Shown: piece by piece, positions 1 through 37,568 of the stretch
Numbering within the stretch: position 1 is the stretch's first letter
How the letters are laid out: the number at the start of each line of letters is the position of its first letter
Virus record (IMG/VR): IMGVR_UViG_3300042398_000195
Coordinates: 1 to 37,568 of that record
Strand: one strand, 5' to 3'
Source of the DNA: a virus
Length of the DNA: 37,568 nt
The notes under the pieces: model-generated
Told to the model about the DNA's origin: nothing
The model's database searches: none
The model's input: the letters and a program-made list of their open reading frames with translations, nothing else
Program-made: the position numbers and the translations under genes

Positions 1-162
1 TATGTACTGCAATCATGTTTATCACTTGGACTTGAACAGCCGTGGATGGCAAACGACCAACACGGATTATGTTCAGAGAAGTGGTGCCCTTACTGGTCAA
101 TCTGTAAAGGCGCTCATCTAAGTGATATCGACAACAACCTTTTGGAGGTTAACAATGGATAA
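1..162 (+). CDS. PD-(D/E)XK exonuclease, Cas4/RecB-like (C-terminal fragment)
   Basis: The reading frame is open from the left edge of the window and ends at TAA 160-162, giving the last 53 residues. A cysteine cluster is visible (C24, C29 and C35 of the fragment, in CSEKWCPYWSICKG). This is the kind of C-terminal cluster that holds an iron-sulphur centre in Cas4/AddB-type PD-(D/E)XK exonucleases. The nuclease core lies outside the window, so the assignment rests on the Cys pattern and on the position in front of a helicase, primase and resolvase. The probable role is DNA end processing or recombination. The last codons overlap the next start (ATG 155) with GGAGG at 144-148 inside this gene, indicating coupled translation. 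A different Cys-containing protein is possible. Confidence 0.6.
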   Translation, partial: YVLQSCLSLGLEQPWMANDQHGLCSEKWCPYWSICKGAHLSDIDNNLLEVNNG

Positions 163-544
163 GGACAAATCAATCATCACGCAGGTCGCTGCAAAGATTG
201 CATCCGAACTGACAACGAACAACGCAAGCATTGCACAGTTCGCTGACAACTTCGATGCAGTAACCGAACTGTTGATGAACGCAATCTACAAGGGTGCACC
301 AGCGCCATCAGATGAGCAGTTGATTACAACAGCATTCCCACAAGCAACAGGTCAGGACTTCACAGTCCGCATCAAGAACGACCAGCAAGGTCCAATCCCA
401 TCGTGGCTTGTGTCCGCTTGTCAGCGTGACGGTGTAACCGAAGTGTACGACAATCGTGCAGACCTCGCAGCCAATCCAAAGCGTCCATGGTTCAAAGCCG
501 TGAACGACAAGGAAAAGGCTTACTGGCCACCAAAGGGAGCCTGA
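155..544 (+). CDS. hypothetical protein of the replication operon
   Basis: This is a 129-residue acidic protein that I do not recognise. The ATG at 155 is preferred over an in-frame GTG at 122 because it has a GGAGG Shine-Dalgarno sequence at 144-148 and overlaps the upstream stop. The N-terminal 45 residues look helical. The C-terminus carries a basic/aromatic stretch (NPKRPWFKA near 108-116, then AYWPPKG at the very end) that could contact DNA or a partner protein. No Cys, membrane segment or catalytic motif is visible. It lies between an exonuclease and the replicative helicase with a one-base gap to the helicase TTG start, so a replication accessory role such as ssDNA binding or helicase loading is a reasonable guess only. 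Confidence 0.75.
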   Translation: MDKDKSIITQVAAKIASELTTNNASIAQFADNFDAVTELLMNAIYKGAPAPSDEQLITTAFPQATGQDFTVRIKNDQQGPIPSWLVSACQRDGVTEVYDNRADLAANPKRPWFKAVNDKEKAYWPPKGA

Positions 545-545
545 T

Positions 546-1601
546 TTGAGACTCTCGCTTGATGACATCAAAGCGGGATGGGACAACGTGGGGGCCAGTG
601 CTAATGCGCTGGCTCCCATTTCGTCTTTGTCTCGTGAATACAAACACTATGTGCCACTCACAGAAGCAGCCCACTCATTCGTGCGCTGGGCACAATCACC
701 CGAGGAACGAGTCTATCTAGGTATCGAACCATTGGACAACGAGATGCGTGGCATCGCCCCCGGCGAACTAGCCATGATGCTCGGCTACAGCCACGGTGGT
801 AAAACACTGGTTCTGTTGCACACACTTCGTAATAACCGTGACAAGAAAGTAGCGTTGTTCATTCCTGATGAACCTAAGACGCTGGTACTTACCAAGTTGG
901 TTTGTATGCACCACAATATTGATGCCCGCATTCTTGAACAACGAGTAGCCGAAGACGACAAGGGAGCCATCGACCTGTTGCGTCAAACAGCAGAAGAAGA
1001 CTTCCCTAACCTTGCTGTGTTCGACCAGCCACTTGTGCCCGCTGATATGGAGCGAGCCTACGGCGAGGTGTGCGACGTGTGGGGAGCCAAGCCTGACCTG
1101 ATGGTGGTTGACTATCTTGAACTGGTAGAAGCAGGAGAGATGGTACCTGAGAAGGCTGGCTACCTCAAAGGCTTCGGCAGGAGACACGACATCCCAATGC
1201 TCGTGTTGCATCAGACCTCACGCTCAAGCGGTGCCGAAGGACGCAAACTAACAATGTCCTCAGGTGCCTACGGCGGTGAGCAACAAGCAACATCCATCAT
1301 CGGTGTACGACGCAAGAAGTACGAAATCATGGCAGAGATAAACGACCTGCGAGAAAAGCTTGACCGCAACCACAGCGAGAAAGCACAAGAACGCATGGAG
1401 TCCCTCATCTATGACCAGCGCATCCACGAATACACAGTCACACTAAGTCTTCTCAAAAACAAGAGACCAGGCGGTACACTGGTAGACGACGTTGACTTTG
1501 AGCTAGATATCAAGACAGGCCGACTATGGGAACTGAAGCATGGTGAACTGCCCGACCAGTATCTGCGGAGGGCACAATGGCAACAGCCCGAGTTGGGATA
1601 A
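546..1601 (+). CDS. DnaB-like replicative helicase (RecA-fold core)
   Basis: A 351-residue P-loop ATPase expected to unwind DNA at the phage fork as a ring. Walker A is GYSHGGKT (80-87), Walker B is LMVVDY (185-190), and a sensor-like VLHQTSR follows at 220-226. SSGAYGGEQQATSIIGVRRKK (from about 238) has the layout of the DnaB H4/nucleotide-sensing region, though the loop sequence is unusual. The protein is shorter than bacterial DnaB (about 450 residues): there is no recognisable N-terminal primase-binding domain, only about 60 residues before the ATPase core. The start is TTG at 546, two bases after the previous stop, with a GGGAG ribosome site at 534-538. It overlaps the primase gene by 25 bases, so helicase and primase are co-translated. 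Confidence 0.85.
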   Translation: MRLSLDDIKAGWDNVGASANALAPISSLSREYKHYVPLTEAAHSFVRWAQSPEERVYLGIEPLDNEMRGIAPGELAMMLGYSHGGKTLVLLHTLRNNRDKKVALFIPDEPKTLVLTKLVCMHHNIDARILEQRVAEDDKGAIDLLRQTAEEDFPNLAVFDQPLVPADMERAYGEVCDVWGAKPDLMVVDYLELVEAGEMVPEKAGYLKGFGRRHDIPMLVLHQTSRSSGAEGRKLTMSSGAYGGEQQATSIIGVRRKKYEIMAEINDLREKLDRNHSEKAQERMESLIYDQRIHEYTVTLSLLKNKRPGGTLVDDVDFELDIKTGRLWELKHGELPDQYLRRAQWQQPELG

Positions 1602-2509
1602 CCCCATATCTAGTTGACACATTTACCACACTCTTCCGTGGACGTGCAGACGTATACGGAGCATGGGGCGGGGGCTGTGTTCGCAAACCACTGACACCCG
1701 ATACGTTCATGGGTCACCTACAAGGTGATGAACTCATCGGTGTTTACCCACTGGTGCCATACAAAGCCAGTTGGTTTTGTGTGTGGGGATGCACAGACAT
1801 CGACGTCGACGACCTAGACGCTGCACGTAATCTGCAGATGGCGTTCGCCGTCAAAGATATCAAAGCATGGGTTGAGAAGACACGCAAGGGATATCACATT
1901 TGGGTATTCGCAGACAGCCTAGTGCCAGCTGCGACAATGCGCAGAGCATTCCTAGCAGCCCACCAAGCAATCAACTATCCAGCAAAAGAAGTAAACCCAA
2001 AGCAGGAGTCAGCCGGTACTGGATACGGCAACTACGTACGCCTGCCTTACCCAAACGCATACGAAGGAAGATTAGATGAAAGAATCATACTGGACGAAGA
2101 AGACAAGCCAATGGGGTTGCACAGTTTCTTGTCCGAAGCACTGCAACACAGAACAACCCTCGAGCACCTCGAAGGAATCGCCACACTCTATGTACCCCCA
2201 CAAAGGGTCCACGCCGTTCAAGAAGGAGTCACAGAAGACGTCCGTGTCCTACTCAGAAGGGCAGGAGCAATCCCCTACGTCATCTGGAGAGACGGACCCC
2301 TTGAAGGGACAGACCGTTCTTCAACTCTCTTTAGACTTGCATGTAAACTCAGGGACAACAGCCTTACTGCTGGAGAAGCTCTTTCTATTCTTAGGTCTGC
2401 AGACGGGCGTTGGGGTAAGTTCTATCTCCGTTCGGACGGTGAACAAGAACTAATCAAAATCATTGAACGGTCATACAACATAGTATTCGGAGCACAACCT
2501 AATGAATAG
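1577..2509 (+). CDS. DNA primase, archaeo-eukaryotic primase (AEP) type
   Basis: A 310-residue primase-like protein. The AEP signature is visible in order: an acidic metal-binding motif TDIDVDD (73-79), a KGYHIWVF strand (104-111, equivalent to the (S/K)GxH motif), then EVNPKQ (138-143) and GYGNYVRLPYP (149-159). The last two are typical of AEPs related to the TOTE/herpes-primase-like group. The C-terminal third (about 215-310) is helical and is probably the helicase-interacting or accessory region. It would make RNA or DNA primers for the adjacent helicase. An AEP beside a DnaB-type helicase replaces the DnaG-type primase expected in a bacterial system. The start ATG 1577 lies inside the helicase gene, and the end overlaps the RusA gene by 8 bases. 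Confidence 0.8.
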   Translation: MATARVGITPYLVDTFTTLFRGRADVYGAWGGGCVRKPLTPDTFMGHLQGDELIGVYPLVPYKASWFCVWGCTDIDVDDLDAARNLQMAFAVKDIKAWVEKTRKGYHIWVFADSLVPAATMRRAFLAAHQAINYPAKEVNPKQESAGTGYGNYVRLPYPNAYEGRLDERIILDEEDKPMGLHSFLSEALQHRTTLEHLEGIATLYVPPQRVHAVQEGVTEDVRVLLRRAGAIPYVIWRDGPLEGTDRSSTLFRLACKLRDNSLTAGEALSILRSADGRWGKFYLRSDGEQELIKIIERSYNIVFGAQPNE

Positions 2510-2843
2510 GAAACACACCCAAACCTTTAGGTTCAAACCGAAAGTAAAACAACGACCAAGACTCGGCAGGCGAGGGCGGGTGTTTACACCCGTCCAAACC
2601 TTGGAGTTTGAACGGCTAGTGAACGAGGCGTACGATGGTTTCTGCGCAGAGAAACCAGTCGCCCTGTCCATTAGTCTGTACAAGGATAAGTTTACGGTGA
2701 CCGTCACAGAGTATGATACACTTGAGCCTAGCCCACTACGGGGCGACATTGACAACTATGCGAAGTCAATCCTAGACGGGCTTAACGGTGTGGCATACAC
2801 AGACGACAAGCTTGTATACAAACTACAGGTAACCAAACGATGA
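2502..2843 (+). CDS. rusA: RusA-like Holliday junction resolvase
   Basis: A 113-residue endonuclease of the RusA family, which cleaves four-way DNA junctions as a homodimer with Mg2+. The diagnostic block is RGDIDNYAKSILDGLNG (80-96) followed by AYTDDKLVYKLQVTK (98-112). The acidic metal ligands are D82, D84 and D101/D102, and K88 sits at the conserved lysine position. The N-terminal PRLGRRGRVFTP (19-30) matches the family's basic entry. The length is close to the usual 110-140, and the protein stops almost directly after the final family strand. The 8-base overlap with the primase gene and the ATGA overlap with the next gene show strict coupling. It probably resolves recombination or replication intermediates before packaging. 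Confidence 0.88.
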   Translation: MNRKHTQTFRFKPKVKQRPRLGRRGRVFTPVQTLEFERLVNEAYDGFCAEKPVALSISLYKDKFTVTVTEYDTLEPSPLRGDIDNYAKSILDGLNGVAYTDDKLVYKLQVTKR

Positions 2844-3301
2844 CAAAGAACTCAGACTGGGATATCCCAGCAAGCAAATTTAACTTTCAAAAGGATTTAG
2901 CATATGGCCAACAAGGAGAAAAACTCGTACAATCGTTTCTTGACTCGCTCAGCGACGGAGCGTTTGAAGTCAAAACAGACCGCTACAGGAATGGCAGGAT
3001 GGCAGTCGAGGTTGAACAAAACCCTTTCCGCAAAACAGACGAAGAAGGAAACCAAGTTTGGAACCCCTCCGGAATAAATGTAACTAAAGCAAAATGGTGG
3101 GTATATGTATACACACTAGATGGTACGGGCGGTGCGTTCATTGTCGTATCAGTGAAGCGACTCAAGAAGTACATCCGCAAAAACAAAAAGAATCTGAAGA
3201 TGATGGACTTTGCACGACGCTCAAGCAACCCAGCACGAGGATGGATTATAGAACCCGACCAAGTGATGAGCATGATGTACAGCGAACTATATGATGAATG
3301 A
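2840..3301 (+). CDS. PD-(D/E)XK-like phage nuclease (putative)
   Basis: A 153-residue protein with the layout of small phage PD-(D/E)XK proteins: helix with E27 (GQQGEKLV, 23-30), strand FEVKTDR (42-48), strand MAVEVEQ (54-60), then SGINVTKAKWWVYVY (77-91). The last stretch matches the SGI..T.A..W pattern seen in that group. A basic patch RLKKYIRKNKKN (107-118) could bind DNA. A nuclease role in recombination or host DNA breakdown follows from the fold assignment, but the exact catalytic triad cannot be fixed by eye. ATG 2840 overlaps the RusA stop (ATGA). The stop overlaps the next gene's start (ATGATGAATGA at 3291-3301). Confidence 0.65.
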   Translation: MTKNSDWDIPASKFNFQKDLAYGQQGEKLVQSFLDSLSDGAFEVKTDRYRNGRMAVEVEQNPFRKTDEEGNQVWNPSGINVTKAKWWVYVYTLDGTGGAFIVVSVKRLKKYIRKNKKNLKMMDFARRSSNPARGWIIEPDQVMSMMYSELYDE

Positions 3302-4115
3302 GTTCAGACCCGCAAGAACAACAGCCGACCGCAGTCCCGATACGGACATGGAAGCCCTGATGCAAACCAAACCATTTGAAGAACCACCAACCTCCAACGA
3401 GGAACTACTGGTGCTACGGGAAGCCGTAGCATCAATAGTAGACGACCTAGAACCACGAGACCTGTGGATAATCAACGCATGTATAAGCGAAGGCAAATCT
3501 TTACAGAAGATTGCCGACGAACTAAGCATGACCAAAACACACGTATGGCGCCTGCGTAATCAGGCGTTCGAAAAATTAAAGGTAGCAATGTCAACAGACA
3601 CAACAATCCGTAAAGCAATCCGACTAGCAGACACATGGGAACAATCAGCCATGCAATGGGTGATGTACATGGCAGGTGTAGACAACACAGAACGCATCGA
3701 CATTGAACGCATGCGCTCCTACATCACAGCCCTAGAGGCAGTGTATAGGACCGAGCGTGAGATAATGGTAAAGCAAGAAACCTTCACCGACATCGCCATC
3801 GCAGCAATCAACGAGATGCGCATGATGGAGATTTGGGACACAGGAGAAATGGTTGCCACCTTGTGCCGTAAGCAACACGACTATGGTCATGGCAATATTA
3901 ACCGCTTCGGAATGTATGGGGTAATCGTTCGCCTCAGCGACAAGATTGAACGTTTAGAAAACTTAAAAAATAAAAACACAAAAGCATTCCACGAGTCAAC
4001 CAATGATACACTTATGGATATCGTTGGATACTGCGTGATTGCTCTAATGATACTGGACGATACTTTCAATCTTGAATTAGGAGACTACGATGGAAACACC
4101 GGAACCCACGAATAA
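3291..4115 (+). CDS. HTH (sigma region 4-like) fused to Nmad1/DUF1599-type domain
   Basis: A 274-residue two-part protein. Residues 41-98 look like sigma-70 region 4 or a LuxR-like helix-turn-helix (GKSLQKIADELSMTKTHVWR at 68-87, then AFEKLK). No region 2 is present, so it is not a full sigma factor. Residues about 185-260 carry QHDYGHGNINRFGMYGVIVR with LSDKIERLENL and DTLMDIVGYCVIALMIL, the pattern of DUF1599, also called nucleotide modification associated domain 1. Domains of this type are found in phage loci with modified DNA bases or nucleotide metabolism. The fusion could be a regulator that senses or handles nucleotides. The start is ATG 3291 or the adjacent ATG 3294. The gene overlaps its upstream neighbour by 11 bases and its downstream neighbour by 26 bases. 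Confidence 0.72.
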   Translation: MMNEFRPARTTADRSPDTDMEALMQTKPFEEPPTSNEELLVLREAVASIVDDLEPRDLWIINACISEGKSLQKIADELSMTKTHVWRLRNQAFEKLKVAMSTDTTIRKAIRLADTWEQSAMQWVMYMAGVDNTERIDIERMRSYITALEAVYRTEREIMVKQETFTDIAIAAINEMRMMEIWDTGEMVATLCRKQHDYGHGNINRFGMYGVIVRLSDKIERLENLKNKNTKAFHESTNDTLMDIVGYCVIALMILDDTFNLELGDYDGNTGTHE

Positions 4116-4275
4116 AACCGAACAACCAATCGACCAATACTGGGTCGTATCAAATATCTTTGCTTTGATTGCATTCCTTGAAGATAAGTTCGGACCAACA
4201 TCTGTAGAACAGATTGTTGCAGCAGCCACAACTATTGAAGAGGCAATGCGTAAGGAGTCCGAAGGTACGGAATGA
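4090..4275 (+). CDS. small hypothetical protein
   Basis: A 61-residue acidic protein that I do not recognise. It starts inside the end of the HTH-Nmad1 gene with TAGGAGA at 4078-4084 as ribosome site, and its TGA stop overlaps the next ATG (ATGA at 4272-4275). The middle (WVVSNIFALIAFLEDKFG, about residues 18-35) is an amphipathic/hydrophobic helix rather than a clear membrane span. The second half (SVEQIVAAATTIEEAMRKE) is also helical. The tight overlap on both sides is the main reason to accept it as a gene. Confidence 0.65.
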   Translation: METPEPTNKTEQPIDQYWVVSNIFALIAFLEDKFGPTSVEQIVAAATTIEEAMRKESEGTE

Positions 4276-4451
4276 TACGAACTCAGTTCACGGTCGCCTT
4301 TCACACACCCGTGAGCGTCCAAGAACTGTACGAAGTCCTGGCCCGACACTACGGACTGCAACACGTAGAGTTGGGTCAGGGTCTTCTAGTTAACGGACTA
4401 CCGCAAGATTGGATTGTGATAGCTAATGAGCGACAAAGACGATTGGATTAA
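4272..4451 (+). CDS. small hypothetical protein (59 aa)
   Basis: ATG 4272 to TAA 4449-4451 encodes 59 residues starting MIRTQFTVAFHTPVSVQEL and ending with a basic NERQRRLD. It is accepted because its start overlaps the upstream stop as ATGA and its end overlaps the next gene's start (4426), the same coupling used throughout this operon. The alternating hydrophobic pattern in the first half (FTVAFHTPVSVQELYEVLARHYG) suggests a small alpha/beta fold. I see no motif that tells its function. Confidence 0.5.
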   Translation: MIRTQFTVAFHTPVSVQELYEVLARHYGLQHVELGQGLLVNGLPQDWIVIANERQRRLD

Positions 4452-4704
4452 AAACTTTCTACCACCCGAAGACGTAGCGGATATTGAATCCAAAGCCAAA
4501 CGGATTGTAGAACAACATGGAACCTTCTACGAGATGAGCGTCATGATGTCACAAGAAGACATGATAGATGCAGTACGTGCAGGCTACGGCATGCGACTAG
4601 CAGACCGAGACTCATGGCTCGTAGGAATCGGAGTATTAATGAGCCTTCTAGGAACTATGGAAGCAGCATTAAAAAACGATAAGATAAATATTTGGGAAGA
4701 ATGA
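4426..4704 (+). CDS. small hypothetical protein, last gene of left plus-strand operon
   Basis: A 92-residue acidic, Met-rich, mostly helical protein (MSDKDDWIKNFLPPEDVADI..., with SWLVGIGVLMSLLGTME around residues 65-82 as a hydrophobic helix). I do not recognise it. It overlaps the upstream 59-residue gene by 26 bases and is followed within 5 bases by a strong hairpin terminator, so it closes the operon. The hydrophobic helix could be a weak membrane anchor or a buried packing helix. Confidence 0.65.
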   Translation: MSDKDDWIKNFLPPEDVADIESKAKRIVEQHGTFYEMSVMMSQEDMIDAVRAGYGMRLADRDSWLVGIGVLMSLLGTMEAALKNDKINIWEE

Positions 4705-4708
4705 GAAC

Positions 4709-4728
4709 GGCCACCCTTCGGGGTGGCC
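4709..4728. terminator. hairpin terminator between convergent operons
   Basis: An 8-bp perfect stem GGCCACCC (4709-4716) and GGGTGGCC (4721-4728) is closed by a very stable TTCG tetraloop. On the plus strand it is followed by TTTCTGCGTTT, a T-rich run typical of intrinsic termination. It lies in the 35-base gap between the last plus-strand replication gene (stop 4704) and the convergent M15 endolysin (stop at 4740). It probably stops plus-strand transcription and, by its symmetric stem, also late minus-strand transcription. Confidence 0.88.
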
Positions 4729-4739
4729 TTTCTGCGTTT

Positions 4740-5261
4740 CTAGGCATCAACTTTTTGCCAATGCCACGCTTCAAACTCGGGATTCTTTTTACCATTCGGC
4801 AACGTAGGTTTGCCCTGCAAATAAAAACCATACGTCGGAGCGTGCATGTCAAGCCATGCGTACACCTTCGGGTTCGTCACGTCGATATCAATCGCCAAAC
4901 CATAACCATGATTAGACGAACCAGGAGTCGCTGCTGGCGACATTCCTTTCTTTAGATACCACACACGACCATCAAACTTACGAGTGACCTGAGGAACACG
5001 ACCAGTGTCCTTGAGGCTGTATCTGCTCATAAACAAATCATGCTGACTCTTGTATGAACGATAGGAACCAACAGACCTAAGAGTGATGCCACACGACAAC
5101 GCATGCTTATACATCTCGTTGAAAGACTTAGCAGCCGGACGGTACAACCATCCACCAGCCTTACACTTGCCCATAAGGCGTGCAGGAAGCTTCCCGCTAG
5201 GGATGCGGCTAAGCGCCTCAGGAACTACCAGTCGCTTGGTGGGATAATTTAACTTAGCCAT
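4740..5261 (-). CDS. endolysin, M15/VanY-type D-Ala-D-Ala peptidase
   Basis: A 173-residue zinc peptidase of the M15B (VanY/D,D-carboxypeptidase) type, which cuts peptide cross-links of peptidoglycan and so would lyse the host. The zinc motif is SSNHGYGLAIDID (115-127) with H118 and D125 as ligands, and EAWHWQ (164-169) supplies the catalytic Glu and third ligand H167. The SVGSYRSYKSQ segment (63-73) matches the substrate-binding strand of the family. No signal peptide or cell-wall-binding domain is present, so export would need a holin. It is the last gene of the late minus-strand operon, coupled to the giant virion gene by a TAATG overlap. The candidate holins lie 22 kb upstream in transcription order, beside the portal gene. 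Confidence 0.88.
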   Translation of the reverse strand: MAKLNYPTKRLVVPEALSRIPSGKLPARLMGKCKAGGWLYRPAAKSFNEMYKHALSCGITLRSVGSYRSYKSQHDLFMSRYSLKDTGRVPQVTRKFDGRVWYLKKGMSPAATPGSSNHGYGLAIDIDVTNPKVYAWLDMHAPTYGFYLQGKPTLPNGKKNPEFEAWHWQKVDA

Positions 5262-8200
5262 TACTTGGCCTCCTCAATATTTTTCTGTCGTTGTTGCATG
5301 CGTTGGAGTTCAGCCAAACGGCGGAACCTCTCAGCATCTTGCATGTCGGGAGAAACACTAGATACAGGTACACCCATGAATCCAGCAAAAGCATTCTGAA
5401 CCTTGCTTGGGTCACCCTCTCCTGACGGGAACATACGCTCGGCACGACCCAACAGTGGGTTCATAGATGTAAGGGCATACAAAGCCTTCTTACGGATTAC
5501 AGCATTGCCGTTAGAGTCACGTTCTATTTGACCCGCTGCTTCAAGAGCAGGAATCAACGGCTTAAGCATACCGCCAACAGGAACCCACTCGTCCTTGAAC
5601 TGCTGTCCTGTGTAAGCGTTTGTGTTCATAACCATTTCCAAAGGAACACGAATACCTGGGTTAACCATCGCAAGAAGTTTGCGAGGGTTCTGCAAGTCCT
5701 GCCACTGCTGGTCAACACGGCTGAACGGAAGGTCAGGGCTCAGGTAGTTACCGCCACCAAGATTAAGCGCACCAGCCTGAAGCATTGACAAAGGAGTCAC
5801 TTCTCCCTCTTCATTTGGTGTAGTGAAGTTGTTCTTAAACTTCATGTACATCAAATAAGGCTTAGGGTTAGTCCACCGGTTAACAACCTGCAAAGGCATG
5901 TTACGGCTCATCCAAGTCCAAAACGGAATGATGTCACGCATTGACTCGTCAAGAATTGACTTCTCTGAATAGTCAATCAAGTAACGACGTGTACGGTTAA
6001 ACGTTTGGTCAGCGTCAAATCCCTTAACAAGGGAGTCATACGCCAACATGAAACGTGCAGAACCTTCAACCTTTTGACCAGTCTTGCGTGAGATTCTAAT
6101 AGCAGCGTTGTCAGTAATCATATTACCTTGACGTGCAAAACCAGCAAGAGCATCATCAGCCTGAGTATTTCCAAGACCAGCAACCGTCTGAGCAGCGATA
6201 CGTGCATTAGCCTGCTGTGCCTGCGGAAGAGTGTTGACCCATTCTTCAATGGTCTTTCCATTCTTGAAAGCGTCATCCATTAAACGCCACAAACGGAAAC
6301 CCTCTTGCATGTTGCCAATATCTGCACCAGCAGAGAATATTGAAAAGATGTTGCTGATACTGTTACGAACATGGAACCCAGGGCTGAGCGTGGCATACGA
6401 ACGGAAGAACCCCGTGTAGCCCCTCATCATCCTAGACAAGTCAGTGATAACTCCGGGTTGACTCATACGTGAAAGATTCTGAATCAAATCAATAGCTTCC
6501 TTGTTTCCGTAGATACCAGGCAAACCTTCAGACTTCAAACTCTTCTTACCATCAAGAAGACCAGCCTGCTTAGCAGCCTTCTTCCACTCCTTAGCCATCG
6601 GCTCAATAACTGCAGACTGCCACTCTCCTGCGCTAGCAAGAATTATGCGGTCCATAGTTTCACGCTTAGCAAAGTCAAGGTAAATCAAGTCAGCATCAGC
6701 CTGTGCTGCTGCTGCCCAAGCTTTATAGACAGGATTGTCAGGCTCTTGACCAAGCTTTGTAAACACAGGCTTGTTGGCCCTCATCCACTCACGGTAAGCA
6801 TCACGTGTACGAGACATTTCTTCAGGGGTGGCCTTACCGCCACGCATCTTCTTCAAAATCTTATCACCAACATCTTGAGGCATGTCATTAATCAGTGCAT
6901 CAATCTCGTTAAGTTGTGATTCAAAGTCATCGACAATACCACGACGATTATAAATCTCATTCCAAAAACCATCGACATCGCCAAAGCGAGTGAGTATCTG
7001 TGTCTGCAGGTCTGCACGCTTTGTTTTAACAGCGTCAACAACAACCTCGACACTTTCCTTATACCTGATACGGCTCTCCCAAGCGTTAACCGCTTCCTTA
7101 ACACGAGCAGCCTTACCGCTAGCCCACTCCGCAGATTCGGCCTTTGCCCTATCACGAGCAATCTTAGCTGCGTTGTAGTCGCCAAGAATAGTTACAGCGT
7201 CTGTGTAAGATTCTTCCAGTGCGTTGTTTCCATCGCCCTTGACAACAAACGGACCGTCAGGTACGGATTGTTTTTCAAGCTGGTCAGCAAACGTACGAGC
7301 CTGCTCAGGAGTTCTTGGAATCGGAAGCTCCGCTTCCGTTCCATCAGCCATTGTAGCGAGCACACGCTTGCCTGTGTTCTTCTCAAGTTCATCAGCACCA
7401 CTACGGGCAATAGACGCAACATTGTCACGCTGTGCGAGAACATCCGCAACAGCGCCAGCACGCTCATCAGAAAGCTGACGAATCTGATTAAGAATATCCT
7501 CATGATGCTTAGTCATAAGTTCAACAGACTCATTTAAATGTCCATGAAGCTGTACAAAAACATTGTTCTCAAGCTGTTGCATACGCTTAAGATGCAAAGC
7601 CTCAGGGCTCTTATTCCAAACACTCATCAAACCAGCACGACGAGAAGCAACCTCATCTGCACGAGCAATAATAGGAGGTCTAGAATCACGTGGCTGGTAA
7701 GACCTAAGACCCTCGGCAAAAGGACCAGCCTTACTCTCAACGTAATACCTAAAGCTAGGATGTGTACCATCAGACACACGAGCAATGCCATCAGCGTCAA
7801 ACACAGGCTTAGAACCAGGACGTGCCCAGCGACCAGTACGAGCCTCAATACCATGAACAAGAACACGCATCTTTTCAAGAGCCGCATTGTTAACCGCAGG
7901 GTCAAGAGCATCACGCCTCAACATCAACTCATCCATAGAGCGACGTGTTGTTTCAATCTCAGCAATGATATCATCAACCATCGCCTGTGAACGCTCAACA
8001 TTCAACTCCATAGGAGCGTTAGATGCCTGCTCAACTCTGCGTAGCCATTCAGCCTTAAGCTTACCAAGGCGCATCAAGTCTGTGCGATGCTGACGAATCT
8101 CGATGTTAACATCGTTAATCAAATCAGGGGCAGTATTACGTGTCGTGTTCTCCAAGAACAACGACTTCCACTCAGCCTCAGAGAAAGTAATCTTCTCACC

Positions 8201-11200
8201 ATTAGCAAGAGTTGCAAACGTAGAGCCATCCTTTGTGAAACCTTCACTAAACATATGAAGGTCATACTGTGCCAAACGATGAATAGCATCCACAATCTCT
8301 TTGTCGGCTTGAGCCTTAACGTGGATAGGAAGAAGCATCCCCTCGTTGTATTTGTCCACCACACGACGGGCCTCTTCAATTGTGCGTGCAGCAGGAGGAG
8401 CTTTATCAAGACGAGCCTGAGCACTCTTAGGAAGATTAGGGATAGTATTAATCTGACTTAATTGACCCTCCTTCTCCTTCAATGTTCCAGCAAGAACAAC
8501 CTTCTTTTCAAGAAGACGCTGTGAAGCCTTAGGGTTAGTTTCAATACTTGCAATCTCTGTCTTAATCGCTGCAATATCTTTCTCAAGCTGAATAACATCA
8601 CCGGAAACAGCACCAGTCAAACGGCTAGCCTGAGTTTCGTATCCACCTGCTGTCTCCAAAGCAGAACGAGCCTTACCGACACGCTCGACAATAGCCTCAT
8701 TGACGCCGAGCTTCGCAGTAATGCGACGCTCAAGCCTGTCTGCATGGTCCTGCAACAACGAAGCATACCAAGTACCAGTGCGCTGAAGATTGCCTGGGTC
8801 ATTAAAGAACTCAGCAATATTAACATCAGGAGCAAGCATCGTCTTGAAACGCATACGTGCAGTACGCAAAGCTTTCTGCTTAGTGACAAGTTCAGCCTCT
8901 CCACCAACAATAGCACTGCGTGTGCCCGCTATTTCCGAACGACCAATCAAGCCCTCAAACCAGCGCTTAACAACAATAGAGTCAGCGTCATCAGCGAACG
9001 GTGTCATTGAGCCACGGTTACCCTTTGCTGCTGAAGGAACATTTTCCTTCAAAGCATTCTTCATGTTTTCCTTAGAAGCGGTCTTACCTGGGTAGGCAGT
9101 TTCAAACCAAGGCTTTACATACTCGTCATAAAAAGCATTCTCTGCTTTTGTTGCTTCCGACATCTGCATGATTGGCTTCTTTGACTTGTTACGGACAATA
9201 TTGCCAGCCTCATCAAGCACAGGACCAGGTGACTTCTTAGACTTACCAGCACGTGCAGCCTTCAAACGACGCTTCAACGTATAAGGGTCACCAGCCCAGT
9301 TAACCTTATGGCCAATAACTTCCGTCAAAACATCACGCTGTGTCTGAGGCAAGGTATCAAGAGCGTTCTTGAACACCTCAGAAATTGATACGCCTTCCTT
9401 ACCTGCAATAGCACGAGCAACCTTCTTATCAAGTTCCTCAAGAATCATACGTGCATGCGTAATGTTAGAAAGTTTAGACTCAATACCAGGGATAAACTTA
9501 TTTCCAACAGAACGTGTAACTTCAGCAAACATTCTCTGAGTAGGAACAAAACCAAAAGAAGCAGTAAGTTCAGCTAACGCATTAAAGCGTGAATGAACTT
9601 CCGAAGCCATAGTGTAGTTAATCAAAGCATTGCTCAGCGCATCACGCTGTGCAGGCAGACCAACCCAGTTTGCAGGACGAACAGTTGAGCCACCACCGCT
9701 TATGCTGCGAACAGCATCAAGCGTCTTTGTGTACTGGTCACCAAACATCTCGGTAACATCAGGCATGCGCTTAGGTTGCCCCTTTGCGTCATACACGACA
9801 TTGCCATAAATATCTGTTTCAATCTCACCCTGACGAACAAACACACGCTTCTGATTAGCCCTAGTAACAGCCTCTTCCTTAATTGCTGCACGACGAGCCT
9901 TCGCCTCAACAGCAATCTGGTCATTAGCTGCCTTCTCGGTCTTGGCTGTAGAACGAATCTTTTGTACACGTGCTAATGGAATAATCTCGTCATCAGGAAG
10001 ATTAATGCCAAGCGACTCCTCAATGGTTGCGACTTCTTTTGCACGAGTAGCACGCATTCTAGTAAGGCGACCACTAAGAGACTTGTACTCCTCGAACATG
10101 GAAAGAAGCTCATGACCTGTGTAAGTCTTCTCGTTAAATCCTGTCTTACCAAAAGCAAAGAAAGGACCATTCATCATCTCTTCAAGCTTGGACTTGTGAG
10201 ACTTAGCTGCCGTCACAAGTTCGCCATAGGTCATCGCATCTGCTGATGCTTCACGAGCAAGATGAACATCAGCAACTGTTTCTCCACCAAGACTAAAACG
10301 TTCACCAGTAACAAAGTCGGAGTTGCCACGAGGATTCATTGGGACAGACATGTTGACGCCCATCAAGTCCTCATAGAAATCAAAACCTGTCTGCTGTGGA
10401 ACTATCTCACCAAGCCAAGGATGGTCACGCAACAAAGGCTGAATAGCGTCATACGTGACAGGCATGTCAGCCATACCAGGATTTGTAGCAAGAGTCCTCT
10501 CAAGCTTAGGAATATAAGTATCAATACCCTGAATAGCGTTTACATAGTTTGTTGCACGGTCATAAGCTGGAGTTACTTCAGATTCAAAAATCTTACCAAG
10601 AGTTTGCTTACCCTTACTTGTTTCACTACGAACTGTCTGCGCATTAAAAGCAACAGCCTCGTCTGCAAGACGGAGCTGTTCAATAACTTGAGCACGCAAA
10701 CCCTGAAGAGTTTCAGGAACCTGGTCAGCATACAAACGAGTATCTGACATCAAAGAAAACAATGCAAGCTCACGAACACGGTTAATGTCCATCTCTCCAC
10801 CAAACAAACGTGGAAGAGATTCATAAAAATCAGAAACCTTCATCTTGGAGACTGCAGTATTCTTCAGCTTGGAATGCATAGTTACCTGCTTGAATATGCT
10901 TCCATCTTCTTTAATTGCTTTGTTAATGAATGTCTGCAACTCACCTGAAAGATTAAACTGCTTCTGAATAATCTCACGTACAGTGTCGCTACCAATCTGA
11001 CCATCACGAGCAATAATACCAATAGCATGAGCAACCTCAATAGGGATGTCACCAACTTCAGTACCCTTAGCCATAGCATCAAGAGTAGACTCAAGAATGT
11101 TGCCGAACTCTGTCACCATCTTAATACGGTCATGCGCATCCTGAAGACGTGAACGCAAAAGACCAACCTTGTTCTCCATAGTCTGATGGTGCTGTGCGAG

Positions 11201-13252
11201 CTCCTTACCAACCATGTCACGCTCAAGAGGGCCAATCTCCAAACGCAAAGCAAGAATGTCATTCTCAAGATTGTCAAGATACCCAAGAAGACCATCAGCA
11301 ACAAGCGGTGTATTATCAACAGAGTCGCCAGCTTCCTTCATCACAAGCTTGCCCTTTTCGAAAGTTGCATTAAACATAGCAGCAAACTTCTGCTTCATAC
11401 CACCAAGGTTGTCAGCAACAATCTGCAACTCATCAGCCGTTAAAGTAAGAGAACCATTAAGAACGTCATCAAGAGCACGCTCATTAACAACAATATCCTC
11501 AAGCTCACCCAAAGAAGCTCTAGCTTCACTGACGTTCTTTACAAGCATTTCCCTGTGGTCAGAAAGTGCATTCTGCAAACCAATGTGAGACTTCGCAAAC
11601 TGCTTCTGCAGTTGGCGCATGTCATCATCAAGCGACCTAACAGTCTTCTTAAACCCATCGATAAGTTCCTTATCAATGAACTCACCTGAAACCTCGATAG
11701 CACTTGCACGTTCCCAAAATCCAGTATCATGAAGATGCTTATGACGAGCAAGCACACCAACCTCTTTGGCATACTCCTCGATATAACGTGGCATAACTTT
11801 GGTTATGTCTGTCTCAAAGAAGTTTCCTACAAACCCGGCATCGTTAGCAATCTTGTTTAGTTTCTCTACACTCTTTAAATCTTCTACAGTTAACTTATGA
11901 CCAAAGAAATCATCCCCAACTTCCATCGTGCGACTCTTGAAGTTTTTACCGCCAGCCATAGGGTCACGGTCAAATATTTCATTCAAAGCCTTAGAGTGAG
12001 AGTTGGACCTATCTGTACGGTAAGCGATTGCTTCATCTGTTTGCATACGTGGGAAATAATTCTCCACCCAACCAGGAGTTGCAGTAGGGTCAATCTCCGC
12101 ATAACGCTTAGAGATATCGTCCTCATACTGTTTAAACAAATCAATCCAAACCTGTGCTCGCTGTTGAAGTTCAGGGGTGGCACGAGCAAAAGCATCAGCA
12201 TCCTCGATAATACCAGCAAGCTGGTTCTTCACTCCTTCAAGTCCGGCAGCACGTTCATTAGTAAGAATCTTCAGAACATTAACATTCTCTTTTTGTAAAG
12301 CCTCACCAGCTGCACGACGTGCAACAGGCGATGCAGTAAAATAAGCAATAGAAGTAGCAGCAGCTTCGTCGCCCATTTCGCCTTGAAGAAGGGCTTGGCG
12401 AGCAGCCAAACCTTCTGCTGGAAGAGTGATACGTTGAAGGAACTTACCACCACGAGTACCCATCATACCGACACGCATCTTAGAAAGAGCAGCATCACCA
12501 AGCATACCAATAGCACCCGAACCAGGGAGACGAATACCCTGCCCCTTGTATCCAACCTTTACACGCTTGCCAAGGAAGTAAACACCATGTCTGTTGGCAC
12601 CTAAGCGTTCAAGAAGTTCAGAGTCCTTAATCGCTGCACGACCATACCTCTGAATGTTGTTTGCAAGAGCTTGGTCACCAGTAAGACGAAGAGCGCTCTT
12701 AGCAAGGTCAAGACGTCCTGCATACCCGGCAAACTTACCAGCACCAAAAGTAGCATAAGTAAGAGGGTCAGTAAATATATCCCCAGTAAGACCGATTGCT
12801 CGGTCAACCCAAATATTGCCAGTATCAATATGGAATGCTTTACCAAACCCAAACGTAGGGTCTTTAACATTCTTAGTGAAATCACCAAACGAAGCTTTTG
12901 TATCCGACTTGCCATCGACCGCATCAACAGCTTCTCTGATGGTTGCGTTAACAGCACGACCAGGTACAGCAAGAAGATTAAGACCATTCAGGGCTGTCTT
13001 TGCTATCGGGTTATTGAATAGACCACCAACAACACCGCTGGAGTTGTTGGTTTGTCCACCAGCATTAATGTTGTCAATAGCCTGACGCAACGAAGGATTA
13101 GCTGAAACCATATTTGACGTCATACGCCCAAGCTGAATAGAAGCTTTACTTGGGGTTTGACCCAAGGCTGGTGTACCAGCAGGTCTTGCTGAATTGCCAC
13201 TAGCCATCATTCGGGCCATAGCGTATCTAGGGTCGGTATAAGGATTCACCAT
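5261..13252 (-). CDS. giant (2663 aa) internal virion / ejection-type protein
   Basis: At 7992 bases this is about a fifth of the window. The protein is largely helical, Ala/Glu/Arg-rich, with long coiled-coil stretches. Two regions match patterns seen in large virion proteins of tailed phages: WVENYFPRM (about 395-403), and a C-terminal zone with ATLSPGFHVRNSISNIFSIF (about 2280-2305) and DIIPFWTWMSRNMPLQVVNR (about 2435-2460). The later zone contains short hydrophobic helices that could insert into membrane. By context (after tail genes, before endolysin) I infer a virion-internal protein ejected with the DNA. I see no RNA polymerase, lysozyme, protease or MuF motif. The start ATG 13252 lacks a Shine-Dalgarno sequence and directly follows a GTAACGAA...TATTAGT motif. 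Some long phage proteins of this size are tape measures, but no long-tail genes accompany it. Confidence 0.8.
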   Translation of the reverse strand: MVNPYTDPRYAMARMMASGNSARPAGTPALGQTPSKASIQLGRMTSNMVSANPSLRQAIDNINAGGQTNNSSGVVGGLFNNPIAKTALNGLNLLAVPGRAVNATIREAVDAVDGKSDTKASFGDFTKNVKDPTFGFGKAFHIDTGNIWVDRAIGLTGDIFTDPLTYATFGAGKFAGYAGRLDLAKSALRLTGDQALANNIQRYGRAAIKDSELLERLGANRHGVYFLGKRVKVGYKGQGIRLPGSGAIGMLGDAALSKMRVGMMGTRGGKFLQRITLPAEGLAARQALLQGEMGDEAAATSIAYFTASPVARRAAGEALQKENVNVLKILTNERAAGLEGVKNQLAGIIEDADAFARATPELQQRAQVWIDLFKQYEDDISKRYAEIDPTATPGWVENYFPRMQTDEAIAYRTDRSNSHSKALNEIFDRDPMAGGKNFKSRTMEVGDDFFGHKLTVEDLKSVEKLNKIANDAGFVGNFFETDITKVMPRYIEEYAKEVGVLARHKHLHDTGFWERASAIEVSGEFIDKELIDGFKKTVRSLDDDMRQLQKQFAKSHIGLQNALSDHREMLVKNVSEARASLGELEDIVVNERALDDVLNGSLTLTADELQIVADNLGGMKQKFAAMFNATFEKGKLVMKEAGDSVDNTPLVADGLLGYLDNLENDILALRLEIGPLERDMVGKELAQHHQTMENKVGLLRSRLQDAHDRIKMVTEFGNILESTLDAMAKGTEVGDIPIEVAHAIGIIARDGQIGSDTVREIIQKQFNLSGELQTFINKAIKEDGSIFKQVTMHSKLKNTAVSKMKVSDFYESLPRLFGGEMDINRVRELALFSLMSDTRLYADQVPETLQGLRAQVIEQLRLADEAVAFNAQTVRSETSKGKQTLGKIFESEVTPAYDRATNYVNAIQGIDTYIPKLERTLATNPGMADMPVTYDAIQPLLRDHPWLGEIVPQQTGFDFYEDLMGVNMSVPMNPRGNSDFVTGERFSLGGETVADVHLAREASADAMTYGELVTAAKSHKSKLEEMMNGPFFAFGKTGFNEKTYTGHELLSMFEEYKSLSGRLTRMRATRAKEVATIEESLGINLPDDEIIPLARVQKIRSTAKTEKAANDQIAVEAKARRAAIKEEAVTRANQKRVFVRQGEIETDIYGNVVYDAKGQPKRMPDVTEMFGDQYTKTLDAVRSISGGGSTVRPANWVGLPAQRDALSNALINYTMASEVHSRFNALAELTASFGFVPTQRMFAEVTRSVGNKFIPGIESKLSNITHARMILEELDKKVARAIAGKEGVSISEVFKNALDTLPQTQRDVLTEVIGHKVNWAGDPYTLKRRLKAARAGKSKKSPGPVLDEAGNIVRNKSKKPIMQMSEATKAENAFYDEYVKPWFETAYPGKTASKENMKNALKENVPSAAKGNRGSMTPFADDADSIVVKRWFEGLIGRSEIAGTRSAIVGGEAELVTKQKALRTARMRFKTMLAPDVNIAEFFNDPGNLQRTGTWYASLLQDHADRLERRITAKLGVNEAIVERVGKARSALETAGGYETQASRLTGAVSGDVIQLEKDIAAIKTEIASIETNPKASQRLLEKKVVLAGTLKEKEGQLSQINTIPNLPKSAQARLDKAPPAARTIEEARRVVDKYNEGMLLPIHVKAQADKEIVDAIHRLAQYDLHMFSEGFTKDGSTFATLANGEKITFSEAEWKSLFLENTTRNTAPDLINDVNIEIRQHRTDLMRLGKLKAEWLRRVEQASNAPMELNVERSQAMVDDIIAEIETTRRSMDELMLRRDALDPAVNNAALEKMRVLVHGIEARTGRWARPGSKPVFDADGIARVSDGTHPSFRYYVESKAGPFAEGLRSYQPRDSRPPIIARADEVASRRAGLMSVWNKSPEALHLKRMQQLENNVFVQLHGHLNESVELMTKHHEDILNQIRQLSDERAGAVADVLAQRDNVASIARSGADELEKNTGKRVLATMADGTEAELPIPRTPEQARTFADQLEKQSVPDGPFVVKGDGNNALEESYTDAVTILGDYNAAKIARDRAKAESAEWASGKAARVKEAVNAWESRIRYKESVEVVVDAVKTKRADLQTQILTRFGDVDGFWNEIYNRRGIVDDFESQLNEIDALINDMPQDVGDKILKKMRGGKATPEEMSRTRDAYREWMRANKPVFTKLGQEPDNPVYKAWAAAAQADADLIYLDFAKRETMDRIILASAGEWQSAVIEPMAKEWKKAAKQAGLLDGKKSLKSEGLPGIYGNKEAIDLIQNLSRMSQPGVITDLSRMMRGYTGFFRSYATLSPGFHVRNSISNIFSIFSAGADIGNMQEGFRLWRLMDDAFKNGKTIEEWVNTLPQAQQANARIAAQTVAGLGNTQADDALAGFARQGNMITDNAAIRISRKTGQKVEGSARFMLAYDSLVKGFDADQTFNRTRRYLIDYSEKSILDESMRDIIPFWTWMSRNMPLQVVNRWTNPKPYLMYMKFKNNFTTPNEEGEVTPLSMLQAGALNLGGGNYLSPDLPFSRVDQQWQDLQNPRKLLAMVNPGIRVPLEMVMNTNAYTGQQFKDEWVPVGGMLKPLIPALEAAGQIERDSNGNAVIRKKALYALTSMNPLLGRAERMFPSGEGDPSKVQNAFAGFMGVPVSSVSPDMQDAERFRRLAELQRMQQRQKNIEEAK

Positions 13253-13273
13253 ACTAATAGGTCAGTTCGTTAC
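13253..13273 (-). promoter_or_regulatory. GTAACGAA-N6-TAT motif before giant virion gene
   Basis: On the minus strand GTAACGAA is followed by six bases and TATTAGT, immediately before the ATG of the giant gene. The TAA within the motif is itself the stop codon of the upstream 364-residue gene. No Shine-Dalgarno sequence lies before the ATG. It is one of a family of similar sites in the window (15549, 22700, 25195, 27707, 29837, 29905). A promoter giving a nearly leaderless mRNA is the favoured reading, but it is unproven. Confidence 0.5.
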
Positions 13274-14364
13274 GTATTTTTGAGGAACTTCAGGACCGTA
13301 CTCATTTGGTCACGAGTAGGTGTACGTCCAGCCTCAGTAAAGGCTCTGAGTGCTCCACGGCGTGTCGCCTCATCAAGCTTAGCTGCCTTACGCTGCTGGT
13401 CGCCCAAAGCTTCCTGGTCCAACTTTGCCTGCTCATAAGCATACACATCATAGGGATTTTCTTTGGCTTTGAAGCCTACCTTGTCTTCAATGTACTTAGC
13501 TTTGCCGCCCATGATATTTTCTTTACCAATGATTTCGGCTGTGCGACCAACTTGGGCAACACCCTTTTTTACGACATTCCCTAATGCACCCCAAGGACTA
13601 AATGCCTGCCATCCTGTATACATCGGGTCGTCATCAGATATAGGCCCGCTAAAAACCTGACCTGTTGTTGTGTCAACCTTAGACCAATCAATGTTGTTTT
13701 TCTTTGCAATCTTTTGACCCTCAGGGTCGTTCTTCAAATAATCAATCAACTGCTGAGTATCAAAACGCTTACCATACATAGGGCTAAGTTTCTTCCTAGC
13801 CTTATCAACAGAAGAATCAGCTTTAGACTTTAACTCTTTAATATTAGAAGACTTAAGTTGCTGCTCAACCATCATCCTCTGAATGTCAGCATTCAACGGA
13901 ACATCAGCAGTGGTGTAAACGTCGGTAGGGTTACGCAATCCAGCCTTAGACCACCAGTTACCTCCACCAGCTCCACCTCCACCACCCTTGGAAGAACCGC
14001 TAGACTTACCAGTGTACTCGTTATACAAACCCTTAGCAAGACCCTTAAGGTCTGCGTCCTGGAAACCATTCAAGTCAGTACCATTGGAAACCAAACCATC
14101 GATGTATGAGCTAATATAATACGGGTCAGCACCGCCTTCAATCTTCTTAATAATATCCTGAACAACAGGATAATCAGGATTATTAGCATAGCTAGCCCAC
14201 AAGCTACCAGCACCACCAGCTTGCTGACTCATAGGGTCATAAGCACCAGCAAGATAAGTAAGCCAAGGATTGTTAAGAGAATTCAAAAATGAAGTATCGC
14301 TTTTACCACCTTTTGCTTGAAGATAGAGATTAATAATCTCCGGGTCCATACCCAAGTCACTCAT
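13270..14364 (-). CDS. putative internal virion protein (364 aa)
   Basis: I do not recognise this protein by family. The N-terminal 120 residues are rich in Asn, Ser and Tyr. A Gly/Ser linker follows (about 121-135, including GGGGGAGGGNWW), then a charged helical C-terminal half ending in LKFLKNT. Its place between two other linker-rich, Gln/Ala-rich proteins and the giant gene suggests one of a set of internal or ejected virion proteins, as the cluster of three in podoviruses usually is. AGAGG lies eight bases before the ATG, at a two-base gap from the preceding stop. Its stop codon TAA is part of the regulatory motif for the giant gene. Confidence 0.7.
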   Translation of the reverse strand: MSDLGMDPEIINLYLQAKGGKSDTSFLNSLNNPWLTYLAGAYDPMSQQAGGAGSLWASYANNPDYPVVQDIIKKIEGGADPYYISSYIDGLVSNGTDLNGFQDADLKGLAKGLYNEYTGKSSGSSKGGGGGAGGGNWWSKAGLRNPTDVYTTADVPLNADIQRMMVEQQLKSSNIKELKSKADSSVDKARKKLSPMYGKRFDTQQLIDYLKNDPEGQKIAKKNNIDWSKVDTTTGQVFSGPISDDDPMYTGWQAFSPWGALGNVVKKGVAQVGRTAEIIGKENIMGGKAKYIEDKVGFKAKENPYDVYAYEQAKLDQEALGDQQRKAAKLDEATRRGALRAFTEAGRTPTRDQMSTVLKFLKNT

Positions 14365-14366
14365 AA

Positions 14367-15101
14367 CTACCTCTGAACTTTCATAGCTTGAAGAATCATC
14401 TGCAAAACAGCATTACGGTCAGGAGCCTTCTTGCCCATCAAAGCAGCACCAGTACCAAAAAGATTTCCCTGAAGTTGATTCAACAAATTGTTTCTCTGCA
14501 TACCAACATCAGCAATAGCACCAGCTTGGTTTGCACTGTAAACATCCCTCATGGTGTTAGCTTGATTCTGAAAGGCGTCAGCCTGACCAGTATTCTGAGC
14601 GTTAATAGTTGCAGCAAACTGCTGCAAAGGGTCTTGAGACACGCCCTGAGACTGGAGCAATCCAGCAAGTTCAGGAGTTGTCTGAGTGTTCTGAGCCTTA
14701 AAGTTTGCATAAGGATTGCTTTGTCCCTGAAGCATAGAGGTAAGGCTGTCCATGCTTGAGTTAACGTTCCCAGCAGACATATCTCCAAGTCCACGCAAAG
14801 TGCTCAAAAGTTTTCCATAACCACCAGCAGTACCACCGCCGGAACCGCTTCCAGCCCTAAGCTGCTTCAAAGCTTTGTTGTATGCATCTGTTTCCGCCTG
14901 GTCAATTCCTGCTTGGTCAACTCCACCAAGCTTTACACCACGACGTTCACGCTGAATAGCATTAGCGGTACGTGAATCTACATAATCTCCGGAAAAACCA
15001 TATCTACGTCGTTCGTCGTCTGTCCATGGCGCAGTATATATCTGAGTCCATTTTTTCTTTTTTAAATCATATGTCCAACTATTTGGAGTTTCATCAGCCA
15101 T
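14367..15101 (-). CDS. putative internal virion protein, Gln/Ala-rich (244 aa)
   Basis: The protein begins with a Trp/Lys/Arg-rich segment (about 8-55). It then has a GSGSGGGTAGGYG linker (about 84-96) and a long low-complexity helical part dominated by Gln, Asn, Ala and Leu (QGVSQDPLQQFAATINAQN and similar), ending in a basic tail. No enzyme motif or membrane span is evident. The composition and position match the internal/ejection protein cluster of short-tailed phages, so I infer a virion role. A GGAG ribosome site lies seven to eight bases before the ATG. The gap to the next gene is two bases. Confidence 0.7.
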   Translation of the reverse strand: MADETPNSWTYDLKKKKWTQIYTAPWTDDERRRYGFSGDYVDSRTANAIQRERRGVKLGGVDQAGIDQAETDAYNKALKQLRAGSGSGGGTAGGYGKLLSTLRGLGDMSAGNVNSSMDSLTSMLQGQSNPYANFKAQNTQTTPELAGLLQSQGVSQDPLQQFAATINAQNTGQADAFQNQANTMRDVYSANQAGAIADVGMQRNNLLNQLQGNLFGTGAALMGKKAPDRNAVLQMILQAMKVQR

Positions 15102-15110
15102 TTTAATCTC

Positions 15111-15548
15111 CTAACTTAAAAACGGCTTAAACGCCGATAACGTTGCAGCAGCCTGAGCAATGCTCGCCTGCTTTTCTGCCTCTAACTCTGCAATTTGCTG
15201 GTCGTACTCAGCCTTTGTTTGTGCCTGCTCAAACTGTGAACGTTGCATTTCTTCGTTCTGCTCACGGTCAACATCAGCCAAGTCATTAAAGTTCTGAGTA
15301 GCGAAATCAGTCAAACCCTTCTGATAAATACCCGACTGAACACCAGGACCAGCCAAGCCACGCTTAGTAAACGAACCAACCACCTTCGGTGCTTGCTTCT
15401 CATACCCCTGCTGAATATCAAACTTCTTGCGGGCGCCACGTTGCTGAGACAGAAACTGGGCATACGTATTGGCAGCCGTCTTGGAAGCGTAGCCAGCCCC
15501 AGCTGCTCGCTTCTTCTGATTGTACCCCATATAGTCGAAATCTGCCAT
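15111..15548 (-). CDS. putative internal virion protein (145 aa)
   Basis: ATG 15548 (MADFDYMGYNQKK) is chosen over an upstream in-frame start at 15587 because AGAGG lies seven bases before it and because it follows the previous stop directly. The first 70 residues are basic and Gly/Ala/Tyr-rich. Residues about 85-145 form a Glu/Gln/Ala coiled coil (REQNEEMQRSQFEQAQTKAE). I know no family for it. As the first of three linker-rich proteins before the giant gene it is probably a structural or scaffolding partner of the internal core. It overlaps none of its neighbours. Confidence 0.68.
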   Translation of the reverse strand: MADFDYMGYNQKKRAAGAGYASKTAANTYAQFLSQQRGARKKFDIQQGYEKQAPKVVGSFTKRGLAGPGVQSGIYQKGLTDFATQNFNDLADVDREQNEEMQRSQFEQAQTKAEYDQQIAELEAEKQASIAQAAATLSAFKPFLS

Positions 15549-15569
15549 ATTAAACCTCTGTTTCGTTAC
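15549..15569 (-). promoter_or_regulatory. possible degenerate GTAACGAA motif
   Basis: GTAACGAA followed by ACAGAGG and TTTAAT ends just before ATG 15548, at the same distance as in the stronger sites. Here it lies inside the last codons of the 367-residue gene and contains a normal Shine-Dalgarno AGAGG, so it may be chance. It is kept as a low-confidence member of the motif family. Confidence 0.25.
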
Positions 15570-16653
15570 CTTGTGATAATTCTTCAAGAATTAAAGACTT
15601 GTTTCTGAAGAGCCTGAGCTGATTGTGCACGTAAGGTCCAATCGTGTCGTGAATGTAAACCTCGCAATGTTGAATAATTCTATCCGTTTCAGTTATTTCC
15701 CAATCTTCAGGAATACCATAGTATTCCCTGAAGCGTCGAACGCCTGCATCAAGCTCAGCAACCTCAAACTCAAGAACCTCCTTCAGGTCACATAAACCTG
15801 GATAAAGCACACACAAAGACGCCATAGAGCTAGAAGCCATTTTCTTCTTTACAAAGTCAACCAGCTCTTTTTTGTTTTCAGCAATATTTTCAGGCCTCAT
15901 TCTTGCATGCTCACTGCCTTGGATGTAGTTAGACACCTGCATATCTGATTGATTGTCAACAAGGTCAGGAGTGAAACCAAATGTATCTAAAAACTGTTTA
16001 GCCTTAACTGCAATATCTTGAGTAGAATTAAACGGTTCTTCAGCGACTTGCGACCATTCAAACATCAACTTAAAAGCTTCAGAAAGTGTTAGACCAACAC
16101 ATGGTACCTCTGAATTGTTCTTATATTTTTCACGGATTTCTTCATCGTCATGCAAATGAATATAAATCAAATACCCAACACCATGAAGACTGAGGATTGT
16201 TTCATACGATTTTAGTTTATTTACCGTAGGAACAATTCTTCCATCTTCTCTTACAAAAGTATGTGGACCATACATTGTATTGTCGCAACGCCACTCAACA
16301 GCTGGGTCAAACAAAGCTTGAGAATCACAAAAGGCAAAATAGCCTTGTTCGGTGTTGTCTATGTCAGTGTCATAAAAATCAACCAACCGTTCCCAACAAG
16401 TTAAATTAATAATTTCCTCGATGTTGCCATCTTTTGCTACTAGACAATTGTTTGCAGCATGCTTAAATGGATGTGCAATTGCTACCATTAAACATCCGTT
16501 ATTCATTCTGAATATGTCAGCATCGTTAAAAGCATCATCCCCGGCTGGGGTTCTGCGGTATAAAGAAACAGAATTTCCTGTTATTGAATCAAGAACATAA
16601 AACAATTTATGTGTCTTGATTATATTGATATTAAATGGTTTTACTGTAATCAT
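15550..16653 (-). CDS. orphan protein of unknown function in tail region (367 aa)
   Basis: I do not recognise this protein. It is acidic, rich in aromatic residues and contains about ten scattered cysteines (for example NNGCLMVAIAHPF near 52 and NLTCWERLVDFYDTD near 83), unlike the low-complexity virion proteins on both sides. The C-terminal 100 residues look helical. The DNA is visibly richer in A/T than its neighbours (sampled lines around 16.4-16.6 kb are 25-37% GC against about 47% in the giant gene), which suggests later acquisition. GAGGAAATT precedes the ATG. It follows the Gly-rich adhesin gene, so a tail-associated chaperone, adhesin modifier or moron are all possible. Confidence 0.7.
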   Translation of the reverse strand: MITVKPFNINIIKTHKLFYVLDSITGNSVSLYRRTPAGDDAFNDADIFRMNNGCLMVAIAHPFKHAANNCLVAKDGNIEEIINLTCWERLVDFYDTDIDNTEQGYFAFCDSQALFDPAVEWRCDNTMYGPHTFVREDGRIVPTVNKLKSYETILSLHGVGYLIYIHLHDDEEIREKYKNNSEVPCVGLTLSEAFKLMFEWSQVAEEPFNSTQDIAVKAKQFLDTFGFTPDLVDNQSDMQVSNYIQGSEHARMRPENIAENKKELVDFVKKKMASSSMASLCVLYPGLCDLKEVLEFEVAELDAGVRRFREYYGIPEDWEITETDRIIQHCEVYIHDTIGPYVHNQLRLFRNKSLILEELSQGNETEV

Positions 16654-16660
16654 AATTTCC

Positions 16661-17830
16661 TCATGGTCCGTAATACTTGAATGTTATACCGCCAGCTGTT
16701 CCAGCAGAGAACACTGAACCACCTGTTCCTACAATTGTACCAGACCCTACAGAGAAACCACCTGCAGAACCGTTTCCTTGTGTTCCTTGACCTCCACCGC
16801 CGTTACCTCCACGAAGACCATACGCTCCACCGCCCGTACCGCCGTTGCCGCCGACATGCGTTGCGCTTCCCTGTGTTGCTGCGTTTCCGCCTGCACCGTC
16901 AGTTCCTCCACCGCCACCACCTGCGTATCGTCCACAATCCCAAGCGTAAATTGGCTGGTTGTAATCATAAATAGGGCTGTTGTAGTCATAACAATAGTTG
17001 GTACATTCACCGTACTTGCCGTAAGCGCAACAAGTCAGATTGTACCCAGTAATAACATAGTTGCCTGTGAAATAGTAGTAGCCGTATGTGTTGGTACCGC
17101 CAAGGTTCGCACCGTTTGTCCCTGTTCCTACAGTACCGCCCCTACCTGACGGAGCAGAACAAGCACCAGGGTGTTGACCAGCACCTCCTCCACCGCCAGT
17201 CCAAGTAGTAGAACCAACAGTTAAAGTTGTGCTGCCACCTGCTGTGGCTGTACCTGTGCCACCGCCACCGTTTCCTGCTGCGCCACCACTACCAATAGTT
17301 CCGCTGACTGTTTGTGTACCAGCACTGGATGACGTGTGGCTTGCTGCAAGGCGGTATCCACCGCCACCGCCACCACCATAGTTGGCTCCACCACCAGCAC
17401 CGTAAAGAAGCATCTCATAAATAGTAGGAGCAACACCAGGGATTGAAGGCACACTAACAGAGAAGGCACCAGCAGTAGTGTTAAGATATGTCTTCAAAGA
17501 CCATGTAGTAGCAGAAACTGTATTTGCTGTTGTTGTGCCAACGCCGTTTGTGGCACGGCATCTAACGTAGTAAAGTGTGCCGTTAGACAAACCTGTAACA
17601 ACAGAAGAAACAGACTCAGCTTGATTTGTAGTTGTCGTAGCTGTAACCGTTGTAAAGCTAGCAAATGTTGGGCTTGTAGAATAATCAAAATAAACAACAG
17701 TTGAAGCACCGTTTGCACTAACGGTAGCATTCAACGTTGCTTGATTCTGATTAAAGTTTGTTATAGCGTTTGTTGTCACCGATGGCAACTCGTTAACGCT
17801 AGAAGCAAAAGTTCCTCTACGGATTGGCAT
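16661..17830 (-). CDS. Gly-rich tail adhesin with fibronectin III-like domain (389 aa)
   Basis: Residues about 17-110 form a fibronectin type III-like beta sandwich (LNATVSANGASTVVYFDYST ... LSNGTLYYVRCRATNGVGTT). From about 145 the protein is an extreme Gly-rich domain (GGGGGGGYR, GGNGGTGGGAYGLRGGNGGGG), like the polyglycine-helix sandwiches of phage receptor-binding adhesins. A 50-residue Cys/Tyr-rich insert at about 250-300 (NLTCCAYGKYGECTNYCYDY, then SPIYDYNQPIY) interrupts it with five cysteines. I infer a receptor-binding tail tip or fibre component, with the insert as an exposed variable head. It is coupled to the collagen-like fibre gene by TAATG at 17830. Confidence 0.8.
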   Translation of the reverse strand: MPIRRGTFASSVNELPSVTTNAITNFNQNQATLNATVSANGASTVVYFDYSTSPTFASFTTVTATTTTNQAESVSSVVTGLSNGTLYYVRCRATNGVGTTTANTVSATTWSLKTYLNTTAGAFSVSVPSIPGVAPTIYEMLLYGAGGGANYGGGGGGGYRLAASHTSSSAGTQTVSGTIGSGGAAGNGGGGTGTATAGGSTTLTVGSTTWTGGGGGAGQHPGACSAPSGRGGTVGTGTNGANLGGTNTYGYYYFTGNYVITGYNLTCCAYGKYGECTNYCYDYNSPIYDYNQPIYAWDCGRYAGGGGGGTDGAGGNAATQGSATHVGGNGGTGGGAYGLRGGNGGGGQGTQGNGSAGGFSVGSGTIVGTGGSVFSAGTAGGITFKYYGP

Positions 17831-18837
17831 TATACACTCAAGTCGCCAATGAGCACATAGTTATGATGGCTAACACAAAACAAAGTAGCAGAAGAATACC
17901 TAGCACGAAACTTCAAACCAGGAGTTGCATTAATAGTCATTCCACCTGAGCCAGTTACAGTTATCTGTCCAGTTCCAAGCTGAAGAATATCAATAGATTG
18001 ACCAGCAGTTAAACCAGTAGAACCATTAACCGTAACAGTAATAGGAGAAGAGTTGTTAAATGTAACCATCTTGCCAAGGTCACTAGAATCAAGACTATAG
18101 GAAGTTCCTGTTTGGGCGTTAATTATTTGTGTTGAGTTAAACCCACCCGTAGCACCAGTAGCGCCAGTAGGACCAACAGGACCCTCAGGACCAGTAGGAC
18201 CAGTAGCTCCAGTAGCTCCTGTGGCGCCTGTAGGCCCGACAGGACCCTCAGGTCCTTCAGGTCCAGTCGGTCCAGCAGGACCAGTGGCTCCGACAGGACC
18301 TTCAGGACCAGTAGGTCCAGGTACTGTAGAATCCGCTCCAGTAGCACCTGTTGCTCCAGTCGCACCTGTCAAGCCAATAGGTCCCTGTGGACCAGTGTCC
18401 CCCGTGTCGCCTTTAACTCCCTGAATACCTTGAGGCCCAGTCGCCCCAGTGGCACCTGTAAGGCCTATAGGGCCCTGCGGGCCCGTATCTCCTGTGTCAC
18501 CCTTCAAACCCTGTGGACCAGTCGCTCCAGTGGCTCCTGTAGCCCCTGTAGCACCAGTTAAACCAATAGGTCCAGTATCGCCGGTCAAACCAATAGGTCC
18601 TTGCGGACCGACTATACCCTGGGGACCCTGAATACCCTGTGGACCTGTGGCGCCCGTAGCGCCAACAGGACCCTGAATACCGCTGGAATATGGCAACACA
18701 TTCCAAGGGTCAACACCATTGCCAACCTTAAACTTGCCTGTGTTGTATTCGTATCCAGGCTCACCTTGGGCAAGCACAGGATTAACGGTAGTCCACTGAG
18801 TAGATGTACCACGACGATATTGAATTTGAACAGCCAT
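17830..18837 (-). CDS. collagen-like tail fibre with Mtd-N-like head (335 aa)
   Basis: Three parts are visible. Residues 1-50 ([20 protein letters not shown], then [17 protein letters not shown]) match the small N-terminal domain shared by phage Mtd-type and hyaluronidase-type fibres, which attaches to the tail. Residues about 53-232 are an uninterrupted Gly-X-Y collagen-like triple-helix region ([21 protein letters not shown]). The last 100 residues are a beta-rich C-terminal domain ([20 protein letters not shown]), probably for trimer folding or binding. A trimeric fibre shaft is the expected role. The repeated DNA of the collagen part can recombine, so fibre length may vary between relatives. 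It is TAATG-coupled on both sides. Confidence 0.87.
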
Positions 18838-19217
18838 TAGATATTCCCCGAATCAATTAAAGTCAAACCACCATACACAGAATCAGGCTGTCCACCGTCA
18901 AGATTTAATGTTGAATACCCACTAGGGCCTGCAGGGCCAACGGGGCCAGTAGGTCCCGTGGCGCCTTGGGGTAAACTCAGGTTCAAAGTCTGATTGGGGA
19001 ACGAACCAGTAATGCTTGCCGAAGCAACACCCTGTGATACAGAACCAATAGCAAGGTTATAGTAATTGCTGGAGATAGTCGCATCAATACCTTTTAGGTA
19101 TTCCTTTAACGAAGTAAAAATATGTTGCAGGGTGCGTGCATCTGCCCCCCGTAATGTTTCCATTAGGGGTGCAGTCCAAATTTGCTCCGGAGGATTGTTG
19201 CGTGGCGTCTCAGTCAT
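18837..19217 (-). CDS. small fibre/adaptor protein with short collagen-like stretch (126 aa)
   Basis: The first 50 residues are helical ([20 protein letters not shown] ... [15 protein letters not shown]). A beta segment and a 15-residue collagen-like stretch ([15 protein letters not shown], about 86-100) follow, then a short tail ending LTLIDSGNI. The small size and the position between the S74 fibre and the collagen-like fibre suggest an adaptor joining fibres to the tail hub, but I do not know the family. It starts and stops in TAATG overlaps. Confidence 0.72.
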
Positions 19218-20137
19218 TACTTAGACTCTAGCTCCACAATCTTTGCTTCAAGAGCATCAACCTTTGCAGACAGTTCTTGAATAGCTGCTACAGCATGAGA
19301 CAAGATAGCTTCATGCTTCCACATTTTAGGAACAAACTTGCCATCAACAAGCTCGTGGTCAACAAGGTCGGTATCAACGTCAACGATGTCGTCAACTATA
19401 AAACCGTACTGTCGTTGTGTTCGACGAGCAAAAACCTCAAACGGGTCAGACATGTCTGTGCAATCTTCTTTAAAAACAAAAGAAGTAGGCTTAAGACGCT
19501 TAACCAAATCAAGAGCGTTTGATAGTGGAGCAAGATTTTCTTTGTACTTCAATAACGAAGTTCCACTGCGAAAACACAAAATACCGTCAGAACGACGAAC
19601 AATGTAATCTGTCGAAGCGGAAGAAGGCACTGTTCCATAATAAATCTGTGACGAGTAAACGTTAAGTCCACCGAAAAGATTCAAATAACTAGACGAGTTC
19701 ATTGCCTGCGGTGTTTCCCAACGACCAAGACCATGGTTATATTCCCAAGTAGCACCAGCATTATTTAATCCAACAGCACTTCCAGCACTAGTAGCATAAC
19801 CAGCAGTAGTAGCAGACGTAGCAGACGTAGCAGACGTGGACGATGTAGCAGTAGCTGCATTGCCTGTAATGTTAACAGGCAACGTAGCTCCATCAGCGAC
19901 CTTGTCGGCGGTAACAGCGTCGTTGGCAATTTCGCTAGTACCAACAGCATTTGCAGCGATTTTAGCTGCAGTAACCGCATCGTCAGCAATAGAAACTGTA
20001 CCAGCCTTTACAGAACCATCAGAACGAATAACACTGTTATTAATATAGTTCTTAACTTCTAAGAAGTTGTCATTAACATGGTTTGCGTTAGACGGAGAAC
20101 CATTAGAAAATATGTACGGAATACCTAAATCAGCCAT
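19217..20137 (-). CDS. tail fibre/spike with C-terminal S74 intramolecular chaperone (306 aa)
   Basis: The N-terminal 120 residues contain repeated ADDAVTAAKIA / ANDAVTADKVAD and GNAATATSSTSATSAT units typical of trimeric fibre shafts. Residues about 192-306 match the peptidase S74 (endosialidase-type) chaperone domain: SLLKYKENLAPLSNALDLVK holds the Ser194-Lys197 dyad that would cut the chaperone off after trimer folding. KPTSFVFKED, QYGFIVDDI and a final coiled coil (about 285-306) follow. The mature fibre would be about 193 residues. This fits a host-binding fibre attached to the tail hub encoded upstream. Confidence 0.88.
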   Translation of the reverse strand: MADLGIPYIFSNGSPSNANHVNDNFLEVKNYINNSVIRSDGSVKAGTVSIADDAVTAAKIAANAVGTSEIANDAVTADKVADGATLPVNITGNAATATSSTSATSATSATTAGYATSAGSAVGLNNAGATWEYNHGLGRWETPQAMNSSSYLNLFGGLNVYSSQIYYGTVPSSASTDYIVRRSDGILCFRSGTSLLKYKENLAPLSNALDLVKRLKPTSFVFKEDCTDMSDPFEVFARRTQRQYGFIVDDIVDVDTDLVDHELVDGKFVPKMWKHEAILSHAVAAIQELSAKVDALEAKIVELESK

Positions 20138-21753
20138 TATGCTTTTACCTTTCGTGGATTATACTTTAATGAATAACTATTAATGCCCCAAGATTTACCA
20201 AGCGGACCATCAAACTCTAGTTGAATGCTGTTTGCCAAACCAATACTGCGACCAGTAATGATTTGAGAGCCAGTAGAAGCAGAACCCCAATTAGCACCCC
20301 AAAGACTGGTGCCCCAAATCATACCTGAAGAAGCACCAGGGATTGTAATAAAATACTCTTTAATTTCACTATCTTCAGCTTCTTCGTAGTCAGCATAAGC
20401 CTTAACACTCAGCTGTGTTTCTGTGCTTTGCTGCTTAACAACAATATCAGGACGACGCCACATTTTCTTTTGACCATAAGAACCAGCATCAATCCAGCGT
20501 GTTCTGTATTTGCTAGTAAATTGATTATCAACACCCTCTACGTTGTCATACGAATTCTCGTATTGGTCTACCCACAAAACATAAGGTTTTGTTGGGTGAA
20601 GAACAACACCACGAGAATCCCCAGTATCAAGCTGGAATGTGCAACCACCACGGTGCCCAAAACCATCGAATGAAGAAAACATCAACCATGCTCCACGTTC
20701 CGAAACAGTAGGGTCATACACGAAAGAAACAGAAGGTTCAGTTACGGAACCAGTTTCCGAATACGGAACAGAAACCCAAATGCGACGATTAATATTAGCC
20801 ACAAAAATCTTAAAACGAACAGCAGGGTTAATCTGTCTGTTAATAATTGCCGGACGAATAGGTTCAAACAAGTCAACAATTCGTTCACCGTTGTACAACA
20901 TCAAACCATCAGGATAAGAAAAGAAATAAATACCACGCTCTGTCGTGCAGAATGCATGGCTCGTTGGCGAGCCAACATTACGTGAAATCTCAACAACCTG
21001 AAACGTATCTGAATCATAACCAAAAATAGCAAACACAGCAGAGTGCTTAAACACCACAAGGTGACCACCAAATGTGGCTAAACCTGTAATCTCATCTCCA
21101 CCATCATTAATCTCAATAAAGTCTAACTCAGCCCAGTTTGTCGGGTTATTGGGATGTGACCAACGAATAACGTTTGGACGTGAAATACCATTCTCTTTTG
21201 TGTTCGCAACAAATACCTTACCTGCATGCGTAACCGTGTGTTCAGCCTGTGGAAAATACTCGGGAGTAATAGTAGGAGCTGTATAGTTGCTTTGCCAAAC
21301 AGGACCACTGGCTGTCAACATTGACTTAGTCGTGCCATTCCAACTAGCAGACTGGGAATCCCTGCCTGTGGTAATAAAAACCTTTGAACCCCAAGGAGAA
21401 AAGTTAGCGCCATGCGGTGCGGTAACGGTTAAAGCCATGCTGGAGAAGTCTCCCCAACCGCTGTAAAAAACATCACCATTGGTGGTTGTCCCACCAGTTG
21501 TTGTCTGCCCGGTAGACAGCAACAAAAAGTTATTAGCACCTTCAAAGTTGAACAAACGTTCAGGACTCCAATATGCAGCAACAGGGCTAGTGTTGACACG
21601 TCGCATAGCACCACGAGAGAATACACCACCACGAGGGTCAATCTCAACGTTCAACATCTTAGGAGACTCGTTAGGACCCAGCTGGAACTGGTCAGCCCTA
21701 AGATTTAAACCACCAGTAAAATCGTCCTGGCGAACACTACGCAACTGAGCCAT
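20137..21753 (-). CDS. tail hub / nozzle-like structural protein (538 aa)
   Basis: A beta-rich protein with the opening VRQDDFTGGLNLRADQFQLG then MLNVEIDPRGGVFSRGAMRR (about 31-51), a pattern common to large phage head-closure or tail-nozzle proteins built as beta-propellers. Repeated strand-turn units rich in Trp, Asn and Gly continue to the C-terminus. It follows the head-tail adaptor gene and precedes the fibre genes, the position of P22 gp10 or T7 gp12-like proteins. The exact structural type cannot be decided from sequence alone. Starts and stops are TAATG overlaps. Confidence 0.75.
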   Translation of the reverse strand: MAQLRSVRQDDFTGGLNLRADQFQLGPNESPKMLNVEIDPRGGVFSRGAMRRVNTSPVAAYWSPERLFNFEGANNFLLLSTGQTTTGGTTTNGDVFYSGWGDFSSMALTVTAPHGANFSPWGSKVFITTGRDSQSASWNGTTKSMLTASGPVWQSNYTAPTITPEYFPQAEHTVTHAGKVFVANTKENGISRPNVIRWSHPNNPTNWAELDFIEINDGGDEITGLATFGGHLVVFKHSAVFAIFGYDSDTFQVVEISRNVGSPTSHAFCTTERGIYFFSYPDGLMLYNGERIVDLFEPIRPAIINRQINPAVRFKIFVANINRRIWVSVPYSETGSVTEPSVSFVYDPTVSERGAWLMFSSFDGFGHRGGCTFQLDTGDSRGVVLHPTKPYVLWVDQYENSYDNVEGVDNQFTSKYRTRWIDAGSYGQKKMWRRPDIVVKQQSTETQLSVKAYADYEEAEDSEIKEYFITIPGASSGMIWGTSLWGANWGSASTGSQIITGRSIGLANSIQLEFDGPLGKSWGINSYSLKYNPRKVKA

Positions 21754-22484
21754 TACTGTCCCAGGGTACGACCCATAGATTCAAGCCAATACTTAGACGA
21801 CGGACGAACATAACCACGTGACATAATCATAGGACGATGAGAAGGAGGGCGCATAATCTCTATCTTAGCCAACTGAACAGCCTCATCAAAAGACTGCTTA
21901 TACTGGCCAGTCATCTCGGAATCTTCTTGGCGCTTATAAGCCTGAGAAATAGCGTAGTAAGCAAGAGCTGTGTGTAAGCGGTAATCTAAATCAGGTTCTT
22001 TAGTTGTATCTGTTGTCCACAAGTAACTAGGTTTACGGTATCCACGAATAGACAAAGGATAAACAGCATCAGGCTTTGGATAAAGCTTGATGGTCTCGCC
22101 CCACTCTGTATAAAACAAAGGACGAGTAGGAACATCAAAAGAACCATGCCACAACGCCTCGGCATCATCAATTGAAGTAATAGCCAAACGATTACCTGCT
22201 GAACTATTATCAAGAATAGAAACGACTTCACGCAAAGCAGTCTTAGGTGGAGTCAACGCTTCGTTGAATTCTCCAGCACCAATAGAACTAATAGGATAAT
22301 CCCGCTGACCAGCGGTAGTAGATAGGGAATAACTTGATTCATAAAAAGGCCAACGACGCTCCAAATTAACAATACGGTCAAAGCCGTCACGCATATACTG
22401 CCGAATAAGGGCAGCAGGAAGGTCGGCCTCGTCGAGGTCCATCACATCCCATACAAATCGTGTAAGCTCAGCCGTAGTAGCCAT
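21753..22484 (-). CDS. head-tail adaptor protein (243 aa)
   Basis: This matches phage adaptor/connector proteins that bind the portal ring from outside: LERRWPFYESSYSLSTTAGQ (around 36-55), LREVVSILDN, then TSIDDAEALWHGSFDVPTRP, WGETIKLYPKPDAVY and a helical C-terminal half. The adaptor family usually has 150-250 residues. It would extend the portal channel and hold the tail hub encoded next. It is coupled by TAATG to a small Cys-rich gene upstream and to the hub downstream, which fixes the order portal, capsid, adaptor, hub. Confidence 0.82.
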   Translation of the reverse strand: MATTAELTRFVWDVMDLDEADLPAALIRQYMRDGFDRIVNLERRWPFYESSYSLSTTAGQRDYPISSIGAGEFNEALTPPKTALREVVSILDNSSAGNRLAITSIDDAEALWHGSFDVPTRPLFYTEWGETIKLYPKPDAVYPLSIRGYRKPSYLWTTDTTKEPDLDYRLHTALAYYAISQAYKRQEDSEMTGQYKQSFDEAVQLAKIEIMRPPSHRPMIMSRGYVRPSSKYWLESMGRTLGQ

Positions 22485-22699
22485 TAAACTTCTTTCTTAG
22501 CCATTGAACGCAGGTGACCTGCGCAATACTCTGTGCCCTTAGCTTTAGGGCCTTCACATGTATCCTCATTAGCAACACAACGGTTGCGCCCAACATAGGG
22601 CGCACCCGCTGGTGCCAGGCGACTCCCCGGGGCTTCCCCCGCAGGTCGGATACCTTTAACTGGTTCACCATATAGGGTGTGTGCAAGTTGTTTACTCAT
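22484..22699 (-). CDS. small Cys/His protein, possible zinc binder (71 aa)
   Basis: A basic 71-residue protein. C41, C48, C59 and H62 (CVANEDTCEG ... GTEYCAGHLRS) could bind one zinc ion. Similar small CxxxxxxC...CxxH proteins occur in phage genomes, but I do not know a function. It starts at ATG 22699, which has no Shine-Dalgarno sequence and directly follows one of the clearest GTAACGAA...TATAGGGT motifs. This suggests that it opens a transcript carrying the adaptor, hub and fibre genes. The stop overlaps the adaptor start as TAATG. An overlapping minus-strand frame at 22468-22686 lacks such junctions and is not accepted. Confidence 0.65.
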   Translation of the reverse strand: MSKQLAHTLYGEPVKGIRPAGEAPGSRLAPAGAPYVGRNRCVANEDTCEGPKAKGTEYCAGHLRSMAKKEV

Positions 22700-22721
22700 A
22701 CCCTATATGGAGATTCGTTAC
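22700..22721 (-). promoter_or_regulatory. GTAACGAA-N6-TATAGGGT motif before 71-aa gene
   Basis: The best example of the repeated motif: GTAACGAA, six bases, TATAGGGT, then ATG. It lies directly after the stop of the repetitive basic-protein gene and fills the whole 22-base gap. The TATAGGG core and upstream ACGA recall T7-class single-subunit RNA polymerase promoters, with a longer spacer. If the GG starts the RNA, the leader would be only a few bases. Confidence 0.55.
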
Positions 22722-23336
22722 TTAATATTTGCCAGGATTCTTTTTCTTGTACTCAGCAGCACGCATAGACTGGGTCTTGCTTCGGCCTGCAGGTGCACTA
22801 GCCCCAACTTTTCCCTTGCCGAATCGCTGTGCACGGAAAGACGAAGGACTTCCTGTTGCAGCCTTTTTGGCACCAGCAGCACGAATCGACTGAGGGTAAG
22901 ATGACTTGCTGAGTTTCGGAGTTGTAGTTCCTGGACCCTTGATTCCACCCTTTTCCACACCACGAGAACGCAATGTAGACATACGAGGCGTGGCTTTCTT
23001 TGATTCTGCACCAGCAGCACGAGCAGAACGAGGAGCGGTCTTGTTCGCCTTCATTCTTGCACCAGCAGCACGAAGCGACTGAGCATTTGTCGTAACTTTT
23101 CGTGCAGGCATTTTCTCTGCGCCTGAAGCACGAAGGGTTTTTGCTCCAGTAGCAGTTACGCTACGTGGGCTTCCCTTTTCAACACCACGAGCACGAAGAG
23201 AAGAACCAGCACGAGAGCCAGTTGTCTTGTCTACACCCGAAGAACGGATTGTGCGCATTGTCTTAGAGCCAGTCTTTTTTGCTGGCATTTTATTCCCGAA
23301 TTCATCTCTTTCTTCGGTGCTCTTCTTAGAGGCCAT
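22722..23336 (-). CDS. histone H1-like repetitive basic protein (204 aa)
   Basis: The protein is rich in Lys, Arg, Ala, Ser and Gly, with almost no hydrophobic core. About nine copies of a loose unit [ST]-x-R-[AST]-x-[GA]-[AV]-x-K occur, for example SLRARGVEKG (46-55), TLRASGAEK (67-75), SLRAAGARMK (87-96), TLRSRGVEKG (121-130) and SIRAAGAKKA (150-159), spaced 16-29 residues apart. ATG 23336 is chosen over an in-frame start at 23390 because AAGGAG lies before it and the upstream hairpin would otherwise be coding. Placed after the major capsid gene, it may bind packaged DNA or the inner capsid. Histone-like and capsid-lining roles are both inferences. Confidence 0.75.
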   Translation of the reverse strand: MASKKSTEERDEFGNKMPAKKTGSKTMRTIRSSGVDKTTGSRAGSSLRARGVEKGSPRSVTATGAKTLRASGAEKMPARKVTTNAQSLRAAGARMKANKTAPRSARAAGAESKKATPRMSTLRSRGVEKGGIKGPGTTTPKLSKSSYPQSIRAAGAKKAATGSPSSFRAQRFGKGKVGASAPAGRSKTQSMRAAEYKKKNPGKY

Positions 23337-23370
23337 TTTTAACTCCTTAGTTATTAAGTGAATAAAGTGA

Positions 23371-23388
23371 GGGGGGCTTGCGCCCCCC
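23371..23388 (-). terminator. GC-only hairpin downstream of capsid gene
   Basis: A seven-base-pair stem of six G-C pairs plus one C-G (GGGGGGC at 23371-23377, GCCCCCC at 23382-23388) with a four-base loop lies in the gap between the capsid stop (23405) and the next start. Read on the minus strand it is followed by TCACTTTATT, only weakly T-rich. It probably acts as a partial terminator or 3'-end stabiliser that lifts capsid mRNA above downstream genes. Confidence 0.6.
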
Positions 23389-23404
23389 AAACAATATGGT
23401 TAAC

Positions 23405-24361
23405 TTACGCAGTCTTTGCGGTAAGCTTACCCTGCTTTGCACGGTTTGAACAAACAAGGTTACCGTAGCACATGATAAGAGCGAAACGAGCGTCCTGGTT
23501 TTCAGGGCGAACGAAATCAGTCTGTGCAAACCACTTGTCGGAGTGACCAACAAGCTTGAGGTACTTGGAGTTAATGAAGAACATCGTTCCGGCAGGAGCG
23601 TGCACATCATACATGATTGGAGCACCCTTGAACAACAGGTTCTGGAAACCAGCTTCTGCAGTCTTGGTGTCGGTGTAGCGAAGCTGTGGTTGAAGCAGCG
23701 ACTCATACTTTTCAAACAATGTTTGCGTTGTGAGGATAAGGTCAGGATGGTCGTTACCAACAGACACGCTGTTGTATGCGGTTGCCATCTGAAGAAGTGT
23801 CAAAGCACCAGCGGTGTTCTCCTCGTATGAGTTCCAAAACTCGTTGCCAACAACTCCAGGAGCCGTAACAACTGACGAGTCAATTCCACCAAGTGTGTTG
23901 CCACGCTCAATGATGTTGCCAAGGCCGTTCCAGTTCTTGCCTGAGTTTCCTGTACCGTTGCTAAAGAACATTTGGTTGAAACCTTCACGCAACGACTCTT
24001 CAGCCTGCATAATCTTGGCTTCAAGCAAGTCAATGATGGCATGCTCGCCGTTGTTCTTCGCTTCTTCGATGCCGCTGATAGCGATAGAAGCACCATACTG
24101 CTTCCAATCGTATTCTGCAGCTGTGATACCTTCCTGAGGTGTCAAAGCAAGTGTCTCATAGCCTGAGTACGACTTAACAGTGTCGTTCTGACCATAAATC
24201 AATTGTTCAACAATCTTGGTACCACCGGACTCGGTGCGGATGCGACCCTTGTCTGAAAGCCAGTATGTAAGTGGACGTGCGGTAAACACGTTGTCTGTAA
24301 GCTTGTCACGGTAGTTGGCAAGCGTAGTTGAAAGTAGTGCGTCAAAATTTGCGTTCGGCAT
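23405..24361 (-). CDS. major capsid protein (318 aa)
   Basis: Matches a group of phage major capsid proteins expected to have the HK97 fold. The C-terminal half has GTMFFINSKYLKLVGHSDKW (about 257-276), then ENQDARFALIMCYGNLVCSN and RAKQGKLTAKTA at the very end, a pattern typical of such capsids. The N-terminal part (ANYRDKLTDNVFTARPLTYW) is the usual N-arm and E-loop region. Its place right after the scaffold gene agrees. AAGGAG precedes the ATG. A strong GC hairpin follows the gene, which fits the need for high expression. No separate maturation protease gene is seen. Confidence 0.88.
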   Translation of the reverse strand: MPNANFDALLSTTLANYRDKLTDNVFTARPLTYWLSDKGRIRTESGGTKIVEQLIYGQNDTVKSYSGYETLALTPQEGITAAEYDWKQYGASIAISGIEEAKNNGEHAIIDLLEAKIMQAEESLREGFNQMFFSNGTGNSGKNWNGLGNIIERGNTLGGIDSSVVTAPGVVGNEFWNSYEENTAGALTLLQMATAYNSVSVGNDHPDLILTTQTLFEKYESLLQPQLRYTDTKTAEAGFQNLLFKGAPIMYDVHAPAGTMFFINSKYLKLVGHSDKWFAQTDFVRPENQDARFALIMCYGNLVCSNRAKQGKLTAKTA

Positions 24362-24379
24362 TTTAACTCCTTATGATAA

Positions 24380-25165
24380 TTAGTTTGAGATACCTAACTG
24401 CTGTTTAGCAGCAGAGAAAGCATCCCTTAGTGAAGTGATAGGTGCTGAGTCTGTAGAAGAACCCTGAGCCGATGCACCGCCAGCAACAATCCCACTAGAC
24501 CGCTTAGCCTGAACAATTTTTTGTTCTTGCTGAGTCTTGCGTGACTGCAACTCTCGTTGTGCCTGCTCTTTGCTAAAAAGTCTATCAAAAGCCATTTGCT
24601 TGTACACCGCCTCTAAATTGCTAGTGCCCTGAGCAAGAGCTGCTGAAACAACTTCATTTGCATCAAAGTCTTCTCCATACTTTTGCTGAAGTCCGCCAAT
24701 AGTCCGCTCAAGCTCGTTCATCGCTTGTTGCTCCTCAAAGGAAGCCAAACGCTTTTCAAGCTGCTTATACTGCTTCTCCATAGGGTCTGCCCACAAATCA
24801 TCCTCTTCAAAGGATTCTTGTTGTTCCAAACCATAATGGCTCTTAAGAAGTTCAACTGTAGCTGCAGGGTCATTGTCCAACGCTTGTTGGATTGCCTGAG
24901 CAAATTGTACGTTCTTACGTTCTTCTGCTAGTTGCTGCGTCTTGCGAGTATAATCCGCTTGACGCTGATATCCGGAAACCGCTTCCTTGAGTGGTACTTC
25001 AAGTTCCTCACCATCTAACGTTACCTTGACATATTTGTCGGCAAAGTTATCATAGTCGAGATACTCAGGAGTATACTCTTCAGTAGTAGTCTCTTCTCCA
25101 CCATCAACTTGTCCATCATATTCAATGGGGTCTACGGCTTCAGATTCAAAATTTTCAATTTCCAT
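24380..25165 (-). CDS. capsid scaffolding protein (261 aa)
   Basis: An acidic, Gln/Glu-rich protein with an N-terminal disordered acidic region (GGEETTTEEYTPEYLDYD, about 22-39) and a long coiled-coil middle (about 65-220, QRQADYTRKTQQLAEERKNV and EKQYKQLEKRLASFEEQQ). A flexible Ser/Gly stretch precedes a final helix SLRDAFSAAKQQLG, the usual capsid-binding end of scaffolds. Position between portal and capsid is the standard one. CTGGAG lies eight bases before the ATG. A 47-base leader separates it from the portal stop and contains a GTAACGAA motif, so this gene probably opens the capsid transcript. Confidence 0.87.
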   Translation of the reverse strand: MEIENFESEAVDPIEYDGQVDGGEETTTEEYTPEYLDYDNFADKYVKVTLDGEELEVPLKEAVSGYQRQADYTRKTQQLAEERKNVQFAQAIQQALDNDPAATVELLKSHYGLEQQESFEEDDLWADPMEKQYKQLEKRLASFEEQQAMNELERTIGGLQQKYGEDFDANEVVSAALAQGTSNLEAVYKQMAFDRLFSKEQAQRELQSRKTQQEQKIVQAKRSSGIVAGGASAQGSSTDSAPITSLRDAFSAAKQQLGISN

Positions 25166-25194
25166 GTGTCTCCAGAGTCCATGAAGGTTGCTCT

Positions 25195-25216
25195 AAATAG
25201 TAGGTGAATTCGTTAC
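25195..25216 (-). promoter_or_regulatory. GTAACGAA-N6-TACTAT motif before scaffold gene
   Basis: GTAACGAA, six bases and TACTATTTAG on the minus strand. The motif's TAA is the stop codon of the portal gene. Unlike the other copies it lies about 30 bases before the start codon, and the gene has its own ribosome site. This argues that the motif works in transcription rather than in starting translation. Confidence 0.45.
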
Positions 25217-27111
25217 ATTGTATTAGGCAAACCAGCGCCTCGGTTCTGCAACATTGACAGAACCTGCGGTGGAATACCACTAGGTTGTGGCATACCACCT
25301 TGTGGTGGTGCGCCCTCCATCATCGCAGCAGGGTCAAGCCCCGCTGGAAGACCTTCCATCTGTGGTGGACCTTGCTCGGGCGGTGGGCCCTGCATAGGTT
25401 GACCATCAGGACCAACAGCACCAGGCTGTTGTGGTTGCGCAAGGAAAGCTTCAGGTGTTTTAACACCAAAGCCAAACTGCAATACGTGACGAGCCAAAGC
25501 AGCCATGTCAACAACGCCAGCACCAACAAAAGGAGCCATAGCATCAACCATCTGCAACGCCATCTGACGACGGAACGACTCATTCACTGGCTGTGTAGAA
25601 CCAGCTTCAACCTCAAAGTCAAACTCACCAAGAATATAATCACGGTCAAAGTTAACCCAAATAGGCATAGCAGAAGAACCAACAACACGAGCAACATGCT
25701 CACCGGTCATGAACTGCTGAGCCAAACCAATAAGACGCTTGGCTGAAGACGCAATAGCACGTTCAACCTCAGCAAGTTTATCGGATGTGCGTGCGTTCAT
25801 GGCGTCCTGCATCATGGCAGATTCTGTAGCGGTACGACTAATTTCAGACGAACCGCCACGCATAAACTCTGCAACACCTGAAACACGGTCCATGTCTTGC
25901 ATAATCTGATTAGTCAGATTATACATGTCAGGTGGGTTTACAATTGCTGGCATAGCTTGCACAACAGAGCCCAAAGGCTCATCACTGATTACAGGAACCA
26001 TTACGTTGTCTTCATCAGATTCAAGTGCATCACGACCTGGTGTGTCAAACGCATTTTCCTTGTACAGCCACTTGCGTGAGAAACGCTTACGGTGGTTCAT
26101 CATTTGCGTACGTGTAGCATTTAACTCGTACTGAAGAGGTTCAATAGCTTCAAGTTCACCCATAGGGTAGAAGTGTTCAGGAACGTCATAGTTGCGAAGC
26201 ATAACAAATGGGTGTCCAAATGCATATGGCATTGGAACTGGGTTAACTAGGAAACCATCACAGCCGTTGCAGAATACAGACATTGTTCCACGCTTCATAT
26301 CGTAGAACTCCCACACATCAACGTATGCGTCTTTATCTTCTTTTGTTGCACGAGGACGGTCCTCATGCGCTGACCATTTGTTGTATTGGCTGGCTTGTGC
26401 GTCGTTGCGTGCCTGGCGGTTGTAGCGTTGGTCGTTGCGAACTTCCAACAATCCACGACGTACACGTTGTGCAATCCACTTTGCATCCTCAATAGAGGTT
26501 GCATCAGGGTCTACAAAAACGTCAAACGGTGAAACACGCTCAACAAATGGGCGGTCTTCTTTGACCACAATTTCTGTTTCCATTGGAGCTTCTTCAGCTC
26601 TTGAATCCAAATCAGAAGAAGAATCTTCCATGTCGGGTGACTCTTCACCAGGAGATGGAGCATCAGACTGTGGTTGTTCCATCGCCGGCAAAGTAGGCTT
26701 CTTACGTTCTTCTTCTACAAACTTGTATCCGACCTTAAGCCAGCCATGCCCAATAATCAGGTAGTCGTCAACTGCTCGACGCAGTTGTTTCTGACAATCA
26801 AAGTGACGCCACCAATAGTTGATGATAGCTTCAGTAATGATGGCTTTATCGCCATCTTCAGGTTTACGAGCGCCGACAGTAATTTTGGGGTGGTTTACTG
26901 CGACACTCGGTGCGATAACGTTAATGGTAGAAAATGCAGCATTAACAAGCATTTGGTCTTCAGACGATACCTGGTCAAAATGCTTGCCCCTATACAGGTC
27001 AATCATTCGACGCCAAAGCTTATCGTACTTCTCCTCTTTGCGCCACTTGCGAGAATTATCAATCTTCCCTCGGTAGTTAGCTAAAGTGCTACGGTGTGTT
27101 GGACGGGCCAT
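25213..27111 (-). CDS. portal protein (632 aa)
   Basis: A large portal protein of the short-tailed phage (P22-like) type, forming the dodecameric DNA channel at one capsid vertex. Visible parts: an N-terminal clip-like region (DKLWRRMIDLYRGKHF), VAVNHPKITVGARKPEDGDK, the acidic PFDVFVDPDATSIEDAKWIA (around 190-215) and the central helical barrel, then a Pro/Gln/Gly-rich C-terminal tail (from about 555, GPPPEQGPPQMEG). The length is in the range for this type. It lies between lysis-type membrane genes and the scaffold. ATG 27111 overlaps the stop of a 52-residue gene as TAATG. Confidence 0.87.
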   Translation of the reverse strand: MARPTHRSTLANYRGKIDNSRKWRKEEKYDKLWRRMIDLYRGKHFDQVSSEDQMLVNAAFSTINVIAPSVAVNHPKITVGARKPEDGDKAIITEAIINYWWRHFDCQKQLRRAVDDYLIIGHGWLKVGYKFVEEERKKPTLPAMEQPQSDAPSPGEESPDMEDSSSDLDSRAEEAPMETEIVVKEDRPFVERVSPFDVFVDPDATSIEDAKWIAQRVRRGLLEVRNDQRYNRQARNDAQASQYNKWSAHEDRPRATKEDKDAYVDVWEFYDMKRGTMSVFCNGCDGFLVNPVPMPYAFGHPFVMLRNYDVPEHFYPMGELEAIEPLQYELNATRTQMMNHRKRFSRKWLYKENAFDTPGRDALESDEDNVMVPVISDEPLGSVVQAMPAIVNPPDMYNLTNQIMQDMDRVSGVAEFMRGGSSEISRTATESAMMQDAMNARTSDKLAEVERAIASSAKRLIGLAQQFMTGEHVARVVGSSAMPIWVNFDRDYILGEFDFEVEAGSTQPVNESFRRQMALQMVDAMAPFVGAGVVDMAALARHVLQFGFGVKTPEAFLAQPQQPGAVGPDGQPMQGPPPEQGPPQMEGLPAGLDPAAMMEGAPPQGGMPQPSGIPPQVLSMLQNRGAGLPNTM

Positions 27112-27269
27112 TAGGCTTCTTTCTTAACATACACAAGACGCAAGAGCGACTCAACTACAAGCTGAATAGCAGCGACTTGTTCTCCACTGAGATTAAGGCC
27201 GAAAGCTGTCACAAGAACAGTCAAGGAGCGCACAAGCGCACGAACGTTTCCACTAGTAAACTTTGTCAT
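27111..27269 (-). CDS. small hydrophobic protein, possible holin (52 aa)
   Basis: ATG 27269 to TAA 27113-27111, both ends in TAATG overlaps with neighbours, encodes 52 residues. The middle is hydrophobic (ALVRSLTVLVTAFGLNLSGE at 11-30, then QVAAIQLVVESLLRLVYV at 31-48), forming two possible membrane helices separated by a NLSGEQ turn, with a basic C-terminal tail. This layout occurs in small actinophage proteins that are often called holins. It would make the membrane pore through which the cytoplasmic M15 endolysin reaches the wall, though that gene lies about 22 kb away at the other end of the late operon. The assignment rests on topology only. Confidence 0.6.
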   Translation of the reverse strand: MTKFTSGNVRALVRSLTVLVTAFGLNLSGEQVAAIQLVVESLLRLVYVKKEA

Positions 27270-27475
27270 TAGATTTCCTTTCGGGTATGAGGGGTTGGGT
27301 CTGAAATGTGTTCGTCAAGCTTGTCATCAATGTTATCAATCTTGATAACAAGATGCTCAAGCAAACCACGAGACTCTGCATGCTGGCTGGTGTTTTCGCT
27401 GCGAAGCTTTTGAAGAATAACCACCACCGGTCCTGTCAAGACAGCAACGACAATAGGTACCAGCCAAGCTTCCAT
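27269..27475 (-). CDS. membrane protein with N-terminal anchor (68 aa)
   Basis: Residues 4-20 (WLVPIVVAVLTGPVVVI) form one clear membrane helix. A coiled-coil or amphipathic helix follows (LRSENTSQHAESRGLLEHLV, then KIDNIDDKLDEHI), with a basic end. A single N-terminal anchor plus cytoplasmic helix is common in small phage proteins near holins. It could be a holin, antiholin or spanin-like partner of the adjacent 52-residue protein, to which it is coupled by TAATG. The function is an inference from topology and neighbourhood. Confidence 0.65.
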   Translation of the reverse strand: MEAWLVPIVVAVLTGPVVVILQKLRSENTSQHAESRGLLEHLVIKIDNIDDKLDEHISDPTPHTRKEI

Positions 27476-27478
27476 GAT

Positions 27479-27706
27479 TTATACCCAACGACTTCCGGCA
27501 GGTTCAATGGTACGACCTTCTTTAGCTGCAGCCTCAATGGTTTGACGCTGACGCTCACCAATAGTAGGACCACTAAACTCTGATTTGCCGTGGGTAAAGC
27601 CAATACGGATAGATTTTAGATGGCAAGCAAAGCAAATCTCACCACGGCGAGGCAAACTATCCTCAACCCACGTAGATTCACATCGCTCACATTTAAATTC
27701 AGCCAT
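27479..27706 (-). CDS. zinc-ribbon protein (75 aa)
   Basis: Two CxxC pairs (C6/C9 in CERC and C25/C28 in CFAC), separated by 15 residues containing LPRRGE, make a small zinc ribbon in the first 30 residues. The rest is basic and Gly/Thr-containing (FTHGKSEFSGPTIGERQRQT). I know no function for it. ATG 27706 lacks a Shine-Dalgarno sequence and directly follows a GTAACGAT...TATAGGTT motif, so it begins a transcript that continues into the holin-like genes and portal. It could be a regulator or an assembly factor. Confidence 0.68.
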   Translation of the reverse strand: MAEFKCERCESTWVEDSLPRRGEICFACHLKSIRIGFTHGKSEFSGPTIGERQRQTIEAAAKEGRTIEPAGSRWV

Positions 27707-27727
27707 AACCTATACGAAAATCGTTAC
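27707..27727 (-). promoter_or_regulatory. GTAACGA-TATAGGTT motif before zinc-ribbon gene
   Basis: GTAACGAT, five bases, TATAGGTT, then ATG on the minus strand. The motif's TAA is the stop codon of the terminase large subunit. It agrees with the copies at 22700 and 13253 in order, spacing and position and again replaces a Shine-Dalgarno sequence. Confidence 0.5.
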
Positions 27728-29298
27728 TTACGAGCGTTAAACGAACCCAAAACAAACTTTTCCTTCTTCTCAGGTTCAATTTGGTTAGCAAACCAGTCAA
27801 AAGAGAACTTAGGTGGAGCCAAATCAGGGCGATACTCAGGAAGCCATACGTGTTTAAGCATTTGGTTAGCAATAGCAATAGCCATAACAAGGTCGTCATG
27901 AGGAGAACCATGCATCTTTCCATTTTCATCACGAACAAACGTTCGCAACTCAGCAAGAGTGTGCTCGTCAAAGATACCCAGCTCACCATCACGAATAGCT
28001 TTACCAAGTTCGTCAATAGCCAACGGCTTAGAAGCCGCAGTAGTACGCCAACCAAGAATCTCAGTAGCCTGAGGAGCACGATTAGCCAACCTACGCTGTC
28101 TGTATATGTTTCTATAACCCGCACGTTGCAACGCCTTCAGCGTTGTCAACCCATGGTTGTTGTTCTCCACACCAATCAAAGCGTGGTTATACCAGTCACC
28201 CAAATCATACAAGACATCAGAACCAAACAAGTCAGGGTCAACATGACCACGCCACCTAGCCACAACCTCAAGAGTTTCAGCATTGATAACCTGAGCTACA
28301 CTATAGTCACCATGCAGTAAACCTTCAGCCACGTCAGCCCCAATACAGTACACCTGGTCAGGTTCAGGTTCGGCCCACACACTAAGAGGACCCCCATCAG
28401 CCTTAAAGTCATAATAGTCCAAAGCAAGCAACGTACCCTTAATGGGGTCTATTGGTTCAATAGCACGAATAACGTCAATATCAAACACAGGACGGCCGGA
28501 CCTAACAAACGCCTCATCAGGGTCTGACGGGTATTCCTGGGCAAGCTGCCAGTCAGGAAGCTGCGCTTTTTTAACCTCGTACCATGAGGCATCACGGTCA
28601 CCGGCTGACCAAGGAAAGAAAATACCTTTGAAATCATTCGTGCCAGTCTGAGACCCGACCCAAAGCTTATGAAATATATTCCCCTCACCCTTAGCGGTGG
28701 ATAGACACACAATACGACCACCCACATCGGCAATCGGCTCAATAGACGCCCATGCTTCCTCCGAGTTCGGAAGAAAGGCCATCTCATCAATAAAGACACG
28801 ATACACGGATTCACCACGAGCAGGGTCATTACCACTAGGAAGAGACTCAAGAGCAGATTCATTACTAAACACCATCTTCAGTTGATTATCGGAAACCAAC
28901 CCAGGTCCCCTAGCTTTCATCCAGTCAGGTAACATTTTAAACCCGTACTTAGACTTCTGTAGAAGCTTAGCAGCTTCACGCTCGGTACGGCTAAGCATAA
29001 CCTCAAAACGGTCAGGCCAAAAGAAAACCTCCCAAAAAGCAAACGCAGAAGCTAGGGTTGAGAATCCAATCTGACGGGCTTTGAGAACGATACTGTTGCG
29101 GTTTGAAATCCAAGCGTACGCAGTTTCCGTCTGCGCATCACGCATAGGAAATAAAATACGCCCACGTTCAGGATGGCGAATAAACCAATAGTTAGAGCAA
29201 AAATACTCAAAAGCATCCGCAAGGTCCGAATCACTCGCATCGTCAGGTCCTTTACATAAGCGCCACTCACGCTCGTTAATAAGTTCAGTTAATTCCAT
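27724..29298 (-). CDS. terL: terminase large subunit (524 aa)
   Basis: The packaging motor ATPase and nuclease. The N-terminal ATPase has an atypical Walker A of terminases, LKARQIGFST (about 72-81), and Walker B VFIDEMAFL (about 168-176), followed by the coupling motif CLSTAKGEG. The C-terminal RNase H-like nuclease shows acidic positions in CIGADVAEG (about 317), GVENNNHG and SPHDDLVMA (about 468). The length is normal. It would cut concatemers and translocate DNA through the portal. ATG 29298 overlaps the 39-residue zinc-ribbon gene by ten bases. The stop codon merges with the next regulatory motif. Confidence 0.92.
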   Translation of the reverse strand: MELTELINEREWRLCKGPDDASDSDLADAFEYFCSNYWFIRHPERGRILFPMRDAQTETAYAWISNRNSIVLKARQIGFSTLASAFAFWEVFFWPDRFEVMLSRTEREAAKLLQKSKYGFKMLPDWMKARGPGLVSDNQLKMVFSNESALESLPSGNDPARGESVYRVFIDEMAFLPNSEEAWASIEPIADVGGRIVCLSTAKGEGNIFHKLWVGSQTGTNDFKGIFFPWSAGDRDASWYEVKKAQLPDWQLAQEYPSDPDEAFVRSGRPVFDIDVIRAIEPIDPIKGTLLALDYYDFKADGGPLSVWAEPEPDQVYCIGADVAEGLLHGDYSVAQVINAETLEVVARWRGHVDPDLFGSDVLYDLGDWYNHALIGVENNNHGLTTLKALQRAGYRNIYRQRRLANRAPQATEILGWRTTAASKPLAIDELGKAIRDGELGIFDEHTLAELRTFVRDENGKMHGSPHDDLVMAIAIANQMLKHVWLPEYRPDLAPPKFSFDWFANQIEPEKKEKFVLGSFNARK

Positions 29299-29408
29299 TC
29301 ATCCTCGGCATGACGCCCATTGTTCTTACGTTCAGCAGCACAGAACGGACACTCAGCCCATCCATCAGGGTAATCCTCCCCACATCGCTTACACTCTATA
29401 ATGTCCAT
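29289..29408 (-). CDS. 39-aa zinc-ribbon protein between terminase subunits
   Basis: ATG 29408 to TAA 29291-29289 encodes 39 residues with CKRC (6-9) and CPFC (20-23), a minimal zinc ribbon with a ten-residue spacer, and a charged tail. It starts in a TAATG overlap with the small-terminase stop and ends ten bases inside the large-terminase gene, so it is translated between the two packaging subunits. Coupling on both sides plus an intact double CxxC make it a credible gene despite its size. A bridging or accessory role in the packaging motor is possible but unproven. Confidence 0.62.
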   Translation of the reverse strand: MDIIECKRCGEDYPDGWAECPFCAAERKNNGRHAEDEWN

Positions 29409-29836
29409 TAGACAACCTTAAGAGTACGGGTCTCCTTCTCCCTAGAAGCCACAGAAGCAATCAAAGCATCCAACTCATCATTAGAAAGCTCGGCAAGTTT
29501 GCGGTCAGACTTGACTTCCACTGTAGGCGGAGCCATACGATTCGTAGCCTGCAAGTACAATTGTGCAGACTTAACATCATTATCTTGGGTAGCCTTGTTG
29601 TACAACATATCCAGCACAGCCTGGGTACGCTCAGGAGACCCCTGAATATCGTCAACCCTATCCTGCCACTGCTGACGAAAATTGGGCTTCTTCTCCCACC
29701 GGCGAAGCGTAGTAATATCCACACCCAAATGAACAGCCATCTTATTCTTAGACGGCGGGGTACGCTCACTAGGAGCAGTGCAAAGCCAGTCCAAATACTC
29801 GGTCTGTGTCTGCGTAAGAACTAATTCTTCTTTCAT
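29408..29836 (-). CDS. terS: terminase small subunit (142 aa)
   Basis: The small subunit recognises phage DNA for packaging. A helix-turn-helix is visible in the first half (KNKMAVHLGVDITTLRRWEK, about 31-50, followed by NFRQQW). Helices for oligomerisation follow (QAVLDMLYNKATQDNDVKSA), then an acidic segment near ELSNDELDALIASV that may contact the large subunit. ATG 29836 is preferred over 29842 and 29884 because it stands at the same distance after the GTGACGAA motif as in other genes of the family. It is the first gene of the late operon. Confidence 0.78.
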   Translation of the reverse strand: MKEELVLTQTQTEYLDWLCTAPSERTPPSKNKMAVHLGVDITTLRRWEKKPNFRQQWQDRVDDIQGSPERTQAVLDMLYNKATQDNDVKSAQLYLQATNRMAPPTVEVKSDRKLAELSNDELDALIASVASREKETRTLKVV

Positions 29837-29859
29837 ACCCATATAGGTAACTTCGTCAC
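29837..29859 (-). promoter_or_regulatory. GTGACGAA-N6-TATATGGGT motif, start of late operon
   Basis: GTGACGAA, six bases, TATATGGGT, then ATG 29836 on the minus strand. No gene lies upstream on this strand, so here the motif cannot be a stop/start junction artefact. It would fire the packaging and structural operon leftward. Its position, opposite a plus-strand TATAGGGG motif, makes 29837-29932 a divergent control region. Confidence 0.5.
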
Positions 29860-29904
29860 CTACGGGCAGTCTGATGGACTGCAATAGTGAGAATGATTCC
29901 CAGG

Positions 29905-29932
29905 TAACGTTTGGGGGGGACTATAGGGGGGG
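29905..29932 (+). promoter_or_regulatory. divergent plus-strand TATAGGGG element with two G tracts
   Basis: TAACG at 29905-29909 is followed by a G7 run, then ACTATAG and a run of eight or more G. ACTATAGGG is close to the core of T7-class promoters, and the upstream TAACG resembles the minus-strand motif with a longer spacer. It lies about 100 bases before the first right-hand plus-strand gene. Two G tracts this close could also form other DNA structure or cause slippage. Confidence 0.42.
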
Positions 29933-29942
29933 GTAGCAAGAA

Positions 29943-29961
29943 AACCGTCCTAAAGACGGTT
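29943..29961 (+). other. 5' leader hairpin AACCGTC/GACGGTT
   Basis: Seven-base-pair stem with five-base loop (AACCGTC 29943-29949, GACGGTT 29955-29961) just downstream of the ACTATAGGGG element. If transcription begins at the G tract, this hairpin would fold near the RNA 5' end and could stabilise it. TCTTGACC follows, too little U to call a terminator confidently. Confidence 0.45.
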
Positions 29962-29985
29962 CTTGACCTGGTTTAGCAAATACAT

Positions 29986-30010
29986 CGGGGCGAGCATAAG
30001 CGTAGCCCCG
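29986..30010 (+). other. leader hairpin CGGGGC/GCCCCG
   Basis: A six-base-pair GC stem (29986-29991 with 30005-30010) encloses 13 bases that contain a smaller AGC/GC pairing. It ends about 18 bases before the first ATG of the right plus-strand block, with GAGGAG as ribosome site in between. It may stabilise the leader or modulate translation of the first gene. Confidence 0.4.
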
Positions 30011-30028
30011 TTCATGAAATGAGGAGAT

Positions 30029-30331
30029 ATGAGTCCCGAACAGTTAAAGCATATACAGCCCTGGGCGGAGATTAGAGTGACCTGGCGTGATGCTTACGCA
30101 CCACACTCCGGATGGCATGAAGTAGATGAATATGAACCCGAAGATGCTGTAGCTGTCACCATTGGACGCTACTGGGCAGACTGCCAAGAGAACTATCTGA
30201 CCACAGCAGGAACCGTATTCCGATATGAAGGGGACTCCCCAAAGACAGTCGGAGACATCAACCACATCCCCTACGGATGGATACTATCAATAGAGGTAAT
30301 CAATGCCAGCCAAACCTACCCCCAAGCGTGA
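30029..30331 (+). CDS. conserved-type small phage protein, function unknown (100 aa)
   Basis: The sequence shows a mainly beta protein with several Trp and Tyr residues (AEIRVTWRDAYAPHSGWHEV, then AVAVTIGRYWADCQENYLTT, and a hydrophobic IPYGWILSIEVI end). Small single-domain phage proteins with W.DA..GW...IP...I pattern are common near packaging genes, but I cannot assign a role. GAGGAG lies just before ATG 30029. The gene opens the right plus-strand block and overlaps the next gene by 29 bases, so the two are likely expressed together. Confidence 0.68.
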   Translation: MSPEQLKHIQPWAEIRVTWRDAYAPHSGWHEVDEYEPEDAVAVTIGRYWADCQENYLTTAGTVFRYEGDSPKTVGDINHIPYGWILSIEVINASQTYPQA

Positions 30332-30602
30332 CTCACGTCTAGCACGTGCAGGTGTTAGCGGATACAACAAACCCAAGCGCACACCCGACCACCCCAAGAA
30401 GTCACACATCGTCGTAGCGAAATCCGGAAGCCAAGTAAAGACCATCCGCTTCGGACAGCAAGGAGTCTCAGGCTCCCCCAAGAAAAAAGGCGAATCCGCA
30501 GCCTATGCAAATCGCCGCAAATCCTTTCAGGCAAGGCATTCCAGCAACATCGCAAAAGGACCCATGTCCGCAGCATACTGGGCCAACAAAGTAAAATGGT
30601 GA
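30303..30602 (+). CDS. basic conserved phage protein ending in AAYWA-KVKW motif (99 aa)
   Basis: A strongly basic protein, Lys/Arg/Ser-rich, with IRFGQQGVSGSPKKKGESAA (about 48-67) and the conserved-looking C-terminus RRKSFQARHSSNIAKGPMSA followed by AYWANKVKW. I recall this C-terminal pattern from many tailed phage genomes as a protein of unknown function. It has no Cys or membrane segment. The charge suggests nucleic-acid or capsid contact. GAGGTAAT stands about 8 bases before ATG 30303, inside the end of the preceding gene. It is followed by 280 bases without a convincing gene. Confidence 0.68.
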   Translation: MPAKPTPKRDSRLARAGVSGYNKPKRTPDHPKKSHIVVAKSGSQVKTIRFGQQGVSGSPKKKGESAAYANRRKSFQARHSSNIAKGPMSAAYWANKVKW

Positions 30603-30885
30603 AATAAACCCTTCGTCTAGAGGGTATCCAAAACTAAACGCTCTCGCCCTGCGTCGGAAGAGTCCCTTTGAAGTGACGGGGCATGGGTGGCCGTACTCCC
30701 AGGGGGGCCTGTGTCTGCTAGAAACCCCAACAAGCACAAGGCTCACGAATGCATGTAAAGCACACAGAACAATAGATGAGGGGCGCATCCGCTGGCTGGT
30801 ATCCGATACTGGCTGGTTGGTGGGCTATCTCAATCAAGCAAACAAACTCCCCACGCTTGGGGAGTTCCTAACAAAAGGAAATACA
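30603..30885 (+). ncRNA. structured non-coding stretch (candidate leader RNA)
   Basis: No convincing gene fills these 283 bases. Visible structure: hairpin ACCCT (30608-30612) with AGGGT (30621-30625); a longer hairpin GCCC..CGTC (30646-30655) with GACGGGGC (30675-30682) carrying a two-base bulge; a GGCC/GGCC pair around 30689-30710; and the 22-nt palindrome at 30845. An in-frame extension of the next gene to GTG 30673 is possible, but its composition is poor and it lacks a ribosome site. I checked for a tRNA and hammerhead and found neither complete. A leader or small RNA is plausible. Confidence 0.4.
30845..30866 (+). repeat. 22-nt palindrome repeat, copy 1
   Basis: A nine-base-pair perfect stem AACTCCCCA / TGGGGAGTT with a four-base CGCT loop. 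It lies 19 bases before the TTG start of the 158-residue gene, upstream of its AAAAGGA ribosome site. It belongs to a five-copy family (30845, 31362, 32138, 33191, 36466). No U-run follows, so it is either a U-less terminator, a processing or stability hairpin, or a dyad operator. Confidence 0.85.
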
Positions 30886-31362
30886 TTGGCTACTACCAAG
30901 GCAAGCGGACTTACCGCATGGAATACATCACGCAAGGCAGACTTGCTCAACAAGAAAGGCAACGAGCATTTTTGGGATGAGTGGTGCTTGCGTCATGGCG
31001 ACATGGTGAAGCGTGGCGACTCGCCCGCTAAGTATCACAAGTTCTACGCAAGTGACACGAAGCGCATCACCGATTACAAACTCAAGTCTTTTGAGAACAC
31101 GCTTGGCGCTATCACTCGTGCCGTTCGTAAGTACGGTTCGTATGAGGCTGCGAAGCAAGCGTTCCTCAAGGAAACTCGTTACGAGTATGTGACTATCGGT
31201 GCTTTCATTACTTGGGCGCCTGCTGGTCAGCGTGCGAAGAACGACACGAAGCCTGCACCTGCGACGGCTATCACGATTACTGCTGGTGAGGCTCGCAAGC
31301 GTCTCGCTAAGTATTCGCCTGCTGTTCGTGATGAAATCATCAAGGCGCTTGGTCTCAAGTAA
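30886..31362 (+). CDS. hypothetical protein (158 aa)
   Basis: The TTG start at 30886 (ATTKASGLTAWNTSRKADLL after the initiator) is chosen because AAAAGGA lies seven bases before it and because the stretch upstream is structured non-coding DNA. An in-frame GTG at 30673 would add 71 residues of poor composition. The protein is basic and helical in the first 100 residues (KGNEHFWDEWCLRHGDMVKR; KSFENTLGAITRAVRKYGSY). An Ala/Pro/Thr linker (KPAPATAITIT) and a C-terminal helix (ARKRLAKYSPAVRDEIIKAL) follow. I do not know the family. The layout, two helical parts joined by a linker, could fit a DNA-binding host-takeover protein. A palindrome repeat starts on its last base. Confidence 0.66.
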   Translation: MATTKASGLTAWNTSRKADLLNKKGNEHFWDEWCLRHGDMVKRGDSPAKYHKFYASDTKRITDYKLKSFENTLGAITRAVRKYGSYEAAKQAFLKETRYEYVTIGAFITWAPAGQRAKNDTKPAPATAITITAGEARKRLAKYSPAVRDEIIKALGLK

Positions 31363-31383
31363 TCTCCCCACGCTTGGGGAGTT
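31362..31383 (+). repeat. 22-nt palindrome repeat, copy 2
   Basis: ATCTCCCCA with CGCT loop and TGGGGAGTT: the second base deviates from the consensus (AT instead of AA) and so weakens the foot of the stem. It begins on the last base of the 158-residue gene's stop codon and ends nine bases before hammerhead ribozyme 1, so hairpin and ribozyme are adjacent in the same transcript. Confidence 0.85.
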
Positions 31384-31391
31384 GTCCTGAC

Positions 31392-31444
31392 ATGACGAAA
31401 CGCCGTGAGGCGTCCACGAGTGAGTGCTCGTGCTGATGAGTCAT
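31392..31444 (+). ncRNA. type II hammerhead ribozyme 1
   Basis: All parts of the catalytic fold are present in type II (stem II open) order. Stem II strand ATGAC (31392-31396), core GAAA (31397-31400), stem III CGCC-GTGA-GGCG (31401-31412), cleavage triplet GTC with C at 31414, stem I CACGAG-TGAGTG-CTCGTG (31415-31432), core CTGATGA (31433-31439), stem II partner GTCAT (31440-31444). Every core base matches the hammerhead consensus CUGANGA/GAAA and A15.1-U16.1 pairs. CTG (31387-31389) and CAG (31445-31447) can extend stem II. Predicted self-cleavage is after C31414, leaving a stem I hairpin at the 5' end of the downstream mRNA, 50 bases before ATG 31465. Confidence 0.93.
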
Positions 31445-31464
31445 CAGTAAACAAAGGAGTGGCT

Positions 31465-31641
31465 ATGGCTACTGAAATACATAAGACATGGGATGAAGTT
31501 GTACTTCAACTCAACGACATCATTGACGAGTTGCAAACTTGGCGTGAATATGAGGAGGAAGTTGGTTACGACCTTGCTCATGCTGACAATTTGACTGGCG
31601 CTATTGAGGCGTTGATTGTTGTTATCGCAGGGAGTAAGTAA
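31465..31641 (+). CDS. small acidic protein between the two ribozymes (58 aa)
   Basis: ATG 31465 is chosen over an in-frame upstream start at 31405, which would run through ribozyme 1, because AAAGGAG lies five bases before it. The protein is acidic and helical (EVVLQLNDIIDELQTWREYE, then EEVGYDLAHADNLTGAIEAL and a hydrophobic IVVIAG end). I do not recognise it. Its transcript would start with the ribozyme stem I hairpin after cleavage. The next gene starts after a two-base gap, so the two are a bicistronic unit bracketed by ribozymes. Confidence 0.68.
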   Translation: MATEIHKTWDEVVLQLNDIIDELQTWREYEEEVGYDLAHADNLTGAIEALIVVIAGSK

Positions 31642-31643
31642 TC

Positions 31644-31865
31644 ATGGAAATCAACGGCGAGAAAGTTATCGGTTACGACCGCATTGCTGACCGAGGTCTA
31701 ATCATCTACACGCAGTCTGTCAATCATGCAATGGGTGATTGCACTCATGTTCGTATGGCGTTTGCTACCAAGCAGGAATGCGATGAGATGGTGTGGATTG
31801 CACGCAGAGAGTGGAAGAAGCACATTGCAGGATTGCGTGAGGGTTACCGAACCATTGTCAAATGA
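31644..31865 (+). CDS. small protein whose stop codon lies in ribozyme 2 (73 aa)
   Basis: A small alpha/beta protein (MEINGEKVIGYDRIADRGLI, MAFATKQECDEMVWIARREW, then a basic end) that I do not recognise. A GGGAG ribosome site stands about ten bases before ATG 31644. Its stop codon TGA (31863-31865) is part of the first stem II strand (TGAC) of hammerhead ribozyme 2. Ribosomes finishing this gene would therefore unfold the ribozyme, so translation and self-cleavage may compete. Confidence 0.7.
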   Translation: MEINGEKVIGYDRIADRGLIIYTQSVNHAMGDCTHVRMAFATKQECDEMVWIARREWKKHIAGLREGYRTIVK

Positions 31866-31913
31866 CGAAACGCCTTCGGGCGTCTACGGATAAATGTCCG
31901 TACTGACGAGTCA
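31863..31913 (+). ncRNA. type II hammerhead ribozyme 2
   Basis: A complete second copy with different stems. Stem II strand TGAC (31863-31866), core GAAA (31867-31870), stem III CGCC-TTCG-GGCG (31871-31882) with an ultrastable TTCG loop, cleavage triplet GTC with C at 31884, stem I TACGGA-TAAATG-TCCGTA (31885-31902), core CTGACGA (31903-31909), stem II partner GTCA (31910-31913). Stem sequences differ from ribozyme 1 while pairing is kept (compensatory change), strong evidence of function. Predicted cleavage after C31884 is 49 bases before ATG 31934, the same geometry as ribozyme 1. Confidence 0.93.
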
Positions 31914-31933
31914 GAAAACAAAAGGAAATAACA

Positions 31934-32107
31934 ATGACTACATCTGAAATGCTTGAGCAACTTGAAATCGAAATGTTTGGTTTCGCTAGTGCAGGCAAGT
32001 GGGCAGACAACCTTGCTGATGAGCAGGAGTTTCTTGCTGAACTTGCTGAGTACGAGTTCGCTCGTGCATCATCACGCACCGGAATCAAGGCTGACCGTAT
32101 CGCCTAG
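31934..32107 (+). CDS. small acidic protein after ribozyme 2 (57 aa)
   Basis: ATG 31934 to TAG 32105-32107 gives 57 residues, mostly Glu/Ala/Leu helix (SEMLEQLEIEMFGFASAGKW, DEQEFLAELAEYEFARASSR) with a basic tail. I do not recognise it. AAAAGGA stands about eight bases before the ATG, in the leader that follows ribozyme 2. That leader resembles the one after ribozyme 1 (an AAACAAAGGA-type stretch), so ribozyme plus leader may have been duplicated as a unit. Confidence 0.65.
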   Translation: MTTSEMLEQLEIEMFGFASAGKWADNLADEQEFLAELAEYEFARASSRTGIKADRIA

Positions 32108-32137
32108 ATAGTTCCTGTCGGGTACAAGTGCATCAGC

Positions 32138-32159
32138 ATCTCCCCATGCTTGGGGAGTT
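32138..32159 (+). repeat. 22-nt palindrome repeat, copy 3
   Basis: ATCTCCCCA with TGCT loop and TGGGGAGTT, an eight- to nine-base-pair stem in the 105-base gap between the 57-residue gene and the next gene. It is followed directly by a second hairpin that covers the next ribosome site. Confidence 0.85.
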
Positions 32160-32165
32160 GTTGGT

Positions 32166-32207
32166 GCCCTTGCTACTCAATAGAAATGTTGAGTTCACAG
32201 AAAGGGC
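32166..32207 (+). promoter_or_regulatory. stem-loop sequestering the ribosome site of the 81-aa gene
   Basis: Two nested stems: GCCCTT (32166-32171) with AAGGGC (32202-32207), and inside it ACTCAA (32175-32180) with TTGAGT (32189-32194). The outer 3' strand is the AAAGGG Shine-Dalgarno stretch of the gene starting at ATG 32213, so folding would mask it. It may be a translational switch responding to temperature, protein or RNA context. Confidence 0.55.
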
Positions 32208-32212
32208 TAACC

Positions 32213-32458
32213 ATGCCTACTACATCATTATCCATCAACGGTGTTCCGTACACTGACACTCAGAACTTCCTTGCGGAGTTCAATCGTGTCATTGCTCGTG
32301 ATACCGACAACATTGAATCAATCCTTTATGACTGGGCTGATTTGGAAGAAGCAGGCACAGATGAGTACGAGTCGTATCTTCATTGGGAGGCTGTGCGTGT
32401 TCCTAAGTATGACTCTTCTCATGTTGTTGAGCGTCGTGTTTCTAAGGAGGCAAAGTAA
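32213..32458 (+). CDS. small acidic hypothetical protein (81 aa)
   Basis: ATG 32213 is chosen over an in-frame start at 32150 because of the AAAGGG ribosome site and because the upstream part is structured RNA. The protein is acidic (NFLAEFNRVIARDTDNIESI, then LYDWADLEEAGTDEYESYLH) with a basic C-terminal tail (VVERRVSKEAK). Some resemblance in composition to the 99-residue protein next door is visible, but I know no family. Its stop overlaps the next start as TAATG. Confidence 0.67.
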   Translation: MPTTSLSINGVPYTDTQNFLAEFNRVIARDTDNIESILYDWADLEEAGTDEYESYLHWEAVRVPKYDSSHVVERRVSKEAK

Positions 32459-32757
32459 TGCCGTACTCACTTGATTACAACGAACGCATTGCGTTAGCCA
32501 GTGCTATGAAACTTGTGTTGTCTGAGTACGACACAATGACACCGCCTGAAATTGTTGTGGAGGAAATATACGCTGCAAATACTCTCAGCTTTTTAGCATG
32601 GAAGCCGTTTGAGGATTACAGCAGTGAGGACTTGTACAATTTGATTTGGCAATTCCAAGAAACCATTTACGAAGCAATGTGTGCCAGCGATTTCAATCAA
32701 GGCATTCGTAGCGAGTTCAAAGCAACATCTTTATACAAGAGAATGGAGGACATCTAA
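32458..32757 (+). CDS. small acidic hypothetical protein (99 aa)
   Basis: I do not recognise this protein. It is acidic and helical with many Tyr and Trp residues (NERIALASAMKLVLSEYDTM; SFLAWKPFEDYSSEDLYNLI). Start and stop are in TAATG overlaps with neighbours, and GGAGG of the upstream gene serves as ribosome site. The row of small acidic proteins here is typical of phage host-takeover genes, such as inhibitors of host enzymes, but that is an inference from context. Confidence 0.68.
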   Translation: MPYSLDYNERIALASAMKLVLSEYDTMTPPEIVVEEIYAANTLSFLAWKPFEDYSSEDLYNLIWQFQETIYEAMCASDFNQGIRSEFKATSLYKRMEDI

Positions 32758-32969
32758 TGGATAAGCGTACTGAGTTGTATTTGCGTTTCGTAGTGCCGGC
32801 GAAGTATCGGATGCGTAAGCGTGTGACATGGTGGCTTGAGAATGCCATTGACCGTCTTGACATTGAGCGTTGCCATCGTTATGACAATGCTGTTACTTTC
32901 CGCCAGTTCATTACTGATGATGAACTCTATACTTTTGACACCGACAACGATTTCTTTGAGGAGAACTAA
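32757..32969 (+). CDS. small hypothetical protein (70 aa)
   Basis: Basic first half (LRFVVPAKYRMRKRVTWWLE) and acidic second half (FITDDELYTFDTDNDFFEEN). I do not know a family. It is translated from a TAATG overlap with the gene before and GGAGG (32744-32748) as ribosome site, and the next gene starts directly after its stop. The split charge suggests a protein-binding or nucleic-acid mimic role at most as a hypothesis. Confidence 0.66.
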   Translation: MDKRTELYLRFVVPAKYRMRKRVTWWLENAIDRLDIERCHRYDNAVTFRQFITDDELYTFDTDNDFFEEN

Positions 32970-33191
32970 ATGAAGCCTGACAACAACATCGACCGTGTAG
33001 CAACCAAAGCACGCAACGCTGGTGCGTTGCTGTATTGGCAAGCAATCAACACGAACACCAATCACCGCACATTCGTAGACGAGGTAGACTTGCCTATGTT
33101 TGAGCGTGAGAACAATGTCGGCATGACATGGTTATTGACACCCGTCCTTGACCTGTCTCTCGTAGATGTGAACGGCAATCACCGTTCATAA
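32970..33191 (+). CDS. small hypothetical protein (73 aa)
   Basis: A neutral alpha/beta protein (IDRVATKARNAGALLYWQAI; FVDEVDLPMFERENNVGMTW) that I do not recognise. It starts directly after the previous stop with GAGGAG before it and ends one base inside palindrome copy 4, so the hairpin begins exactly at its 3' end. This closes the run of small genes before the amidoligase. Confidence 0.66.
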   Translation: MKPDNNIDRVATKARNAGALLYWQAINTNTNHRTFVDEVDLPMFERENNVGMTWLLTPVLDLSLVDVNGNHRS

Positions 33192-33212
33192 ACTCCCCAT
33201 GCTTGGGGAGTT
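33191..33212 (+). repeat. 22-nt palindrome repeat, copy 4
   Basis: A perfect nine-base-pair stem AACTCCCCA / TGGGGAGTT with a TGCT loop begins at the stop codon of the 73-residue gene and lies 36 bases before ATG 33248 of the amidoligase. It separates the small-gene run from the amidoligase/amidotransferase pair, as a boundary hairpin would. Confidence 0.85.
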
Positions 33213-33247
33213 ACCAATAAACCAACAACAAAACAAAGGAGTCAGCA

Positions 33248-34405
33248 ATGACAAACATCAATGAAAACCCAGTCAACGAAGAGCCCGAAGATGAAGAACC
33301 GCAAGAGGTCGAATGTTCGTGGTGCTGTGAGGCATACCCCGAAGACGAGATGCATGACATCACATACCAGCGCTATGGTCTGCGTCGTCATGAAGTCACA
33401 ATCAACTTGTGCGAATCATGTCACGACTGCATGTACACATGCAACGACTGCGGTACTGCATACAACGGCGACAACGAAGGCGTATGCATTGACGACTGGA
33501 ACGGCGTGTCTGTGTGTGGCAGTTGCGAAGACAACTACGAACACTGCTACGAACACGACCGCTACTACAACACCAACGACAGTTGCGAAAGTTGTGACGA
33601 GATGGGTTCACGCTTGATTAACGATTACTCGTTCCGTCCTGCACCAATCTTCCACTTCGTTCGCTCAGGTGTTACCGACTTGAGTGGCGTATCTAATCCT
33701 TTCAAGACTGTGACTGGTTTTGAGTTGGAGATGGAAGCAGTTGATTGCGACGCCAGCGATGGTGCTGAACTTGCCAACGACCTGTACGGCGAGTGGTGCT
33801 ACCTCAAGCATGACGGCTCATTGTCCAATGGTTTCGAGATGGTCTCTCACCCATTGTCTCATGAGTTCATTGCAGAGAAGTTCCCATGGCAACGACTCAA
33901 AGAGTTGTCACAACTTGGTATGCGTTCTGCCAACACTCGTACTTGTGGATTGCATGTTCACATCAACAAGGACTTCTTCGGCAAGAACCCAACCACGATG
34001 TACCGCTTCATGTCAATGTTCTATCGCAACAGTGAGCAGTGGAAGAAGATTGCTGGTCGCAGTCACTCCACATACGCTGACTGGTCTGAGTACGAACTCA
34101 CACGCATGCTTGAGTACACCAAGGGTCTCAGCCTTGGCTCTCATGTCCGCAACAACGACCGTTATGTTGCACTCAACCTACAGAACCGCAACACGATTGA
34201 GTTGCGTTTCTTCAAGGGTACATTGCGACCTGAAACATTCGTTGCACGACTTGAGGCTGCTCACGCTGTTGCTGAGTATGCATACGCCACTCGCAACTCT
34301 GTCTCTATCAAAGCAGCCCACGACTGGGATAGGTTCCGTGAATGGACTATCCAACAAAAAACATACACAAACTTCAATACATACGCAGATGCAAAGGGGG
34401 TCTGA
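33248..34405 (+). CDS. amidoligase (COOH-NH2 ligase) with N-terminal zinc fingers (385 aa)
   Basis: Residues about 23-118 carry some 15 cysteines in CxxC-type pairs (CSWCCE, CESCHDC, CNDCG, CGSC, CESC), one or more zinc ribbons or treble clefs. From about 155 the amidoligase pattern described in phage and bacterial operons follows: GFELEMEAVD (157-166), DGSLSNGFEMVSHPL (189-203), CGLHVHI (233-239) and RYVALNLQNRNTIELRFFKG (305-324). The family has a glutamine-synthetase/GCS-like fold and joins a carboxyl group to an amine using ATP. Target and substrate are unknown. AAAGGAG precedes ATG 33248. The next gene is a glutamine amidotransferase that could supply ammonia or an amine. Confidence 0.8.
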   Translation: MTNINENPVNEEPEDEEPQEVECSWCCEAYPEDEMHDITYQRYGLRRHEVTINLCESCHDCMYTCNDCGTAYNGDNEGVCIDDWNGVSVCGSCEDNYEHCYEHDRYYNTNDSCESCDEMGSRLINDYSFRPAPIFHFVRSGVTDLSGVSNPFKTVTGFELEMEAVDCDASDGAELANDLYGEWCYLKHDGSLSNGFEMVSHPLSHEFIAEKFPWQRLKELSQLGMRSANTRTCGLHVHINKDFFGKNPTTMYRFMSMFYRNSEQWKKIAGRSHSTYADWSEYELTRMLEYTKGLSLGSHVRNNDRYVALNLQNRNTIELRFFKGTLRPETFVARLEAAHAVAEYAYATRNSVSIKAAHDWDRFREWTIQQKTYTNFNTYADAKGV

Positions 34406-34408
34406 GCA

Positions 34409-35344
34409 ATGTGCTTACTGACTTTTATTCCTGAATACACAACACCAAAAATCGAAGACTTGACCAATGGTGCCTACAACAATCCGGACGGTTTCGGCTT
34501 CGCTGTTCATGCTGGTACATCCATCATTCACAACAGCGGTCTTAACTTCAACCAAATCCTTGACGAGTTCATGGCTGTGCGTGCTAAGCATAGTGGACCA
34601 GCGTTGTTCCACTCTCGCATCACAACGCATGGTGGTACCTCGCTTGACAACTGTCATCCATTCCAAGTTGGTCGTGACACTCAAACTGTTATGGCACACA
34701 ACGGCATGCTTCCTATCAACGCCAAGAACGGCAAGTCAGATACTCGTATCTATGCTGAGGAGATGATTCCACAGATGGGTGGCTCTACCATTCTCAACAG
34801 CAAGAAGATGCGCAAGAACATGGCTAAGTTCGCTCGTGGTTCCAAGCTTGTGTTCCTGTCTGCTAACCCTGATGTGCAGAATGATTTCACTATCATCAAC
34901 GAGAAGGACGGACACTATGACGCCGATGGTGTTTGGTGGTCAAACAACAGTTACACCTATGCTCGCTATTCGTACAGCGGTTCAGGTATGTACACCAGTG
35001 GTTGGACTAAGAAGACTGACGCCGAGATTTATGTGCCTCGTGACTATTACGACTCACCAAGCAAGGTCATCGACTGCTCTTATGTAGATGCCGACGGCAA
35101 CGAAGTGTGGGGCGAGTTGTGGACATGTGCGCACTGTGACTATCAGGAGTACTACGACGACATGAACATCGACCTTGCCGACCTGTGTCCGCAATGTGAT
35201 GCGTGCTGGTTCTGTGAGTCTGAGCGTCTGCTGTGCACCTGCTACGAACCACAGTCCAATGTCATTGACGAGTTTGAGAACGACCGACTTGTGCCTGCTG
35301 CTTTACAGCGTGGTAACTATGACGGTGTAATTGACTTCTTCTAA
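34409..35344 (+). CDS. class II glutamine amidotransferase-like protein with Cys-rich tail (311 aa)
   Basis: Cys2 directly after Met is the N-terminal nucleophile of class II (Ntn-type) glutamine amidotransferases after Met removal. Further family positions follow: NPDGFGFAV (25-33), HSRITTHG (68-75), NCHPF (81-85), MAHNGML (95-101) and SDTRI (110-114). Residues 1-155 are the amidotransferase domain. A C-terminal tail (about 238-280) has eight cysteines (C240, C243, C260, C263, C266, C269, C276, C278), a second zinc-binding region like that of the partner. It probably splits glutamine to pass ammonia to, or acts with, the amidoligase three bases upstream. Confidence 0.82.
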   Translation: MCLLTFIPEYTTPKIEDLTNGAYNNPDGFGFAVHAGTSIIHNSGLNFNQILDEFMAVRAKHSGPALFHSRITTHGGTSLDNCHPFQVGRDTQTVMAHNGMLPINAKNGKSDTRIYAEEMIPQMGGSTILNSKKMRKNMAKFARGSKLVFLSANPDVQNDFTIINEKDGHYDADGVWWSNNSYTYARYSYSGSGMYTSGWTKKTDAEIYVPRDYYDSPSKVIDCSYVDADGNEVWGELWTCAHCDYQEYYDDMNIDLADLCPQCDACWFCESERLLCTCYEPQSNVIDEFENDRLVPAALQRGNYDGVIDFF

Positions 35345-36147
35345 TGCCACACACAAGACCACATGTAGCACCGCTTCAGTATGACTCCGATGGTTTGCCC
35401 ATCGTCATCAACACAGCAACCGACTACACCCGTACTCTAATGGCTCGTGCTAGGGCAATGCGTGAACGCAATCCAAACTGGTACGACATGACCGTAGAAC
35501 AAATCGGTACAGAACTAACACAACCAACACAACAGGAGACACCAATGACAACAGATGCAACACCAACACCAGTACCAACAGTCAAGCATGAAGCAATGAT
35601 TATTCTTCATGTGCGCTACGACATGCTCACCAATGATGAGTGGGCTGCAAACAACGCTGCAGAACGAATGGCTCACTTCATGTCCGAGGAACTGCGCAAC
35701 AGCGTCTACAACAAGCCCGAACTCACAATCCAAAGCACAGTAAGTGACTACAAACTTACATACAGCGGTATCAACCAGTACAAGACTGCTATTGCCAGTG
35801 AGCATCGTCGTCGTCCTAATGTGTGGCTTACTGGTCGCCTTGAGTCAATGACTGAGGCTCTGTCTAACTGGGCTAACTCATGGCGTGCAGTCAGAAGCAA
35901 CAACAGCCTGTACGACACCTGTCGTCATCTCGATACTGACGGGCGTGATAACGGTCATGTGATGCTTCCGATGTTGCCACACGCAACCATGCGCCGTGTG
36001 ATTGACGAGGCACGCACAAACATGGACAGCGCCCGTAACGACGACTTCGCTAATGCTGTTCGCCAGTCTGCTATCACCATGATGGACGGGTTGTTTGAGG
36101 ACGGTCTGCCTATCACCCACGTCAACACACGGGTAGAACCGTTCTAA
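35344..36147 (+). CDS. hypothetical protein coupled to amidotransferase (267 aa)
   Basis: A TAATG overlap joins it to the amidotransferase gene. Residues 1-50 are basic (PHTRPHVAPLQYDSDGLPIV; MARARAMRERN). A Thr/Pro/Gln linker (about 55-80, TQPTQQETPMTTDATPTP) follows, then a mixed alpha/beta part with helices (ITMMDGLFED). I see no known domain. An internal ATG at residue 68 (35545) with GGAG before it could make a shorter product that omits the basic part. Genomic coupling suggests a third partner of the amidoligase system, as substrate, target recognition or regulator. Confidence 0.66.
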   Translation: MPHTRPHVAPLQYDSDGLPIVINTATDYTRTLMARARAMRERNPNWYDMTVEQIGTELTQPTQQETPMTTDATPTPVPTVKHEAMIILHVRYDMLTNDEWAANNAAERMAHFMSEELRNSVYNKPELTIQSTVSDYKLTYSGINQYKTAIASEHRRRPNVWLTGRLESMTEALSNWANSWRAVRSNNSLYDTCRHLDTDGRDNGHVMLPMLPHATMRRVIDEARTNMDSARNDDFANAVRQSAITMMDGLFEDGLPITHVNTRVEPF

Positions 36148-36150
36148 TTC

Positions 36151-36170
36151 CCCAGTCAACCCCAGTCAAC
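36151..36170 (+). repeat. tandem CCCAGTCAAC repeat
   Basis: Two exact adjacent copies of CCCAGTCAAC lie in the 41-base gap before ATG 36189. A related CCAGTCAACC occurs at 36455-36464 next to palindrome copy 5. The purpose is unknown: a protein-binding repeat or replication slippage are both possible. Confidence 0.5.
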
Positions 36171-36188
36171 ACAAAGTAAGGTATTACA

Positions 36189-36407
36189 ATGACACCACAA
36201 ATCTACACAGAACTATCCTTTGACGAACTTCGTGCCGTCATGAAGTCGCTCAGCATCGGCTGTGACCAACTATCAAAGAAACTTGATAGACTTACATCAA
36301 CCAAATACCACACCGACGTTCAGGAGGAACTCATGATTCTTATGTCAGCCAACAACAAGTTTGGACACTCTATGTCTAGGGCATTAAGTGAGATGCCGGA
36401 TGCTTAG
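36189..36407 (+). CDS. small helical hypothetical protein (72 aa)
   Basis: A helical protein (SFDELRAVMKSLSIGCDQLS, KKLDRLTSTKYHTDVQEELM, ILMSANNKFGHSMSRALSEM) with one Cys and no membrane part. I do not recognise it. TAAGG stands about ten bases before the ATG. The stop TAG overlaps the start region of the Rpf-like gene. Direct repeats precede it. Confidence 0.64.
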   Translation: MTPQIYTELSFDELRAVMKSLSIGCDQLSKKLDRLTSTKYHTDVQEELMILMSANNKFGHSMSRALSEMPDA

Positions 36408-36951
36408 AATACTTCTGTCATCTCTCGCTGTAATCAGTGTACACCTAAACCAAACCAGTCAACCAAACTCCCCAAGCGTGGGGAGTTCCACAACAACACA
36501 GGAACCAAATGCCGAAACATCTACTGACATACTTACCATTGCAACAACGACAAGCACTACCAGTACCACAGTACGACCGCAGACCGAGCCAAATGCGTGG
36601 CCGATGGAATGGCTCGCTACGCTACGGACTCCAAAGGATTCATATTGGGATTCTGTTGCTCAGTGTGAGACTGGAAGCAATTGGCAAGACCTTGGCATGT
36701 GGGGTGGCGGACTTGGTATCTACGTACCCACTTGGAGGGCGTTCGGTGGCAGACAGTTCGCAGGACGGGCTCAAGGCGCTACACGAGAAGAGCAAATTCT
36801 TGTAGCCAACCGCATCGCCTTGCATGGCTACCTACGGCAGGACGGGGTATTCCAACAGCCAGTTGGATTCCTCGGCTGGGGCTGTATCAGAAACAACAAA
36901 CATCTAAAACCTACGGTGCCGACACCTTGGTCGGCTTGGAGAAACAAATGA
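36400..36951 (+). CDS. secreted Rpf-like (transglycosylase-fold) muralytic protein (183 aa)
   Basis: Residues 1-16 (MLRILLSSLAVISVHL) form a signal-peptide-like or anchor segment. A Thr/Ser/Pro linker (about 20-65) follows, then an Rpf-type lysozyme-fold domain (about 83-138): YWDSVAQCETGSNWQ with E90 at the catalytic Glu position, MWGGGLGIYVPTWRAFGG, and ATREEQILVANRIA. Rpf domains cleave peptidoglycan glycan strands and are characteristic of actinobacteria and their phages. The start may be ATG 36400 or the upstream GTG 36388. Palindrome copy 5 is inside the coding region (residues 23-30). Exported wall cutting might help host-wall remodelling, lysis or superinfection control. Confidence 0.78.
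   Translation: MLRILLSSLAVISVHLNQTSQPNSPSVGSSTTTQEPNAETSTDILTIATTTSTTSTTVRPQTEPNAWPMEWLATLRTPKDSYWDSVAQCETGSNWQDLGMWGGGLGIYVPTWRAFGGRQFAGRAQGATREEQILVANRIALHGYLRQDGVFQQPVGFLGWGCIRNNKHLKPTVPTPWSAWRNK
36466..36487 (+). repeat. 22-nt palindrome repeat, copy 5 (inside coding sequence)
   Basis: AACTCCCCA / TGGGGAGTT with an AGCG loop, the same nine-base stem as copies 1 and 4. Unlike the others it lies inside a gene, encoding residues 23-30 (NSPSVGSS) in the linker of the Rpf-like protein. Read as RNA it would fold within the message, so it may act at the RNA level there. Confidence 0.85.
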
Positions 36952-37136
36952 ACCACACAGAAGAAATCATCAAAGCATCACTCGTTGTCAGCAACCTGTT
37001 GGGTGACGCACTAGACCGCTGGGGAGACAACATGGAAGAGTCAGAAACAATCTACGACGCTATGGATGCCTTGTGGTACGCCATTGAGGCGTACAAGGTC
37101 GCCACAGCCCACGAGAGGCTGGTAGCCAATGGCTAA
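36948..37136 (+). CDS. small acidic helical protein (62 aa)
   Basis: ATG 36948 overlaps the Rpf-like stop as ATGA, and the end overlaps the next ATG (37129). The protein is an acidic helical one (EEIIKASLVVSNLLGDALDR, ETIYDAMDALWYAIEAYKVA) that I do not recognise. A longer in-frame start at 36681 would lie wholly within the Rpf gene and is rejected. GGAGAAACAA upstream can serve as ribosome site. Confidence 0.65.
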   Translation: MNHTEEIIKASLVVSNLLGDALDRWGDNMEESETIYDAMDALWYAIEAYKVATAHERLVANG

Positions 37137-37257
37137 AGCCAAGAACCGTTGGGTCTGCCCCAAATGCGGTAACGCCTTTGAGACCGACCTAGAACTGAAA
37201 GAGCCACCAACCTGTTATGGGCACAACGGCAAGACCTACAAAATGGTCAAGCGTTGA
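37129..37257 (+). CDS. small zinc-ribbon-like protein (42 aa)
   Basis: ATG 37129 to TGA 37255-37257 encodes 42 basic residues with CPKC (10-13) and CYGH (29-32), a compact CxxC...CxxH zinc-binding pattern with a 15-residue spacer. It starts eight bases inside the preceding gene. The intact motif and coupling support it. As with several other small CxxC proteins of this phage, the function is unknown, and nucleic-acid or protein contact is the usual role for such ribbons. Confidence 0.62.
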   Translation: MAKAKNRWVCPKCGNAFETDLELKEPPTCYGHNGKTYKMVKR

Positions 37258-37335
37258 CAGGTTCCCAACCCACCCTGTTAGTCTTACGACCGCAGGGGAG
37301 GGGGACAACAGGGGGTGGGGTCACAAGACCAAGAA

Positions 37336-37360
37336 GCGCACCGCCCAGCAGGGCGTGCGC
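37336..37360 (+). other. GC-rich hairpin in intergenic gap
   Basis: GCGCA (37336-37340) pairs with TGCGC (37356-37360), and CGCCC (37342-37346) with GGGCG (37351-37355), separated by one bulged C and an AGCA loop. It lies in the 139-base gap between the zinc-ribbon gene and the last partial gene. No U-run follows. It could be a terminator or leader structure. Confidence 0.5.
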
Positions 37361-37396
37361 ACCTGAACCAGTAAGCAGATACATGACAAGGAGAAC

Positions 37397-37568
37397 ATGA
37401 CAGCCAGCCCCGAGGGATGCGGAGTACCCGAACATCCCGTCGAATGCTTATGTGATGTCATCATTACAAAGCCGACCACAACCAAACTTGCCATACCACA
37501 CGAGATGCACAACGGCGAAGCCATTGCGTACTTCGGTAAATGGAACGGCACACTACTGAACTGGTTTG
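37397..37568 (+). CDS. hypothetical protein (N-terminal part, runs off window)
   Basis: ATG 37397 with AAGGAG (37388-37393) before it opens a frame that stays open to the right edge (57 codons). The visible part starts MTASPEGCGVPEHPVECLCD and has three cysteines and one His in the first 20 residues, then a beta-type segment (NGEAIAYFGKWNGTLLNWF). I do not recognise it. The end lies outside the window. Confidence 0.55.
   Translation, partial: MTASPEGCGVPEHPVECLCDVIITKPTTTKLAIPHEMHNGEAIAYFGKWNGTLLNWF

Follow-up and report, generated by a model that had tools for sequence, protein, structure and literature searches.

Two elements in a virus record of IMG/VR (IMGVR_UViG_3300042398_000195; the whole stretch analysed, 37,568 bases, is referred to as the window) are best explained as active hammerhead ribozymes that separate cistrons, cutting the nascent RNA between genes and, in a subset of elements to which both belong, then being locked by their own tail. 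The fold, the placement between cistrons and the covariation are observed; that cleavage occurs, when it occurs and what the phage gains from it are inferred, and the explanation as a whole is given a probability of about 0.72. The two elements, HHR1 and HHR2 (Table 1), lie within a + strand run of small genes oriented away from the structural genes, and helicase and primase genes are found on the same strand. The preliminary description of this DNA had spoken of an early operon, a label that is plausible on the basis of these helicase and primase genes and is not demonstrated. Sigma-70 promoters were sought between the genes of the window and none was found, which would be compatible with one long transcript; this is weak evidence because the host is unknown. 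Elsewhere in the window, the predicted protein encoded at 3291-4115 shows a weak match to sigma-70 region 4, followed by a nucleotide-modification-associated domain (DUF1599).

Table 1. Positions in the window of the two hammerhead elements, their predicted products and the neighbouring features.
Feature	Positions	Strand	Remarks
HHR1, type II hammerhead	31392..31444	+	descriptor, RF02276, independent covariance model
HHR1 stem II	31392-31396/31440-31444	+	5 pairs
HHR1 GAAA	31397-31400	+	
HHR1 stem III	31400-31404/31409-31413	+	5 pairs, GTGA loop
HHR1 predicted cut	after C31414	+	
HHR1 stem I	31415-31420/31427-31432 plus U31421-G31426	+	6+1 pairs
HHR1 core CUGAUGA	31433-31439	+	
HHR1 anti-core hairpin	31433..31447	+	six pairs, CUGAUG 31433-31438 with CAUCAG 31442-31447; sequence, covariation in relatives, precursor minimum-energy fold
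Predicted 50-nt 5' leader of processed mRNA after HHR1	31415..31464	+	before ATG 31465; stem I hairpin at extreme 5' end; ribosome-binding site AGGAG 31455-31459
58-aa ORF 3' of HHR1	31465..31641	+	function unknown
73-aa ORF	31644..31865	+	function unknown; stop codon within HHR2 stem II
HHR2, type II hammerhead	31863..31913	+	descriptor, RF02276, independent covariance model
HHR2 stem II	31863-31866/31910-31913	+	4 pairs
HHR2 stem III	31870-31874/31879-31883	+	5 pairs, TTCG loop
HHR2 predicted cut	after C31884	+	
HHR2 stem I	31885-31890/31897-31902 plus U31891-G31896	+	6+1 pairs
HHR2 core CUGACGA	31903-31909	+	
HHR2 anti-core hairpin, 4-bp form	31903..31914	+	CUGA 31903-31906 with UCAG 31911-31914; minimum-energy fold
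Predicted 49-nt 5' leader of second processed mRNA (HHR2)	31885..31933	+	before ATG 31934; ribosome-binding site AAGGA 31922-31926
57-aa ORF 3' of HHR2	31934..32107	+	function unknown
Palindrome copies	30845-30866, 31364-31383, 32140-32159, 33191-33212; 36466-36487		last copy in other orientation

A structural descriptor applied to both strands of the window returned exactly these two elements; shuffled windows, used as a control, gave 0.03 loose and 0 strong matches per window. Both copies retain an intact core (CUGAUGA or CUGACGA), GAAA and GUC, an NUH triplet whose predicted cut follows H17, with stems I and III closed by loops and stem II open, which is the type II order. The coordinates, core bases, three stems, cleavage triplets and leader lengths of the preliminary description were all verified in the sequence, and its statement that the stem sequences differ between the copies while pairing is kept applies to stem I (CACGAG/CTCGTG in one, TACGGA/TCCGTA in the other) but not to stem III, where the pairs are identical and only the loop differs. 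A covariance model built from 38 short-loop elements of other phages recovered the two copies with 65.4 bits (E 1e-15) and 62.3 bits (E 8e-15) and found no third match in the window. In the alignment of those 38 elements, 99.8% of the cells are paired and 137 cells carry changes on both sides, against at most 44% paired in slid controls. The descriptor, the independent model and the hundreds of relatives described below support the identification of HHR1 and HHR2 as real type II hammerheads by fold, their cleavage being inferred.

The Rfam type II model RF02276 gave a less direct answer. Searched against a 621-nt stretch, it aligned over its full length with scores of 30.7 bits (E 3e-4) and 25.2 bits (E 9e-3); both copies fall under its gathering score of 37, so that no match is returned at that score, and none emerged either when the record of the window was itself searched with RF02276. 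Scores below threshold for both elements had been named beforehand as a refutation, and formally that outcome was obtained. However, the cut-off, a threshold set for curation, is the wrong yardstick for short-loop elements, because all elements in eight other short-loop loci tested are missed as well (0 of 43 found), whereas the long-loop elements in locus L092 and in phages Hank144 and R4 are detected. In the RF02276 consensus, loop I is long and forms a pseudoknot with the 3' tail, a feature described for the majority of elements and not for all; no four-pair match between loop I and the 3' tail was seen in the window copies.

Pattern scans of IMG/VR followed by a structural filter yielded at least 716 elements, of which at least 639 are unique, in at least 345 loci. 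The scan patterns fixed in advance the C-G pair beside the core, GUC and CTGANGAG, and for that reason these three features cannot be used as evidence. The surveyed contigs are partly related to each other, and their genes were called with a simple home-made caller. One restrictive pattern run over 84,980 bacterial and archaeal species, with one genome each, matched 26 stretches. Type II hammerheads also occur in named phages, among them Streptomyces phages Hank144 and R4 and Xanthomonas phage Xp15. When the window terminase was compared with annotated phage records, MW202803 came out best, at 53% identity, and it likewise has one hammerhead at a similar position in its + strand operon; the RNA ligase gene annotated in the same record (L435, 20387-21487) is of interest for what becomes of the cut ends. 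Identical hammerhead sequences were observed in three contigs catalogued as Phycicoccus, Streptomyces iakyrus and an Eggerthellaceae MAG (L441, L442 and L460), which could reflect either a shared phage or contamination.

Most of these relatives have a short loop I, and the window elements are, as judged from their sequence, members of this subclass. Among the matches listed, loop I is shorter than 7 nt in 508 of 639 unique elements, U stands at position 7 in 437 of the 461 elements with a stem I of 16-19 nt, and in 82% of all elements the fifth base 5' of GAAA, beside a stem II of four pairs, is A; the typical short-loop stem I is a hairpin of 17-18 nt. The pseudoknot between loop I and the tail was found in 98 of 109 long-loop elements without UCAG, again among the matches listed, and in 54 of 385 short-loop elements without UCAG, a modest excess over the chance mean of 34 that does not support it as a feature of the short-loop class. 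A large short-loop subclass escapes the Rfam cut-off.

The position of the elements relative to genes was consistent across the survey. Over at least 716 elements, and with the simple caller, the predicted cut lies a median of 55 nt before the next same-strand start codon (IQR 49-61) and 28 nt after the previous stop codon (IQR 25-40). Among the matches listed, 9 of 716 elements fall within a same-strand gene, in DNA that is about 80% coding, and 88 further elements lie under an opposite-strand gene call, many of these calls being probably false. For the intergenic elements with two neighbours, both neighbours are on the ribozyme strand in 497 of 574 cases, all elements share one strand in 145 of the 146 loci with two or more, and 161 of 334 neighbouring element pairs flank exactly one gene (all among the matches listed). 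Among the matches listed, arrays of up to 12 elements per locus occur, and near-perfect alternation of genes and ribozymes is seen in L092 (12 elements), L291 and L088. In the window, the TGA stop codon of the upstream 73-aa gene (31863-31865) sits within stem II of HHR2; together with the order of stop codon, cut and start codon, this indicates that the ribozyme occupies the intercistronic gap and that neither cistron is broken. Cistron separation is the best-supported reading of the surveyed elements, the cutting of mRNA itself being inferred. The mRNA processing that had been suggested from the geometry of two copies remains the best-supported role, and that geometry now extends to the whole survey. 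In two annotated phages, hammerheads overlap annotated CDS starts, namely that of an OCR-like antirestriction gene of phage R4 (L433, 5240-5325) and that of UOF82150 in MW202803 (L436, 1948-2008), and both start codons are therefore probably misannotated.

A second feature, absent from the preliminary description, is a tail complementary to the core. UCAG, the complement of the invariant core CUGA, occurs within the first 16 nt 3' of the core in 155 of 639 elements, compared with 12 and 14 in the following two 16-nt stretches (among the matches listed). The base preceding it, N', can be complementary to N7, the free base of CUGANGA. In 88 of 639 listed matches, about one in seven, N'UCAG is present with N' located 3-7 nt 3' of the core, in the stem II strand or the tail; the N7-N' combinations in those 88 are T7-A in 45, C7-G in 34, T7-G in 3 and others in 6, so that 79 are Watson-Crick. 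The covariation of N7 and N' is strong among the matches listed (Fisher p 1e-18; p 2e-13 with one element per contig). It was first seen in the loci of the initial scans (p 8e-7) and was replicated in held-out loci (p 2e-8). Placed at offset 4, N' is no longer part of a four-pair stem II, and there the two bases match in 26 of 29 and in 19 of 19 listed cases. That the tail base depends on N7 in general was excluded, since C7 elements without UCAG have G at that position in 6 of 67 listed matches. Both N7-N' versions co-occur within five loci, and pair counting over the anti-core hairpin gave 98.9% of cells paired and 18 cells changed on both sides, a result that none of 500 shuffles reached. 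UCAG is also enriched at offsets 0-1, the first bases of stem II; these offsets were left out of the covariation test because UCAG there is partly produced by the stem II sequence. A mirror trap for the GAAA half was sought on the 5' side, and TTTC-type words were not enriched there.

Both window copies and their close relatives retain UCAG at stem II, even where stem II has changed (L116). In HHR1, A31443 has two alternative partners, U31393 in stem II or U31437 (N7). The 4-bp form present in HHR2 rests on enrichment and not on covariation. The hairpin takes up the core from C3 to G8 and therefore excludes the active fold. In predictions that consider secondary structure only and ignore hammerhead tertiary contacts, 89 of 93 3' products adopt it as their minimum-energy fold, and the energies of the precursor lean towards it by a median of 1.8 kcal/mol (5-95%, 0.6 to 4.0). 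The anti-core forms of HHR1 and HHR2 are both present in the precursor minimum-energy folds; once a few coding bases are included, the minimum-energy folds of the two 3' products differ.

Hammerhead-type cleavage leaves a 5'-OH and a 2',3'-cyclic phosphate, an established chemistry. In the proposed mechanism, each ribozyme would fold in the nascent polycistronic RNA behind the polymerase and cut between genes. The upstream product would consist of a whole gene with its stop codon and end in the stem III hairpin with the cyclic phosphate, and the downstream product would begin with its 5'-OH right at the stem I hairpin, with a ribosome-binding site of its own further on; to our knowledge, no permutation other than type II gives both new ends a hairpin. 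Each mRNA unit would probably gain a separate stability and translation rate, with no need for host RNase III or additional promoters, much as T7 early mRNA does through RNase III processing. In the subset that includes both window copies, the UCAG tail beside stem II would then capture CUGAN of the core, giving a hairpin adjacent to stem I. Since the anti-core fold is incompatible with the active fold, the cut could become irreversible, the upstream product be freed and a second 5' hairpin gained, or cutting be restricted to a short window. The ribozyme is complete before the tail is synthesised, and the simplest order is therefore to fold, cut and refold. The anti-core hairpin could switch the ribozyme off, probably after cutting. 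The stronger proposition, that this covarying competitor captures its own catalytic core so that each hammerhead acts once, briefly, and is then locked as a self-terminating cistron separator of phage operons, is regarded as evenly poised. Several points weigh against the proposed mechanism: the covarying form is limited to the 88 of the matches listed and HHR2 has the 4-bp form alone, the anti-core fold is slightly favoured before the cut, the entire right-arm operon of the window phage contains just two ribozymes, and the survey gene calls come from a simple caller.

The slight preference of the precursor for the anti-core fold also means that the hairpin might keep the ribozyme inactive from the start rather than act once the cut is made. 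It might then serve as a conditional switch, in which a ligand, protein, salt, temperature or transcription speed sets the fraction that is cut. The near-equal energies of the two folds would suit such a switch, as would the two alternative partners of N' in elements of the HHR1 kind, both of which the covariation keeps. However, 5' to 3' synthesis completes the ribozyme ahead of its tail, which allows cutting to precede the hairpin; no ligand-binding domain is seen in the tails, which are short; and most relatives lack the hairpin and yet lie in the same position. A switch is therefore considered unlikely, and a limitation of cutting beforehand is not excluded. Far less probable is that a pair of ribozymes excises the intervening RNA, which a ribozyme or an RtcB-type ligase would close into a stable circular mRNA. 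The excised piece would carry the required ends, and the stem II halves of the two window copies are mutually compatible, but halves with three or more pairs are nearly as frequent among same-array non-neighbours (54%) as among neighbours (57%), so that no selection for neighbour-compatible halves was found; pairing is retained within each copy, and the anti-core hairpin would block re-ligation. Spliced or circular products were sought by Perreault et al. (PMC3088659) and none was found, and circular RNA products are considered unlikely. Selection of the DNA inverted repeats themselves, as operators, terminators or recombination sites between exchangeable cassettes, is scarcely credible, as the varying gene content between ribozymes and the further palindromes in the same gaps would fit it but it would not explain why the hammerhead core is invariant, why the strand relative to the genes is constant or why three stems compensate.

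A near-perfect palindrome, AACTCCCCA(C/T)GCTTGGGGAGTT, with variable outer bases, is repeated in the intergenic gaps of the right arm, one copy standing directly before HHR1, and is also present in relatives L001-L005 and L007; whether it is a terminator, an RNA hairpin or an operator is open. The genes between two hammerheads have been swapped while the ribozymes were retained, as in L007 (2680-3023), L002 (2684-2972) and L116 compared with the window (31392-31913). The window has two genes in this interval and L007 a single unrelated gene of 72 aa, a pattern of ribozyme-bounded gene cassettes. Small ORFs resembling the 57-aa ORF also follow a hammerhead in L001, L003, L004, L007 and L116.

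Two established systems offer partial parallels. The glmS ribozyme is self-cleaving and lies in the 5' leader of a bacterial mRNA, where it requires glucosamine-6-phosphate and lowers the expression of its own gene; the elements described here are likewise ribozymes of a self-cleaving type in mRNA 5' leaders, with no ligand domain seen. In the early mRNA of phage T7, RNase III cuts the polycistronic transcript at intercistronic hairpins into separate mRNAs. The agent there is a host protein enzyme, whereas here it would be RNA alone, with other end groups.

The closest precedent is the 2011 report by Perreault et al. (PMC3088659), which described type II hammerheads clustered around prophage genes and proposed a role in mRNA processing, so that these two points were already published; three of its arrays cleave in vitro and one also in E. 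coli. The role of bacterial and phage hammerheads has been an open question since then, and the strict order of stop codon, ribozyme, ribosome-binding site and start codon argues for mRNA separation. As far as the searchable literature shows, what is new is the scale and strictness of this arrangement, the short-loop subclass under the Rfam cut-off and the covarying anti-core hairpin. In the openly searchable part of the phage hammerhead literature after 2011, nothing closer to that hairpin was found; priority is not proven, as only this part was accessible. The core-capturing hairpin gives a testable prediction on how the reaction ends or is limited, and mRNA processing is accessible to laboratory tests in two cultured Streptomyces phages, R4 and Hank144, whose long-loop type II hammerheads lie between cistrons. 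With the RF02276 type II elements (PMC3088659), those of this study share the permutation, core, GUC triplet, phage or prophage setting and clustering around single genes, and they differ in the short loop I, the lack of a loop I–tail pseudoknot, the scores below the cut-off and, in a subset, the core-complementary tail. In the Agrobacterium, Azorhizobium and Clostridium prophage clusters (PMC3088659), several ribozymes flank one or a few genes, processing of a long transcript into gene-length mRNAs was proposed, and cleavage was demonstrated in vitro, whereas here up to 12 per locus alternate with genes and the stop-cut-start order has been measured over at least 639 unique elements.
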